Of a stretch of 64,000 nucleotides of DNA, positions 1 to 64,000 are shown one piece after another. The stretch is taken from NCBI GenBank assembly GCA_011056555.1, contig DSEQ01000040.1, forward strand, positions 97,075 through 161,074. Reading direction: 5' to 3'. The position numbers and the translations under genes were made by a program. The notes under the pieces are model-generated. The model was not told the DNA's origin and did not search any database. It saw only the letters and a list, made by a program, of their open reading frames with translations. Each line of letters begins with the position of its first letter. Position 1 is the stretch's first letter. This stretch comes from Candidatus Zixiibacteriota bacterium (GTDB lineage Bacteria > Zixibacteria > MSB-5A5 > JAABVY01).

Positions 1-196
1 CCACCCGGCCGATAATAATAGTATATCCGGAGTCCTGATAGTGACGGCCCGAAGATTGAGTCATTTCCTGATATCTTTCGGGATATCCTTCCATATCTTA
101 TTTTGCCATGCAACTTAATCGGGCCTGGCTGTATTAACTTAAATGGAATTGACAAACATCCGATAAGGGTTTAAATTATCGGACTGCGACTACGCC

Positions 197-281
197 GGAG
201 GAGTGGCTGAGTGGTCGAAAGCGGCGGTCTTGAAAACCGTTGTACCGCAAGGTACCGTGGGTTCGAATCCTACCTCCTCCG
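197..281 (+). tRNA. tRNA-Ser (anticodon TGA)
   Basis: GGAGGAG...CTCCTCC acceptor stem, long variable arm (TGTACCGCAAGGTACC), GGTTCGAATCC T-arm, anticodon loop CTTGAAA. Confidence 0.95.
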
Positions 282-409
282 CTTAATTGGTATATTCCGG
301 GCACATCCTTTACAGTTCATTCCGGGCAGATGGTTTACACTTTTTATATACATATTTTATATTACCTTGTCGAGTTTTCTGCACCACCAGGTCATTCTGA
401 GTAATGAGT

Positions 410-1654
410 TCAAAAAGCCAGCTGGAGCTGTGATCTGATCAGGTAGTCAGTCCGGTCTTCGTCCCGCCTCTCGTACCTGGTGAACCCGAAATCATTCTGC
501 AATTTGAGATTATGCTGATCCAGATAAATATTAAAACCGAAAGTTCCCTCATGTTCCGCCAGCAACATCCCGGCATCTATATACTGCGAAATAATTGCAT
601 CATCTTCGGTCTCCGCGATAATTGACTGCGCCCTGTTAAACGCCTCATCCGCAATCGCATCCTCGATTTTTACGTGGGCATAGCGCAATGAGAACTCAAC
701 ACGGCCTGTTGTTCTGTAAGCCGACTGAATCAGCAGACCTGAAAAAGCCAGACGGCTGCGGAGCGATTCACCGATTCCACTGAATCCAAGGTAACCCGCT
801 CCCATCACGGAAAACCCCTCATATTTGACCAGAAATTCCTGGGCGGCCCGGAGAGCGAGGTCATGATATTCAGTCGGATCAATATCCCAGGCAATGCTGG
901 AGGCAATGCTGTAACGGAGGCCGCCGCCCCCGGCATCAGAATCGGAACGGACATTGATAGAATTAGCATTATAGGCGAAATGAAAAACCAGTTCCGGATG
1001 AAATTCTGACCTCGGGCTGGATGCGGACAGGTCCGACCTGTTTATTACCTTCTCACCAAACAGCGAGGCCAGCCCGGAAGTATGAGAGGCCCGGGCATTG
1101 ACACCATTAAAAATACCGGCCACATAAGCCAGCCTCGGCGGCTTTTCATATCCATTATGCACTGCAATCCCCATCTGCCGCTCCGCTCCGAAATATTTTG
1201 TCACAATTGCCCAATCCACAAGTGTGAGCCGCTGGAATGATTGAATTCTGTATCTTGTGAATGGAATCTTGTACTGCCCGATCCTGAATGCAAAAAAAGA
1301 AAGAAGCTCGGAATCAAAATACAGATCCATCAGTTCAACCGCCCCGGGCGCAGCGCTCAGATGTAACTTGAATGATGTTTTATAATCAGGAACGGTGACC
1401 ATGAGGGTCGGTCGTACTCTGCGCACCTTCATATAAACGGAGTTTTCCTTCCCGCTATCATCCCCCCTGTCCCGGCTTTCCCAGAGCGTCTGAAATTGAC
1501 CGGCGAGCTGAAACCGGAGAATAGCGCTGCTATCAGAATCGGCAATCTCGAACGGCCCGATCGCTGAAGCAGGCGAGTGGATAATACACAAAATCAAAAC
1601 AATTACGGCAATCAATTTTGCGCCTGAACGCCGCAGCTGACTGTTCCCGGCCAT
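410..1654 (-). CDS. Porin-like outer membrane protein (phosphate-selective porin O/P type)
   Basis: Signal peptide; beta-barrel-like sequence; RIGQYKIPF and YVAGIFNG motifs typical of OprO/P-like porins. Confidence 0.6.
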   Translation of the reverse strand: MAGNSQLRRSGAKLIAVIVLILCIIHSPASAIGPFEIADSDSSAILRFQLAGQFQTLWESRDRGDDSGKENSVYMKVRRVRPTLMVTVPDYKTSFKLHLSAAPGAVELMDLYFDSELLSFFAFRIGQYKIPFTRYRIQSFQRLTLVDWAIVTKYFGAERQMGIAVHNGYEKPPRLAYVAGIFNGVNARASHTSGLASLFGEKVINRSDLSASSPRSEFHPELVFHFAYNANSINVRSDSDAGGGGLRYSIASSIAWDIDPTEYHDLALRAAQEFLVKYEGFSVMGAGYLGFSGIGESLRSRLAFSGLLIQSAYRTTGRVEFSLRYAHVKIEDAIADEAFNRAQSIIAETEDDAIISQYIDAGMLLAEHEGTFGFNIYLDQHNLKLQNDFGFTRYERRDEDRTDYLIRSQLQLAF

Positions 1655-1689
1655 AAGCGCCCTCCCCTCTGAAGAAGTCTTTTCCTATC

Positions 1690-2934
1690 TTAATCCTCTT
1701 TGACTTTCAAGAGATGCTCGACACCATCATCCTCGAGAGATTTTGAGCCAAGCTGCACAGCCACATCGTAGGCGGTTTCTTCAACCTGGCCCATCGATAA
1801 TACCGCAAGAAATGCTCCGGCCAGAACTCCCTTGTAACCGGTAGAATCGACAGAATCGCTATCAAAACCTTTTGCATCAAGCTGCAATTCACCATCAATC
1901 CACAGTTCAGTACTTGCATCCGATTTGATGACCACTATCACTTTATCCTCAATTTCAAGATCATCCATTTCTTCCATTAACTTGAACCCATCTTCGCTGG
2001 TGAAAATAAAGTCACAATGCTGCAAAATTTCTGCGAGGATATATATGTGCTCCTTAGAGAAACTGTCGGAGATTTGAATTGATAAGAGACCTTCGAAATT
2101 ACCGCCTTTTTTAACATCCTTTAACCATTGGAGTTGCTTATCGGGCGGGGCTTCCGATATATGCAAATATTTGGCATTGTGATATTCGGAGGGGATATCA
2201 GTAATTGAAAAGCTATCCTCATCATCCGATAAATTTATACCATCGACAAAAACACTCAAATTATTGAGCGCTTTGTAAAGCTCATCATGATCTTTTTTAA
2301 TGGAAGTTATTATTGCAGTTCTATCGGAAAGACTTGAGGCGCCAACCCCGGTATAGTATGCCGGCCCGCCAAGCAAATTCTTTTTCTCACTGCTGCCGGA
2401 ATCGCTAACATCATATCCGGCATGACCCAAAATAAGCAGATCCGGATGGGTTGGGCCCTCTTCCGTTACCGGTTCTATATTCAGGATCAGGAATCTGGAG
2501 GTCTGGTTTGGAAGCTCGATATCGACTACCTGGCCTTTTTTCTTTCCGATCAGGCCTTGCCCCAGGGGCGAGGTGAATGTCACGATCGAGGGATATATTT
2601 CCAGCTCGAATTCGACCGGACCGGCCACAACATAGGAAACGACCTTATGTCTATTCATATCGAACAGTTTTACCCTGGTCCCGAATGAAACCACTTCGGT
2701 ATTGATATCTTTCTCCTCGATGAGCCTTGCTTTAAGGTACGTCTCCAGATTATTCAATGTGCTGAACAATTCCGATTGCTTCTCTTTAGCGGCGTCATAT
2801 TCGGCATTCTCCGAAAGGTCGCCCAATTCCGCGGCCCGGCCGATCTCCTTTGAATTCAGACGTATATCCTTTTTGATCTTTTCTATCCGTTTTACCAGCG
2901 TATCGTAAGCGTCTTTAAGAATAACAGTTCGCAT
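1690..2934 (-). CDS. GreA/GreB-type transcript cleavage factor fused to PfkB-like (ribokinase-fold) domain
   Basis: N-terminus has GDLSENAEYDAAKEKQ and SPLGQGLIGKKKGQVV (GreA); C-terminus has LLGGPAYYTGVGAS and VDSTGYKGVLAGAFLA (PfkB-like, altered DTxGAGD). Confidence 0.85.
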   Translation of the reverse strand: MRTVILKDAYDTLVKRIEKIKKDIRLNSKEIGRAAELGDLSENAEYDAAKEKQSELFSTLNNLETYLKARLIEEKDINTEVVSFGTRVKLFDMNRHKVVSYVVAGPVEFELEIYPSIVTFTSPLGQGLIGKKKGQVVDIELPNQTSRFLILNIEPVTEEGPTHPDLLILGHAGYDVSDSGSSEKKNLLGGPAYYTGVGASSLSDRTAIITSIKKDHDELYKALNNLSVFVDGINLSDDEDSFSITDIPSEYHNAKYLHISEAPPDKQLQWLKDVKKGGNFEGLLSIQISDSFSKEHIYILAEILQHCDFIFTSEDGFKLMEEMDDLEIEDKVIVVIKSDASTELWIDGELQLDAKGFDSDSVDSTGYKGVLAGAFLAVLSMGQVEETAYDVAVQLGSKSLEDDGVEHLLKVKED

Positions 2935-3131
2935 AAAGTCTCTTCCTTATCTTATTCCAACATTGGGAATCTATAATATTCAATGTCTTGCTGACAAAAT
3001 TAAGCTATTCAGGCAACGCCTTTCAAAAGCGCATAAATATAATAAAAAATCCGGAAAACGCATCCCTGATATGAAGGAAATTTGGAGAAAAATGTTCCTT
3101 AATTATATTGGGTTTTGATGATTTTTAAAAT

Positions 3132-5828
3132 CTATTTATTTTTCAGTTCTTTGTACCAATTGAGTGTAACTTCGATTTCGTTCTTTCGTGTCCCAGTTTG
3201 ATTGCCTGGAGTTACGAATAAAAATTTCCGGGCATCGTTGGACACATCATAACCCCACGCACTCAAGGGATCAAGTGAATTGTATAATCGTCTACGAGTG
3301 AACAGCTTTTTGGGAGATCCCAGTATTAGTCCATTCACTGTATTAACCTGCACGGTCATGAAATCGTAACCTTTACAGAAGAAGATCTCATCACCGAGAG
3401 GGCTCCATCGCACAGCCGCACCATATACCGGTATTCTATATTTGCGATTGGGATATTCGACATCTCTTATATAGAGCCCATGATCAGTGTCCGAGTCTAC
3501 CGCTGTTACGAAATAACGGCCATCAGGAGAAAAAGTATATACGGCACCTTCGTCGGATAACAACCTCTGAACTCGACTTGTGTCGTCAATATCAATCGAC
3601 ATCAGTGCGTTTTCTCGATTTTGAGCCCATGGGCAATCAAAAAATAGCAGCTCCCCCGCTTCCTTCCGCCAATAGGGAAATGCAGCTACACCTGTATCAG
3701 AGCTGTGCAATTGAACCACCCAACCGGACTTTACATCACTCTGAGTTAGTATTCCGCCCTGCGATCTGGGATTTGAAAAATCAAAATTAGCGTAGGTAAT
3801 CACACGATTATCTGACGACCAGGTCGGAAAATAAAAATCCCCATCACCGTAAGTCAACTTCCAAGTCTTATCCTGCCTCAGATCATCGATCCATATTTTC
3901 AGATGAGCATCGGGTAGTTCAAGTATTGTGGAAGCGATATATGCGTTATCCGGGGATAATTGAATATCACAATACTCTGCAGGCTCACCGACAGTGTCCA
4001 GCACAGTTCCTGCACGATCGACCCAAACAAGATGTCTGATATTATCGCCCCTGGTGCCTGTCTGCATTGCCATCACACCATTAGAGGAGGCACTGGCATT
4101 AATTCCATGGTCTGAGTTGCGGGCAAAACTAATGGAATCACTGATCGGAATTGGCTCTCCCTCCAACTCGAGGGATCCTTTATTGAAAGGTTGGGCAACC
4201 AGAAAACCGCTTTTCATATAAATTATATAGCCTGGATCACAGTAAACAGCCCGCGATTCAGTTTCGCCTATGACTCTGGAGGCCTTATCATTTATATTTC
4301 CAACTTTCAGCAAGAAATTTGATTCAGGGCTATCATTCCATGAGGTAAAAACAAAATGTTCTCCGTCGGGAAGAAAACATGGCCAGCCATGATTCGATTC
4401 ACCATTCGCTGTATCGAGCACTGTCGCCGCTTTTGATTCTCCTCCTGAGGCCGAGACCCGGCCAATTAACTGGCCATCATTACCAAAATCGTCAAAAAGA
4501 ATGATGTCTTTTTTACCCCAGCATCCATCAGCTCCTTCGGATTTGCAGATAACCTGGGGCTGGCCTCCAGCAGCCGGGATTTTTTTCAATACCCTAACTT
4601 CGCTCCTCCTATCAAAATATGCGAGATACTTGCTGTCCGGTGACCAGAAAGGACGATATGCGTTCTCCGTACCGGAGAGTGGATAGGCCTTCAATCCGTT
4701 TAACGGCCTGATCCATATTTGGGAATTTCCGAGCGAATCGAAGCTAAGGAATGCCAGAAGCCTGCCGTCGGGAGAAATCAGGGGCCAGTCTATTCTATCA
4801 ACATTTTCTGGAGCATCAAGAGTGAAACGCACCGGATAATCCTCCTTTTTTTCCCGGAAAAAATACGATGATGCGAATACCATCGCAATCACAGCAAAAG
4901 CCGCAGCCATTATCCAGGAAATCCGCAACTGGATTCGTCGCCGTGAAGCCACCGGCCTCGGAATTCCGGCTTGCGAGCCGGCCGAGGCAATCCATTCCAG
5001 CTCATCCTTTAGATCCTTAGCCGATTGCCATCTATCATCTGGATTTTTCTTCAGACACTTCTTAATAAGTCGATCAAGCGCTGGCGGAGAGGTTGGCTGC
5101 AGTTCTGAGATTGCCCTCGGTTCCTCTTTCATGATCGAACCGATTATACTGGCCCTGCTCTCACCGGCAAAAGCTCTCTCACCGGTCACCATCTCGTACA
5201 TTGTCGCGCCAAATGCGAATATATCGCTGCGGGCATCCGCTTCATTTCCCTCCAGCTGCTCAGGAGACATGTACTGCAGGGTCCCCACTATGGCCCCGGC
5301 TCCGGTGACAGGCGTGGTGTGCGACTCCTCAGTCATACCGGTTACAGCCTCAGCATGCACTTTAGCCAGACCGAAATCCAGGAGCTTGGCGCCTTCCTTC
5401 GTTAGTACAATGTTGCCTGGCTTGAGATCGCGATGTACCAGGCCCTTGCGATGGGCGGCATCCAGAGCGGCCGCTATCTGCGCTCCTATCCGTAAGGATT
5501 CCGAGGTCTCTATCTTTCCTTTTTTCAGACGTTCCTGGAGAGTCTCGCCCTCAAGGAACTCCATTACGATATAATTTATTCCTCCTTCATAACCGACATC
5601 ATGAAGTACACAAATACTTGGATGATTCAGGCTTGATATTATTTTGGCCTCGCGTTCGAAGCGTGAGCGGGCTTCGGTGCTCAGGGCGGCATGCGAGGGC
5701 AAGACTTTGATTGCCACTGTCCGGTCCAAACGGGTATCACGTGCTTTGTATACTTCGCCCATGCCGCCCGCACCGGCTATTCCTTCGATTTCATACGGTC
5801 CGAACCTCTGGCCCTTGGCCAAACTCAT
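3132..5828 (-). CDS. Serine/threonine protein kinase with C-terminal TolB/WD40-like propeller
   Basis: GAGGMGEVYKARD, HRDLKPGNI, DFGLAK, APE-type MSPEQ; TM segment; PD40-like repeats (SPDGRLLAF, SPDSKYLAY). Confidence 0.9.
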   Translation of the reverse strand: MSLAKGQRFGPYEIEGIAGAGGMGEVYKARDTRLDRTVAIKVLPSHAALSTEARSRFEREAKIISSLNHPSICVLHDVGYEGGINYIVMEFLEGETLQERLKKGKIETSESLRIGAQIAAALDAAHRKGLVHRDLKPGNIVLTKEGAKLLDFGLAKVHAEAVTGMTEESHTTPVTGAGAIVGTLQYMSPEQLEGNEADARSDIFAFGATMYEMVTGERAFAGESRASIIGSIMKEEPRAISELQPTSPPALDRLIKKCLKKNPDDRWQSAKDLKDELEWIASAGSQAGIPRPVASRRRIQLRISWIMAAAFAVIAMVFASSYFFREKKEDYPVRFTLDAPENVDRIDWPLISPDGRLLAFLSFDSLGNSQIWIRPLNGLKAYPLSGTENAYRPFWSPDSKYLAYFDRRSEVRVLKKIPAAGGQPQVICKSEGADGCWGKKDIILFDDFGNDGQLIGRVSASGGESKAATVLDTANGESNHGWPCFLPDGEHFVFTSWNDSPESNFLLKVGNINDKASRVIGETESRAVYCDPGYIIYMKSGFLVAQPFNKGSLELEGEPIPISDSISFARNSDHGINASASSNGVMAMQTGTRGDNIRHLVWVDRAGTVLDTVGEPAEYCDIQLSPDNAYIASTILELPDAHLKIWIDDLRQDKTWKLTYGDGDFYFPTWSSDNRVITYANFDFSNPRSQGGILTQSDVKSGWVVQLHSSDTGVAAFPYWRKEAGELLFFDCPWAQNRENALMSIDIDDTSRVQRLLSDEGAVYTFSPDGRYFVTAVDSDTDHGLYIRDVEYPNRKYRIPVYGAAVRWSPLGDEIFFCKGYDFMTVQVNTVNGLILGSPKKLFTRRRLYNSLDPLSAWGYDVSNDARKFLFVTPGNQTGTRKNEIEVTLNWYKELKNK

Positions 5829-6161
5829 GTATCCTCCTGCAAATCTTGAAGATAGAAATCAAGACTAAATGAAATATAAAACGTATCCCGAGGTGCTTAT
5901 CAACTGGATGTGACGCAAGAAAGATATGCAAACCGCGGCAATTTGCAAGATTAAACATGATTTAATAATTGACGATTTTATTATGTGAGTCAAGTACAGC
6001 GCTTTGTCCACAGGAATGCAGATTTTTTATAATTCTATGATTAAATAATTATAATTTTGCTATGTATTGAGAACCTGCCTACCATCACCCGGCAAAAAAT
6101 TTGCACTCTTATTTCCACGCCGAATAACTGAAGGCTTTTTCAGCAACAGTCAGATGCAAGC

Positions 6162-6230
6162 GGGCCAATCGGTTGGATATGCGTGCCCCGAAATTTCAGC
6201 CGACAGCCGGTTGGCCCAGCCTTTTTAAAA
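6162..6230. terminator. Hairpin with T-rich tail (possible terminator or repeat)
   Basis: GGGCCAATCGG / CCGGTTGGCCC arms followed by CTTTTTAAAAAA. Confidence 0.4.
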
Positions 6231-6384
6231 AACATCGCCAAAATAGAGCTTTTATGCATATTTTTGCATTTTTTACGGCACTTCAGGAAACCAAATGCGT
6301 TATAAGTGCATATGAGATAGGAATAGTCCTGATTAGAAAGAAAATTGCACTCAGAAATGAAACCGGAAGTTGTGAGGTAATCAG

Positions 6385-7374
6385 ATGAAAATCAGCGAGG
6401 ACCCCCTGAAAATGATCGGCCAGACCCCCCTGGTGCGGCTGAAATCGATGCTCAACGGCTCGGGCGTCAATATTCTGGCCAAACTGGAATATTACAATGC
6501 TACCGGTTCGGTTAAGGATCGTATGGCCGCCTATATTATCGAGGATGCCGAGAAGCGCGGGCTTTTGAAGCCGGGCGGTACAATCGTAGAAAACTCCTCC
6601 GGCAACACCGGCTCCGCCCTGGCAATGATCGCCGCGGTCAAGGGCTACCGGTGCATCATCACAATTCCGGATAAGATGAGCGATGAGAAGATTAACCTGA
6701 TGCGTGCCTATGGAGCAGAGGTTATCGTTACCCCCACAGATGTCCCGGCCGAATCGCCGGAGAGCTATTACAGCGTGGCGCGAAGAATCGCAGGGGAAAT
6801 ACCCGAATCATTCTATCCCGACCAGTACAACAATCCCAAAAACATAGAAGCGCACTACAAAACCACAGGTCCCGAAATCTGGGAGCAGACCGATGGTAAT
6901 ATCGATTATTTTGTGGCCGGAATCGGCACCGGCGGGACACTCAGCGGCGCCGCCAAATTCCTGAAAGAAAAAAATCCCGATATAAAAATCATCGCCGTCG
7001 ATCCTGAGGGATCGGTATTCTACAATTTCTTCAAAACCGGCGATATCGGCCAGCCGCATGTTTATAAGGTTGAAGGAATCGGCGAAGATTACCTCGTGAA
7101 AGCTGTTGACTTCAGCTTAATCGATGATATTATAAGAGTCACTGATAAAGACTCTTTTATAACCGCACGGAAGCTGGCTCGCGAAGAAGGATTGTTTGCC
7201 GGCGGATCATCGGGAAGCGCGGTCTGGGCCGCCCTGAAAGTGGCCGAGGAAATGGCCAAGCCCGGGCAGAATATCGTTACCATTCTGCCGGATCATGGCT
7301 CCCGCTACCTGAGCAAAATCTATAACGACAACTGGATGCGTGAGCATGGCTTCCTGAATGGAGACCGGCGATGA
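6385..7374 (+). CDS. Cystathionine beta-synthase / cysteine synthase family PLP enzyme
   Basis: IGQTPLVRL, NATGSVKDRMA PLP lysine motif, ENSSGNTGSALA; adjacent to cystathionine gamma-synthase/lyase. Confidence 0.9.
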   Translation: MKISEDPLKMIGQTPLVRLKSMLNGSGVNILAKLEYYNATGSVKDRMAAYIIEDAEKRGLLKPGGTIVENSSGNTGSALAMIAAVKGYRCIITIPDKMSDEKINLMRAYGAEVIVTPTDVPAESPESYYSVARRIAGEIPESFYPDQYNNPKNIEAHYKTTGPEIWEQTDGNIDYFVAGIGTGGTLSGAAKFLKEKNPDIKIIAVDPEGSVFYNFFKTGDIGQPHVYKVEGIGEDYLVKAVDFSLIDDIIRVTDKDSFITARKLAREEGLFAGGSSGSAVWAALKVAEEMAKPGQNIVTILPDHGSRYLSKIYNDNWMREHGFLNGDRR

Positions 7375-8531
7375 AATTTGAAACCAAAGCGCTGCATGTG
7401 GGCGAAGAACCGAACATTTCCGACGGGGGCAGCGGGGATGTTGTTTCTCCGATACACCTGACATCGACATTCGCACGAGACAAAATCGACCAGCCGACTA
7501 AAGGATATGAGTACTCCCGTTCAGCAAATCCGACCCGTGACGCACTGGAAAAGCGCCTGGCGGCCCTGGAAAACGGCAAATACGGCATTGCATTCGCCTC
7601 CGGACTTGCAGCCACGGCAACCGTCATTCTGAGTCTTCTCCGCGCCGGGGATCACATGATCGCATTCGACGATCTCTACGGCGGCACTCGTCGGCTTTTC
7701 TCACAGCTGTTTAAAGAAAATTTCAATATCGATGTCAGCTACGTGGATGCTCGCAAGGTGGAGAATATCGCCGATGCGGTGAAAGGCAAAACCCGCCTGA
7801 TCTGGCTTGAAACACCCACCAATCCGCTCTTGAAAATGTGTGATATAAGGAGCATTGCATCGATCGCCTGGGACAAAAAGATTTTTCTTGCTGTGGACAA
7901 TACGTTTATGACCCCCTACTTCCAGCTTCCGCTCGACCTGGGAGCCGACCTGGTGGTACACAGCACTACCAAGTATCTAAATGGCCATTCCGATTCCGTG
8001 GGCGGGGCGGTGATTACTTCGGATGATCATATTCATGATAAAATCCGGTTCAACCAGAATGCCGCCGGGGCCATACTTTCACCCTTCGACAGCTATATGG
8101 TCTTGCGAGGTACCAAAACCCTCTCATTGCGCATGGAACGTCACCAGCAAAATGCCATGGCAATAGCAAAATATCTGGAGGGCCATGATAAGGTCGAGCA
8201 GGTATTCTATCCCGGACTGGAAAGCCATCCGCAGCACCAGATTGCCAAAAAACAGATGAGCGGCTTTGGGGGCATGGTTTCTTTCGAGCTCAAAGCGGAT
8301 CTGAATCAGGCCCGGGGATTTGTGGAAGGATTGAGGCTTTTCACATTGGCCGAATCGTTGGGATGTGTGGAGTCCCTGGTTGAATTGCCCGCGCTTATGA
8401 CCCACTCCTCGATACCACCGGAAGAACGCAAGAAGACCGGGATCAAAGATTCGTTGATACGAATCTCAGTGGGAATAGAGAATATCGATGATCTGCTGGA
8501 TGACCTGGAGCAAGCTTTAAACGCTATCTGA
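7371..8531 (+). CDS. Cystathionine gamma-synthase/gamma-lyase family PLP enzyme
   Basis: Overlaps the upstream gene by 4 nt (ATGA); [39 protein letters not shown] motif. Confidence 0.92.
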
Positions 8532-8569
8532 TTGGATACACCGATTTTGGTCTTCTGTAGTTTGTAAAA

Positions 8570-9208
8570 TCAGCAATCCGGAACACCATCAAAATCAGAA
8601 TCGCAAGGTGCAGGACCGTCCAGGAAAATGAAATTTGAAATGTAGATTACATCTGAAATACTAATCTTGTTGTCGCAATTGACATCAGCGGATTCCAGAA
8701 ATCCAGGAATCTCTGTTCCCACGTACACGTAATTTATAACTGTTAAAACATCTGTGATATTTGTCGTTCCCTCGCCGGTTACATCCCCGCATAAATATAT
8801 ATTGCTCACGGTAACACTGACTACATTGGAGATCTGCGACCAATTATTCGCCGCGTCCGCGCTCTTAAGCGCGAAGTAGTATTCTGTGTTTACCTCAAGG
8901 CCGGTAACCGCAAAGGTCTCAGTCGTCCCGGACACCCCGGGAACCGGCTCGTTCTCCACTTGTATCGCGGAATTCCAGTTTACCTCTGTGAGAGAGTCCA
9001 GAGAATAGCGAATATCGTATTTGCTGGCGCGTCCCAAATTCCCATCATCCCCTGGCGCGGTCCACCTCAATCTCACAACCGCACTTTCATTGAAGGAGGA
9101 AGCGGTCAGGGTACTATCAAACTGTAACGGAAAGATAATGGATAAGATAAATGCGAGCACGCGAATTGCCCCGGATAATCTCCTCGAAAATGAACCGATG
9201 TTTTGCAT
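8570..9208 (-). CDS. Secreted FN3-dockerin type protein
   Basis: FN3-like domain (VVRLRWTAPGDDG...YYFALKSADAANNWS) followed by two dockerin-like repeats (CGDVTGEGTTNITDVLTVINYV; ADVNCDNKISISDVIYISNFIF). Confidence 0.75.
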   Translation of the reverse strand: MQNIGSFSRRLSGAIRVLAFILSIIFPLQFDSTLTASSFNESAVVRLRWTAPGDDGNLGRASKYDIRYSLDSLTEVNWNSAIQVENEPVPGVSGTTETFAVTGLEVNTEYYFALKSADAANNWSQISNVVSVTVSNIYLCGDVTGEGTTNITDVLTVINYVYVGTEIPGFLESADVNCDNKISISDVIYISNFIFLDGPAPCDSDFDGVPDC

Positions 9209-9765
9209 ATTACTTCCCTGTATGTTGCATTCTATCAGCCCGCCACACTAAATCGTCCGCAGTCATACTGCAGGCTCCATAGCGCGCAGGCATGCATTTG
9301 CTCTTCCCAGGACAGGAAAGGCGTTTTTGTTAATCAGTTAATTTGTAGACTCAAAGCGTAGTAATTGATGCTGACTTCAAATTACAATTCGCTTTTGTGA
9401 CTGCCAGGCAGACACAATTATTCATTAAGATCCCCCGCAGACATATCTTCCAGTCTGCAATCGGGCATTGCGCTCGAAAAGACAGCCCGGCCCGGGAATT
9501 TTGAAGGGTCGATCGGGCCTGGAAATGTATAGATATTTTAACATTTGCTCTGCCGTCCAGCTTTAGAATCTACGCATTTATAGGAAGTGTTTGTTAGACC
9601 CTGGATTGCCTATTTTTCCTATTATGCTCACCTAAGGGGGGATATCAAAGGTTTATAGGATTTTGGATGTGTCTTTATCAGGGACAGAGTATCACAAATC
9701 GACAAGTCCAGTTTGCCGATGACGCTTCGAATATGCGGCGGGAATCCAGGCAGAGTAAACGATTA

Positions 9766-10035
9766 TCAAATGGATGAGATATCTTTATACTCCTCCAGCT
9801 CGCAGTGCATGCCGTCGCAATAAGGCGGGTTGCCGGTATGTTTGCACATGCAGAGCCAGATTTCTTTCTTCTCCGCAACTTCAAATTTGACGGGTGTTAT
9901 GCCGGTGCCGCTGGCATTATGGGCGCCGTCACAAAAGGGCTGGTTCTTGGAATGGCCGCAAGCGCACCAGTAATAGGTTTTCGGTTCGAGTTCAATGTGT
10001 CGTGGTTCCAGGCCCGCGATTTTAGGCTTATCCAT
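9766..10035 (-). CDS. CDGSH iron-sulfur domain protein (two CDGSH motifs)
   Basis: CACGHSKNQPFCDGAH and CMCKHTGNPPYCDGMH. Confidence 0.92.
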   Translation of the reverse strand: MDKPKIAGLEPRHIELEPKTYYWCACGHSKNQPFCDGAHNASGTGITPVKFEVAEKKEIWLCMCKHTGNPPYCDGMHCELEEYKDISSI

Positions 10036-10285
10036 GCATATCCTCCCCTTGAAAAATTGCTGTTTTGGATTAATATATAAGAATGCGATGACCGGGCCAA
10101 TAAAGAAATCCGGCTTTTACCGGAGATTTTAGAGAATCGGCAAAATTCGGGACCGGCCCCCGAACCATTTTGAAAATGGCTTGTTCTATCTTGGATGGAA
10201 AATTAAATTGGTCCGGAGGGAATGCTGGAATTAGAATCGGAAATCATAAGGGCAGGTTTTTCCGCCCTTGATTTTTCAAGGATTA

Positions 10286-10301
10286 TGTGATATATTTCAC
10301 A
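10286..10301. promoter_or_regulatory. Putative CRP/FNR-family operator TGTGA-N6-TCACA
   Basis: TGTGATATATTTCACA, perfect half-sites, ~110 bp upstream of the first ferritin-like gene. Confidence 0.55.
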
Positions 10302-10408
10302 GCCTTTTAAGGACTCTCTGTCGGGGTGGAAAACAGACCCTCTCGGAAGAATAAAAGGGATTGAAAGAGTAAATAGTAAATTATAACAGAATTATTGAGG
10401 AGGAAAAG

Positions 10409-10849
10409 ATGTCCACCAAGGAATTGATGGAAGAGATTGTCAAGAATATGAAGCGCTGGCAGGCAATCGAGGATTCAGCTGTGTCATCAACCGGCAAAAT
10501 CATCGAGAAGACCGATAATCCGCTTATTCGCATGGTAATGGAAATCATCCAGCATGACTCCCAGATGCATCATAGAGTGCAAGAGTTCATCGCGCGCTCG
10601 ATGACCGAGGAATCTATTGCGATTACTCCCGAGGATCTGGAGAAGGTCTGGTCAGAGGTCGAGAACCATATCCGTATCGAGGAAAAGACGATCGAGATGG
10701 CCGAGAAATCTCTGGAAGGCCTGAAGGGCCGCAAACTTGTTGTGCCCGAATATTTTCTGCATTATCTTCTGAAGGATGAAAACAAGCACAACTCGCTTCT
10801 ACAGGATCTTTCGGTAATAAAGAAAAATATGTATCCGTACGGTTCATAA
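10409..10849 (+). CDS. Ferritin-like helical protein
   Basis: Helical; spaced E and E..H residues (HDSQMHHRVQEF, VENHIRIEEKTIE, LLKDENKHNSLL); leads the ferritin cluster; RBS GAGGAGG. Confidence 0.6.
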   Translation: MSTKELMEEIVKNMKRWQAIEDSAVSSTGKIIEKTDNPLIRMVMEIIQHDSQMHHRVQEFIARSMTEESIAITPEDLEKVWSEVENHIRIEEKTIEMAEKSLEGLKGRKLVVPEYFLHYLLKDENKHNSLLQDLSVIKKNMYPYGS

Positions 10850-11003
10850 TCGTCGGATATTTTCTATATATAAATGGGATGTGAAATCCCTCAAAAAAAG
10901 GGAAATCCCTGCTGGATTTCGGAAACATTAGTAATTCAGTGTTGTTTTGTCATAGATAATTATTAATGACTGAACAAAGGGTGATTTGGAAAGGAAAATA
11001 GAA

Positions 11004-11507
11004 ATGTTAAGCGACAATATGAAAAAGGCCTTGAATGATCAAATTAATGCTGAACTCTATTCAGCTTATATTTATCTTTCAATGGCTGCATATTTTGAAG
11101 ATGCTAACTTCCCGGGCATGGCAACCTGGATGAAGGCCCAAGCCCAGGAAGAGGTTGGACATGCAATGAAATTCTATGCTTATGTCTTCGACCGTGATTC
11201 GAAGGTTGAGCTGAAGGCAATCGACGGTCCCCAGACTGAATGGAAATCCCCTCTCGATGCCTTTGAGACCGCTTACAATCATGAGAAGCATGTCACCGAC
11301 CTGATCCACAAACTGGTTGAGCTGGCCAATAAAGAGAACGATCATGCCACCAGGTCATTTTTGAACTGGTTTATCGATGAGCAGGTTGAGGAAGAGGCCT
11401 CGACCAAGGCGATAGTCGACAGGCTGAAGTTTATCGGCGACGGCAAGCCCGGCCTGTTCATGCTCGATCGCGAGCTGGCAGGAAGAGGATCGGGCGGCGG
11501 TGAATAA
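11004..11507 (+). CDS. Bacterial non-heme ferritin
   Basis: [61 protein letters not shown] at 11004 preferred over upstream TTG. Confidence 0.95.
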
Positions 11508-11540
11508 GCCGATGTTTGATCTTGAATAATATATTGTGAA

Positions 11541-11578
11541 GGGCATTCATCACCCGGGTGATGGATGCCCTCTCTTTT
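11541..11578 (+). terminator. Rho-independent terminator-like hairpin
   Basis: GGGCATTCATCACCCGGGTGATGGATGCCC followed by TCTCTTTT. Confidence 0.75.
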
Positions 11579-11619
11579 CCAGTATCGATTACAGAAACGG
11601 ACTGAATCCGGAGGATAAA

Positions 11620-12132
11620 ATGACTCTTGAAGAAGCTATCAAAATGGCGCTCGAATATGAGACCAAAGTGCGCGACACCTATATTGATGCCGCCAGGAAG
11701 GCCTCGGATGATACCGGCAAACGGATATTCAAGGTTCTTGGCGAGGAGGAACAGGGACATATCAATTACCTTCAGAGCAGGCTCGCTGAATGGCAGAAGA
11801 CCGGCAAAATCACCACGGAAAAACTGGATACCGTCGTGCCCTCAAAGAAGGCGATTGAGGATGGTGTGAAGAAACTTGATAAGGAGATGTCCAGGTCTGA
11901 TTACGGCTCAGAGATGGAGATGCTGCGCAAGGCCCTGGAACTTGAAATCGAGACCTCCAGCTTCTACCAACGCATGGTTGACGAGATGGGCGAGGAAGGC
12001 AAGATGTTCGAGCATTTCATGAAAATCGAGGAAGGCCACAAGGCCATAGTGCAGGCGGAGATCGACTATCTCAGCAAAACCGGCTACTTTTTCGACTTCC
12101 AGGAATTCTCGATGGAATCGCCGATTGAATAG
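11620..12132 (+). CDS. Rubrerythrin/ferritin-like family protein
   Basis: MTLEEAIKMALEYETKVRDTYIDAARKA, EEEQGHINYLQ, ELEIETSSFYQRM, IEEGHKAIVQAE; start moved past the terminator hairpin, RBS GGAGG. Confidence 0.85.
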   Translation: MTLEEAIKMALEYETKVRDTYIDAARKASDDTGKRIFKVLGEEEQGHINYLQSRLAEWQKTGKITTEKLDTVVPSKKAIEDGVKKLDKEMSRSDYGSEMEMLRKALELEIETSSFYQRMVDEMGEEGKMFEHFMKIEEGHKAIVQAEIDYLSKTGYFFDFQEFSMESPIE

Positions 12133-12177
12133 GACGATCAGAGGATCTTTTGAATACGTAAATTATGGGATTTCATT

Positions 12178-12690
12178 ATGTCTGATGAACAAAAGAAACT
12201 TACAGAGGGCCTGAAGAAGGCAATTTCGGCCGAACGTGACGGCTACAGCTTCTATATGATGGCCGCCGGAAGCACCGAGGATGAAAAAGGAAAAGAGGTG
12301 TTCGAGACTCTGGCGCGCGAAGAGCTGGATCACATGAACTTCCTGCGCCAGCAGTACGATTCAATTCTGAAGACCGGCAGACCGGATACCAGTATCAGCC
12401 TCGGTCCGCGCAAAGACCTCACCGGCATCTCCCCGATTTTCTCGGATAAACTTAAATCGCGGATCAGCGATGCGCATATTGAGATGAGCGCGCTTTCCAT
12501 CGGGGTACAGCTGGAACTGGATGCGATCAGGTTCTATCAGGAGCAGGCCAAGGAGACCAGTTATCCCGATGTCAGGAGATTCTATCAGGAACTGGCTGAC
12601 TGGGAAACCGGGCATTACAACGCTCTCTGGGAACAGCAGCAGCAATTGAAAGAGGATTACTGGTCCACGGGCGGTTTCGCGCCGTTTTAA
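12178..12690 (+). CDS. Rubrerythrin-like ferritin-family protein
   Basis: AISAERDGYSFYMMAAG, AREELDHMNFLRQ, ELDAIRFYQEQAKE, ADWETGHYNALWE di-iron-type pattern. Confidence 0.85.
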   Translation: MSDEQKKLTEGLKKAISAERDGYSFYMMAAGSTEDEKGKEVFETLAREELDHMNFLRQQYDSILKTGRPDTSISLGPRKDLTGISPIFSDKLKSRISDAHIEMSALSIGVQLELDAIRFYQEQAKETSYPDVRRFYQELADWETGHYNALWEQQQQLKEDYWSTGGFAPF

Positions 12691-12726
12691 ACCGGGTGGC
12701 AATCAACTTAAAATACCGAGGTTAAG

Positions 12727-13179
12727 ATGAACTTCAATTCTGTGGATGAAATATTGGATTTTGCAATCGGCGAGGAGGAAAAGGCCGCCGATTTTTATAC
12801 CGAGCTTGCCGGAAAAGTGAGCAAGCCGAATATCAAGGAGATGTTCGAGCAGTTCGCCCGTGAGGAAAAAGGCCACAAAGCCAAACTCCTGGCCGCCAAG
12901 CAGGGCAAAATGCTGCAGAAATCAGAAAAGAAAATTCTCGACCTGAAGATCGGCGATCATCTGGAGTCAGTCGAGCTTACTCCCAACATCGATTTTCAGG
13001 ATGCCTTGATCCTGGCCATGAAAGCTGAAAAAAATGCTTTCAAATTGTACAATTCTCTGGCCGAGCAGGCTGATGATCCCGCCATCCGGGACATGCTCCT
13101 GGCCCTGGCCCAGGAGGAGGCCAAGCACAAGCTACGTTTCGAAACCGAATACGATGAGCTGGTCTTAACCGAGAATTAG
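12727..13179 (+). CDS. Rubrerythrin-like ferritin-family protein
   Basis: AIGEEEKAADFYTELAGK, AREEKGHKAKLL, AMKAEKNAFKLYNSLAEQ, AQEEAKHKLRFE. Confidence 0.88.
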   Translation: MNFNSVDEILDFAIGEEEKAADFYTELAGKVSKPNIKEMFEQFAREEKGHKAKLLAAKQGKMLQKSEKKILDLKIGDHLESVELTPNIDFQDALILAMKAEKNAFKLYNSLAEQADDPAIRDMLLALAQEEAKHKLRFETEYDELVLTEN

Positions 13180-13214
13180 GGTTTAATTGGACAACATGGG
13201 TGGCCTACTTTTGT

Positions 13215-13269
13215 AGGTCAAATGTCTGTGAAATTTGACAAAGCGTCAAATCCCACAGGGATTTGACCT
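13215..13269. repeat. Long imperfect intergenic hairpin (25 nt arms, 5 nt loop)
   Basis: AGGTCAAATGTCTGTGAAATTTGAC - AAAGC - GTCAAATCCCACAGGGATTTGACCT; 21/25 positions pair. Confidence 0.8.
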
Positions 13270-13303
13270 GCAATAATGCAAAGATATGAATTATGGAGAC
13301 AAT

Positions 13304-14494
13304 ATGAAACCGCTTGAGATTAAAAAGAATGTTTACTGGGTGGGGGCAGTTGACTGGGATCTCCGTGATTTCCATGGCTACTCCACCGAAAAAGGTACAA
13401 GCTACAACGCCTACTTGGTGGTGGACAAAAAGACCGTGCTTTTCGATACGGTCAAAGTCGAACTTCAGAAAGACCTCCTGGCTAACATCCGGCAGGTAAC
13501 CGATCCATCAAAGATTGATTATATTGTTGTCAATCATGCCGAAATGGATCACTCCGGATCACTCCCTGAGGTACTCAAGATAGTCAAACCGGAAAAGATT
13601 TTCTGTACAGCCAAATGTAAGGACGCCCTGATACAGCATTTCCATGATGAAAGCTGGCCGTTTGAGGTCATAAAAGAAGGCGATTCGATCGAGCTGGGGC
13701 AGAAGACGATTCAATTTTTTGATTCCAAGATGATGCACTGGCCGGAGAGCATGGTCAGTTATATTCCCGAAGACAATCTGCTCATCTCAAATGATATCTT
13801 TGGGCAGCACTGGGCCACCAGTGAACGTTTTGATGATAAGGTCGACCAGGGCGAACTCTACTGGCAGTCGGCAAAGTATTATGCCAATATCTTCATGCCT
13901 TTCGCCACTCCGGCGCAGAAATTCCTGAAGAAGCTCAAAGAGAATGATCTTAAGATCGATATGATTGCGGTCGATCACGGCCTGATTTGGCGCAAAGATA
14001 TCGATAAGATAATCGAACTCTACGACAAATGGAGCTCAGGCAGGGCCGACAAAAAGGCTGTGGTGGTTTACGACACCATGTGGGGTTCGACCAAAAAGAT
14101 GGCGCGCGCTATCGGTAAAGGTATCGCCTCGCAGGATGTTTCGGTGCAGGTTCTCGATCTGCGCTTCAATCACAGGAGCGATGTCATCACCGAGGCATTA
14201 GACTCTCGGGCGATCATCCTGGGTTCGCCGGTTATGAATAATAACATCCTGCCCGGTATGGGCGGATTCCTGACCTATATGAAAGGTCTGCGTCCAAAGG
14301 ATAAAATCGGCGGAGCATTCGGATCGTACGGCTGGTCAGATAAGGCTACCAAGATTCTGAAAGAATACATGGATGACCTCAAATTCGATATCATCGGAGA
14401 CGGCCTCAGCACACAATATGTCCCCACAGATGATGTCTTAAACCAATGCTACGAATACGGCGTCGAAATCGGCAAAGCTGTAAATGCGGGATAG
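13304..14494 (+). CDS. A-type flavodiiron protein (FprA family)
   Basis: NHAEMDHSG metallo-beta-lactamase motif, flavodoxin-like YDTMWGSTKKMA and GSPVMNNNILP; RBS GGAG before ATG 13304. Confidence 0.93.
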   Translation: MKPLEIKKNVYWVGAVDWDLRDFHGYSTEKGTSYNAYLVVDKKTVLFDTVKVELQKDLLANIRQVTDPSKIDYIVVNHAEMDHSGSLPEVLKIVKPEKIFCTAKCKDALIQHFHDESWPFEVIKEGDSIELGQKTIQFFDSKMMHWPESMVSYIPEDNLLISNDIFGQHWATSERFDDKVDQGELYWQSAKYYANIFMPFATPAQKFLKKLKENDLKIDMIAVDHGLIWRKDIDKIIELYDKWSSGRADKKAVVVYDTMWGSTKKMARAIGKGIASQDVSVQVLDLRFNHRSDVITEALDSRAIILGSPVMNNNILPGMGGFLTYMKGLRPKDKIGGAFGSYGWSDKATKILKEYMDDLKFDIIGDGLSTQYVPTDDVLNQCYEYGVEIGKAVNAG

Positions 14495-14797
14495 AGATAT
14501 AGCCGTCTGGAAAGGGTTCCTGACGGCACTCGTTAATTATGTTTATCATCGAGAGCCATGCATAACGGTCAAACATACCTCATACGATATCGAATGATGT
14601 CATTCTCAAAATAATTGCCCAATCACACAAAGCAATCACAATTTCCCGGCAAACTTTCCGTACAGCGGCGTCCTGATTTGGATTTTTCGGAATTGTAATC
14701 CCGGAATTACAGCATGAAATCAAAAAAAGGAAATCATTTCGTTTACGATATCGTAGAGTAATATAAAAAATAAATCTTCAAAATCGGAGGCACAAGA

Positions 14798-15253
14798 ATG
14801 GCAGAACATGAAGTACGTATTATCAAAATGCCTGCATGCCGACTGGCGCTGGTGAATACTGTGAGCAGCAGCCCGGAGATGGAATCAATTCAGAAGCTCA
14901 TGAAATGGGTCGAGAAAAGAAATTTGGCTGATAGAGAATATGGTCCGAGATGGTTCGGCAGGAATAATCCCCCACCGCAAGATGATAAAGCAGAATATGG
15001 TTATGATGCTATGGTAACGATCCCTGATGATATTACTAATGCTGATGAAGTCCAGCTCTACCAGATTCCGGAACGGACATGCGCCGTCGTTAAAGCCAAT
15101 TTGCAGAACATCACACAGATGTGGAACTATCTTTATGACTGGGTTAAAGAAAGCGACTATGAAATAGCCGATCACGGTCTGGAGGAACTTCTGGATCCAT
15201 ATGCGAATGATGAGGAATTTCTCTTCGACCTATGGCTGCCGGTACGAAAATAA
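14798..15253 (+). CDS. GyrI-like / AraC effector-binding domain protein
   Basis: EVRIIKMPACRLALV start, YDAMVTIPDD, YQIPERTCAVVKA, ELLDPYANDEEFLFDLWLPV. Confidence 0.75.
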   Translation: MAEHEVRIIKMPACRLALVNTVSSSPEMESIQKLMKWVEKRNLADREYGPRWFGRNNPPPQDDKAEYGYDAMVTIPDDITNADEVQLYQIPERTCAVVKANLQNITQMWNYLYDWVKESDYEIADHGLEELLDPYANDEEFLFDLWLPVRK

Positions 15254-15285
15254 TCAAACTCAAAAAGCGGAAATTGCCGATAAGC

Positions 15286-18200
15286 CTATTCCGTCGCAGG
15301 TGCTGCCCTCAACCTGCGGGCACGCTCCAGCAAATTATAGACGGCGTTATAAGTAACTGGAATCAAAATCAGGGTGATCAGTGCTGAAACTGTCAAACCG
15401 CCAATGACCGCCCTCGCCAGAGCCGCCTGAATCTCGCCTCCGGCGCCAAGCACAAAGGCCAGCGGAAGCATACCCAGCACTGTTGTAAAGGTAGTCATCA
15501 AAATCGGCCGCAGACGCAACCGTGCAGACTGCCGCACAGCATCATTGATATCAAGACCGCGCTCCCGGCGCATCAGGTTTATATAATCAACCATCACAAT
15601 AGCGTTATTGACAACGATGCCCATCAGCATAACAATGCCCATCAGGCTTTGTATGTTGATGGTCGTGCCCGTCAAAAGCAGCGTGGGCACAACACCTATG
15701 ATGGCCATTGGAACCGCGATCATCACGATAAGCGGATCAAGAAATCTTTCAAACTGCGCCGCCATAACCATGTAAATCAAAATCGCAGCCATCAAGACCG
15801 ACAACAGAAAATCGTTCCTGGCTTTCTGCTGCTCCTCGTACTCGCCGCTGAATACGATCGAGAATCCTTCCGGCAGAGGCACGTTGCGCATGCCCCTCTG
15901 CAGTTTCCCGATCACATCTCCCAGCGCCGCTCCGCTTTCCAGATTAGCAGTGATATAGGTCACCCGCTGCCCGTCAATGCGTTCGATTTCTGTCGGGCTG
16001 CGCCTCCGCTCAGTTTCCACCACTGCAGAGACCGGCACGATGTCGCCGCCCGCAGTTCGCACACCCACATTGCTTAAGTCCACGGTTGTCAGTCGGTCTT
16101 GCGGCTGAAGCCGAACCGTGATAGGAAATTCCTCTCCGCCCTCACGGAACACCCCTGCCCGGCTTCCGCCGATATTGGTCTGAATTACCTGTGCTATCTG
16201 GTTTACCGTCAATCCCAGGTCTGCAATTTTCTCACGATCGATGACCAGGTTCTGCTCGGGTCTTCCTTCCCGCCTGCTGATCCGGACATCCGCCACCTCC
16301 GGGACTCTTTCAGCTACATTCTTTATTTGATTGGCCAGGCGGTTGGCCACATCCAGATCGTATCCCCGCAGTTCAATCTGTACAGCTTCAGCGCCCCCGG
16401 ACCCAAACAGCCGCCGCAGCATCCACAGCCCCGACTGCGCCGAGACACGGATATCCGCCCCGGGAATCTGTCCCGAGACTTCACGGCGAAGCTGGTCGGC
16501 CAAATCAAAACTGTTGATGGATCGTTCTCCGGCACTCTTGAGCGAGAGTTCCACCTCGGCATTTCCGGGACGAATCTGAGTGGTTATATGAAGCACCTCA
16601 TCCATCGGCGTAACCTCCCGCACTATCTGCTCCAGCTCATACAGATACTCGTTCACCACAGCGATGTTCGTCCCCTGGGCCATCATCAGGTCCACATCAA
16701 TTTCATCGGCATCGGTTTGCGGAGCCAGTTCCACCGGCAACAGCGGCCACAACAATATAGCGCCGGCCAACAGCACTGCGGTTACTCCAAAGACAATTTT
16801 CTTATGCCCCAGGGCCTTATCCAGAAGACCCGCGTATCGCTCCTCGAGCCGCTGAAACCAATTGCCGAGGCGCTTGCGAATACCATTGCGATTTCCACCG
16901 CCGGATTTGATCGTTAAAAATCGGCTGGCAAGCATTGGCACCAGGGTGAGCGCCACCAGGAGCGAACACAGAAGGGCAAATACCACCACCAGCGCAAGCT
17001 CGCGTAAAAGCATACCGGAGATAGTCTGCATGAAAACTACCGGCAGAAAGATGACTGAGGTGGTGAGTGTCGATGCTATAATGGCGCCGGTCACTTGCTT
17101 TGTACCGGTGAGAGCGCTTTCTTCACGGGAGTGACCGCCCTCCCTCAGGCGAACGATATTTTCCAGGACCACAATGGAATTGTCGACAATCAATCCAATC
17201 CCCAGCGCCAGCCCGCCAAAACTCATCTGGTTTAATGTCAGGTTATTGAAATACAGAAGACCGAAGGTAGCAATGAGCGAGATCGGGATCGAGAGGGCAA
17301 TGATAAATGTAGTCGAGCCGTTTCGCAAAAAGATATAAAGTACGAAAATTGCCAGGAGCCCGCCGAAAAGTGCTGACTGCTTCACGGTATCAATCGAGTT
17401 CTGTATGAATTCGCTCTGGTCGATCACCATCACCAGATCCAGATCATCCCGCTCCCGGTCAATTCTCTCCATCACTTCCCGCGCCTGTCGGGCCACCTCG
17501 ACCGTGTTGGCGCCCGACTGCTTGCGAATCCCCAGCCGCACCATGGGCTGGCCGTCAATCTGCACGATGCGGTTGATGTCCTCAAAACCATCCACCACCT
17601 CGGCCACATCACCGACCCGAATCGGATAGCCGTCAACTACCGTTATGATCGTATTGGTTATCTGCTCAAGCGACTGATATTCTCCCCGAGTACGCACATA
17701 CATATCGCTTATGCCCTCTCGCATGTCGCCGCCGGGAAGAGTGACATTCTCACGTTGCAGTGCCGCACGCACATCGGCCGCGGAGAGGCCGCTGGAGGCC
17801 AGACGGTCGCGTTTGAGCCGCACCTGCACCTCTCGATACAGACCGCCCCAGACATCTATCGAACCGACACCCGGAATCTGCTCGAAACGCTGGGCAATCT
17901 CGCGCTCCAAAACGAGCGTCAACTCGTCCATAGGACGATCCGAATGTGCTCCCAGGATTACGACCGGAAAATTGTCGGGATCAAATTTCCATAAACGCGG
18001 CGGCTCGACTTCCGGCGGAAAATCATCGCGAATCCGATCCAGCGCCGCCCGGACATCATTGGCCGCAGCGTCAATATCCGTCCCCTGCGCAAATTCGAGT
18101 CTGACCCAGCTGCGCCCTTCCTCAGAATTCGAGCGCACCTCAGTCAGGTTGGGTACCACAGCGACAGCATTTTCCACACGGTCGGTGATGATTGTCTCGA

Positions 18201-18375
18201 TTTCCTCCGGGCCCACATTGGGATAACTGGTTGAGATGCTGAGCATGGGATACTCGATCTGAGGCAACAGGTCGACCGGCAAAAATCTGAATCCCATTAT
18301 ACCGAGGACAATAATAATTAGAAACACCATAGCCGTCGCCACGGGACGTTTTACCGCTGTCCTGGTAATGTTCAT
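15286..18375 (-). CDS. RND-family efflux transporter permease (AcrB/MdtB type)
   Basis: 1029 aa; RPVATAMVFLIIIVLGIMGF, GLALGIGLIVDNSIVVLENI, GIVVNNAIVMVDYIN. Confidence 0.97.
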   Translation of the reverse strand: MNITRTAVKRPVATAMVFLIIIVLGIMGFRFLPVDLLPQIEYPMLSISTSYPNVGPEEIETIITDRVENAVAVVPNLTEVRSNSEEGRSWVRLEFAQGTDIDAAANDVRAALDRIRDDFPPEVEPPRLWKFDPDNFPVVILGAHSDRPMDELTLVLEREIAQRFEQIPGVGSIDVWGGLYREVQVRLKRDRLASSGLSAADVRAALQRENVTLPGGDMREGISDMYVRTRGEYQSLEQITNTIITVVDGYPIRVGDVAEVVDGFEDINRIVQIDGQPMVRLGIRKQSGANTVEVARQAREVMERIDRERDDLDLVMVIDQSEFIQNSIDTVKQSALFGGLLAIFVLYIFLRNGSTTFIIALSIPISLIATFGLLYFNNLTLNQMSFGGLALGIGLIVDNSIVVLENIVRLREGGHSREESALTGTKQVTGAIIASTLTTSVIFLPVVFMQTISGMLLRELALVVVFALLCSLLVALTLVPMLASRFLTIKSGGGNRNGIRKRLGNWFQRLEERYAGLLDKALGHKKIVFGVTAVLLAGAILLWPLLPVELAPQTDADEIDVDLMMAQGTNIAVVNEYLYELEQIVREVTPMDEVLHITTQIRPGNAEVELSLKSAGERSINSFDLADQLRREVSGQIPGADIRVSAQSGLWMLRRLFGSGGAEAVQIELRGYDLDVANRLANQIKNVAERVPEVADVRISRREGRPEQNLVIDREKIADLGLTVNQIAQVIQTNIGGSRAGVFREGGEEFPITVRLQPQDRLTTVDLSNVGVRTAGGDIVPVSAVVETERRRSPTEIERIDGQRVTYITANLESGAALGDVIGKLQRGMRNVPLPEGFSIVFSGEYEEQQKARNDFLLSVLMAAILIYMVMAAQFERFLDPLIVMIAVPMAIIGVVPTLLLTGTTINIQSLMGIVMLMGIVVNNAIVMVDYINLMRRERGLDINDAVRQSARLRLRPILMTTFTTVLGMLPLAFVLGAGGEIQAALARAVIGGLTVSALITLILIPVTYNAVYNLLERARRLRAAPATE

Positions 18376-19733
18376 GCAGTATCCTTTGAACCTCTTTCCA
18401 GCATACCGACCGAAGACGTATCAACAGGTCCGGTTTTCTGGCGCTGTAAAATTTCCTCAAGCAGATCCTCACGCTGCATGCGCTGCAATTTCTCCACCCA
18501 TTCCCAGTTGACCGGACGCACCCTTGCCTGCCCGCTGTCGGGGCCGATCAGATCCTGACCAATCGTCACCACCCAGCTGCCCGGATCGATTCCCTGTATT
18601 CCGGCATTCATCCGGCCCTTGGCGATTATTCTAACGGGTACGAACTCAAACGAGACCGGATCGGTAAGAACTTCATTGTGGGGCACATCTATCATCGCTT
18701 TTGGCCCGCTTATCAGAGAGTCATGGCTGACATACAGGCCCACGGCCGATGTGGCCGGATTTTCCCATAGCGCGCTCAGCGGCACAAGCGTGGCCTGCTG
18801 GCTCTCGCCGTAAAATATATCCACCGTGACAAACATGCCTGACTTCAGGGCTTTATCGGGATTGACAAGATCGATTTCGGCAACTGTGCTATGGGCGGTT
18901 GGGTGAAGAAAGGGGGAGATACGTGCAATTGGAGCCGAAATCGGACCGGATGGTATATTCTGCGATAAAATCTCGGCTCTCTGACCTTCTTCAATATAGC
19001 CCAGCATGCGATCGGTGAGTACCACCTCAACTCGGACTGTGTCCAGTTGTCCCAGCGTAAACAGCCTGGTGCTGGGTGTAACCAGCATGCCGACTTCGGC
19101 GTTGCGGTTACCAATCGTACCGTCCACCGGAGCCCTCACCACAGTGCGGGACAGAGTTTCTTTTCTTTCGTCAATGGTTGCCTGTGCCTGCTCCACACGC
19201 GCCCGCGCTAATTCGGCGCTGGCCTCTGCGGCTATTGCCTGGGTTTCTATATTCTCCATTTCCGTCGGGCTTATCAGCTCTTTCTCCGCCAGATCCCTGC
19301 TGCGCTGGAGTTCCGACTGCATCCGTTTCAGTTCCGCCTCGGCCTGCTTGGCCTGAGCCAGGGCAATCTGATAATTGGCCTCGGCCTGTTTGAGCTGTTC
19401 ACGGAACTCTGTATCACGAAGCCGTACCAATGGATCGCCGGATTGCACCAGATTTCCATTCTGTACATAAACCTGCGCCACCGGGGCGCTGACCTGGGGA
19501 TATAGTTCCACCTGGTTCATGGCCTTAACCACCCCGCTCAACCGCTCGGTAAGGGGAAGACTGCCGAAGCGTGCCTGTACCGCCTCTACAGAGGGTATCA
19601 GTCCCTCGTTATCTCCACGCGGATTGCCGTCCGAATTGCGGGAGCAGCTTATCATTGAGCATATCAGAGTAATCGTCAGAATTAGAACGGATAAAGGATA
19701 TAATCGGGAGAAGACTTCCCGTGGCTGCCTCAT
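18372..19733 (-). CDS. RND efflux periplasmic adaptor (membrane fusion protein)
   Basis: Lipobox-like SMISCSRN; VYVQNGNLVQSGDPLVRL, RAPVDGTIGNRNAEVGMLVTP; overlaps RND gene by 4 nt. Confidence 0.93.
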   Translation of the reverse strand: MRQPREVFSRLYPLSVLILTITLICSMISCSRNSDGNPRGDNEGLIPSVEAVQARFGSLPLTERLSGVVKAMNQVELYPQVSAPVAQVYVQNGNLVQSGDPLVRLRDTEFREQLKQAEANYQIALAQAKQAEAELKRMQSELQRSRDLAEKELISPTEMENIETQAIAAEASAELARARVEQAQATIDERKETLSRTVVRAPVDGTIGNRNAEVGMLVTPSTRLFTLGQLDTVRVEVVLTDRMLGYIEEGQRAEILSQNIPSGPISAPIARISPFLHPTAHSTVAEIDLVNPDKALKSGMFVTVDIFYGESQQATLVPLSALWENPATSAVGLYVSHDSLISGPKAMIDVPHNEVLTDPVSFEFVPVRIIAKGRMNAGIQGIDPGSWVVTIGQDLIGPDSGQARVRPVNWEWVEKLQRMQREDLLEEILQRQKTGPVDTSSVGMLERGSKDTA

Positions 19734-20022
19734 GAAACCTCCTTAGGAGCGGTATATATAGGCATGAATCTAATTTCCGGCCAGCCCGGACACAAGCTCA
19801 AAATATATTTAACTCGGAGAAAATCTCCATGTTCCCCGGAACATGCGGATTTGTGAAGCTGCAAACTGTAGTTAATGTCCGACCTGATATGAATTCCCAC
19901 CGAGGCGGATATTGGGCGGATATTAATTTTAGGGCAGGACCCCTGTGCTCCTTTTTCTTTATCTTTCGCTGGCAGGTCGGAGATCCGCCTGCTGACGGAT
20001 TCGCAGGAAACCTGCCTTGTAT

Positions 20023-20110
20023 CCGGGCGCACCGGGAGGTACGCCCGGCACGAGTTTTATTGGCGTGCGCTCGGACATAATTGTGCGCGGCGTACGTCCC
20101 CGTGCGCCGC
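20023..20110. repeat. GC-rich intergenic hairpins
   Basis: CCGGGCG/CGCCCGG and CGCGGCG/CGCCGCG inverted repeats in a ~380 bp noncoding gap. Confidence 0.55.
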
Positions 20111-20114
20111 GAAA

Positions 20115-20633
20115 TCATTTCTTCTTTAATTCGTCGATAATCTTTTTCAGCTTCTCCGGATCGGCATCTTTGGCGAGTGATTCCAGCTCTTCCTTCAGCT
20201 TATCTTGATCGTCCAGCTTATTTTCCGCCTGTCCAGTTTCGGGCATATCGAGCATCTTGCGCACATTGGCAACATAATTTGCAGGTTTGACCGGTTTTTC
20301 CAGATATATTCCCGGGCCGGACATGGTCAACTCTTCGAGATCAGCCTTGCCCAGCTCGTCATGGGCATGGCCGGTTACGATCAGCACCGGAATCTTTTTC
20401 AATTCCTTGTCCTTCTGAAGCTCGCGGTACATCTTGGCGCCTGAATGTTTGGGCATAACCAGATCCATTGAAATCAAATCAGGCTTAAATTTCCTGGCCT
20501 TCTCAAGCCCCTCCAGACCATCACTGGCGGTAACCACCGTGAAGCCGTCATCCTCCAGAGCCATCTGCAGGAAGCGAACAACATCCGGTTCATCATCAAC
20601 AACCAGCACAGTTTTGTCTAATTGATCAGCCAT
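20115..20633 (-). CDS. Single-domain response regulator with charged C-terminal extension
   Basis: TVLVVDDEPDVVRFL, DLISMDLVMPKHSG, PVLIVTGHA. Confidence 0.9.
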   Translation of the reverse strand: MADQLDKTVLVVDDEPDVVRFLQMALEDDGFTVVTASDGLEGLEKARKFKPDLISMDLVMPKHSGAKMYRELQKDKELKKIPVLIVTGHAHDELGKADLEELTMSGPGIYLEKPVKPANYVANVRKMLDMPETGQAENKLDDQDKLKEELESLAKDADPEKLKKIIDELKKK

Positions 20634-20634
20634 T

Positions 20635-22455
20635 TTATTTTTTCTCCTGTCTTAGCTTTTCTTCCTGAACCATCGGTTTCGGCAGACGTTTGCGCGGGAA
20701 GCATAGCCTGAAGACCGATCCCTTGCCTTCCTCGGATTCGAAATCGATCGAACCGCCGTGTTCCTGTACAATCTTGCGAGTGGTCAAGAGGCCCAGCCCG
20801 GTTCCACCCCCGCCCTTGGTTGTAAAGAACGTCGTAAACAGCTTTTGCTTGATGTTATAATCCATACCCATACCGTTATCCGAAACCTCGAATATCAATG
20901 TATCATTTTCCTGACGTGTTGAAAGAACTATTTGCGGATTTTTCTTCTCGCTCATCACGCAGGCATCCAGCGCATTGGAGACCAGGTTGGTCAGGCAGGT
21001 ATGAATTCCGTCCGGGTCGAGCGAGGCCGGTTTGAGATTGGAATCCAGTCTCGCTATCAACTTTATTCCGGCCTGATTGGCGGAATCGCTGTAAAGATCT
21101 ATTATATCTTTGATAAGCTGACTGGGATCTATCATCTGGACATTGGGCACCCGGCCCTTGGCAAAGGAGAGAAAATCCTTTACCAGGCTGGTTATCTTGT
21201 CGAAATTCTTTTCCAGGATGCCCCAGCCTTCTTTGGTGCGCTCCTTGTCATCCTTATTCAGTCCGGAATGCACCATGTACATGCCCCCCTCCAGACCCAT
21301 CAGGATGTTTTTGATCGTGTGCGCCAGGCCCGAAACAGTCTGGCCGACCGCTGACAGACGTTCAGCGTCCAGCTTCTCCTTCTCCAGCTCCTTCAGTTCG
21401 CGGATATCCTGCAGAAATGCGGCATAACCGAGGGTCTTTTTCCTGTCCTTCAGAGTGGCCCCGGATAATCTGACCGGAATCTCCTCCCCTTTTTTATCAA
21501 GCACAATTGATTCATCGAGAACACATTTATCCTCTTTATCATCCATCATCTCGATATATTCACCCGGAAACATGCGGTTGATATCCCTCATCGAGGGCTT
21601 GCCCTTATCGGGAAATCCAAGAAGTTCCCGGGCTGCTGGATTAAAGATGGTAACATTGCCGTCAGTGTCGGTTGCCAGTATACCGTCATTGGAGTTCTTG
21701 ATCAGCGCTTTCTGGAAGGCGTGGATACGCTGCAATTCCTCTTCCAGCTTTTTGGTCTGGGTAACATCGGTGGAGATTTCAATTACATGTGCGATCTCCT
21801 CCTCGCCTCGTGTCAGGGGCGCGGTGGTAACCACATAATGCGCCCGTTCGCCGGTCTTGGTTATACCAACCTGGTTGGAAGAATGGATCTGGCCGTCCTT
21901 GAATGTTTTAGCCGCCGGACAGTGATCGCATTTGCGGGAACGGTTCTTATATACTTTGTAGCAATGATCATCTACATTTTCGCCGAAAACCTCGCGAAAT
22001 CTTTCATTGGCGCGGATGATTTTGAAATCCCTGTCGATGACTGTGATGTAGCAGGGCACTCTCTCAAAAAGTATATTGTATTCCTTCAGCCAGTTCTTGC
22101 TTTCGGTAATATCATGTGACATCTCCAGCACATATAACACCTTCCCATCATTATCCTTTATCGGGGCTATATGGGTGACATAATGCGCTGTGCGGCCGTG
22201 AACATCCTTGCCCACGCCGTCTATCACACGCTTCTTGCCGTCCTTGAATGTTTCAAGTGTGGGGCAGTTTTTGCATGGACTCTGTAGGCCCTTATATGCC
22301 GCGTAACATTTCTTTCCTTCCCAGGGTCCGAAATACTGCTCGAAGCGTGAATTGGCCGCCACGACATTAAAGTCCCTGTCCACAATCGCCGCATTAAAGG
22401 GTATGCCTTCAAGAACAGTGCTCTCCTTTAAGTCATCAACGATCATCTTATTCAT
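20635..22455 (-). CDS. Sensor histidine kinase with tandem Cys-containing PAS domains
   Basis: PAS repeats with CY-x7-CxxCP; SAVGQTVSGLAHTIKN H-box; NALDAC, DNGMGM, GTGLGL ATPase boxes. Confidence 0.92.
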   Translation of the reverse strand: MNKMIVDDLKESTVLEGIPFNAAIVDRDFNVVAANSRFEQYFGPWEGKKCYAAYKGLQSPCKNCPTLETFKDGKKRVIDGVGKDVHGRTAHYVTHIAPIKDNDGKVLYVLEMSHDITESKNWLKEYNILFERVPCYITVIDRDFKIIRANERFREVFGENVDDHCYKVYKNRSRKCDHCPAAKTFKDGQIHSSNQVGITKTGERAHYVVTTAPLTRGEEEIAHVIEISTDVTQTKKLEEELQRIHAFQKALIKNSNDGILATDTDGNVTIFNPAARELLGFPDKGKPSMRDINRMFPGEYIEMMDDKEDKCVLDESIVLDKKGEEIPVRLSGATLKDRKKTLGYAAFLQDIRELKELEKEKLDAERLSAVGQTVSGLAHTIKNILMGLEGGMYMVHSGLNKDDKERTKEGWGILEKNFDKITSLVKDFLSFAKGRVPNVQMIDPSQLIKDIIDLYSDSANQAGIKLIARLDSNLKPASLDPDGIHTCLTNLVSNALDACVMSEKKNPQIVLSTRQENDTLIFEVSDNGMGMDYNIKQKLFTTFFTTKGGGGTGLGLLTTRKIVQEHGGSIDFESEEGKGSVFRLCFPRKRLPKPMVQEEKLRQEKK

Positions 22456-22856
22456 TTCGATTCAACCTTTCCGGAGCCGATAATCTTCCCGATCGTTTCC
22501 AGAAATGCAGAGACTTTAATCGGCTTCTCCAGAAACTGCTCGGGAGGGGGAAGTTCGTCGTCCCCCACCCATGCGTGAAAATCAAAATCATCACCTTTTT
22601 CGATTCCTGTCAGGATGATGACCGGGATATTGCATGTCTTCTTATCCTCGCGCATCTGGCGGTAAACCGATATTCCCGACTGCTTCGGCATCATAATATC
22701 CAGGCAGATTAAATCCGGGGACCATTCACAGGCCTTCTCGAAACCATCCTTACCGCTCTCGGCAGTCTTGACCTCATAGCCGCCGTCAGATAATACCGAC
22801 TCCAGATATTTGAGGACATCCGGTTCATCATCTATGACCAGTACTTTATAAGCCAT
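22452..22856 (-). CDS. Single-domain response regulator
   Basis: KVLVIDDEPDVLKYL, DLICLDIMMPKQSG, PVIILTG. Confidence 0.92.
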   Translation of the reverse strand: MAYKVLVIDDEPDVLKYLESVLSDGGYEVKTAESGKDGFEKACEWSPDLICLDIMMPKQSGISVYRQMREDKKTCNIPVIILTGIEKGDDFDFHAWVGDDELPPPEQFLEKPIKVSAFLETIGKIIGSGKVESK

Positions 22857-22860
22857 CTCT

Positions 22861-24714
22861 TCAATTCTCCTCGATTTCAGGCATCGTTACCCAGGGTGAT
22901 TTTCTTCCCTCGTGCTTTGCCGCTATAGCCTGATTGATACTGTCCGAGACCTCCTGGTCATGACAGGTTGTACATTGCGGCAGCTTAGGCTTGTCGAGCG
23001 CGGCTGCTTTCTCCTTATGGCATTCCACACAACTTCCATGCATGGCATCCACGTAACCGGGAGCGGTATAATCCTCGACTTTAATCGCCGCACCAGGCGG
23101 GATAAGATCTTTATGACATTCATTGCATTCTGATGCGGTCAAAGCCATCTTGGGCTGATCCGGTTCATGGCATTTCACGCACCCGAGATTGCCCCCCGAG
23201 GGTGAGGCGTGCCAGTCATGGCGGAAGGCATCGGTATATTTATTCATATCCGCATGGCACTGCCAGCATCCGCTCTCCTTATCCCCGGGGATATTCATAT
23301 GATGGCATTTCACGCACGACTCTTTGCCGCCAAGCGTATCCTCATGCATTTTGTGCTTGAACAGCACCAGGTCAAAGTTGCGGTTGCCGTTTATGATCAG
23401 CTTCTCGCCTCCCCGTGCCTTGACCACCGGAGTATCCTGGATACCCCGGCTTTCCAGCCTGTCGAAGGGCCAGAACATCAGGCCTACAGCAACTGCCAGC
23501 ACAAACGCCAGCGAATATTTAATTCGTGCTGCAACCTCCGGACGACCCAGCCATGTATTTGAAGCTCGGTCGAATTCCGGCAATTTTTCCACTTTCGCTT
23601 CCGGATCAATCGGTTTTCTTTCCCAGACCTTGAAATGTTCGACCGCGAACAGGAATGCCAGAACTGCCGCCGATACCACACTGGCGGAAATAAGTATCTC
23701 CGACAGCGAGGGCACATAATGCGATCCGGTTGCGGAGGTCATCATCAATCCGGCAACATTAATGCGATTAAATACAATTCCCAATACCACCAGGAGCGAA
23801 GCGGCCCAAAGCCCCTTGAGCGAATGCCGGGTCCTGGGAATGCTCAACAGGATCAGCGGGATAATTATGACCATGCTGGCCTCGACAATAAACATTATCG
23901 ATTCAAATGATCCGGCGAAAATATAGCCGAGAGCACCGCGCGCACCCAGGTCGATAAAACGTACCAGGGCATAGATTGCAATAACCCAGACGGCCGCCTT
24001 GCCGAGCTTGGCCAGAAGCGGAGTTTCCGCTTTTCTGCGGTAAAGCCATGATGTGAAAAGTGATTCGAAAGTAACCATCATCAATCCCAGAGCAATGGCC
24101 GAGATAAAGAACATAATTGGCAGGATTGGAGTGTACCAGAGCGGATGCAGCTTAAAGGGCATAATCAGAAAGAGCGAGCCAAGCGATGATTGATGCAAGG
24201 TAGAGAGCATGATACCGAGTATCACGAATACCAGCCTGTATCTCATCAGGAAGCTCCTGATTTTGGCATACCGGCTAGTTTCCTCCAGCGGTACCGGCGA
24301 GAATTCCAGGGCCAGCACAGTGGTATAAAGCATAACGCACCAGGCCACCTCGAACAGGGCCGAGTGGTGCTGCCATTGCACCACCGGATGCCAGATATTC
24401 CAGGGCAGGCCCAGGTCGAACAAAAGACCTACGATAACCGCGATATAACCAAGGAACGCCGTCAGCACAGCCGGTTTCACGATCGGATGAAATTCCTCTT
24501 TCCGCATGATGTATACGGTTGCGGTGATCACGAATCCGCCTGCGGCCAAAGCTACCCCGGAAACCACATCGAAGCCGATCCAGAATCCCCAGGGGGTAGT
24601 ATCGGACAGGTTAGTGGTAACACCCAGGCCGAAGGCAAATCGTGCAATTGCCGCCGAAAGTCCCAGCCCGGTAACGATCCAGAGGATCAGTTTGAATATT
24701 TTGACTCTATCCAT
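22861..24714 (-). CDS. NrfD/HybB-type membrane subunit fused to C-terminal multiheme cytochrome c
   Basis: Multiple TM helices with NrfD-like TPWGFWIGFDVVSGVALAAGGF; six CXXCH motifs (CVKCH, CWQCH, CVKCH, CNECH, CVECH, CTTCH). Confidence 0.88.
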   Translation of the reverse strand: MDRVKIFKLILWIVTGLGLSAAIARFAFGLGVTTNLSDTTPWGFWIGFDVVSGVALAAGGFVITATVYIMRKEEFHPIVKPAVLTAFLGYIAVIVGLLFDLGLPWNIWHPVVQWQHHSALFEVAWCVMLYTTVLALEFSPVPLEETSRYAKIRSFLMRYRLVFVILGIMLSTLHQSSLGSLFLIMPFKLHPLWYTPILPIMFFISAIALGLMMVTFESLFTSWLYRRKAETPLLAKLGKAAVWVIAIYALVRFIDLGARGALGYIFAGSFESIMFIVEASMVIIIPLILLSIPRTRHSLKGLWAASLLVVLGIVFNRINVAGLMMTSATGSHYVPSLSEILISASVVSAAVLAFLFAVEHFKVWERKPIDPEAKVEKLPEFDRASNTWLGRPEVAARIKYSLAFVLAVAVGLMFWPFDRLESRGIQDTPVVKARGGEKLIINGNRNFDLVLFKHKMHEDTLGGKESCVKCHHMNIPGDKESGCWQCHADMNKYTDAFRHDWHASPSGGNLGCVKCHEPDQPKMALTASECNECHKDLIPPGAAIKVEDYTAPGYVDAMHGSCVECHKEKAAALDKPKLPQCTTCHDQEVSDSINQAIAAKHEGRKSPWVTMPEIEEN

Positions 24715-25478
24715 TATTCCGATCCTCCCTTCGGCTTATTTTCCTGTTCGCGTTTCATGCGCCGTCCGATCACCCAGTGCAGGCCAATCATGGCCGCACC
24801 CATACCGGCAAAAACCGGCGGCACAGCTTTCATCGCAGCTTCGGTTGTATGGGGCAAAGGCTCGTTGTCGAGCTTGCGGTCGTATGAAAGGAAGCTCAGG
24901 TCGATGTCGGAAAGATACAGGACACAGGTTCCGCCGACCTCATGTTCGCCCCAGATTTTATCCTGGTAGTATTTGCCGGGATTATCCAGAATCCGCTGAC
25001 GGGCGATGGCTATCAGCTCATCACGCTCGCCGAAAATGGTCGCTTCCTCGGGACAGGCCGCAGTGCAGGCCGGCTGCTGGCCGTTCTTGATTCTATCGTA
25101 ACACATAATACATTTGCGAATATATGGTATCCGCTGATCCCAGTCATACCTCGGAATACCATAAGGGCAAGCCATCATGCAGTAACGGCAGCCCATACAT
25201 TTGTCATTATCATAAATGACCGGACCTTCTTTGGTTTTCTTCAACGCACCTACCGGGCAAACCGAGACACATGCCGGTTCGATGCAGTGACGGCATTGCT
25301 TGCGGATGAAGTGATCGTCAGGTTTGATTACAATGGAGGTCCAGTTTAAAGCCGAGAGGCCGTCATTCTGGGTCCAGCGTCGTGGGTAGTCGCCCGGGAG
25401 GTCATATGTTTCCTTGCAGGCTTTAACGCATTTGAAACAGCCTATACATTTCGTTATATCAGTCAGGATAGCTTTCAT
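24714..25478 (-). CDS. 4Fe-4S ferredoxin-type electron transfer subunit (HmcB/DsrO-like)
   Basis: CIGCFKCVKAC, CRHCIEPACVSVCP, CMGCRYCMMACPYGIP, CIMCYDRIKNGQQPACTAACP. Confidence 0.92.
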   Translation of the reverse strand: MKAILTDITKCIGCFKCVKACKETYDLPGDYPRRWTQNDGLSALNWTSIVIKPDDHFIRKQCRHCIEPACVSVCPVGALKKTKEGPVIYDNDKCMGCRYCMMACPYGIPRYDWDQRIPYIRKCIMCYDRIKNGQQPACTAACPEEATIFGERDELIAIARQRILDNPGKYYQDKIWGEHEVGGTCVLYLSDIDLSFLSYDRKLDNEPLPHTTEAAMKAVPPVFAGMGAAMIGLHWVIGRRMKREQENKPKGGSE

Positions 25479-26179
25479 ACCGGCATCTCCTTCTTACCTA
25501 ATGTTTCCGCTACACCCTCGCCGGATCTGGGCGGGAATTTCCATCCCAGTGTGGAGACCATCTGCGAGAATGGCACCAGCACACAATGGGCGATCTTGGT
25601 AAACGGTATGAATACGAAAATCAGTTCGGCCGAAAGCATGTGGAAAAGCATCGTCCATTGATAAACACCTGCTCCGATAGCCATATTGTTGCAAACATAT
25701 CCCGTCGCAAACGGTATCGCCAGAAGTACCGGCCAGACATAATCCTGGGGACGGCTGATGAAACGCGCTTCTTTTGAAAAGAGCCTTCCCAGAAAAAGCG
25801 CTACCGCCGTAACCATTGTAACGATGGTCAGGATGTCTGCCAGATTGTCGCTCAGTACAGGCCAGCCGATACCGATCGACTCCCTGATGAGCTGTATGTG
25901 GCCAATCAGGAATATCGGAACCAGTATCAATCCGATATGGAAGACAAACGAAACAACGCTGTAAATCGGTCTCGTCTTCCAGAGCCGCAGAACCGGTACC
26001 AACCAGCCCAATGTATTCTCGGTAATCAGTTTCCAGGGCATTACCTTGTCATCGGTCTGACGGCGGGCCTGTATCACACCCCAAACGGTCAGTACGACTA
26101 TGCGCAGAAGCCCCAGGAGCATGATGGCGAAGGTCAGCCTGAAAAGAGGCCCTGCCACAAAATCCATTAATGGCTGCAT
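25475..26179 (-). CDS. NarI/HmcE/DsrM-like membrane cytochrome b subunit
   Basis: Multiple TM helices; VSFVFHIGLILVPIFLIGHI, LFHMLSAELIFVFIPFTKIAHCVLVPFS. Confidence 0.8.
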   Translation of the reverse strand: MQPLMDFVAGPLFRLTFAIMLLGLLRIVVLTVWGVIQARRQTDDKVMPWKLITENTLGWLVPVLRLWKTRPIYSVVSFVFHIGLILVPIFLIGHIQLIRESIGIGWPVLSDNLADILTIVTMVTAVALFLGRLFSKEARFISRPQDYVWPVLLAIPFATGYVCNNMAIGAGVYQWTMLFHMLSAELIFVFIPFTKIAHCVLVPFSQMVSTLGWKFPPRSGEGVAETLGKKEMPV

Positions 26180-27664
26180 CTACTCCACCTCCTTTTCGAC
26201 CGCTTCCGGAGTTTCTTCTTCTTTTTCTTCCTTTTTCACCTTGAGCGATTCATCAAAAATTATCGCCTTGTAAACCAGATCATGCAGGCCGACTATTTCG
26301 ACATCATCCATGCCCTGATCCTCCATCAATTCGCGCAGCTGTTTTTTGCAGTTGGCACAGGGCGCGACCACATATTTGGCGCCCGTCTTCCTGATCTGCT
26401 CCGCCTTGGCCTTGCCGCCGATAGTCGTGCGATAGGGACGGATTTCGTCTATCGAAACAGTCCCGCCTCCGCCTCCGCAGCAGATATTGTTCTTGCCGCT
26501 GGGAGTCATCTCCACATAACTCTTGCAGAATGACTTCAATATTTCACGCGGCTTGTCAATGATCCAGCCCTGGCGGGCGATGTTACAGGGATCATGATAG
26601 GTTACCGGATCAGTTATAACATTGGGATCCAGCTTTATCTTGCCTTCTTTGAGCATATCATAAAGATACTCCATGCAGTTGACAACCGGCGGAGCGTCTT
26701 TTCCTCCGCAGAAGACCGGCACGAAATACTTGGCCGAACGGGAGGCATGACCGCATTCGCCGATCAGGATTTTCCTGCCCTTCAGCCTGCGAGTTTCCTC
26801 CACCACCTTCTTGACAATTCGATCCAGCATCCGGTCGCTGTAGAACAGGCCGTAGTTGATGCCGTCAAAATAACCGGTGCCGATGGTCCAGGAGCCGCCG
26901 GTGGCGGTAAAGACTGCCGCGTTACCCATCAGAGTATCCGCTTCCATCAAAAAGTCCGAGACAGCCGGGAAGAAAACATATTCGCAGTCCTCCTGATCAA
27001 TCGGGAACTTGATCTTGACGCCCTTCTCCTCCTCCATATCCTCCTCCAGAAATTCCAGTGTATCCAGAAGGGCCGGAACAGGTATGGCCGAGGTATTTCC
27101 GGTTTTGCCCTCCAGCTGTTCACGGGTGCTGATCACCAGTGCTCGCGGAGCAATGCCGATCTCGCTCAGTATATATCGCCCCAGATGCGTCACCAGGCCG
27201 TGATCGATCCCGACCGGGCACTGCAAAGTGCAGCGCCGGCAGGCGGTGCAGTTCCAGAATGACTCCGCCATTTCATTGACCTTCTCATCGGTCAGTCCCT
27301 TGCTGCCCAGGACCCGGCCGCGTAACATGCCGCCGACCGTAAAATGACGGCGGTACACGCTCAAAAGCAGTTCCGAGCGATAACAGGGGATGTCCTTGGG
27401 ATCACGGGTCGCCTGATAAACCTGGCATTCAGTGGCACAACGCGAACATTTGGCGCTGCTTCTGACATACTGATCGAGCACAAATCCATAATTTGTGTTC
27501 TTCAATATGGCCGCAAAAGCTTCCAGAAACTTCTGCGCCCTCCCATCCACAACCGGATCCTCGATATGGTACCGTACATCGAGCTTCTGCTTCTCCAGTA
27601 CCTCCGGCTTGCGCTGGGTTTTGAAGGCGTGTTGTCGTTCTTCCTCTGTGATTGGTTTGATCAT
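26180..27664 (-). CDS. HdrD/HmcF/DsrK-like iron-sulfur protein
   Basis: CSRCATEC and CTACRRCTLQCP clusters; CCG-type motifs (NNICCGGGGGT, CANCKKQL). Confidence 0.88.
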   Translation of the reverse strand: MIKPITEEERQHAFKTQRKPEVLEKQKLDVRYHIEDPVVDGRAQKFLEAFAAILKNTNYGFVLDQYVRSSAKCSRCATECQVYQATRDPKDIPCYRSELLLSVYRRHFTVGGMLRGRVLGSKGLTDEKVNEMAESFWNCTACRRCTLQCPVGIDHGLVTHLGRYILSEIGIAPRALVISTREQLEGKTGNTSAIPVPALLDTLEFLEEDMEEEKGVKIKFPIDQEDCEYVFFPAVSDFLMEADTLMGNAAVFTATGGSWTIGTGYFDGINYGLFYSDRMLDRIVKKVVEETRRLKGRKILIGECGHASRSAKYFVPVFCGGKDAPPVVNCMEYLYDMLKEGKIKLDPNVITDPVTYHDPCNIARQGWIIDKPREILKSFCKSYVEMTPSGKNNICCGGGGGTVSIDEIRPYRTTIGGKAKAEQIRKTGAKYVVAPCANCKKQLRELMEDQGMDDVEIVGLHDLVYKAIIFDESLKVKKEEKEEETPEAVEKEVE

Positions 27665-27708
27665 CGCTTCCTCATCTATTGTTGTTGTTCACATTTTTCC
27701 ATTTGATT

Positions 27709-28449
27709 CTATCTCTTGTCAAAAACTGCCTCATGTCCTCTGACTGGAATCCTGAAAACCGGCAACGGGTCTTTTCCGCTGCCCATTTCCGGATTCTCGA
27801 GCACCCAGGGATCGAGCAAATTTATATTAAAATCCTTGCACGTTTTCACCACCTGGTCCTGTGCCGCATGCACATAGACAGCAGCATCGTAATTTTCGGA
27901 TATGGATCTCAGCTCCATAATTTCCTTTTCCCAGTAGAAGACATGCCCGGCGCAGCAAACTGCAACACGGATCGGCTTTTTGCAGCGGGGGCATTTCAAA
28001 GTCGCGATTATATCCACCGGGAATTCGGATTCATCATTCTCAATTACGAACCCGTTTTTGGATAAATATTCGCGGGTCATCTCCACCAATTCCCCCAGTT
28101 CAAACAGGCAGGGAGCCTCTTTATTCTCTTCCGCTTTTCCGGTATGCTTGATTTTGCCGCCGATGAAGAGCTTCAATGTCTCCTCTATTTTTCCGGTTAA
28201 GTCTTTGTATACCATCAGATTTTCCGCCTCGAGCATATCCTTGTAAAAGGACCTGATGCCGTTGCATAGAAGCACCTCAACTCCCGCATCCTTGAGAAGT
28301 CTCAGACGGGCTATAGGGCCGCTGCGGTCACAGTTCAGCAGCTCCTTTGAGATCACTTCCCTTTCTTCGAGGAGGCAGATTTGAAATCGCTTGGCTGCTT
28401 CGAAGCAGGGAGCGATCTCATCCTTGTATGTTGCAATCGCCAATTTCAT
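27709..28449 (-). CDS. NifX/NifB-like (dinitrogenase FeMo-cofactor biosynthesis) domain protein with Cys-rich C-terminus
   Basis: MKLAIATYKDEIAPCFEAAKRF..., LLKDAGVEVLLCNGI; CPRCKKP and AVCCAGH downstream. ATG 28449 preferred. Confidence 0.72.
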   Translation of the reverse strand: MKLAIATYKDEIAPCFEAAKRFQICLLEEREVISKELLNCDRSGPIARLRLLKDAGVEVLLCNGIRSFYKDMLEAENLMVYKDLTGKIEETLKLFIGGKIKHTGKAEENKEAPCLFELGELVEMTREYLSKNGFVIENDESEFPVDIIATLKCPRCKKPIRVAVCCAGHVFYWEKEIMELRSISENYDAAVYVHAAQDQVVKTCKDFNINLLDPWVLENPEMGSGKDPLPVFRIPVRGHEAVFDKR

Positions 28450-28468
28450 AACCAGAAGGGTATATATA

Positions 28469-28485
28469 TGCGAAACATGTGCCAA
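28469..28485 (-). promoter_or_regulatory. Putative sigma-54 (-24/-12) promoter
   Basis: Minus strand TTGGCACATGTTTCGCA: GG-N10-GC spacing as in YTGGCACG-N4-TTGCW. Confidence 0.7.
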
Positions 28486-28548
28486 AATTCACAAATTAGC
28501 TTAGTCGTTGTTAGACAAATTATTACATAAAAGGGCAAGAACCGCCAT

Positions 28549-28606
28549 GTTGCAATAATCATAAATTGCAACGTAATGTTGCAGGGTGTTCGTTGCATTA
28601 TGCAGC
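28549..28606. promoter_or_regulatory. Putative enhancer (UAS) cluster of GTTGCA half-sites
   Basis: GTTGCAAT-N8-ATTGCAAC, then GTTGCAG and GTTGCATTATGCAGC, upstream of the -24/-12 element. Confidence 0.6.
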
Positions 28607-28662
28607 ATAAAGGCTTATGGGGAGGTGATTAGTGCTTCGGAAATTAAGTGCGGTTTTCAGGC

Positions 28663-30021
28663 TTACGGAATTTCAATCCCATACTTTTTCATCTTGCGCC
28701 AGAGGGTGGTGCGGTCGATGCCCAATATTTCGGCTGCTTTTTTGCGGCTGCCCTGGCATTCCCGGAGCGTATCGCGAATCAAAGCTTCTTCGCTGTCGGC
28801 TTTTGAGGCGGAGCTGCTGACCTTTCCGGCCTGTTCCTGCTGTGACAGTTCGCCGGCGGCCTCCAGTACTTCGGATGGTAAATTCGAGGGCTGTATAATC
28901 CGTTCGCGCGTAACCGCAAAGCAGTATTCGATTATATTCTCCAGCTCGCGGACATTGCCATTATACTCGTGCTTCATCAGTATCTCCATCACCTTGGGCG
29001 AAACGCCTATAACATTTTTGCCTTTTTTGGCGTTGAAGTTGGAGATAAAATGATCCACCAAGTAGGGGATATCCTCGCGGCGCCTGGAAAGAGGCGGCAA
29101 ATCGAATTTGACCACCGCCAGCCGGAAATAGAGATCGTCACGAAATTTCCCCTGTGAGATTTGTTCCTTCAAGTCTTGATTGGTGGCAGCCACTATCCTG
29201 ATGTCCGCTTTTATCGCTGTGGTCGAGCCCAGCGGCTCATATTCTCTCTCCTGCAATAACCGCAGCAGCTTCACCTGGGTCGATTGCGGCAGCTCCCCGA
29301 CTTCATCAAAAAACACAGTCCCGCCGTTGGCAGCCGCCAGCTTGCCGTCCTTATCCTTTTTGGCATCGGTGAAGGCGCCCTTGACATAGCCGAAAAGCTC
29401 CGACTCGAAAAGCTGAGGCGGGAGGGTACCGCAGTTTATGACCACATACGGTTTGTCTTTGCGCGGGCTCAGATTATGCACCGCCCGGGCAAAGAGCTCC
29501 TTTCCTGATCCGGATGGCCCCTGGAAAAGTACCGTACTCTCCGACTCGGCCACATCGGGGAGGATGGCGAAGATTTTATGCATGATCGGGCTTTTGGAGA
29601 TGATATCCTCGAAGGAATAGCTTTTCTCCAGCTCCTTGCGCAGGTTTTCGATAGCGGAGAGATCGCGGAAGGTTTCCACCGCGCCCAGGACATTACCATC
29701 ATCATCACGCAGAACGGCTGTGGAAATACTGATCGGCACGGTCCGTCCCTCTGCGTCAATAATCCGAACCGGCTGATCTATTGCTACATTACCGGTCTGC
29801 ATAGTTTTCTCGAGCTGGCATCCGGTCTCACAGATATCCGAATGGAAGACTTCATAGCACTTCCTGCCGATCGCCTTCTCCTCGGGTATGCCGGTGATCT
29901 TCTCGGCCGCATGGTTGAAGCTGGTGATGCGTCTTTGATTGTCGACAGTAAAAACGCCGTCAGCGATCGACTCGAGGATAACCTTAAAAAACTTCAGATC
30001 TTTCAACTTTTTCTCTGCCAT
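28663..30021 (-). CDS. Sigma-54-dependent transcriptional activator (PAS-AAA+-Fis HTH)
   Basis: GPSGSGKELFARAVH Walker A, GAFTDA loop, GGTVFFDEVGELP Walker B, C-terminal KKAAEILGIDRTTLWRKMKKYGI. Confidence 0.95.
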   Translation of the reverse strand: MAEKKLKDLKFFKVILESIADGVFTVDNQRRITSFNHAAEKITGIPEEKAIGRKCYEVFHSDICETGCQLEKTMQTGNVAIDQPVRIIDAEGRTVPISISTAVLRDDDGNVLGAVETFRDLSAIENLRKELEKSYSFEDIISKSPIMHKIFAILPDVAESESTVLFQGPSGSGKELFARAVHNLSPRKDKPYVVINCGTLPPQLFESELFGYVKGAFTDAKKDKDGKLAAANGGTVFFDEVGELPQSTQVKLLRLLQEREYEPLGSTTAIKADIRIVAATNQDLKEQISQGKFRDDLYFRLAVVKFDLPPLSRRREDIPYLVDHFISNFNAKKGKNVIGVSPKVMEILMKHEYNGNVRELENIIEYCFAVTRERIIQPSNLPSEVLEAAGELSQQEQAGKVSSSASKADSEEALIRDTLRECQGSRKKAAEILGIDRTTLWRKMKKYGIEIP

Positions 30022-30264
30022 CTTTAATTATACGTTCATATTACGTAAATTTTAAGATAAACTCAATTTTTGTCAAATCAACAAAAATGGCAAGGACCAA
30101 CTCCGTCAGGTCGGAGATCCGGCAACGCGCCGAGGCATCTCATGGCCGATTATGATGGGGTTCATTCCTCCAAAAAACAGCGGGAATACACTGGAAATGG
30201 ATTGACTTAAGACTATATATATCATGGCGTTACATCAATATTTTCAATATATTGCGAACTTCCG

Positions 30265-30283
30265 GGCAATGATTCTCATTATA
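30265..30283. promoter_or_regulatory. Putative Fur-box-like palindrome
   Basis: GGCAATGATTCTCATTATA; 14/19 match by eye to GATAATGATAATCATTATC. Confidence 0.4.
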
Positions 30284-30312
30284 TAATATACAAATCAAAA
30301 GGAGGACCGGAA

Positions 30313-30936
30313 GTGATAAACATATCAATTCTCAGCAAAGCAGTGGTGGCAGTCTCCATTCTTGCTTCTCTTTTGATTCTTTCCTGTGAGCAGCAGGCTC
30401 AGGAACAGCAGATGGTGACAATTCCAGAAGGCACCTCGGTCACAGTATCTTTACAGGAGACTATAGGCACCGAGGCAAACAGCTCCGGAGACAGATTTGA
30501 AACCAAAACCATTGAACCCATAACGGTTGAGGGAAACATCGTCGTACCTGCCGGAACAACAGTCAGGGGCACCCTGACAGAGGTCGATGAACCAGAGAGC
30601 GAAAGTGAAGATGCCGAGATGACCCTGGCCTTCAACACGATCGTTATGCCGGATGGTGAGGAATACTCGTTCGAGACTCACGATGTCACTCTCAGAACCG
30701 AATCGGATACCCGCGGCGACGTCGAGAAAATTGCCGCAGGTGCGCTGGCCGGGGCTGTTATCGGGGCGATTGCGAAAGGGGATGAAGGTGCCGCGGTCGG
30801 CGCTGTTGTGGGCGCTGCCGCCGGAGGCGCCGTGGTTATAGCCACACAGGAGAACCGAATAACGCTTAAGCCCGGACAGAAATTCCTGATTCAGACAACC
30901 CAGCCTGTAAAGCTGCCGGCGCCACAGGCCGACTAA
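30313..30936 (+). CDS. Glycine-zipper lipoprotein
   Basis: GTG start after AAGGAGG; LLILSCEQQ lipobox; AAGALAGAVIGAIAKGDEGAAVGAVVGAAAGGAVV. Confidence 0.7.
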   Translation: MINISILSKAVVAVSILASLLILSCEQQAQEQQMVTIPEGTSVTVSLQETIGTEANSSGDRFETKTIEPITVEGNIVVPAGTTVRGTLTEVDEPESESEDAEMTLAFNTIVMPDGEEYSFETHDVTLRTESDTRGDVEKIAAGALAGAVIGAIAKGDEGAAVGAVVGAAAGGAVVIATQENRITLKPGQKFLIQTTQPVKLPAPQAD

Positions 30937-30960
30937 GTAAATAACAGAAGAGGAGATATA

Positions 30961-31470
30961 ATGTTTAAGAAGTTTATCATTGCCATAATGGCAGTTGTGA
31001 TGATGTATTCTATCGCAGTTGCCCAGGAAGCTTCCACAGCGAGTTTTGGATTTCGCGGATGGGGTCCCAGAATCGGGGTCACAATCGATCCCGACCAATT
31101 TCATTTTGGAGGACATGCTGATTTTGGACACTTTGCCAAACACATCCGTCTCCAGCCAAATCTGGAAATTGGTTTCGGCGATAATCTAATGCTTCTGGCA
31201 ATCAACTTTGAGGGATCATACCGATTCGCCACCAACTGGGATGTCTGGACGCCCTATATAGGCGCCGGACCGGGGATCAATTTTTACAATTTTGACGATG
31301 AAGGCTTGCCGGATGGGGCGGACGACAGCGAAACCGAATTCGGATTCAATATATTAGGCGGCATCGAGAAAGGCATTTCCAACGGCGACAGGTTCTTTCT
31401 TGAGCTGAAACTCGGCTTTGCCGATTCCCCGGATATTAAAATCACCGCGGGCTGGACATTCTTCCATTGA
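30961..31470 (+). CDS. Small outer-membrane beta-barrel-like protein
   Basis: Signal peptide, alternating barrel-like pattern, terminal aromatic residue. Confidence 0.55.
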   Translation: MFKKFIIAIMAVVMMYSIAVAQEASTASFGFRGWGPRIGVTIDPDQFHFGGHADFGHFAKHIRLQPNLEIGFGDNLMLLAINFEGSYRFATNWDVWTPYIGAGPGINFYNFDDEGLPDGADDSETEFGFNILGGIEKGISNGDRFFLELKLGFADSPDIKITAGWTFFH

Positions 31471-31493
31471 TTAAGGCAAGCAGTTTTAATTTG

Positions 31494-31525
31494 AACGGCG
31501 GATATTATTATCCGCCGTTTTTTAT
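31494..31525 (+). terminator. Rho-independent terminator
   Basis: AACGGCGGATATTATTATCCGCCGTTTTTTATT. Confidence 0.85.
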
Positions 31526-31597
31526 TGTAATCTTTTGCAAGCATAGCCGTATAAACGGTGTCAAATCATATATAATCTGAGAAATTTGTTCGCTAAA

Positions 31598-31805
31598 GGG
31601 AGTGTTTAGAAAGTGCTGGATATTGACAGTACGTCTGAGAGACGTCATTCCGAGGGAGTCCCGACCTTCGGTCGAGGACGACCGTGGGAATCTCAAAATG
31701 CTTTATATGAAGGAACTTATGAGCTCACCACGTCGCTAAGACTTAAGAGTTTTCGCGCCTCGTGATGACTATACGTATATATTCGTGACTTATTGACAAA
31801 CTCTC
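31598..31805. mobile_element. MITE-like repeat copy A (diverged)
   Basis: Shares core CGTCATTCCGAGGGAGTCCCG...CGAGGACGACCGTGGGAATCTC with copies B and C; ends GGGAGTGTTTAGAAAGT / ACTTATTGACAAACTCTC. Confidence 0.65.
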
Positions 31806-31877
31806 AAGCGGTGGGGCACCTGAATTGGGTATTCAGGATTCATTTGACATTGCCCAAAAGGAGCGTATCTTCCAGTT

Positions 31878-33089
31878 ATGCAATTTTTAGAGTCTTTCAG
31901 GGTCGCGGCTAACTCGCTGCGAACCCATAAAGTCAGATCATTTCTCACCATGCTGGGTATCATTATCGGCGTGGCCTCGGTCATAACCGTCTTTGCCATG
32001 GGGCGCGGAGCGGAAAGGGCCACCAAAGAGCAGATTCAGAAATACGGCACCAATGTTCTGACACTTTATCCCGAGTACGGCCGTTCCCATTCCGCCAGGG
32101 CCTCCGGACAGCGAGTGCGTCTATACAACGAGGATGTGGAGCCTTTGCAGGAGATTCCCGGAATAGTCGCTGCGGTTCCGCAGATGTATAATTTCACTCA
32201 GGTCAAATTCGGCAATGAGGTCATGTATGCTCGCATCCTGGGCACTACCCCCGAATACGAGTGGGTCAACAACTCGCCCCTGGTGCGCGGCAAATACTTC
32301 TCTCGAACAGATAATGCCAGCCGCAGGCGAGTGGCTATAATCGGTACAGAAATAAGAAAACAGCTTTTCGGTGAGGACACTTTATCTGTTGTCGGAAGCG
32401 AAATCAAAATCAGAGGGATCAGCTTCGAGGTAATCGGAGAGCTTAAGGAGAAAGGGCCGGGATGGTCCTCGCCTGATGAGATGGTCGTCATTCCGCTCCT
32501 GACCGCCCAGAAACGCGTCTTCGGATATAATTACCTTAACGCCATCACAGTAAAGGTCTCAAGCCTGGATTTGATGGATCCGGTTTCTCTGGCGATTGAA
32601 AGGGCCCTCAGGCGACAACACGGATTGACCGGCAATGATGAAAACGACTTTAGAATCTTCAGTCAGGTGGATATAATCCAGACCTACCAGAGCACAACCG
32701 ACACCTTCAACTGGCTGCTGGGATCGATCGCCGGAGTTTCGCTTCTGGTAGGCGGTATCGGTATTATGAATATCATGCTGGTGTCGGTCACCGAACGCAC
32801 GCGCGAAATAGGTCTGCGTATGGCGGTGGGAGCGCGGAAGCGGGATATCCGCCTGCAGTTCCTGATAGAGGCGTTTGCGCTTTCAATCTTCGGCGGCGCA
32901 CTGGGAATATTCCTCGGATCGGGGGCATCCAAAATACTCTCCACATACTTCAACTGGAATACACTGATAGCACCGGACTCGATCATGCTGGCCTTCGGAT
33001 TTGCGGCCTTTGTGGGCATAGTTTTCGGGTTCTATCCCGCCTTGAAAGCCTCCAAACTCGACCCGATCGAGTCATTACGCTACGAATAG
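31878..33089 (+). CDS. ABC transporter permease (MacB/FtsX-type)
   Basis: RVAANSLRTHKVRSFLTMLGIIIGVASVI; VGGIGIMNIMLVSVTERTREIGLRMAVGAR; GFYPALKASKLDPIESLRYE. Confidence 0.95.
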   Translation: MQFLESFRVAANSLRTHKVRSFLTMLGIIIGVASVITVFAMGRGAERATKEQIQKYGTNVLTLYPEYGRSHSARASGQRVRLYNEDVEPLQEIPGIVAAVPQMYNFTQVKFGNEVMYARILGTTPEYEWVNNSPLVRGKYFSRTDNASRRRVAIIGTEIRKQLFGEDTLSVVGSEIKIRGISFEVIGELKEKGPGWSSPDEMVVIPLLTAQKRVFGYNYLNAITVKVSSLDLMDPVSLAIERALRRQHGLTGNDENDFRIFSQVDIIQTYQSTTDTFNWLLGSIAGVSLLVGGIGIMNIMLVSVTERTREIGLRMAVGARKRDIRLQFLIEAFALSIFGGALGIFLGSGASKILSTYFNWNTLIAPDSIMLAFGFAAFVGIVFGFYPALKASKLDPIESLRYE

Positions 33090-33217
33090 TCCTACCCAAT
33101 CTTAGTCATTCTGAGCGAAGCCATGGATGCGGCATTTGGCGGACGAAAAGTCTCATCAGATGGAGAGGTTATTCAGCCTGCAGAGGTCTGGAATTCAGAT
33201 GGTCAATACGAGGCTAA

Positions 33218-36211
33218 TCAAGAAGGCAGCTCCTGCAACCTTTTGCGTGCGTCCCTGATCTTCTCAGTCTCGATCTGCGGATCACCCCAGTGTTTCAGCA
33301 GCTCCTTGAAATTTCTGCGTGCTTCTGAGTAGTTGCCCAGTTCCTGCTGAGCCACTCCGATATAATAGATTGCCTTCAGGTATCTTAATGGGGCTGTGGT
33401 ACCAAGATCGCCGGTAGTGATTCTCTCTAAATATTTCAGACCTTCCTCGTACATACCGTAAGAAACCATCAGGCTTCCCAGAGCAAAAGCGGTCGATGAC
33501 ACACTCATGTTCAGAGGCGAATTGAAAAGTGTATCGTAAGCCTCGATAACCTTCAAGGTATCCAGATTACAGGTTCCGTAGAAAATATCCTCTAAGTAAT
33601 TCGCAATCGGCCAGATATTTTCGGGCATTCTTTCCCTGAATTCCTTCAATACTTCCTGAAGCACCTTCTCGGCTCCGGCGCAGTATGAAGTGTCGAGCTC
33701 AACCAGGGTCAGGGCGTAGTCAAGATTTTCGAAAAGCTGGGCATACTCATGCGCTTTCTCCGCATATTTCACGACGCTGTCAGGGTAATCGAAGTTGAGA
33801 AAGTAATTTGCGAAAGAACTGTATGCGGTCTGGATAATCGTCCGGTCCTCAGTTTTCAAAGCGTAATCGATCAGCTTGTAATAGCGATTCACCGCATCCA
33901 GAAAATTTCCTTCCCAGACCTCGAGATCGATCTGCAAGTCCTCATATTCATTCATGATATGCGGATTGTCAGGGTAATATTTCTTTAAAAGCTCCAGATT
34001 CTCGCGGGCCTTCTCAAAATCCCGCTGTAATATATTTATCCTGGCCGCCCTGATAATTCCATCATAGTTATCGGGATATATCTCCAGAAGCTGCGAAATT
34101 TCAGACAGTGCCAGATCATAACTTTTCGTCTGCCGATACAGATTCGAGAGCTCCAGATACGGCTGGGGGGAATCGGGAAAGTATGACTTGACCAGTTTCA
34201 CCTTCTCTATTGCTTTGTCAAGGTCATCCTGGCTGGCGTGAATCGTGGCGGCCAGGCTCAATCCCCATCTGCTGCGCGGATTAATCAACAGCATTGTGTC
34301 GATCTGGGCCAGCGCTGCATCAAACTTCTCTCCCAGCTGATATAAGAATATGGCATAGAAAAACCTGCCCTCCCAGTCATCAGGATAATTCTTGACATAC
34401 GACTTTATCTTAACAAAAGCATCATCAATATTGGTATAAAGCCACAAATCAGAGTAAATATCCAGAAGCATCCGCTCTCTTACCGGGAGATTTTCGGAAC
34501 GTTCCTGGGCCAGCGCCAGATACCGCCTGCCCTGTTCCAGACGGCCCTGGAAGGTGTGCACCATGCCTATGCGCATATAGGGCAACGCGAAACTTGAATC
34601 GAATTCTATGGCCCGATTGAAATCCTCGATGCTCTCATCATACAGACCCTTATCAAATTTCTCGAGCCCCCTTACATATTCCCTGTATGCATCCTTGTTT
34701 GATGATACGAATGAGGTGACTTTCTTGTCAGAACCGATCATTTCCTGAATATTCAGGGATGAGGCTATCTTCCGGGTAAGGCTGTCGGACAGTACAAAAA
34801 TATCCGACCCAACGACTTTCTCACCGAGTAGGATCCGGCCGGTATTGATATCTTCGAGGCGGGCGTCTATCCTGAGCATATCGCCCGATTTATAGAACGA
34901 CCCGGACAGGATTTTGGAGGCTCCCATCTGACCCGCCGCTTTTATAGCTTCTCCGCGATCGGGGATCTCCGATGGATTCGCGGGGGAATTGGGCAGACTG
35001 CTGATAAGTCGATTGCGTGATATTATATCCTGACTGCTCTGGGACAGGTCGGTCTCAATCAATTGAGGTATGCCGGAAACCATCCAGTCAAGCGTCGAAT
35101 CGTTGGTTTTATTTTCGAAGTTCAGAATGGCCAGGGCATTCTGATGGAAGACGGGTTGCGCCTGCGCGAGACCGACAGAGCGGTCCTTTTTGGCCAGCTG
35201 TGTGAAAATAAGAACTGCGATTACCACAACAATCGCGCCCACGCCAATCAGCGGCATCCAGCTTCTCGATTTTTTGGCGGGTCCCCGGCTGAGCGCCTCG
35301 ATGGTGGAGTCGCTGTCCGAGATGCCGCTCTCGAACTGACGACGCAGGCTTCTCAGATCCAGAGCCAGATCGCGTGTATTCTGGTAGCGATCATCCGGGT
35401 TTTTCTGCAGACATTTGTCGATAATTCGCTCCAGCTCCGCGGGTAAGGAAACATTTATTCTGCGAATCGGCTCATGCCGGGCCTCCAGAATCTTGGCAAT
35501 TGTGGAAACCTTGTCTGAACCCTCGAAAGGCGGCTTGCCCGAAAAAAGCTTGTACATCAAAATTCCGAATGAGAAAATATCCGAACGCGGGTCGACATTC
35601 TCACCGCGGGCCTGTTCCGGGGACATGTAGCTGACAGTGCCAAGAATCTTGCCCTCCTCGGTCAGCTCCTTCGATATGGAGACTGTCCCGGTATCATCGG
35701 CTGCTTCAATCGCCCCGGCCACAGGCTTGGCCAGACCGAAATCGAGAATTTTTGGAGTACCCTCATCATCGATGATGATGTTGTCCGCTTTGATATCCCG
35801 ATGGACTATGTTGAGTTTATGCGCCGCCGCCAGCCCCACCGCAATTTTTTCGGCAATTCTCATGAGGTCCTTCAGTTGATGGCTTCTGTCTGCAAGAAAA
35901 TTGCCGAGCGACTCCCCCTCGATATATTCCATGACAATATAATTGAGCTCCTTGCCTGATTCATCCTTTTCGGTGCCGATGTCGTGGATCGCCATAATAT
36001 TGGGATGATTTATCTGCGCTGCGGTACGCGCCTCTCTTTTAAAGCGTTCCAGACGATCCGGATTATCAAAAAACTCTTCATGCAGTATTTTAAGCGCAAC
36101 ATTGCGGCCGAGTTTCTGGTCCTCCGCCAGATAAACCTCGCCCATACCGCCTTCGCCAAGCTTTCTGACTATTTTGAAGTGGGCGAAATTCTGTCCTTCC
36201 TGAAAACTCAT
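33218..36211 (-). CDS. Serine/threonine protein kinase with TPR C-terminus
   Basis: LGEGGMGEVYLAED, HRDIKADNI, DFGLAKP, SYMSPEQARGE; TM; C-terminal TPR-type repeats. Confidence 0.93.
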   Translation of the reverse strand: MSFQEGQNFAHFKIVRKLGEGGMGEVYLAEDQKLGRNVALKILHEEFFDNPDRLERFKREARTAAQINHPNIMAIHDIGTEKDESGKELNYIVMEYIEGESLGNFLADRSHQLKDLMRIAEKIAVGLAAAHKLNIVHRDIKADNIIIDDEGTPKILDFGLAKPVAGAIEAADDTGTVSISKELTEEGKILGTVSYMSPEQARGENVDPRSDIFSFGILMYKLFSGKPPFEGSDKVSTIAKILEARHEPIRRINVSLPAELERIIDKCLQKNPDDRYQNTRDLALDLRSLRRQFESGISDSDSTIEALSRGPAKKSRSWMPLIGVGAIVVVIAVLIFTQLAKKDRSVGLAQAQPVFHQNALAILNFENKTNDSTLDWMVSGIPQLIETDLSQSSQDIISRNRLISSLPNSPANPSEIPDRGEAIKAAGQMGASKILSGSFYKSGDMLRIDARLEDINTGRILLGEKVVGSDIFVLSDSLTRKIASSLNIQEMIGSDKKVTSFVSSNKDAYREYVRGLEKFDKGLYDESIEDFNRAIEFDSSFALPYMRIGMVHTFQGRLEQGRRYLALAQERSENLPVRERMLLDIYSDLWLYTNIDDAFVKIKSYVKNYPDDWEGRFFYAIFLYQLGEKFDAALAQIDTMLLINPRSRWGLSLAATIHASQDDLDKAIEKVKLVKSYFPDSPQPYLELSNLYRQTKSYDLALSEISQLLEIYPDNYDGIIRAARINILQRDFEKARENLELLKKYYPDNPHIMNEYEDLQIDLEVWEGNFLDAVNRYYKLIDYALKTEDRTIIQTAYSSFANYFLNFDYPDSVVKYAEKAHEYAQLFENLDYALTLVELDTSYCAGAEKVLQEVLKEFRERMPENIWPIANYLEDIFYGTCNLDTLKVIEAYDTLFNSPLNMSVSSTAFALGSLMVSYGMYEEGLKYLERITTGDLGTTAPLRYLKAIYYIGVAQQELGNYSEARRNFKELLKHWGDPQIETEKIRDARKRLQELPS

Positions 36212-36213
36212 AA

Positions 36214-37869
36214 TTATATCCTTTTTAGGGCCAGCATGGTAATATCGTCCGATTGCGGAGCATCACCCATGAACTGTTTCAATTGCTCCGCCATATCCTC
36301 AATAAGACCGCGGGGATCCTTGTCTTTCGATTCCAGGGCGGCCTTCTCTGTGCGCTCATCCCCGAACTGGTCGCCTGACCCGCTCCGGTCAGCTTCGCTC
36401 AAACCGTCAGAAAATATAAATATCGAGTCACCTTTTGCCAGTTCAACTGTCTTCTCTTCCCACTCGGCAAATTCGAAGGCGCCCGCCATCATCCCGGTCG
36501 GTTCCATATGCTCCAGGGCGCCATCCTGTTTCAATAATAGAGGTGGATTATGGCCCGCGTTGACATAGCGCATAATCCCGCTATCCGGATCAAGCAACCC
36601 CACAAACAGGGTGACAAAGCTGTTGGATTTGCTATACGACAATAGCTGAGTCGAAATCGTCTTCACCGCGGTTGCAGGCGTAAAACTCTCCTTTTCATAC
36701 AATACACGGAAGGCGGCCAGAATATTCGACATTAAAAGCGCAGCACCCATACCTTTTCCGGTAACATCCCCCAGAACGAAAACCAATGACCCGTCAGGAA
36801 GAATTTTATAATCATAAAGATCCCCGCCCACCTGGCGCGACTGTTCCTGGTAGGCATACAGTTTGTAGCCGTCTATTTCCAGCGGTTCTGAGGGGAGCAG
36901 ATTGCGCTGAATCTTTGAAGCCTGGCGCAATTCGGCACTTAAAACCTGCTTGGCCTCGCGTTCAATAGAGAGCTCATAGTTTAAAAGACGTGAGCCCAGC
37001 AGATTTCCAAAGGTAGCCATTATTCTCAGATAATCGTCATTGTACTCATGCGCCGGATTGCTTGTATCAGCGTAAAGTATCCCCAGAACGCGTCCCTCAT
37101 CAAAGAGCGGCACAGCCATCACAGATTTTATATCCGCAGAAATAATTGAATTCTGGGTCGAAAACTTGGGATCAGTCAGAGGATTTTTGATCAAAAGCGA
37201 GTTTTTATTCTCGATGATATCGACGATGATCGTTCTGGACAATGTGATTTCGTCATCCCCTTTTACTGATGACGTGTGGCAGGCGGCGATATCGATATCC
37301 TGCTGGTCTTCCGAGACCATGATCACGATAACCCGGTCCGCCGGAATGAGCCTGCAGATCAGCTTAAGAGCTTTATCCAGAAGGATACCCCTGGGTTCAT
37401 CCGACCCCAGAAGCTTGGCCATGTCGAAAATAGTAGGCATCAGCTCGGGCATTTCGGACAGCTTCCGGGGTAAGGGCCTCATGGCTTCGTCGATCGGCAC
37501 AAAGATCGAATTCTCGGGCACATCTCCGGTAAAAGAAATCCTCTGGCTGCTCACTTCGCCCTTGTCCGGCAGCTCACTATCCCTGACCCTGAATTCCGTC
37601 AACCCGAACATAATACTATCACCATCCGAAAGTTTGGTCGGTTCAGAGATCTTCCTTCCATTTACTACTGTACCATTGCGGCTGCCGACATCATTTATCA
37701 GTATTCTGCCCGAATCCTCGACTGAAAGCCGGGCATGATTTCCCGACACTGTCTTGTGCATGATGCATATATCGGCATCCTTGCTCCGGCCGACTTTATA
37801 GTTTCCCGGCTTCAGGTCGAAGCTATAATATTTATTTCCGTCGGTCCCCACTAATTTGAGCATAATCAC
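36214..37869 (-). CDS. FHA-GAF-SpoIIE (PP2C-type) phosphatase
   Basis: YKVGRSKDADICI...SGNHARLSVED...SRNGTVVNG (FHA); GAF middle; RQVGGDLYDYKILPDG, LGDVTGKGMGAALLMSN, FSDGLSEA. Confidence 0.92.
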   Translation of the reverse strand: MIMLKLVGTDGNKYYSFDLKPGNYKVGRSKDADICIMHKTVSGNHARLSVEDSGRILINDVGSRNGTVVNGRKISEPTKLSDGDSIMFGLTEFRVRDSELPDKGEVSSQRISFTGDVPENSIFVPIDEAMRPLPRKLSEMPELMPTIFDMAKLLGSDEPRGILLDKALKLICRLIPADRVIVIMVSEDQQDIDIAACHTSSVKGDDEITLSRTIIVDIIENKNSLLIKNPLTDPKFSTQNSIISADIKSVMAVPLFDEGRVLGILYADTSNPAHEYNDDYLRIMATFGNLLGSRLLNYELSIEREAKQVLSAELRQASKIQRNLLPSEPLEIDGYKLYAYQEQSRQVGGDLYDYKILPDGSLVFVLGDVTGKGMGAALLMSNILAAFRVLYEKESFTPATAVKTISTQLLSYSKSNSFVTLFVGLLDPDSGIMRYVNAGHNPPLLLKQDGALEHMEPTGMMAGAFEFAEWEEKTVELAKGDSIFIFSDGLSEADRSGSGDQFGDERTEKAALESKDKDPRGLIEDMAEQLKQFMGDAPQSDDITMLALKRI

Positions 37870-38073
37870 CCGTCTGCAATTTGGCTCATGGCCAAGATGG
37901 TCAATATTGAAGAATGATGACCAAAAAAGATAACAATATTTATAAAAATTTCAATATTAATCTATGCTGACCTTGCATCCTGTGCTGTGGTGCTCCAAAT
38001 CCTGCTTGACAGAATTCATCCCAAAGTATATTCTTTCCAAAACATTTTTAACACTCCCGAAAGGATGAGCGTA

Positions 38074-38643
38074 ATGCCGGATATTTTAAGTCTCTCTCTT
38101 GATCAAGCGCGTGAAAAATTAATGGAAATTGTTAATAAGAAAGCTGTCTTCAAGGGCGATTTCACCCTGGCCTCCGGGCAAAAGTCCAACTATTACATCG
38201 ACGGCAAGTTTATCTCGCTGACCGCCGACGGCCTGGCTTATTTCGCCAAGGTTATCCTGGAGATGATCAAAGATGACGGCGTCAAGTATATCGGCGGCCC
38301 GACACTTGGCGCAGATCCGATTATAGGCGGTACTGTGGCAATGTCTCATCTGATCGGCAGGCCGCTTGACGGCTTCATCATCCGCAAAGAGCAGCGCGAC
38401 CATGGACGCATGCGGATGATCGAGGGACCGCTGAAGGAAGGCTCCAAAGTTATAATCGTTGAGGATGTTACCACAACCGGAGGATCGGTTCTGAAAGGAA
38501 TCAAGAGGGTCGAGGAGATGGGCTGCGAAGTTGTCAGAATTATCTGCCTGGTTGACCGCCTGCAGGGAGCATCAGAGAATTTCAGGAAAGAAGGCTACAA
38601 CTTCACACCGATTTTCAAGGTCAATGAGCTGGATATAGATTGA
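38074..38643 (+). CDS. pyrE: Orotate phosphoribosyltransferase
   Basis: FTLASGQKSNYYIDGKFISL; VIIVEDVTTTGGSVLKGI PRPP loop; start chosen downstream of GAAAGG. Confidence 0.92.
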   Translation: MPDILSLSLDQAREKLMEIVNKKAVFKGDFTLASGQKSNYYIDGKFISLTADGLAYFAKVILEMIKDDGVKYIGGPTLGADPIIGGTVAMSHLIGRPLDGFIIRKEQRDHGRMRMIEGPLKEGSKVIIVEDVTTTGGSVLKGIKRVEEMGCEVVRIICLVDRLQGASENFRKEGYNFTPIFKVNELDID

Positions 38644-39660
38644 TCACATGAATAAATCGTAGTTTCCCGAAGCCGAGGGGAAGATTTTGCCCTTCTTGTC
38701 GAGGCTGATCGTTGCCCCTTTGCCCAGATAGCGTGCATCAAACCCTCGCCGCCTCAGATCATCCGCGAACTCCGGAAAGCCATGCAGGGTCAGGACCTTG
38801 TCGGGATTGGATACCTCGACATACCTGATCAGGTCATTATAATCGGCATGATCCGAGAGGGGTATTACCACGTCCGCACCGACCCGGAATCGCGATGACC
38901 TGTCCATTCCCCAGCCCGAAAGAAAACATATACGCTTGGGATAAATGTTATTGAATAAGGTTCTGTATTTTTTGAAATAGGGCGGAAAGATAACCACTTT
39001 GCCTTTGAATTCCTCTTCATGCAGGGGAAAGAGGTTCTTAAACTTGACACCGCAGCGCTCATACAATTGACAGAACTTATAGACATTACTCTCGGCATGT
39101 ATCTCAAAGCCAAAGTCTCCAAGAATTTTGATCGCTTCCTGCGCTTTTCCCAGCGAATAGGCAAGAATTATCGGCACCTGATTGGATAGCAGAGTTTTCT
39201 GCACGAAGGTTATCAGTTGATCGACAACCTGGTCACGGTCAGGAAAGACATACCTGGGATCGCCGTAAGTCGATTCTATGATCAGTATATCGGCATCGAT
39301 TATTTCAGCCGGGGATGTGGTCTCGCATCCGGTCAGTTTAAAATCCCCGGTATAGACAATCCTTGTCCCGGCACTATCGATCTTAATCTGGGCGCATCCC
39401 AGGATATGGCCGGAAGAGAACAGCTCCACCGAACAGCCGCGGAATTTGGTCGGTTGATTGAAGCCCAGAGCCCGCGCTTTGGTACGTTTATAGCGCTGGT
39501 TGAAAAAAAGAATCGTCTCCGGAGTGGCCAGTATCTTTTTGTGCGAGGCAATATGATCGGTATGCGCGTGAGATACAAATGAGAATTCGGCTTTGCGATG
39601 GGCATCGATATGGAATTCGAGTCCCTCGATTTCAATACCATTATTGAAAGTCAACTGCAT
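38644..39660 (-). CDS. Metallo-beta-lactamase-fold nuclease (CPSF/SNM1/ligase-associated exonuclease type)
   Basis: FVSHAHTDHIASHK, SSGHILGCAQIKID, VYTGDFKL, IPLSDHADYNDL. Confidence 0.85.
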   Translation of the reverse strand: MQLTFNNGIEIEGLEFHIDAHRKAEFSFVSHAHTDHIASHKKILATPETILFFNQRYKRTKARALGFNQPTKFRGCSVELFSSGHILGCAQIKIDSAGTRIVYTGDFKLTGCETTSPAEIIDADILIIESTYGDPRYVFPDRDQVVDQLITFVQKTLLSNQVPIILAYSLGKAQEAIKILGDFGFEIHAESNVYKFCQLYERCGVKFKNLFPLHEEEFKGKVVIFPPYFKKYRTLFNNIYPKRICFLSGWGMDRSSRFRVGADVVIPLSDHADYNDLIRYVEVSNPDKVLTLHGFPEFADDLRRRGFDARYLGKGATISLDKKGKIFPSASGNYDLFM

Positions 39661-39673
39661 AAGAACTTTTCTT

Positions 39674-40156
39674 CTACTTTTTGTAACCGATCATGCGAAG
39701 GAATTCCCTGCGGTTCTCTTTATGTTCATCAGTCTCGACACCCAGCGGAGTTAAACCGTCAATCACACCAAGCACACCGCGCCCGAGCTCGGTTTCCGCC
39801 ACAATCACCTCGATCGGGTTAGCTGTGGCGCAAAAAATCCTGCAGACCTCGGGGCAGGCCTTGATCTGGTTGAGTACATTAATGGGAAAGACGTTACCCA
39901 GGAAAATCAGGAATGTATGCCCGCATTTGATCTTCAGCATATTATCGGCCGCCAGCTTGACAAGACCGTCATCGGTTCCGGTGGTCCTGATCAAACGGTC
40001 CTGGGAAGCTTCGCAGAAAGCCATACCAAACTTGATATTTGGAACGGCACAGACCATTATCTCATAAATGTCTTCGACCGACTTGATGAAATGGGTCATG
40101 CCGAAAATCAGATTCAATTCTTTCGGATTGTCCACTTTGACAACATGGGTTTCCAT
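39674..40156 (-). CDS. Adenosine-specific kinase family protein (DUF355)
   Basis: FGMAFCEASQDRLIRTTGTD, GHTFLIFLGNVFPINVLN, VCRIFCATANPIEVIVAETELGRGVLGVIDG. Confidence 0.85.
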   Translation of the reverse strand: METHVVKVDNPKELNLIFGMTHFIKSVEDIYEIMVCAVPNIKFGMAFCEASQDRLIRTTGTDDGLVKLAADNMLKIKCGHTFLIFLGNVFPINVLNQIKACPEVCRIFCATANPIEVIVAETELGRGVLGVIDGLTPLGVETDEHKENRREFLRMIGYKK

Positions 40157-40193
40157 TGCAGACTCCTTTTATTTGATACGATAAATTACCGGT

Positions 40194-42176
40194 TTATTCC
40201 TCTCCGGGATAGATAATTTCTATAGAATTTATTTTATCCCCGACAAGGATTCGATCCACGATTCTCATACCGTAAATAACCTGCCCGAATGCTGTATAGC
40301 GCCCATTTAGATGAGGCTGGGGGGAATGGCAGATAAACCACTGGCTGCCGCCGGTATCCTTGCCCGCATGCGCCATACCCATGGTGCCGCGAGTGTATTC
40401 ATGGCGGTTGAATTCGCTGCGAATCGTATAGCCCGGCCCCCCGAATCCGTCGCCATGCGGGTCGCCGGCCTGAATCACGAAATTGGGAACCACCCTGTGG
40501 AAAATGACACCGTCATAAAAACCCGATTCCGCCAGCTTGATAAAATTCGAGACGGTTTTCGGGGCCATATTATAAAGAAGCCGCACCCGTATCTGTCCCC
40601 GCTCGGTATTGATTTCAGCAACCGGGTTTTCATCAAAGCGCCCATAAAACAGATCATAGGTAGAGGCTGTCACCATAGGCTCAAAAAATCCCAGATATTC
40701 CGATTTATCCATACCGATCATTGCGAAAATATCAATGGCCTCTTGGCGCACATTGCGGTCACGATCATCAAGAGCTTTATTTAGAAGTTCGAGAATATTT
40801 TCATCGGTAATCTGGCTGTCCACTACCCATCCGGATAAATTATATAAAATCGAAAAGCGGAAGCCGGCATCTGCCTCATCCATCTCATCTTCATAAATAT
40901 CGAGTGTCTTTTTCGAGAATTGATGCAACTTCAACTTTGCAATGAGCTCGATTACAGATGATACCACCGCCGGATCGGAATCTTCCAGCGCTGTACCCAG
41001 GTAATCCTCCATCTCCACAAAATCATATTCAGCCAGACTGTAAAGCGCGGCTGTGCGGACACGATGATCGGCATCGCTCTGAAGCTTTTCCAGAAGATTC
41101 GCCCCCTCCGGGGTCTCGATAAACTTCAGCGCCTCAGCGGTTTTCATACGCAGATACCAGTTATAGTTTTCAATTTCATCGGGTATAATCTCCATAAATT
41201 TAGTGCGATTTAATCTGGCCAGTGCAATAAGGGCTTCCCCTCTCAGAAATCTTTCCTCGTTTTTCAAAAATGGTTCAACTTTAGAAGAGAGAGCAGACAT
41301 CTGAAATTTTCCTATCAGGCTCAGGGCCATGGCGGTGACGAGGGGATGTTCCCTCTGGCTCAGGAGATTCATCATCGCCTTTATAATCTTCTTATCGCCA
41401 ACTTCCATGATCGCCCGCAGAATACTGGCCTTTACAGTCCATTCACGTTCCCTCGAAAGCTGGTTGCTGAGCGCCATCAGCGAGGCTGAATCCTTTATCG
41501 CCCGCAGGCCCTCAGCAGCATACATGCGAATCTCCGGAATTGTGTCCTTTATGCGCGCACGCAGAATTTCCGCCGCCGACCGGGCCTCAAGCCTTCTCAG
41601 TGCATAAATCGCCGCCTGCTCAACAGATACCGAGCTGTCGGCCGCCAGCTTCTCAAGCAATTCAACCGCGGTGTCGGCATCCGCACGCCAGAGGCCCTCC
41701 GCCGCCCAGATTCTATGTTCCGGGATCGTGTCCCGGGCTGAACTCATCAATGCTCTTACGGCCGCATCACCGCCCATGCGTCCCAGCGCGATTGCCGCCT
41801 GATGCACAATCTGTGAGTCAGGATCGAATAGGAGAGGGATCAATCTTTCCGCATACATACTGTCGCCGATCAGCCCCATTACAAAAATTGCCTCGATTCT
41901 GACATCTTTCTCGGGGTCATCCAGGAGATCGGCGATATAAGCCGAGGCCCCCTCCGGCTCGATCATTCCCAGAGCATAGCAGGCGCGCAGGCGGATTCCC
42001 GGATCATCGTCGTCCAGATACGCATACAGAAGGGTATCTGCCTGGCGCATGTCTTCCCAGATAGCAATCTGCACATTTTTATCCAACGGCAGTGCTGCTT
42101 TTTCTTCTTCTCCACCGCATCCGGTGATTGCAGCAATACATACGATTAAAAATAAATTTACAAATACTCTGTTCAT
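40194..42176 (-). CDS. Lipoprotein with HEAT repeats and C-terminal cyclophilin-type PPIase
   Basis: Lipobox AAITGCGG; many HEAT units (DPDSQIVHQAAIALGRMG); FYDGVIFHRVVPNFVIQAGDPHGDGFGGPGY; start MNRVF preferred. Confidence 0.9.
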   Translation of the reverse strand: MNRVFVNLFLIVCIAAITGCGGEEEKAALPLDKNVQIAIWEDMRQADTLLYAYLDDDDPGIRLRACYALGMIEPEGASAYIADLLDDPEKDVRIEAIFVMGLIGDSMYAERLIPLLFDPDSQIVHQAAIALGRMGGDAAVRALMSSARDTIPEHRIWAAEGLWRADADTAVELLEKLAADSSVSVEQAAIYALRRLEARSAAEILRARIKDTIPEIRMYAAEGLRAIKDSASLMALSNQLSREREWTVKASILRAIMEVGDKKIIKAMMNLLSQREHPLVTAMALSLIGKFQMSALSSKVEPFLKNEERFLRGEALIALARLNRTKFMEIIPDEIENYNWYLRMKTAEALKFIETPEGANLLEKLQSDADHRVRTAALYSLAEYDFVEMEDYLGTALEDSDPAVVSSVIELIAKLKLHQFSKKTLDIYEDEMDEADAGFRFSILYNLSGWVVDSQITDENILELLNKALDDRDRNVRQEAIDIFAMIGMDKSEYLGFFEPMVTASTYDLFYGRFDENPVAEINTERGQIRVRLLYNMAPKTVSNFIKLAESGFYDGVIFHRVVPNFVIQAGDPHGDGFGGPGYTIRSEFNRHEYTRGTMGMAHAGKDTGGSQWFICHSPQPHLNGRYTAFGQVIYGMRIVDRILVGDKINSIEIIYPGEE

Positions 42177-42340
42177 TGAACTCCCCTTACCTGTTTTCAA
42201 GTAAATTAATCGGGCTCTGGCGGATTTCAAGTAATAAATAATTTTTTAAATGATTTTATGAATTTCGGCTCTTCTTAAAATCGTTCTTGCCCTGAGCGGG
42301 ATTATACTGTTAATTCAGTTCAAATAAGGAGGCCCTTTTT

Positions 42341-43315
42341 ATGTCGATATCTGTATTTTTGCTGGAGCAGTATGATGATGAATTTGTAGATAAGTTGCGA
42401 AAAAAGCTGGATGCGGAAATTGACCTGTACTACGGGGAGGAAATCCCGGATCCGGCCGAGTATGAGATTCTCGTGGCAGGAGTTCCGGAGAGGGAGCATC
42501 TCACTGCCAGCCCCAGGCTCCATACCCTGATCATTCCCTGGGCAGGAATTCCTACCCGCACACGCGAACTGCTCCTGGAAATACCCGACATCAAGGTACA
42601 TAACTTGCATTACAATGATATTCCGGTGGCCGAAACCGCCTTTGCGCTTATGCTTGCGGCAGCTAAATATATCATACCGATCGACAGGCGCTTCCGCCAT
42701 CACGACTGGCGTCCCCGCTACAATCCGTACCCATCCGTATTGTTGAACGGCGGGACAGCTCTTATTCTGGGCTATGGGACGATCGGAAAGCAGATTGCGA
42801 AACTCTGTCATGGCTTCGGAATGAAGGTCAAAGCGGTGAAACGAAATCCGGAAAAGAAATCAGATGATATTGCTGAAATATTTTCGATTGATAAACTCCT
42901 GTATCTACTCCCGGATACCAATGTCCTCTTTGTATCACTGCCGATGACTCCGGATACGAGGGGTATTATCGGCAAAGAGGAGCTTGCGCTTCTACCCGAC
43001 CGGGCGATCGTCGTCAATATCGCCCGCGGACCGATTATCGACGAGGAAGCGCTGTACAATGAACTTTACAGCGAAAGGCTTTTAGCCGGCCTTGATGTCT
43101 GGTATCATTATCCGAAGACTGAGGAAGCCCGGCGGTATCATGAACCCTCGGATTTCGATTTCAACCTTCTCGAAAATGTTGTCATGACTCCGCATCTGGC
43201 TGAGCAATCCGATAAATCCCAGGAAATGAACATAGATTCTCTGGCGGAGATGCTCAACAGAGCCGCACGCGGCGAGGAATTGCCGAACAGGGTTGATCTG
43301 CAAAGAGGGTATTAA
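42341..43315 (+). CDS. D-isomer 2-hydroxyacid dehydrogenase family protein
   Basis: ALILGYGTIGKQIAKLCHGFGMKVKAV; FVSLPMTPDTRGIIGKEELALLPDRAIVVNIARGPIIDEEAL. Confidence 0.93.
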   Translation: MSISVFLLEQYDDEFVDKLRKKLDAEIDLYYGEEIPDPAEYEILVAGVPEREHLTASPRLHTLIIPWAGIPTRTRELLLEIPDIKVHNLHYNDIPVAETAFALMLAAAKYIIPIDRRFRHHDWRPRYNPYPSVLLNGGTALILGYGTIGKQIAKLCHGFGMKVKAVKRNPEKKSDDIAEIFSIDKLLYLLPDTNVLFVSLPMTPDTRGIIGKEELALLPDRAIVVNIARGPIIDEEALYNELYSERLLAGLDVWYHYPKTEEARRYHEPSDFDFNLLENVVMTPHLAEQSDKSQEMNIDSLAEMLNRAARGEELPNRVDLQRGY

Positions 43316-43402
43316 AACTCCTGCCTGGCTGTTTAATCTTGCATGCAAATATTTAATCTCTTATTTTCAGCGAGGATAAGCACACTAACCAGGGGAGTAA
43401 TT

Positions 43403-43957
43403 ATGAGAAAAAGAAGATTGATAATTCTTGCCGCGCTGGCATTTACCGCGATGATTATTATCGCATCCTGCCAGCCGGAAGAAACCGGAACTTCGGAAAC
43501 CGAAGCGGCTGTAACTGAGGAACGGGCGAAGGAAATTTTGGATACGTGGCTCGAGGCTCGCAACAACTACAAGCTTGATCTTCTTGACAGCATCTATTCA
43601 ACTGAATCCGCAATACATGACCCCGGCGCTGAAAGGGATATTTGCGGAGTGGCCGAATTAAAGCAATACTACGACAGAACACACAAAGCCTTTCCGGATG
43701 TGCATTTTGAGTTTGGAGAATATCGCACCGCGGGAGATTGGCTAATTTCGTTCTGGACAATTCAAGGCACGCATACGGGATCATTTGGAGAATTGCCGCC
43801 CACCGGAAAGGAAATTATGGTTTCAGGGGCCGCTATTGATAGAATCGAAGATGGCATGATCGCAGAGGAATGGGTCTTCATGAATCCGCTGGAGCTTTAT
43901 CAGCAACTCGGCTTCAAACTCGTCCCGCCCCAGCCGGAAACAGAAGAGGAAGAATAG
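43403..43957 (+). CDS. SnoaL-like (ester cyclase) lipoprotein
   Basis: Lipobox MIIIASCQPE; ELKQYYDRTHKAFPDVHFEFGE, GNxTGSFGELPPTGKEI-like motif; RBS AGGGGAG. Confidence 0.75.
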   Translation: MRKRRLIILAALAFTAMIIIASCQPEETGTSETEAAVTEERAKEILDTWLEARNNYKLDLLDSIYSTESAIHDPGAERDICGVAELKQYYDRTHKAFPDVHFEFGEYRTAGDWLISFWTIQGTHTGSFGELPPTGKEIMVSGAAIDRIEDGMIAEEWVFMNPLELYQQLGFKLVPPQPETEEEE

Positions 43958-43963
43958 CAGGAA

Positions 43964-44980
43964 ATGAAAACACCTAAGCTGGCGTCAGCGCTTCTGACAA
44001 CAATTCTTGCCGTCTGTTTCGCTGCCTGCAGCGAGGATAGCTCCAGCTCCGAGGAGCAAGTTCTGCACCCGGAATGTACCAAAGCCGATCCGGGACGTAC
44101 CGACATGCATACCCCGCAGTCAATGGTCGCCGACTGGGGCGATCCCGTTCGGCTGGACGAGACGATCAACACAAATTGCCCTGAAGATGCGATCGAGATT
44201 TCCGCCGACGGCAGATACCTGTATTTCATGTTCACTACCGATCTGCTTGAAAAATTGACGCCGGGTGAAATTCTTGCCCGCGAGAATAATACCTATCGTG
44301 CAGAGAGAATTGGAGGGCCGGGCGAATTCGCTCAGCCGGTGTTTTTCGACCTGGGCAAAGGAACTCTGGGCTCGCTGGATGGAGAACTGAGCTTCTCTCC
44401 CGACGGCAGCAAGGTCTATTTCCATTCAAACCGCCCCGAAAACACCGGATATAATCACACTCCATACTATGATGATTTTCTGGATATCTATGTGGCTGAA
44501 ATAACTGACGGCGAGGCCGGACCTGCTGAAAACCTCGGCCCGCCGGTCAATTCCGTATATCCCGACGGAGAGCATGCCCTCTATCCCGATGGCTTAACGC
44601 TTTATTTCACATCATTGAAACCGATCGGCGAGGGCGGAGCTGATATCTGGAGATCACGGCTGGTTGGCGATACATGGACTGAGCCCGAAAATCTCGGGCC
44701 GCCTGTTAATTCCGCTCGCGATGATCTCCAGCCCACCTTCACGGTCGAAGGTGACACGATGTATTTCGCCTCCGACCGTAATATTTTGATCGGCATGGCC
44801 ATCTACCGCTCGGTCAGAGACGGAACAGCATGGGGGGAGCCAGAACTGGTTATTCAAGGTATTGTGGGCGAACCGTCACTTACTGCCGACGGCACTCTGC
44901 TGTATTTCGTACACATCCTCTCTGATTTGGAAGGAAATTATGATGCTGACATCTGGTACTGCGAACGGGTTGAGAAATAG
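43964..44980 (+). CDS. TolB-like/PD40 beta-propeller lipoprotein
   Basis: LAVCFAACSED lipobox; ISADGRYLYFMF, FSPDGSKVYFHSNR, LYPDGLTLYFTS repeats. Confidence 0.8.
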   Translation: MKTPKLASALLTTILAVCFAACSEDSSSSEEQVLHPECTKADPGRTDMHTPQSMVADWGDPVRLDETINTNCPEDAIEISADGRYLYFMFTTDLLEKLTPGEILARENNTYRAERIGGPGEFAQPVFFDLGKGTLGSLDGELSFSPDGSKVYFHSNRPENTGYNHTPYYDDFLDIYVAEITDGEAGPAENLGPPVNSVYPDGEHALYPDGLTLYFTSLKPIGEGGADIWRSRLVGDTWTEPENLGPPVNSARDDLQPTFTVEGDTMYFASDRNILIGMAIYRSVRDGTAWGEPELVIQGIVGEPSLTADGTLLYFVHILSDLEGNYDADIWYCERVEK

Positions 44981-45012
44981 TGCCAATGATTGAACAGGTC
45001 ACCCACTGCGCA

Positions 45013-45224
45013 GGGGAATGTTGAAAAAACCAGCAACATAGAAATAAGAACCATACACGTCATTCCGAGGAAGTCCCGCCGAAGGCGAGGACGACCGTGG
45101 GAATCTCAGCGTTTGCCTCAAGAATAACCGCGGAGATCGCCACGTTCGTCAAGAGCCGGATTCAAAATCGCTTCGCTCCTTGCGATGATAAATTTCGGTG
45201 TTTTCAGGTTTATCAACACTCCCC
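45013..45224. mobile_element. MITE-like repeat copy B
   Basis: 212 bp; TIRs GGGGAATGTTGAAAA / TTTATCAACACTCCCC; shares core and GGATTCAAAATCGCTTCGCTCC with copy C. Confidence 0.8.
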
Positions 45225-45318
45225 GCAGCTGTAGAAACTTAGATTTCGATTTCCCACCCCTTATGAGCCATGAACGGCCCAACGGGGGTGGGCACACATG
45301 ATTTATTTTATCTTAAAT

Positions 45319-45738
45319 TTAGGTGTTTCTCTCCAGGAGCTTTCCCAGTTTCCGGAGATGACATTCCAGCTCGCTGCTCTTGCTGCATTCGACGAAATAA
45401 ACCTTCAAGCCGTGCGCCTGATAAACCTCTTTCTTTTTCCTGAGTCTGTCGCGGTAAAAAGGCATATGATTGTAGCCACAGATTTCAAGAAAAAGATTGT
45501 GGGCCGGCAGATAGAAATCGGGACGAAACTGCCGTCCACCCAGAAGCATTAACGGCTCATACCTGAATTCAATCCCGCTCTTATGCAGAAAATCGGCTGT
45601 TTTCCTCTCTAATTCCGAGCGCACATTAACGCCTGATCTGGTCGCAAGACGCGCCTCAAATTTCTTCTTGCGCGGCAGACGAACCCCTCTCGTTGGGGAG
45701 AATCGTCCATGCTTTTTACGACGGGGATATTTTATCAT
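45319..45738 (-). CDS. DUF559/VSR-like PD-(D/E)XK nuclease-fold protein
   Basis: SELERKTADFLHKSGIEFRYEP...FRPDFYLPAHNLFLEICGYNH. Confidence 0.65.
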   Translation of the reverse strand: MIKYPRRKKHGRFSPTRGVRLPRKKKFEARLATRSGVNVRSELERKTADFLHKSGIEFRYEPLMLLGGRQFRPDFYLPAHNLFLEICGYNHMPFYRDRLRKKKEVYQAHGLKVYFVECSKSSELECHLRKLGKLLERNT

Positions 45739-45894
45739 GATATTCTAAAAATAGAAAAACGGCCTCACAATGCAATCACTTTATCACCCTACCGATAATC
45801 CCGATGCTTCTTCTGGACATCGGCCCAATTTTTGATTAATATATCTTCTTGAGATTCAGCGAATATTCGCTTAACGAAAAAAAGGATATTGGCT

Positions 45895-46305
45895 ATGAAA
45901 CTGCTCATGATATACTGCGAGAAATTTGGCTACCAGCCGAGGATGAAAACTCTCGATGATGCTCCCGATATATCCGAGGGCACGGAATTTAACAACGCCC
46001 TGGTCGGATTCATCCAGCTGGAGGCCAGGGATGAGGAGAATTCCGGCTATGTCGAAACCAAGCTCATAAAAAATCTCAAATGGGCCGCACGCAAAAACGA
46101 AACCAATACAATAGTTCTGCATTCATTTGCGCATCTTTCAGAATCAAAAGCCTCCCCCGAACTCACCAAAACGATTTTCGACAGCGCCGAGAAACGTCTC
46201 GATGACTCGGGCTACGAAGTTAGCCAGACACCATTTGGATATTTTCTCGATCTCGACCTGCGGGCGCCCGGGCATCCGCTGGCACGGCTCTTCAAGGAAT
46301 TCTGA
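45895..46305 (+). CDS. Free-standing archaeal-type threonyl-tRNA synthetase editing domain protein
   Basis: MKLLMIYCEKFGYQP; IVLHSFAHLSESKASPELTKTIFDSAEKRL; QTPFGYFLDLDLRAPGHPLARLFKEF match the archaeal ThrRS N-terminal editing domain. Confidence 0.85.
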   Translation: MKLLMIYCEKFGYQPRMKTLDDAPDISEGTEFNNALVGFIQLEARDEENSGYVETKLIKNLKWAARKNETNTIVLHSFAHLSESKASPELTKTIFDSAEKRLDDSGYEVSQTPFGYFLDLDLRAPGHPLARLFKEF

Positions 46306-46559
46306 GCAGATTCAGGGCGAATCAGAAAAAAGACTGCTAAGCGGACATCTTTAGCCCCAATTACGGAAACTTTTCCCAAAAAGCCTTGTTTTTCTGGAGT
46401 GAATGTATAAATTGCGTATTGGATACGCCTTACATGAGAGCGGAAACACAATATATGCAAATTTGAGATTATTGATATACGTATCAGAATAAGTTGACAA
46501 TATTAACATTGTGAAAAAAGTAGCATTGTTTTTATAGAAATGAGGAGGGTGAATTCCAA

Positions 46560-46889
46560 ATGCTGAATATAACAGATAAGGCTTCCAGCGAACTTATCAA
46601 AGCTATGGAGTCTCCCAAAGCCAGAGGAAAGAATCTGATTCTCTACTACATGGGCGCCGGTTGAAGCGGCCCCCAATTGGGAATGGCTCTGGATGAGTCT
46701 ACAGATGGTTTAACGAAATTGGAATCCAACGGAATCAATGTCTACATCGATCCTCGTTTGAAGGAGCATCTCGGCAAATTCGGCGATATCAATGTTGATT
46801 TTGTGACAAATCCGATGGGTCAAAGCGGATATATGATAAAAATAGGCAGCGAAGATTGCAGCGAAGGCGGATGTTCCGGCTGCGGTTAG
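46560..46889 (+). CDS. HesB/IscA-like selenoprotein (in-frame UGA = Sec at codon 35)
   Basis: ATG at 46560 after GAGGAGGG; continuous frame MLNITDKASSELIKAMESPKARGKNLILYYMGAG(U)SGPQLGMALDEST...CSEGGCSGCG; UGA at 46662-46664 sits where homologues have Cys. Confidence 0.88.
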
Positions 46890-46917
46890 ACTGAGAACAC
46901 ATATCCTGGAAATAAAT

Positions 46918-46953
46918 AAGCCCCTTCGAATATTAGAAGGGGCTTCTTCTTTT
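46918..46953. terminator. Rho-independent (possibly bidirectional) terminator
   Basis: AAGCCCCTTCGAATATTAGAAGGGGCTTCTTCTTTT. Confidence 0.9.
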
Positions 46954-46987
46954 AAGCATTACGGAAATACGAAGTTGATTGTTGAAT

Positions 46988-48040
46988 TTAAGCTATCGTC
47001 ACTTCCTTGGTGAGATAGACATCCTGAATTGAATTCAGAAGCTCAATTCCCTTCTCACGCGGCTTCTGGAACGATTTCCTGCCCGAAATCATCCCCATAC
47101 CGCCGGCGCGCTTATTAATCACAGCCGTCCTGACCGCCTGCGCCAGGTCGTTTTCTCCTGAGGCTCCGCCCGAGTTGATCATCCCGACCCGGCCCATATA
47201 GCAGTTGGCCACCTGGTAGCGGCAGAGGTCGATGGGATTATCGCTTGTGAGCTTATCATAGACAAGGTCATGAGTCTTGCCGAATTTCAGGGCCTTGTAG
47301 CCGCCATTGGTCTGGGCCTGCTTCTGCTTGATGATATCAGCTTCAATTGTGACACCGATGTGGTTGGCCTGCCCGGTGAGGTCCGCGGCTGTATGGTAAT
47401 CTTTGTCGGCCTTAAAATCGGAATTTCTCAGATAGGCCCAGAGCACCGTAAACATACCCAGGTCATGTGCCTGGCTGAAGAGTTCTGAGACCTCCTGGAG
47501 CTGACGCATCGACTCCTGCGCGCCGAAATAGATGGTGGCACCGATGCCCGCCGCACCGAGCTCATAGGCCCGCTCAATGTTCGTAAACGGCACCTGGTCA
47601 TATTTATTCGGGTAGGTTAGAAGCTCATTGTGATTTATCTTGAGAATGAAGGGTATTTTGTGAGCATATTTGCGCGCCACCGAACCAAGGACGCCGAATG
47701 TTGATACGACCGCATTACATCCCCCCTCTATCGCCAGCTTGATAATATTTTCGGGATCGAAATAGTCGATATTGGGCGCAAAGGATGCTCCGCCGGAATG
47801 CTCGATTCCCTGGTCAACAGGCAGAATCGAAAGATATCCCGTACCCGCCAGACGGCCGTGGCCGAAAATCCACGCCAGATTCTTCATCACATTGACAGGC
47901 CGATCGGAATTATACACAACCCTGTCGACAAAATCAGGTCCCGGCAGATGCAAACGATCCCTGGGAATACCCTTGCATTTGTAATCCAGCAAGGACTCAT
48001 CTTCCCCCAGAAGTTTTTTTATGTTCTCAAAGGTTCCCAC
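46988..48040 (-). CDS. Class I fructose-bisphosphate aldolase (DhnA/archaeal type)
   Basis: [74 protein letters not shown]. Confidence 0.93.
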
Positions 48041-48249
48041 GACTGACTCCTTTCAGATTTCATTTTCAAAAAATATAATGATGTAATTTATCCAATATCA
48101 CTGTAATGGTCAATTCATATATGCATATACAGGGGCCCGCAACATCCCCTTTGAAGCACAAGTTAGTGATTTCGCCCCGATTTCGCAAGTCATATCTCTA
48201 TCTGATCTTATGCTTGGCAATCCGCACTCATTTGGGTATATTCTTCCCG

Positions 48250-49371
48250 ATGTTTATCGAGAATCTAAAACTGACCCAGTTCCGAAATCTTAAAAAGGCC
48301 GAGATCCAATTCTCATCCAAAAACAATCTGATTGTCGGGCCCAACGGCTCGGGCAAAACCAATATACTAGAGGCGCTCTTTTATATCGGCTCGGGACGCT
48401 CGTTCCGGACTCATCTGGATGAGAACCTGGCCAACACCGATTCTGAATTCTTCCGCATCGAGGCCGGGGGAAAAATCGGCCGGCATGAGGTTCAAATAGA
48501 GATCGGAGTCGAGCCCGGCAAAAGGAAAATTATCAAGGTCAACTCCGCACCTATACGCAAACTCGGCGAACTATTCGAATACTTCCGCCTGGTCGAATTC
48601 TCACCCTACGATCTCGAGATAATAATCGGCTCTCCCTCTGTCAGACGAAGATATATTTCCATCACTATCGCCCAGCTTGACCCTCCGCATGTCTCGGTTC
48701 TGTCGGATTACCACAAAACCCTGGCACAGCGTAATGCGCTCCTGAAATCATTTGAAGAAACTCCCCGGTTGTCAGCATCCCAGGAAGCCTCGCTGGCTGT
48801 GGGGAATGAGAAACTTGCAATTCACGCAGTACAGATTCATCAAAACCGGAAAAAATATACAAAAAAAATTGCAGAACTCTCAGCCGACTTCTATCGCAGA
48901 ATCTCGGGCTCGGAGGAATATCTCAAAATAGAATACAATCCCTCTCCCGGTTTGGATGAATTTACCGCCGATCACTTTTGTGAAAAGCTGGCCTCCCGAA
49001 GACAGCGCGAGATCGCTCTGGGACAGACGATGTACGGTCCGCACAGGGATGACCTGAAGTTTTACATCGACAGTCTTGAGGCCAAAAATGCGGCCTCGCA
49101 GGGACAGATAAAGACTGCCGTATTGAGTCTCAAGCTGGCCCAGTATGAGTATCTTAAACAGAAGCTGGAAAGGCTTCCGATTATCCTTCTGGATGAGATA
49201 TTCTCCGATCTGGATCGAATGCGTCTTGATTTCGTGATGAATCTCTTACCTGAACTGGGACAGTCATTTATGACGACGTCTAAACTGTCTGAAGTCAACG
49301 ACTTAGATATTTTTGAGTCTAAATTCAGTGTTGAACGGGGTGTTCCGAAGTCATTTGAAGAGCAGTCATAA
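48250..49371 (+). CDS. recF: DNA replication and repair protein RecF
   Basis: MFIENLKLTQFRNLKKAEIQF, IVGPNGSGKTNILEALFYIGSGRSFRT; ILLDEIFSDLD; start placed at the conserved N-terminus. Confidence 0.93.
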   Translation: MFIENLKLTQFRNLKKAEIQFSSKNNLIVGPNGSGKTNILEALFYIGSGRSFRTHLDENLANTDSEFFRIEAGGKIGRHEVQIEIGVEPGKRKIIKVNSAPIRKLGELFEYFRLVEFSPYDLEIIIGSPSVRRRYISITIAQLDPPHVSVLSDYHKTLAQRNALLKSFEETPRLSASQEASLAVGNEKLAIHAVQIHQNRKKYTKKIAELSADFYRRISGSEEYLKIEYNPSPGLDEFTADHFCEKLASRRQREIALGQTMYGPHRDDLKFYIDSLEAKNAASQGQIKTAVLSLKLAQYEYLKQKLERLPIILLDEIFSDLDRMRLDFVMNLLPELGQSFMTTSKLSEVNDLDIFESKFSVERGVPKSFEEQS

Positions 49372-49466
49372 GTCGTTGCAAGACAATCTACTATAAGCCC
49401 AAAAATCTTGAAAAATGCCCGTTTTTTGCTTGCCATTTTATTTAAATTTAATTATTATAAGGGGTT

Positions 49467-51754
<2,288 letters not shown>

Positions 51755-51813
51755 AAAGTCTAATCAAATCTAATGTATGAAGGGTAAACAGGAGTAAGCA
51801 GGGGAAATAAATC

Positions 51814-54327
51814 ATGGTAATGGAACGAGAGAATATATTGCCGCTGTCGCTGGTCGAGGAGATGCAGACCAGCTATCTTGACTATTCGATGTCGGTCATC
51901 ACCGCGCGTGCGCTTCCCAATGTCGCTGACGGATTGAAACCATCCAACAGAAGAATCCTGATCGCCATGAACGATCTTAATCTGACACCTGGACGTGGAT
52001 TCAGGAAATGCGCCAAGATCGCCGGCGATACCTCCGGGAACTACCATCCTCACGGTGAGGGTGTGGTCTATCCCACACTGGTCAGGATGGCGCAGGACTT
52101 CAACATGCGCTATACCCTGGTCGAGGGCCAGGGCAACTTCGGATCGATTGACGGCGACCCCGCCGCGGCCATGCGTTACACAGAGGCACGGCTGACCCCG
52201 CTGGCGGTCGAAATGCTGGCCGACCTCGAGAAAAATACTGTCGATTATGTTCCCAACTATGATGAAACCCGTGAGGAACCGGTTGTATTGCCGTCCAAAT
52301 TTCCCAACTTGATCTGCAACGGCTCCTCGGGTATTGCGGTCGGTATGGCCACCAATATACCCCCTCACAATCTTAATGAGATTGTGGATGCCCTGACTGC
52401 GATTATAGATAATCCCGAGATGGAGAATGATGAGCTTCTGGAATATGTAACCGCGCCCGATTTTCCGACAGGCGGAATTATCTATGGACGCAAGGGGATA
52501 CGTGACGCCTATCTGACCGGACAGGGACGAGTGATCGTCCGCGCCAAAGCCAATACTGAAAAGCAGAAAAGCGGCAAGGAATCGATTATTATCTCGGAAA
52601 TACCGTTCCAGGTCAACAAATCCAACCTGCTCGAAAAAATTGCCTATCTCGTTTCCAATAAAGTTATTGAGGGGATCACCGACTTGCGCGATGAGTCCGA
52701 CCGCGACGGCATGCGTATTGTGATCGAACTCAAGCGTGACGCGCAGGCGCCGGTTATTCTGAATCAATTATTCAAGCATACCCAGATGCAGACCACCTTC
52801 GGCGTCAATATGCTGGCCCTGGTCGACGGCCGGCCGGTGACTCTGACCCTGCGGCAGATTCTGGATGAATTCATCAAGCACAGGCATACAGTTGTCACGC
52901 GCAGAACTCAGTACGAACTGGAGCAGGCCGAGCACCGCGCCCATATACTAGAAGGGTTCAAGGTTGCGCTGGATCATATCGATGCCATCATCACCCTGAT
53001 CAGAAATTCCAATACTCCGGCCGTGGCCAAGGAGAGGCTGATGAAAGAATACCAGCTCTCAGATATACAGGCCCAGGCAATTCTGGAGATGCGCCTGCAG
53101 CGGTTGACAGGCATGGAGCGCGAGAAGATTGAAGGCGAGTATCTGGATGTCATCAAGAAGATCGAGAAGCTGCAGGGAATTCTGAAATCCAAATCAAAGC
53201 GCATGAAAATTATCAAGGATGAACTGGCAGAGCTTAAGAAAAAATATGGGGATGAGAGGCGCACTCTGGTCACCGATGAGGAAGAAGAGATTTCCCTCGA
53301 AGACCTTATTGCAGAAGAGGACATGGTAATTACGATAACTCACAGCGGTTATATCAAGCGCATATCGATCTCTTCATACCGCCGCCAGAAACGCGGCGGA
53401 CGCGGGGTGATCGGGATGGAAACCAAGGAAGAGGACCTGATCGAACATCTCTTCGTGGCCTCCACTCACGATTACATACTCTTCTTCACCAACAAGGGTA
53501 AGTGCTACTGGATCAAGGTGCACGAGCTGCCGGTCGGGGGACGGCTCTCCAAGGGACGGCCGATTGTCAACATGCTCAGCCTTGAGAAGGATGAGACCAT
53601 CTGCGCCTTCCTGCCGGTGCGCGAATTTGTGGAAGGCAGATACATTGTTATGGCCACGCGTCAGGGGCAGGTCAAGAAAACCGACCTGACAGCCTTCTCC
53701 AATCCGCGCAAGGACGGCATAATCGCCATGAGCCTCCCGGATAAATCCAAAGATGAATTGATCGAGGTCGGTCTGACCGACGGCACCAACGAGGTTATAC
53801 TGGCCACACGTAACGGCCAGGCGATAAGATTCTCCGAGGAGAATGTCCGTCCGATGGGACGTACCGCTTACGGTGTAAAAGGCATCAATCTCGGCAAGGG
53901 GGATTATGTCATCAGCATGGTGGTGGTTAACCGCATGACCACGCTTCTGTCTGTCACTGAAAACGGCTTCGGTAAACGATCTGAAATCGCGGATTATCGC
54001 ATCACCAAGCGCGGAGGCAAAGGTGTGATAAATATCAAGGCCACCGAACGTAATGGCAAGGTTGTGGCGGTGCGAGAGGTTGTCGACAGCGATGAAATGA
54101 TCATGATCACCAACAAGGGCATCGTGATACGTTCTCATGTCGGCGCTATCCGCACTATCGGACGCGCCACCCAGGGCGTGAAGCTGATCAATCTGGACAA
54201 GGGCGACAAGGTGATCGATGTCGCACGGGTCGTTTCCGACAAGGAAACCAATGGCCTCGACAAAAACGAACCGATCAACGGCGAATCAGATTTCTCCGAC
54301 GAGGAAGAAGACACCGCCAACGAATAG
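51814..54327 (+). CDS. gyrA: DNA gyrase subunit A
   Basis: [30 protein letters not shown], active-site [12 protein letters not shown]-terminal [10 protein letters not shown] box. Confidence 0.98.
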
Positions 54328-54335
54328 GCGTGTAT

Positions 54336-54364
54336 CCCACATGAAATGTGGGTTTATTTTTTCT
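54336..54364 (+). terminator. Rho-independent terminator after gyrA
   Basis: CCCACATGAAATGTGGGTTTATTTTTTCT. Confidence 0.85.
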
Positions 54365-54400
54365 CCTGCTATGTTATATTTTAAGAATATACATAGCAGG
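54365..54400. repeat. AT-rich inverted repeat
   Basis: CCTGCTATGTTATATT-TTAAG-AATATACATAGCAGG, one bulged base. Confidence 0.7.
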
Positions 54401-54428
54401 TGAATCGCTGGCTTCGCCCCGCCTTTTC

Positions 54429-54640
54429 GGGCTTGTTGAAAAAGTTAAAGATATTGAAATAAGAACCGACACAAGTCATTCCGAGGGAATCCCGCCAGAG
54501 GCGAGGACGACCGTGGGAATCTTCGCGGTTTCCTCAAGAACGGTCGCGGAGATTGCCACGTCCGTGAGGAGCCGGATTCAAAATCGCTTCGCTCCTCGCA
54601 ATGACGAATATCGATGCATTCAGGGTTTATCAACAAGCCC
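54429..54640. mobile_element. MITE-like repeat copy C
   Basis: 212 bp; TIRs GGGCTTGTTGAAAAA / TTTATCAACAAGCCC; core shared with copies A and B. Confidence 0.82.
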
Positions 54641-54779
54641 TTTTCAGGTGGGCTACAAAAGAGAATGACATAAATCCGCTTGCCAAACTTATTGCAATGT
54701 CATATATATTCACCCCGATACAGGGAGAACATGTACGGCCGCGGCCTCCTTTGATAAGAAATAAGCCGGTAGGGCAACC

Positions 54780-55187
54780 ATGATAATATATACTTCCTCC
54801 ACCGAAGATATAAATCCCGAGAATCTGCAGGGCTTCTTCGTGGGATGGCCCAATCCGCCCTCAACACAGACATTTCTGAAGATATTGAAACAGAGTCACG
54901 AGGTTGTACTGGCTGTCGATGAAGCCACAGACAATGTTGTAGGCTTTATAAATGCCATCAGCGACGGAATCTTAAGCGCCTACATTCCTCTACTTGAGGT
55001 CTTACCGGAATATAAAGGAAGAGGGATCGGAAGTGAACTGGTCAGGCGCATGCTGAGAAAACTCGACGGTCTCTATATGATTGACCTTGTCTGTGATCAG
55101 GAACTCCAGGCATTTTATACAAAAATAGGCCTGAAGCCCGGTTTCGCCATGATGATTCGTAATTTCAAAAAGCAGTCGGGGAAATGA
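54780..55187 (+). CDS. GNAT-family N-acetyltransferase
   Basis: VLAVDEATDNVVGFINAISDGILSAYIPLLEVLPEYKGRGIGSELVRRML. Confidence 0.92.
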   Translation: MIIYTSSTEDINPENLQGFFVGWPNPPSTQTFLKILKQSHEVVLAVDEATDNVVGFINAISDGILSAYIPLLEVLPEYKGRGIGSELVRRMLRKLDGLYMIDLVCDQELQAFYTKIGLKPGFAMMIRNFKKQSGK

Positions 55188-55247
55188 ATAAGTCCGAGCG
55201 GTGCAGCCGCCAGGAAAGGCTTCTTGGCGGCCACAAACACAATTCAG

Positions 55248-55775
55248 CTAATCAGCTTCCTCGGCCTCATGGCCATGCTCCATTTCCATCTCCATCAAAC
55301 GGGCCATCTCCTCGTTGTTCTTGTCAGCAAAGGCATGAATTTTGGCCACCATCTCCGGATCATCGGAAGTGAATATCTCCACATAGCCATGATTGGTCTC
55401 CACAGTCTGGATTTTGGCGCCGGACATCCAGAGCTCGCCATAAGCGGAACACATGCCGCAAAGATAGAGCTGCTCGCCCTTCTGAAGCTTTTCGGCCACA
55501 GCCATCATGTTGGCATTCACCTTCCTCATTGCGGGAAGATACTCATCCTCAACCGTGGTAACCATTATCGCACCATTGTCGATTTTGTGGTTTTCCCAGT
55601 CGGAATGCTCCAGAAGTCCCGGCTCGGCGATAAGGTTCTTGCAAAATGCACAATTTTCCATATCGAACCACGACTTCCCGGCTTTCTTGGCCGTCTCATC
55701 ACCGGCAATCAAAAGAGCGCCGCCGAATAAAAGCATCGCCCCCAGAACCAGCAAAAATAGATTTTTGTAACGCAT
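55248..55775 (-). CDS. Secreted Cys/His-containing hypothetical protein
   Basis: Signal peptide; CAFCKN, CGMC; acidic/His C-terminal tail HGHEAEEAD. Confidence 0.6.
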   Translation of the reverse strand: MRYKNLFLLVLGAMLLFGGALLIAGDETAKKAGKSWFDMENCAFCKNLIAEPGLLEHSDWENHKIDNGAIMVTTVEDEYLPAMRKVNANMMAVAEKLQKGEQLYLCGMCSAYGELWMSGAKIQTVETNHGYVEIFTSDDPEMVAKIHAFADKNNEEMARLMEMEMEHGHEAEEAD

Positions 55776-55969
55776 ACTCCTGCCTCCTGCAAAAAAGTTT
55801 ACTGAAAATATGAATACTTCACATATTTTTTATTCGCTCTAAATGATAACTCTTTCAGGAATGTGATAATTTTGTAAATTTATATTCAAAATCGCGCCAG
55901 TTCAATCATTTTTTCCAAAATTTCTGGACCGGCAGCCAAGACACAGGGCAAAAAAGATCTCTGCACCGC

Positions 55970-58087
55970 CTACTTCTGTAAGAGTCGCAATGAGTTAGCA
56001 ATCACCAGGAGGGATGTGCCCATGTCGGCAAAAACCGCCATCCAGAGCGTAGCGAGACCCAAACCGGCCAGAATCATGAAGATGAACTTGACCAGAAGTG
56101 AAAAGACAATATTGAATTTGATAATGCCAAGCGTCCTGCGCGAGAGCTTGATCGATTTCGGCACCATCTTAGGATTATCCCCGATGATGGCTACGTCAGC
56201 CGCCTCAATCGCCAGATCCGAACCACCCGTGCCCATGGCAATGCCAACATCTGCCAATGCCAGCGCCGGAGCATCATTGATACCATCCCCTACCATAGCA
56301 ACCAAGCCGTATTTCTCGCGATATTTCTGCACCAGCTTACTCTTCTCCTCCGGAAGGAGCTGACTTTCTACATGACGGATACCCAGCTGTTCCGCAATAG
56401 ACTCGGCAGTACGGGCATTGTCCCCGGTAAGCATAACAGATTCCGATATTCCGCTCTGATATAATTCAGCTATGGCCTCTGCGGACTCAGATTTTGCCAT
56501 ATCCGCCAGTGCGATAGCGCCGATCAGCCTGTCATCCCTTGCCAGCAGCACCAGCGAGTAACCTTTGTCCTCAAAATCAGTCACCTTCTTATGAAGTTCA
56601 ACATCAGTGATATCGCTGTCGTGAAAAAATCGGTGGCTTCCGATTGTGTACTGCGAACCCTCTATTTGCGCCCTGGCGCCCTCGCCGGGAAAAGCCCTGA
56701 AATCCCTGCTTTCAAATGGCTTGATCTTCATGCTGCGGGCATGCTCGAGGATCGCCCCCGCGATCGGATGCTCTGAAAACTGCTCCACTGAAGCAGCCAG
56801 CGCAATAATATTATCCGAAGAATGCCCATCCAGCGAGACCACATGTACCACGCCAAAACGTCCCTCGGTCAGGGTCCCGGTCTTGTCGAAAAGCACAGCC
56901 CTGACATTTGCCAGCTTCTCCAGAAACACTCCGCCCTTTATCAAGATGCCGCCGCGTGCTGAACGAGTCAGGCCGCAAATTACCGCTACCGGGGTTGAGA
57001 TCACAAGGGCGCAGGGGCAGGATATAACCAAAAATACTAGCGCGCGGTAGAACCAGGTCTCGAATGCGCCGTGGAAGAATAGTACCGGAATAGCAAACAC
57101 CAGGATTGCAATGCCCACCACGATCGGAGTATAGACTTTTGCAAATCTGTCCACGATACTCGCCAGCCTGGACTTGCGTGAGGCCGCCTCCTCCACCATA
57201 TGCATAATGCGGGTCAGGGTCGAATCCGAAAACGGCTTCAATACCCTGGCTTTAAGGAAGCCATCGGTATTGATCGAGCCGCCCAGGAGCTTGTCGCCCT
57301 CGGTCTTCGACACTGGCATAGATTCGCCCGTAACCGCGGCCTGATTGATATAGGCCGTTCCCTCGGCAATCTCGCAATCGGTGGGACAGGTCATGCCCGG
57401 CTTCAGCAGGATAATATCCCCCTGCTTCAGGTCCTCGAGCCGCACTCTCTGCGGACCATCGGCGGTCTCCATCTCGATCTCATGCGGTATCTGCTCGGTC
57501 AACGATTTAAAAGCTCTGTGTGCCTTACGTACCGATCTTCCCTCGAGGTAATTGGCAATCGAAAACAGCACTATCGTAACCGCAGCCTCGCTCCATTCCC
57601 CGATAATCACGGCGCCGATTACAGCCAGGCTCATGAGAAGATTCATGTCGGCGGTCAGATTCTTCAAGGCATAGAACGCCGAACGGAAAATAAACAGCCC
57701 GCCTGTAAGAATTGCGGTCACGGAAAATATTATCTGTAAGTAACCGGGCTGATCGAACACTGAAAGTGCGATTTCAATCAGCATCGCGGTCACTGCCACC
57801 ATCAGAAGAATATCCTTCAGCCTCGCTAACGATCCGCGTCCCTTCGTTTCTGAAACCTCATGGCCCCCGGCGGACTTATCAACCGCCACATGTCCCAGGC
57901 GGGAAATCTCCTTTATTACTTTTTCACGGTCAATTATCTGATTGTCTATCGACAAATTTATTTTGCCTGTGGCAAATTCCAAACTGCAATTTTTCACACC
58001 TTTCAGGCGCGAAATCCCCTTCTCCAGGCTGGCAGCACAATCCGGACAGTCCAGATCAACTATTTTAAGTTCTATCTCTCTATTCAT
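55970..58087 (-). CDS. Heavy-metal P-type ATPase (Cd/Zn/Pb type)
   Basis: HMA DLDCPDCAASLEKG, TGESMPV, SCPCALVISTPVA, DKTGTLTEG, GDGINDAPALALADVGIAMG. Confidence 0.96.
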   Translation of the reverse strand: MNREIELKIVDLDCPDCAASLEKGISRLKGVKNCSLEFATGKINLSIDNQIIDREKVIKEISRLGHVAVDKSAGGHEVSETKGRGSLARLKDILLMVAVTAMLIEIALSVFDQPGYLQIIFSVTAILTGGLFIFRSAFYALKNLTADMNLLMSLAVIGAVIIGEWSEAAVTIVLFSIANYLEGRSVRKAHRAFKSLTEQIPHEIEMETADGPQRVRLEDLKQGDIILLKPGMTCPTDCEIAEGTAYINQAAVTGESMPVSKTEGDKLLGGSINTDGFLKARVLKPFSDSTLTRIMHMVEEAASRKSRLASIVDRFAKVYTPIVVGIAILVFAIPVLFFHGAFETWFYRALVFLVISCPCALVISTPVAVICGLTRSARGGILIKGGVFLEKLANVRAVLFDKTGTLTEGRFGVVHVVSLDGHSSDNIIALAASVEQFSEHPIAGAILEHARSMKIKPFESRDFRAFPGEGARAQIEGSQYTIGSHRFFHDSDITDVELHKKVTDFEDKGYSLVLLARDDRLIGAIALADMAKSESAEAIAELYQSGISESVMLTGDNARTAESIAEQLGIRHVESQLLPEEKSKLVQKYREKYGLVAMVGDGINDAPALALADVGIAMGTGGSDLAIEAADVAIIGDNPKMVPKSIKLSRRTLGIIKFNIVFSLLVKFIFMILAGLGLATLWMAVFADMGTSLLVIANSLRLLQK

Positions 58088-58431
58088 TATTTTTCTTCCA
58101 GAATATGATCATAGCCCACTTTGATAAGCTCCTTGACATGATCGTCGTCCAGAGAATAATAGATCATCTTTCCCTCCCGACGAAATTTCACCAGGCGAAG
58201 ATTGCGCAGAATCCGCAAGCTGTGCGAAGCCGCAGAGTCCGAAAGATCCAGTTCTGCAGCTATTCCGGATACCGGCAGTTCTCTCTCGGACAATAAAATA
58301 CAAATCCTGAGCTTGGTGGCATCCCCGAGCACCTTGAACGCCTCGGAAAGCCTGAAAATGCTCTCGATATCATACGGGCTGTAACATCCATTAGTCTGAT
58401 ACTTGACTTCTTTTTTATTCGGTGATCCCAT
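58087..58431 (-). CDS. ArsR/SmtB-family transcriptional repressor
   Basis: AFKVLGDATKLRICILLSERELPVSGIAAELDLSDSAASHSLRILRNLRLVKFRREGKMIYYSLDDDHV. Confidence 0.94.
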   Translation of the reverse strand: MGSPNKKEVKYQTNGCYSPYDIESIFRLSEAFKVLGDATKLRICILLSERELPVSGIAAELDLSDSAASHSLRILRNLRLVKFRREGKMIYYSLDDDHVKELIKVGYDHILEEK

Positions 58432-58460
58432 AATTTCGCCTCACAGCTTAAACATCAACT

Positions 58461-58476
58461 ATGAACAATTGTTCAT
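58461..58476. promoter_or_regulatory. ArsR/SmtB-type operator palindrome
   Basis: Perfect 16 bp palindrome ATGAACAATTGTTCAT 30 bp upstream of the ArsR start. Confidence 0.75.
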
Positions 58477-58604
58477 ATATATACTATATTTCGGCAGAAT
58501 CGCAAGATTTATTTGGCATAAATGAATTGAGTTTTTAAATCACATGGTATATATTGACTTATCCGCGTGGGAAATATTGGTTTCAAATACAGGGAGAGAC
58601 ACCA

Positions 58605-59144
58605 ATGCCTTTGAAATTTGAATGCCCCGGATGCCATAAAGACATAATAGTCCAGTATCTCAGCAAGGGAGAGACCGCCAGATGCCGGCATTGCCTGGTT
58701 GAGGTCACGGTTCCGGAAGATGCCGAGGAGATTACCGGATCCGAAGTTCAGGAATATGCCAGGAAATTGCAATTTGGTCCTGAAAGAAAGAGCACCCTGC
58801 AGCGCCCCTACGATCCGTACGGCCTGGAGATGGAGGGTCGCGGGAAAATTGTCTTTCTCAAGGTTATGGGCTGGATTATTCTGGTAGGCGGATGCCTCTC
58901 GGGAATGATGACCATGATAATCGGTTTTGCCGGACCCCCGGCCGAAGATTCTCTCGGTGCCGGCGGAGTTTTTATGGGCCTGGTGTTGATCATTAATTCT
59001 CTGGCGCTGTTCGCTCTTTTTACAGTGGTTGCATCAATCGCCGATCATATGATTCTGATGCAGCGCTACCTATCCAAAGAAGAGAGGGTCCCGGTTATCA
59101 AATCCGAACGGGAGCCAGATACGGATTTCTCTCGACCTTCTTGA
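58605..59144 (+). CDS. Zinc-ribbon membrane protein
   Basis: FECPGCHK...CRHCLVEVTVPED; two TM helices; start MPLKFECPGC preferred. Confidence 0.55.
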   Translation: MPLKFECPGCHKDIIVQYLSKGETARCRHCLVEVTVPEDAEEITGSEVQEYARKLQFGPERKSTLQRPYDPYGLEMEGRGKIVFLKVMGWIILVGGCLSGMMTMIIGFAGPPAEDSLGAGGVFMGLVLIINSLALFALFTVVASIADHMILMQRYLSKEERVPVIKSEREPDTDFSRPS

Positions 59145-59214
59145 ATAGAATGTTTATATATTATAATACATTTTCTAAATCCGGATTTCAAATCTTCATG
59201 GCATGGGAGGAAAT

Positions 59215-60870
59215 ATGTTATTCAAAAAAACAATACCGATCCTGATCATAATGATACTTTGCACCGGCCAGATTTATGCCGATGTTGGTGATGTGGTCAA
59301 ATCATTCCAAGCGCCCGGGAATTTTCCCACCGGCCTTACTTATGACGGTAAATATCTCTGGAACACTGACCGCAAAACCGATATGCTCTATAAAATTGAT
59401 CCGGAGTCCGGCGAGGTAATATCCTCTCTGCCTGCCCCGGGCTATCAGCCGGAGGACCTGGCGTTCGACGGAAAATATATCTGGTGCCTGGATAAAGAGG
59501 AAAACCTGATCCATAAAATCGATCCGCAAACCGAGATCACCGTCAAAACGATCATGGCGCCCTGCGAACGTCCCCGGGGCATGACCTATGATGGTGAGCA
59601 TCTCTGGCTCTCCGATATTCGGGGAGATGAGCTGATACAGATATCGACCGAGGATGGTACCACCATTATGTCGCACAAGGCGCCCTCGGGTAATGTTCAC
59701 GGCCTGACCTTCGATGGCAAGTATCTGTGGGCCTCCGACAGGATTTCCAACAAGATATTTCTGATCGAGCCGGAAACCGGGTATGTTATCTTCTACTTTG
59801 AATCCCCGGATGAATTCCCCCGCGGATTGGCCTTTGACGGCAAGTATATCTGGAATTGCGATTATCAATCAGATTCGATTTACTCAATCAAGATAAAGGA
59901 TGATAATCTCTTCAAAATCTGGGATGAGAAGCACCAGGTTATGCATTACACGGAGCACGTGAGGAATTATGGCCCGGGCGACATTCTGGACCTGGAGATA
60001 TATATGGCCATTCCCCATGACCGCGGCAACCAGAAGCTGGTTGGCGATATCAAATACAGCACCGCGCCGGACGAATTCCGCACCGATCAATGGGGTCAGG
60101 AAGTAGCTGTTTGGCACTACGACACCTTAAAGGCCGGGCAGACTGCAGAACCCACCATGTCAACTGAATGCAAGCTCTATTTTATAACATATTTTGTGTA
60201 TCCTGAGGATGTGGGTACTCTCGAGGATATCCCGGCTGAGATCAAGGATAAATATCTTGTGAATGACACAAAGTTCGCCGTGGATAACGAATTCATGCAG
60301 ATGGCTGTCAAAAAGGCTGTGGGAGATGAAACCAATCCTTATTGGATAGCGCGCAATATCTACCAGCATATAATGGAACATATGTACTACGAGCTGGCGG
60401 GGGGATGGAATATTGCTCCGACTGTGCTCGAGCGCGGCTCGGGATCATGCTCCGAATATTCATTTGTATTCATCTCGCTCTGCCGGGCGGCGGGCATCCC
60501 GGCCCGCTATGTCGGGTCGGTAGCTGTGAGGGGGGATGATGCCTCAACCGATGATGTCTTCCATCGCTGGTGCGAGATTTATCTGCCCGAGGTGGGATGG
60601 TTTCCGGTGGACCCATCGGGCGGAGATCAGGAATGGCCGGAGCGCCAGGCCGCCTTTTTCGGCTCTCTCCAGAACCGCTTTCTGATTACCACAGAGGGCG
60701 GGGGCGGCTCTGAATATCTGGAATGGAGCTATAATTCAAATGAAAAATGGAAATCCAAAGGCAAAGTTAAAGTTCAAACTGAGCATTTTGGCGAATGGTC
60801 CCCGGCTGCAAAAGCCGAGGCCGGCTCTCCCGAACAAACGGCAACAGGCGATGAAAGCCAGTCCAAATAG
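59215..60870 (+). CDS. Secreted beta-propeller-repeat / transglutaminase-like protein
   Basis: Five ~42 aa repeats (GLTYDGKYLW...YKIDPESG); transglutaminase core GSGSCSEYSFVFISLCRAAGIPARYV...HRWCEIYLPEVGWFPVDPS; RBS GGGAGG before ATG 59215. Confidence 0.85.
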   Translation: MLFKKTIPILIIMILCTGQIYADVGDVVKSFQAPGNFPTGLTYDGKYLWNTDRKTDMLYKIDPESGEVISSLPAPGYQPEDLAFDGKYIWCLDKEENLIHKIDPQTEITVKTIMAPCERPRGMTYDGEHLWLSDIRGDELIQISTEDGTTIMSHKAPSGNVHGLTFDGKYLWASDRISNKIFLIEPETGYVIFYFESPDEFPRGLAFDGKYIWNCDYQSDSIYSIKIKDDNLFKIWDEKHQVMHYTEHVRNYGPGDILDLEIYMAIPHDRGNQKLVGDIKYSTAPDEFRTDQWGQEVAVWHYDTLKAGQTAEPTMSTECKLYFITYFVYPEDVGTLEDIPAEIKDKYLVNDTKFAVDNEFMQMAVKKAVGDETNPYWIARNIYQHIMEHMYYELAGGWNIAPTVLERGSGSCSEYSFVFISLCRAAGIPARYVGSVAVRGDDASTDDVFHRWCEIYLPEVGWFPVDPSGGDQEWPERQAAFFGSLQNRFLITTEGGGGSEYLEWSYNSNEKWKSKGKVKVQTEHFGEWSPAAKAEAGSPEQTATGDESQSK

Positions 60871-61025
60871 AAAAAAAGTGTTCTTTGGCTTGACCCGTTT
60901 AACTCCTGAGGGTAGATTATACGTATGCTCCGGGTTCTTCCTTCAATAAGGCGGTCCGGGGGGTTATCTTGTTGTTCTGTAAGCCGATACTAATATAAAA
61001 CGGCAAAAACACAGGAGATATATAA

Positions 61026-61988
61026 ATGCTCTATCTTGTCACCGGCGGCGCAGGCTTCATCGGTTCAAATATCGTGGCTGAACTTCTCAGGCAAAATAAG
61101 AAAGTCCGTGTTATAGATAATTTCTCAACCGGCCGCAGGGAAAACCTGGCCCCTTATATTAATCGTATCGAGCTGATAGACGGCGATATCAGGGAATACT
61201 GGACTGTCATGGAGGCGGTTGAGGGGGTCGATTATGTCCTGCATCAGGCAGCCCTGCCATCTGTGGTCAGATCTGTAAATGCCCCTCTCACCTCGAACGA
61301 AGTGAATGTTACCGGTACCCTTAATCTTCTGGAGGCTGCCAGAAAAGCCGGGGTCAAAAAGTTCGTGTATGCCTCATCCTCATCGGTCTATGGCGAGTCG
61401 GAGAAGCTTCCCAAAATCGAGGATATGACTCCGGCCCCTCTTTCGCCGTACGCCAACAACAAACTGGCCGGCGAACATTACTGCATGATCTATAACCGGC
61501 TCTACGATCTTCCAACCGTCTGCCTCAGATATTTCAATGTTTTTGGGCCCAACCAGGATCCATCCAGCGAATATTCGGCAGTTATTCCAAAATTCATCTT
61601 CGCGCTGCTTTCCGGCGTCAGACCGATTATCTATGGCGATGGGGAACAATCCCGTGATTTTACATATATTGCCAATACGGTACATGCCAATCTCCTGGCG
61701 GCCGAGAAAGATGAGGTGAGAGGTGAGATATTTAACATAGCCTGCGGAGAACGCTATACTCTCCTGAAGCTCTTAGAAGAATTGAACGACATTATAGGCA
61801 CAGATATCGAGCCCTCCTTCACCAGCGAGCGCCCGGGTGACATCAAACATTCACTGGCCGACATATCCAGGGCAGAAAAGATTTTGGGGTATAAAACCCT
61901 GGTGGATTTCAGAAATGGACTGGAAGAAACAGTCACTCATTTCAAAGACCTTGTAGAATCAAATAGATTGACCGCTGAGAACGAGTAA
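61026..61988 (+). CDS. NAD-dependent nucleotide-sugar epimerase (SDR/GalE-WbpP type)
   Basis: YLVTGGAGFIGSNIVAELL, YASSSSVYGES, SPYANNKLAGEHY, RYFNVFGPNQDP. Confidence 0.93.
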   Translation: MLYLVTGGAGFIGSNIVAELLRQNKKVRVIDNFSTGRRENLAPYINRIELIDGDIREYWTVMEAVEGVDYVLHQAALPSVVRSVNAPLTSNEVNVTGTLNLLEAARKAGVKKFVYASSSSVYGESEKLPKIEDMTPAPLSPYANNKLAGEHYCMIYNRLYDLPTVCLRYFNVFGPNQDPSSEYSAVIPKFIFALLSGVRPIIYGDGEQSRDFTYIANTVHANLLAAEKDEVRGEIFNIACGERYTLLKLLEELNDIIGTDIEPSFTSERPGDIKHSLADISRAEKILGYKTLVDFRNGLEETVTHFKDLVESNRLTAENE

Positions 61989-61991
61989 TTC

Positions 61992-62864
61992 ATGGCAACC
62001 CAGGAACTAAGCGCCCCCGGACAACCGCTTGTAGATAAGAGAATCTGGATCATCCTGGGACTGGCCATAATAGTATATCTTCCAGTCCTGATCGATCTGG
62101 TAGGCGACTGGTATAACGACGATAATTATACGCACGGCTTCCTGATCCTGCCCATCTCCCTCTGGCTGATCTGGCGCAAGCGTAGGGAGCTGGCCGAAAC
62201 TCCAACACATCGCAATAACTTCGGCCTGGTGTTCATCATTGGATCACTGTTCCTTCTGATCGGGGGTACCGCCGGAGCGGAATATTTTACCACCAGGGTG
62301 TCGTTTGTGGCGTTTTTATTTTCGCTTTCGCTGTATATGTTCGGATGGCCCTTCACACGCAAGATTTGGTTCGCCTTCTTCTTCATGCTCTTCATGATTC
62401 CGATTCCGTATGTGATCTATTATTCTCTGACATTTCCCATGCAGTTATTCGCCTCCAAGATCTCCACCAATATTTTGAATCTTATCGACCTGCCCCTGAT
62501 CCGGCAGGGAAATATTATTCACATTCCCAACTATTCCATGGAGGTGGCCGAGGCCTGCAGCGGAATCCGGTCGCTTTTTTCTCTGCTGGCGCTGGGTGCG
62601 CTCTACGCCTATTTCACCCAGCCCAATAAAGTCAAGGCGGTGATATTATTCCTGTCAACAATACCGATAGCAATCGCCGGAAATGTCTTCCGCATAACTG
62701 TTACTGCTCTGGGAGCGCATTTAATTTCGACCGAATTCGCGGAAGGTCCCCTGCATGAAATCTCCGGCATGATTGTTTTTGTTTTTTCTCTAATCCTTTT
62801 GATGATATTTGGAGCTATATTAAAATGGAAAAAGCCAGAATTCAAGCATACGGTTTCGGCCTGA
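61992..62864 (+). CDS. Exosortase family transpeptidase-like membrane protein
   Basis: Multi-TM; EVAEACSGIRSLFSLLALGALYAYF (Cys), AIAGNVFRITVTALGAH (Arg), PLHEISGMIVF (His). Confidence 0.92.
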   Translation: MATQELSAPGQPLVDKRIWIILGLAIIVYLPVLIDLVGDWYNDDNYTHGFLILPISLWLIWRKRRELAETPTHRNNFGLVFIIGSLFLLIGGTAGAEYFTTRVSFVAFLFSLSLYMFGWPFTRKIWFAFFFMLFMIPIPYVIYYSLTFPMQLFASKISTNILNLIDLPLIRQGNIIHIPNYSMEVAEACSGIRSLFSLLALGALYAYFTQPNKVKAVILFLSTIPIAIAGNVFRITVTALGAHLISTEFAEGPLHEISGMIVFVFSLILLMIFGAILKWKKPEFKHTVSA

Positions 62865-63487
62865 TTTTAGTTCTGCTGCTTGTCAGCGGTGCATTGGCAT
62901 ACACACTTCGCTACATGAAAGTGGAGCCCGACCGCATGGCCGAGTTTGAGCATATTCCCTTGCAGAAAGACCGGTGGAGAGGAGAGCAAATCCTCTTTTC
63001 GGATGTAACCTATGAGATCTTGAAAGCTGACGAGACTACGATGCGCACTTACAGCTCCGGCGATGAATTAATACCGGTTCTATTTATAGGTTATTTCAAG
63101 GATCAGAAATACGGCTCACAGATACATTCACCGCGCCACTGTCTCCCCGGCTCGGGTTGGGGGATTCTCTCTCACAGACGGGAAAAGATTGAAGTAAATG
63201 GGCGAGTTCTGCCGGTTAATCATGTAATCATCGGTGCCAAAGAAAACCGCCAGTTAATGTACTATTGGTTCGAAACCCGCTCCGGTACGATCACCGGTGA
63301 ATTCGAGCTTAAGCTCAACTTGTTCTTGAATGCGCTTCTTATGAGACCGACCGATGCCGCCTTCATTCGTTTAACCGTCAACATTCCGCCCGGTGCCCCG
63401 GTCAAAACAGGCGAGGAGGTCCTTCACGAGTTCCTCTCCGATTTCCTGACACCGATCGAAAATAGCTTGCCTTTTGGCTCTCTATAA
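62825..63487 (+). CDS. EpsI/DUF3485 exosortase-associated protein
   Basis: LFIGYFKDQKYGSQIHSPRHCLPGSGWGILSHRRE; VNHVIIGAKENRQLMYYWFE. Confidence 0.88.
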   Translation: MEKARIQAYGFGLILVLLLVSGALAYTLRYMKVEPDRMAEFEHIPLQKDRWRGEQILFSDVTYEILKADETTMRTYSSGDELIPVLFIGYFKDQKYGSQIHSPRHCLPGSGWGILSHRREKIEVNGRVLPVNHVIIGAKENRQLMYYWFETRSGTITGEFELKLNLFLNALLMRPTDAAFIRLTVNIPPGAPVKTGEEVLHEFLSDFLTPIENSLPFGSL

Positions 63488-63501
63488 AAGATATTCACAA
63501 T

Positions 63502-64000
63502 ATGTTTCTTGCTTACCTCAAAGCTCTGCGCGCCGAGCAATGGTCTAAAAATCTGGTGGTCTTTGCCGCCCTCATCTTTGCCAGAGAGTTCGATAACGTA
63601 GATCTGGTGATTCAATCAATCGAGGCCTTCGTACTTTTCTGCCTTGCTTCCTCTGCCATTTATCTCATCAATGATGTCATTGATGCCGAAAGGGATCGGA
63701 AACATCCCGAAAAAGCCAAACGCCCGATTGCTTCAGGAAATGTCAGCAAAGCCAATGCCATCACAATTGCCGCGATTTTTATTATAATTGCGTCTGCAGG
63801 TTCTCTCTTGCTTTTGAATATATACTTTTTTACCACAATTTTCAGCTACGTGGTGTTGATGCTGCTTTATTCCTTTATCTTGAAGCAGATTGTGATTATT
63901 GACGTTATGGTTATAGCTACCGGTTTTGTACTCCGTGCTGTGGGCGGGGCGGTGGCAATCATGGTGGAAATATCCCCCTGGCTGATTATCTGTACAATCC
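63502..64000 (+). CDS. UbiA-family prenyltransferase, decaprenyl-phosphate phosphoribosyltransferase-like (partial, runs off the window)
   Basis: Manual translation MFLAYLKALRAEQWSKNLVVFAALIFAREF...SAIYLINDVIDAERDRKHPEKAKRPIASG; missing from ORF track because no stop in window. Confidence 0.88.
   Translation, partial: MFLAYLKALRAEQWSKNLVVFAALIFAREFDNVDLVIQSIEAFVLFCLASSAIYLINDVIDAERDRKHPEKAKRPIASGNVSKANAITIAAIFIIIASAGSLLLLNIYFFTTIFSYVVLMLLYSFILKQIVIIDVMVIATGFVLRAVGGAVAIMVEISPWLIICTI

Follow-up and report, generated by a model that had tools for sequence, protein, structure and literature searches.

GreA is a protein that rescues stalled RNA polymerase. Gre-containing fusion proteins have been described in the TPR-GreA/B-C-PIN conflict systems (PMC8195603; Pfam PF20698). 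In plants, the pfkB-type proteins FLN1/PAP6 and FLN2 co-purify and cross-link with the plastid RNA polymerase; searches for a sugar substrate were unsuccessful, and in the mutants the transcripts that depend on the plastid polymerase are lost (PMC3409070, PMC9456514). The FLN proteins keep the PfkB signature in the form G/ASGD (PMC9698557). We found no fusion of GreA to a PfkB protein in the literature searched. Here, we describe a gene in which a GreA factor continues into a very divergent domain that we assign to the ribokinase/PfkB fold. At about even confidence, we read its product as the cell's Gre transcript-cleavage factor carrying a C-terminal non-catalytic PfkB-fold domain, which would serve as an integral regulator or as a docking module.

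The gene lies in a window of 64,000 nucleotides, i.e., the whole stretch of DNA analysed (positions 97075-161074 of contig C4, DSEQ01000040.1), from a genome of 3.58 Mb in 55 contigs with an estimated completeness of 94.65%. A sequence-only reading had placed a single uninterrupted ORF at 1690-2934 without giving its strand; the ORF is intact, lies on the minus strand and encodes 414 residues, and every motif quoted in that reading occurs in the translation. The ATG start is closely preceded by AAGGAAGAG, which resembles a Shine-Dalgarno sequence. The gene is organized as follows:

1690-2934, minus strand: whole fused gene, 414 aa (coding 1693-2934, stop codon 1690-1692)
2731-2919, minus strand: GreA N-terminal coiled-coil domain, aa 6-68 (PF03449, GreA_GreB_N, 6.3e-14, 52.4 bits against a cut-off of 24.5)
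2473-2700, minus strand: GreA C-terminal FKBP-like domain, aa 79-154, with the canonical SPLGQGLIGKKKG (PF01272, GreA_GreB, 7.9e-14, 51.8 bits against a cut-off of 26.9)
2443-2472, minus strand: short linker PVTEEGPTHP, aa 155-164 (read from the codons across the junction)
1693-2442, minus strand: predicted degenerate ribokinase/PfkB-fold domain, aa 165-414 (NCBIfam, phmmer, PfkB HMM, Foldseek and a 46-protein alignment)

GreA makes up residues 1-156; the two Pfam halves are of full length and the acidic tip is intact. NCBIfam TIGR01462 matches aa 6-154 at 4.3e-32 with 111.3 bits, which is below the curated GreA cut-off of 139 bits, a naming threshold rather than a mechanistic feature. Together with the two Pfam matches, this bears out the GreA module with an acidic tip proposed from the letters. 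The coiled-coil tip reads GDLSENAEY and keeps the acidic Asp and Glu; in an alignment of 21 Gre proteins, it falls on GD(L/I)xEN in all 20 relatives. A Foldseek search with a full-length single-sequence model returned GreA, GreB and Gfh1 entries for this half at E-values of 1e-7 to 1e-4.

In a tree of the 21 Gre sequences, the fused GreA stands apart from the canonical GreA group and joins five divergent single-domain GreA proteins of the same phylum (genomes G003, G011, G016, G020 and G125) with a support of 100/99, its exact place being uncertain because the branches are long. The divergent single-domain clade (L003, L004, L005, L006 and L224) is itself characterized by MQVPILKSTYKxL...GDLKENAxYHxAREKQ, has APVARLLVTKK in place of the GLxGK motif of the C-domain, and apparently takes the place of canonical GreA in the genomes concerned. 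The position of the fused protein among these relatives, and the Gfh1 entries among the Foldseek hits, would fit an anti-Gre or otherwise specialised channel factor that competes for the secondary channel as Gfh1 does, with the pseudokinase as a switch. We give this reading little credence, as the tip carries the acidic pair of the canonical GDLxENAEY, the SPLxxGLIGK motif of the C-terminal domain is kept in the fused GreA but lost in its five divergent relatives, and no other Gre was detected in the genome for it to oppose.

The open frame could in principle stem from an assembly or sequencing error that joined two adjacent genes, given that it is known from one genome in 55 contigs and a second example is absent. 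The junction argues against this. The in-frame GreA alignment ends at profile position 76 of 77 (aa 154), and kinase strand 1 (aa 165) begins in the same frame about ten codons on. The codon table of the junction contains no ATG, GTG or TTG in the fusion frame between the GreA and kinase domains and none in frame +2 near the junction, while the start codons in frame +1 lie within or downstream of kinase strand 1. A single indel or a lost stop can thus not simply recreate two normal genes, and the frameshift of two genes that the sequence-only reading had named as a refuting case is not obvious, there being no start codons at the junction from which a second gene could be rebuilt. As the fusion gene also lies well inside a 161 kb contig, we see hardly any chance of an artefact. 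It is flanked by genes for a porin-like protein and a Ser/Thr kinase-PD40 protein, a context that gives regulation no support. Elsewhere in the window (6385-8531, plus strand), genes for a PLP-dependent synthase (PALP) and a Cys/Met-metabolism PLP enzyme adjoin each other with a 4-base overlap and likely form a transsulfuration pair.

The C-terminal half is much less readily recognized. Pfam PfkB (PF00294) gave no match to it even at E<=10, and it is not among the genome's five PF00294 hits, so that routine annotation would overlook the domain. In NCBIfam, aa 301-396 are matched by ribose-1-phosphate kinase (9.9e-6), and with phmmer the half aligns weakly but co-linearly with two nucleoside kinases, 2c49 and 3kd6. 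A local PfkB HMM, for which 46 PfkB proteins from related genomes were used, scored 17.0 bits, compared with a maximum of 6.9 among 2000 shuffles of the same sequence, and its matches follow the correct order, i.e., the first strand and di-glycine followed by the DTxGxGD end. We then turned to structure prediction. An attempt to align the half with PfkB proteins from viral contigs in support of AlphaFold was discarded, as the middle was misaligned; both structure runs were therefore carried out on the single sequence. For the template- and alignment-free AlphaFold2 model of aa 158-414, all of the best 50 PDB matches in Foldseek belong to the ribokinase family, led by 4wjm, 2c4e, 4u7x and 3bf5, and in the search with the full-length model the Gre/Gfh1 entries are followed mostly by ribokinase-family entries. 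These results agree with the ribokinase/PfkB-like module of the sequence-only reading and with the outcome it had sought from structure prediction, at a mean pLDDT of only 46-48 (46 for the model of the C-terminal half; the beginning of the kinase domain stays below 50). Because the kinase part reaches no E-value better than 2e-4, the fold assignment relies on the agreement of four lines. Judged from these sequence and model comparisons, the C-terminal half is a very divergent ribokinase/PfkB-fold domain, with less than 20% identity to the kinases compared.

To read the active-site columns, we added the C-terminal half to the alignment of the 46 PfkB proteins:

2410-2412, minus strand: strand-1 Asp175, retained (D in 46/46, query identical)
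2365-2370, minus strand: di-glycine hinge GG, aa 189-190, substrate side, retained (G in 46/46)
1987-1998, minus strand: NxxE position, aa 313-316, reads SEDG, lost (N in 41/46, E in 41/46; same register in the 2c49 alignment)
1912-1929, minus strand: TxGxxG nucleotide-loop position, aa 336-341, reads IKSDAS, lost (T in 45/46, G in 39/46, G in 44/46; 3kd6 alignment)
1828-1848, minus strand: DTxGAGD position, aa 363-369, reads DSTGYKG (anion-hole Gly to Lys, G in 46/46; catalytic Asp to Gly, D in 46/46)

The change of DTxGAGD to DSTGYKG, with both the catalytic Asp and the anion hole affected, had already been noticed from the letters and holds against all 46 proteins. The degeneration goes further, as NxxE and TxGxxG are lost and the middle region is shortened. 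Altogether, the nucleotide and catalytic positions lost are G213K, N313S, E316G, T336I, G338S, G341S, G368K and D369G, while G170, D175, G190, D215, T365 and G366 are kept. The di-glycine and TGxG lie 176 residues apart, compared with 204-262 (median 219) in the 46 PfkB proteins, so that the middle part lacks at least 28 residues relative to these; the 2c49 alignment places about 22 of the missing residues between the di-glycine lobe and aa ~253. We infer that the shortened stretch corresponds to the lid/substrate-cap region, as a structural label. By established PfkB chemistry, the catalytic base, the anion hole and the nucleotide loop are gone and the substrate side survives in part, and the residue pattern points to a pseudokinase rather than an enzyme. 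An active kinase that employs unusual catalytic residues could draw on the retained substrate side, i.e., Asp175 and GG189-190. We consider it barely credible, however, since none of the catalytic Asp, the anion-hole Gly, NxxE and TxGxxG survives and the segment from the di-glycine to the signature falls at least 28 residues short of that in any of the 46 proteins.

The two halves of the gene also differ in composition. GC at codon positions 1/2/3 is 0.52/0.31/0.57 in the N-terminal and 0.55/0.32/0.42 in the C-terminal half (GC3 of 0.573 versus 0.416). The genes of the window have a mean GC3 of 0.588 with an SD of 0.065 over chunks of 257 codons, of which 4/79 are as low as the C-terminal half. 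This position near the low end would also fit relaxed constraint or a foreign origin, and we regard the C-terminal half as coding-like yet compositionally shifted, compatible with a different origin or weaker constraint. A class-wide PfkB-like family (L025, 22-936, minus strand; L079, L080, L083 and L085-L091) has a TGCGD or TGAGD signature and the characteristic motifs NFISG, DxHSLxLG and QMN; L025 belongs to the window's own genome. The C-terminal half as a displaced copy of this class-conserved kinase was rejected, since the TGCGD-type protein exists separately in the same genome (L025). None of the collected PfkB proteins scores well against the C-terminal half (best phmmer E-value 0.008).

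We then asked how the architecture is distributed. No further PF01272 protein was found in the genome of the fusion. A PF01272 match is present in 96/133 genomes of the phylum, among which this is the only GreA-kinase fusion, its relatives having a free-standing GreA or none. As a separate observation, no GreA/B C-domain was detected in 37/133 phylum genomes, including 20/79 of high quality, and Gre looks to have been lost repeatedly in the phylum. The search for homologues of the same architecture that the sequence-only reading had proposed came back empty in the 133 phylum genomes and in the phage, plasmid and viral-contig collections, and the same collections yielded no relatives of the C-terminal half. 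A seed-based scan outside the phylum, which is weak for so divergent a protein, retrieved only a Lactobacillus-type GreA, and a PHROGs search gave no informative hit. No Gre was detected in two congeners and four sister-family genomes; the contig of one congener (G002) ends at the porin gene adjoining the fusion site, and in the synteny check the best match in G001 to the neighbouring Ser/Thr kinase has unrelated neighbours. The GreA-pseudokinase architecture thus appears to be new within the collections searched, and it rests on one genome.

These data bear on the main rival to a regulator or docking module, namely a passenger: a fused pseudokinase remnant that has no function itself and is tolerated as a C-terminal tail on a working GreA. 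It is a minority reading with a real, if clearly lesser, chance of being right. It would account for a fusion confined to one genome, for a C-terminal half whose codon composition is unlike that of the N-terminal half and fits local usage poorly, for the loss of the active-site motifs, and for several relatives without a detected Gre, in which Gre may therefore be dispensable. On the other hand, a frame of 250 residues that is free of stops and keeps a coding-like codon-position asymmetry despite extreme divergence, with a fold still recognisable at below 20% identity, suggests long retention as a protein, unless the divergence predates the fusion.

How, then, might a Gre factor with a built-in regulator or docking module work? 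From the structure and mechanism of GreA, its coiled coil would enter the secondary channel of RNA polymerase and stimulate cleavage of backtracked RNA. The extra domain of 250 residues would lie outside the channel at its rim, because the C-terminal domain of GreA grips the channel rim. From there, the pseudokinase could, speculatively, tune the frequency or the strength of Gre engagement, through a bound partner protein or through a small sugar- or nucleoside-like ligand held by the retained substrate side. Regulation of Gre by a dead kinase domain is a reasonable reading that the sequence features suggest. The sequence-only reading had proposed a nucleotide or metabolite sensor; the loss of NxxE, TxGxxG and GAGD alike makes a canonical nucleotide sensor the less likely form. 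Ligand sensing is just one option for this half: it may bind a sugar or nucleoside, its substrate side being kept and its lid shortened, or it may dock a protein. If the regulatory reading is true, the fusion would covalently couple a domain derived from metabolism, in the form of a dead metabolic-enzyme fold, to the secondary channel of RNA polymerase.

Compared with the GreA factors (PF03449 plus PF01272; TIGR01462), the fusion shares both full-length domains, the acidic tip and a GreA part of similar length, and differs by its extra C-terminal domain of 250 aa, its TIGR01462 score below the cut-off and its divergent five-member clade. With the PfkB/ribokinase family, the C-terminal half has in common the fold, the motif order, the strand-1 Asp and the di-glycine hinge, whereas NxxE, TxGxxG and GAGD are missing, the lid region is shortened and the domain is fused to GreA. 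The nearest solved structures are the M. jannaschii nucleoside kinase (2c49/2c4e), a Chlorobium nucleoside kinase (3kd6) and a putative ribokinase from Thermoplasma (3bf5).

Among Gre-containing fusions, the TPR-GreA/B-C-PIN systems likewise hold a Gre C-domain inside a larger protein, but the GreA/B C-domain only. Pfam finds neither a TPR nor a PIN domain in our protein and PADLOC gave no hit, so that we do not count it among these systems and reject a reading as a defence system. In NCBIfam PRK14720 and PRK06330 (GreA plus an unknown domain), Gre forms the C-terminus of a long protein, and none of the proteins compared from these three groups has a PfkB-fold partner. PF01272 frames of more than 270 aa in the 133 phylum genomes comprise the fusion (a 418-aa open frame), one of 1669 aa and a sub-threshold one of 1321 aa, the latter two of unrelated architecture. 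The 1669-aa protein (L222, 615-5621, plus strand, genome G036) combines AAA_11/AAA_12 helicase parts and an MTES_1575 REase with a GreA_GreB C-domain at its extreme end, which in this defence-like protein is a possible RNA polymerase-docking tail. The 1321-aa protein (L223, 165-4127, plus strand, genome G076) is a TPR-GreAB-C-PIN member with the order SMEK_N, TPR, GreA/B-C and PIN (PF20698; PMC8195603).

The closest functional parallel is offered by FLN1 and FLN2. They differ from the fusion in being separate subunits rather than Gre fusions and in reading G/ASGD where the fusion has TGYKG, and there is no evidence for common descent; as separate proteins that keep G/ASGD, they serve as a parallel by analogy only. 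A single-chain bacterial counterpart of the association between FLN and the plastid RNA polymerase, in which a metabolite directly sets backtrack rescue and proofreading through the fused sugar- or nucleoside-binding pseudokinase, is an unlikely version in our judgement. What the two share is a PfkB fold, no detected sugar-kinase activity and a tie to a bacterial-type RNA polymerase, which for the fusion follows presumably from its GreA half. The fusion would offer a compact system, open to purification, with which to ask why the plastid RNA polymerase also carries pfkB-type proteins for which no kinase activity has been detected.
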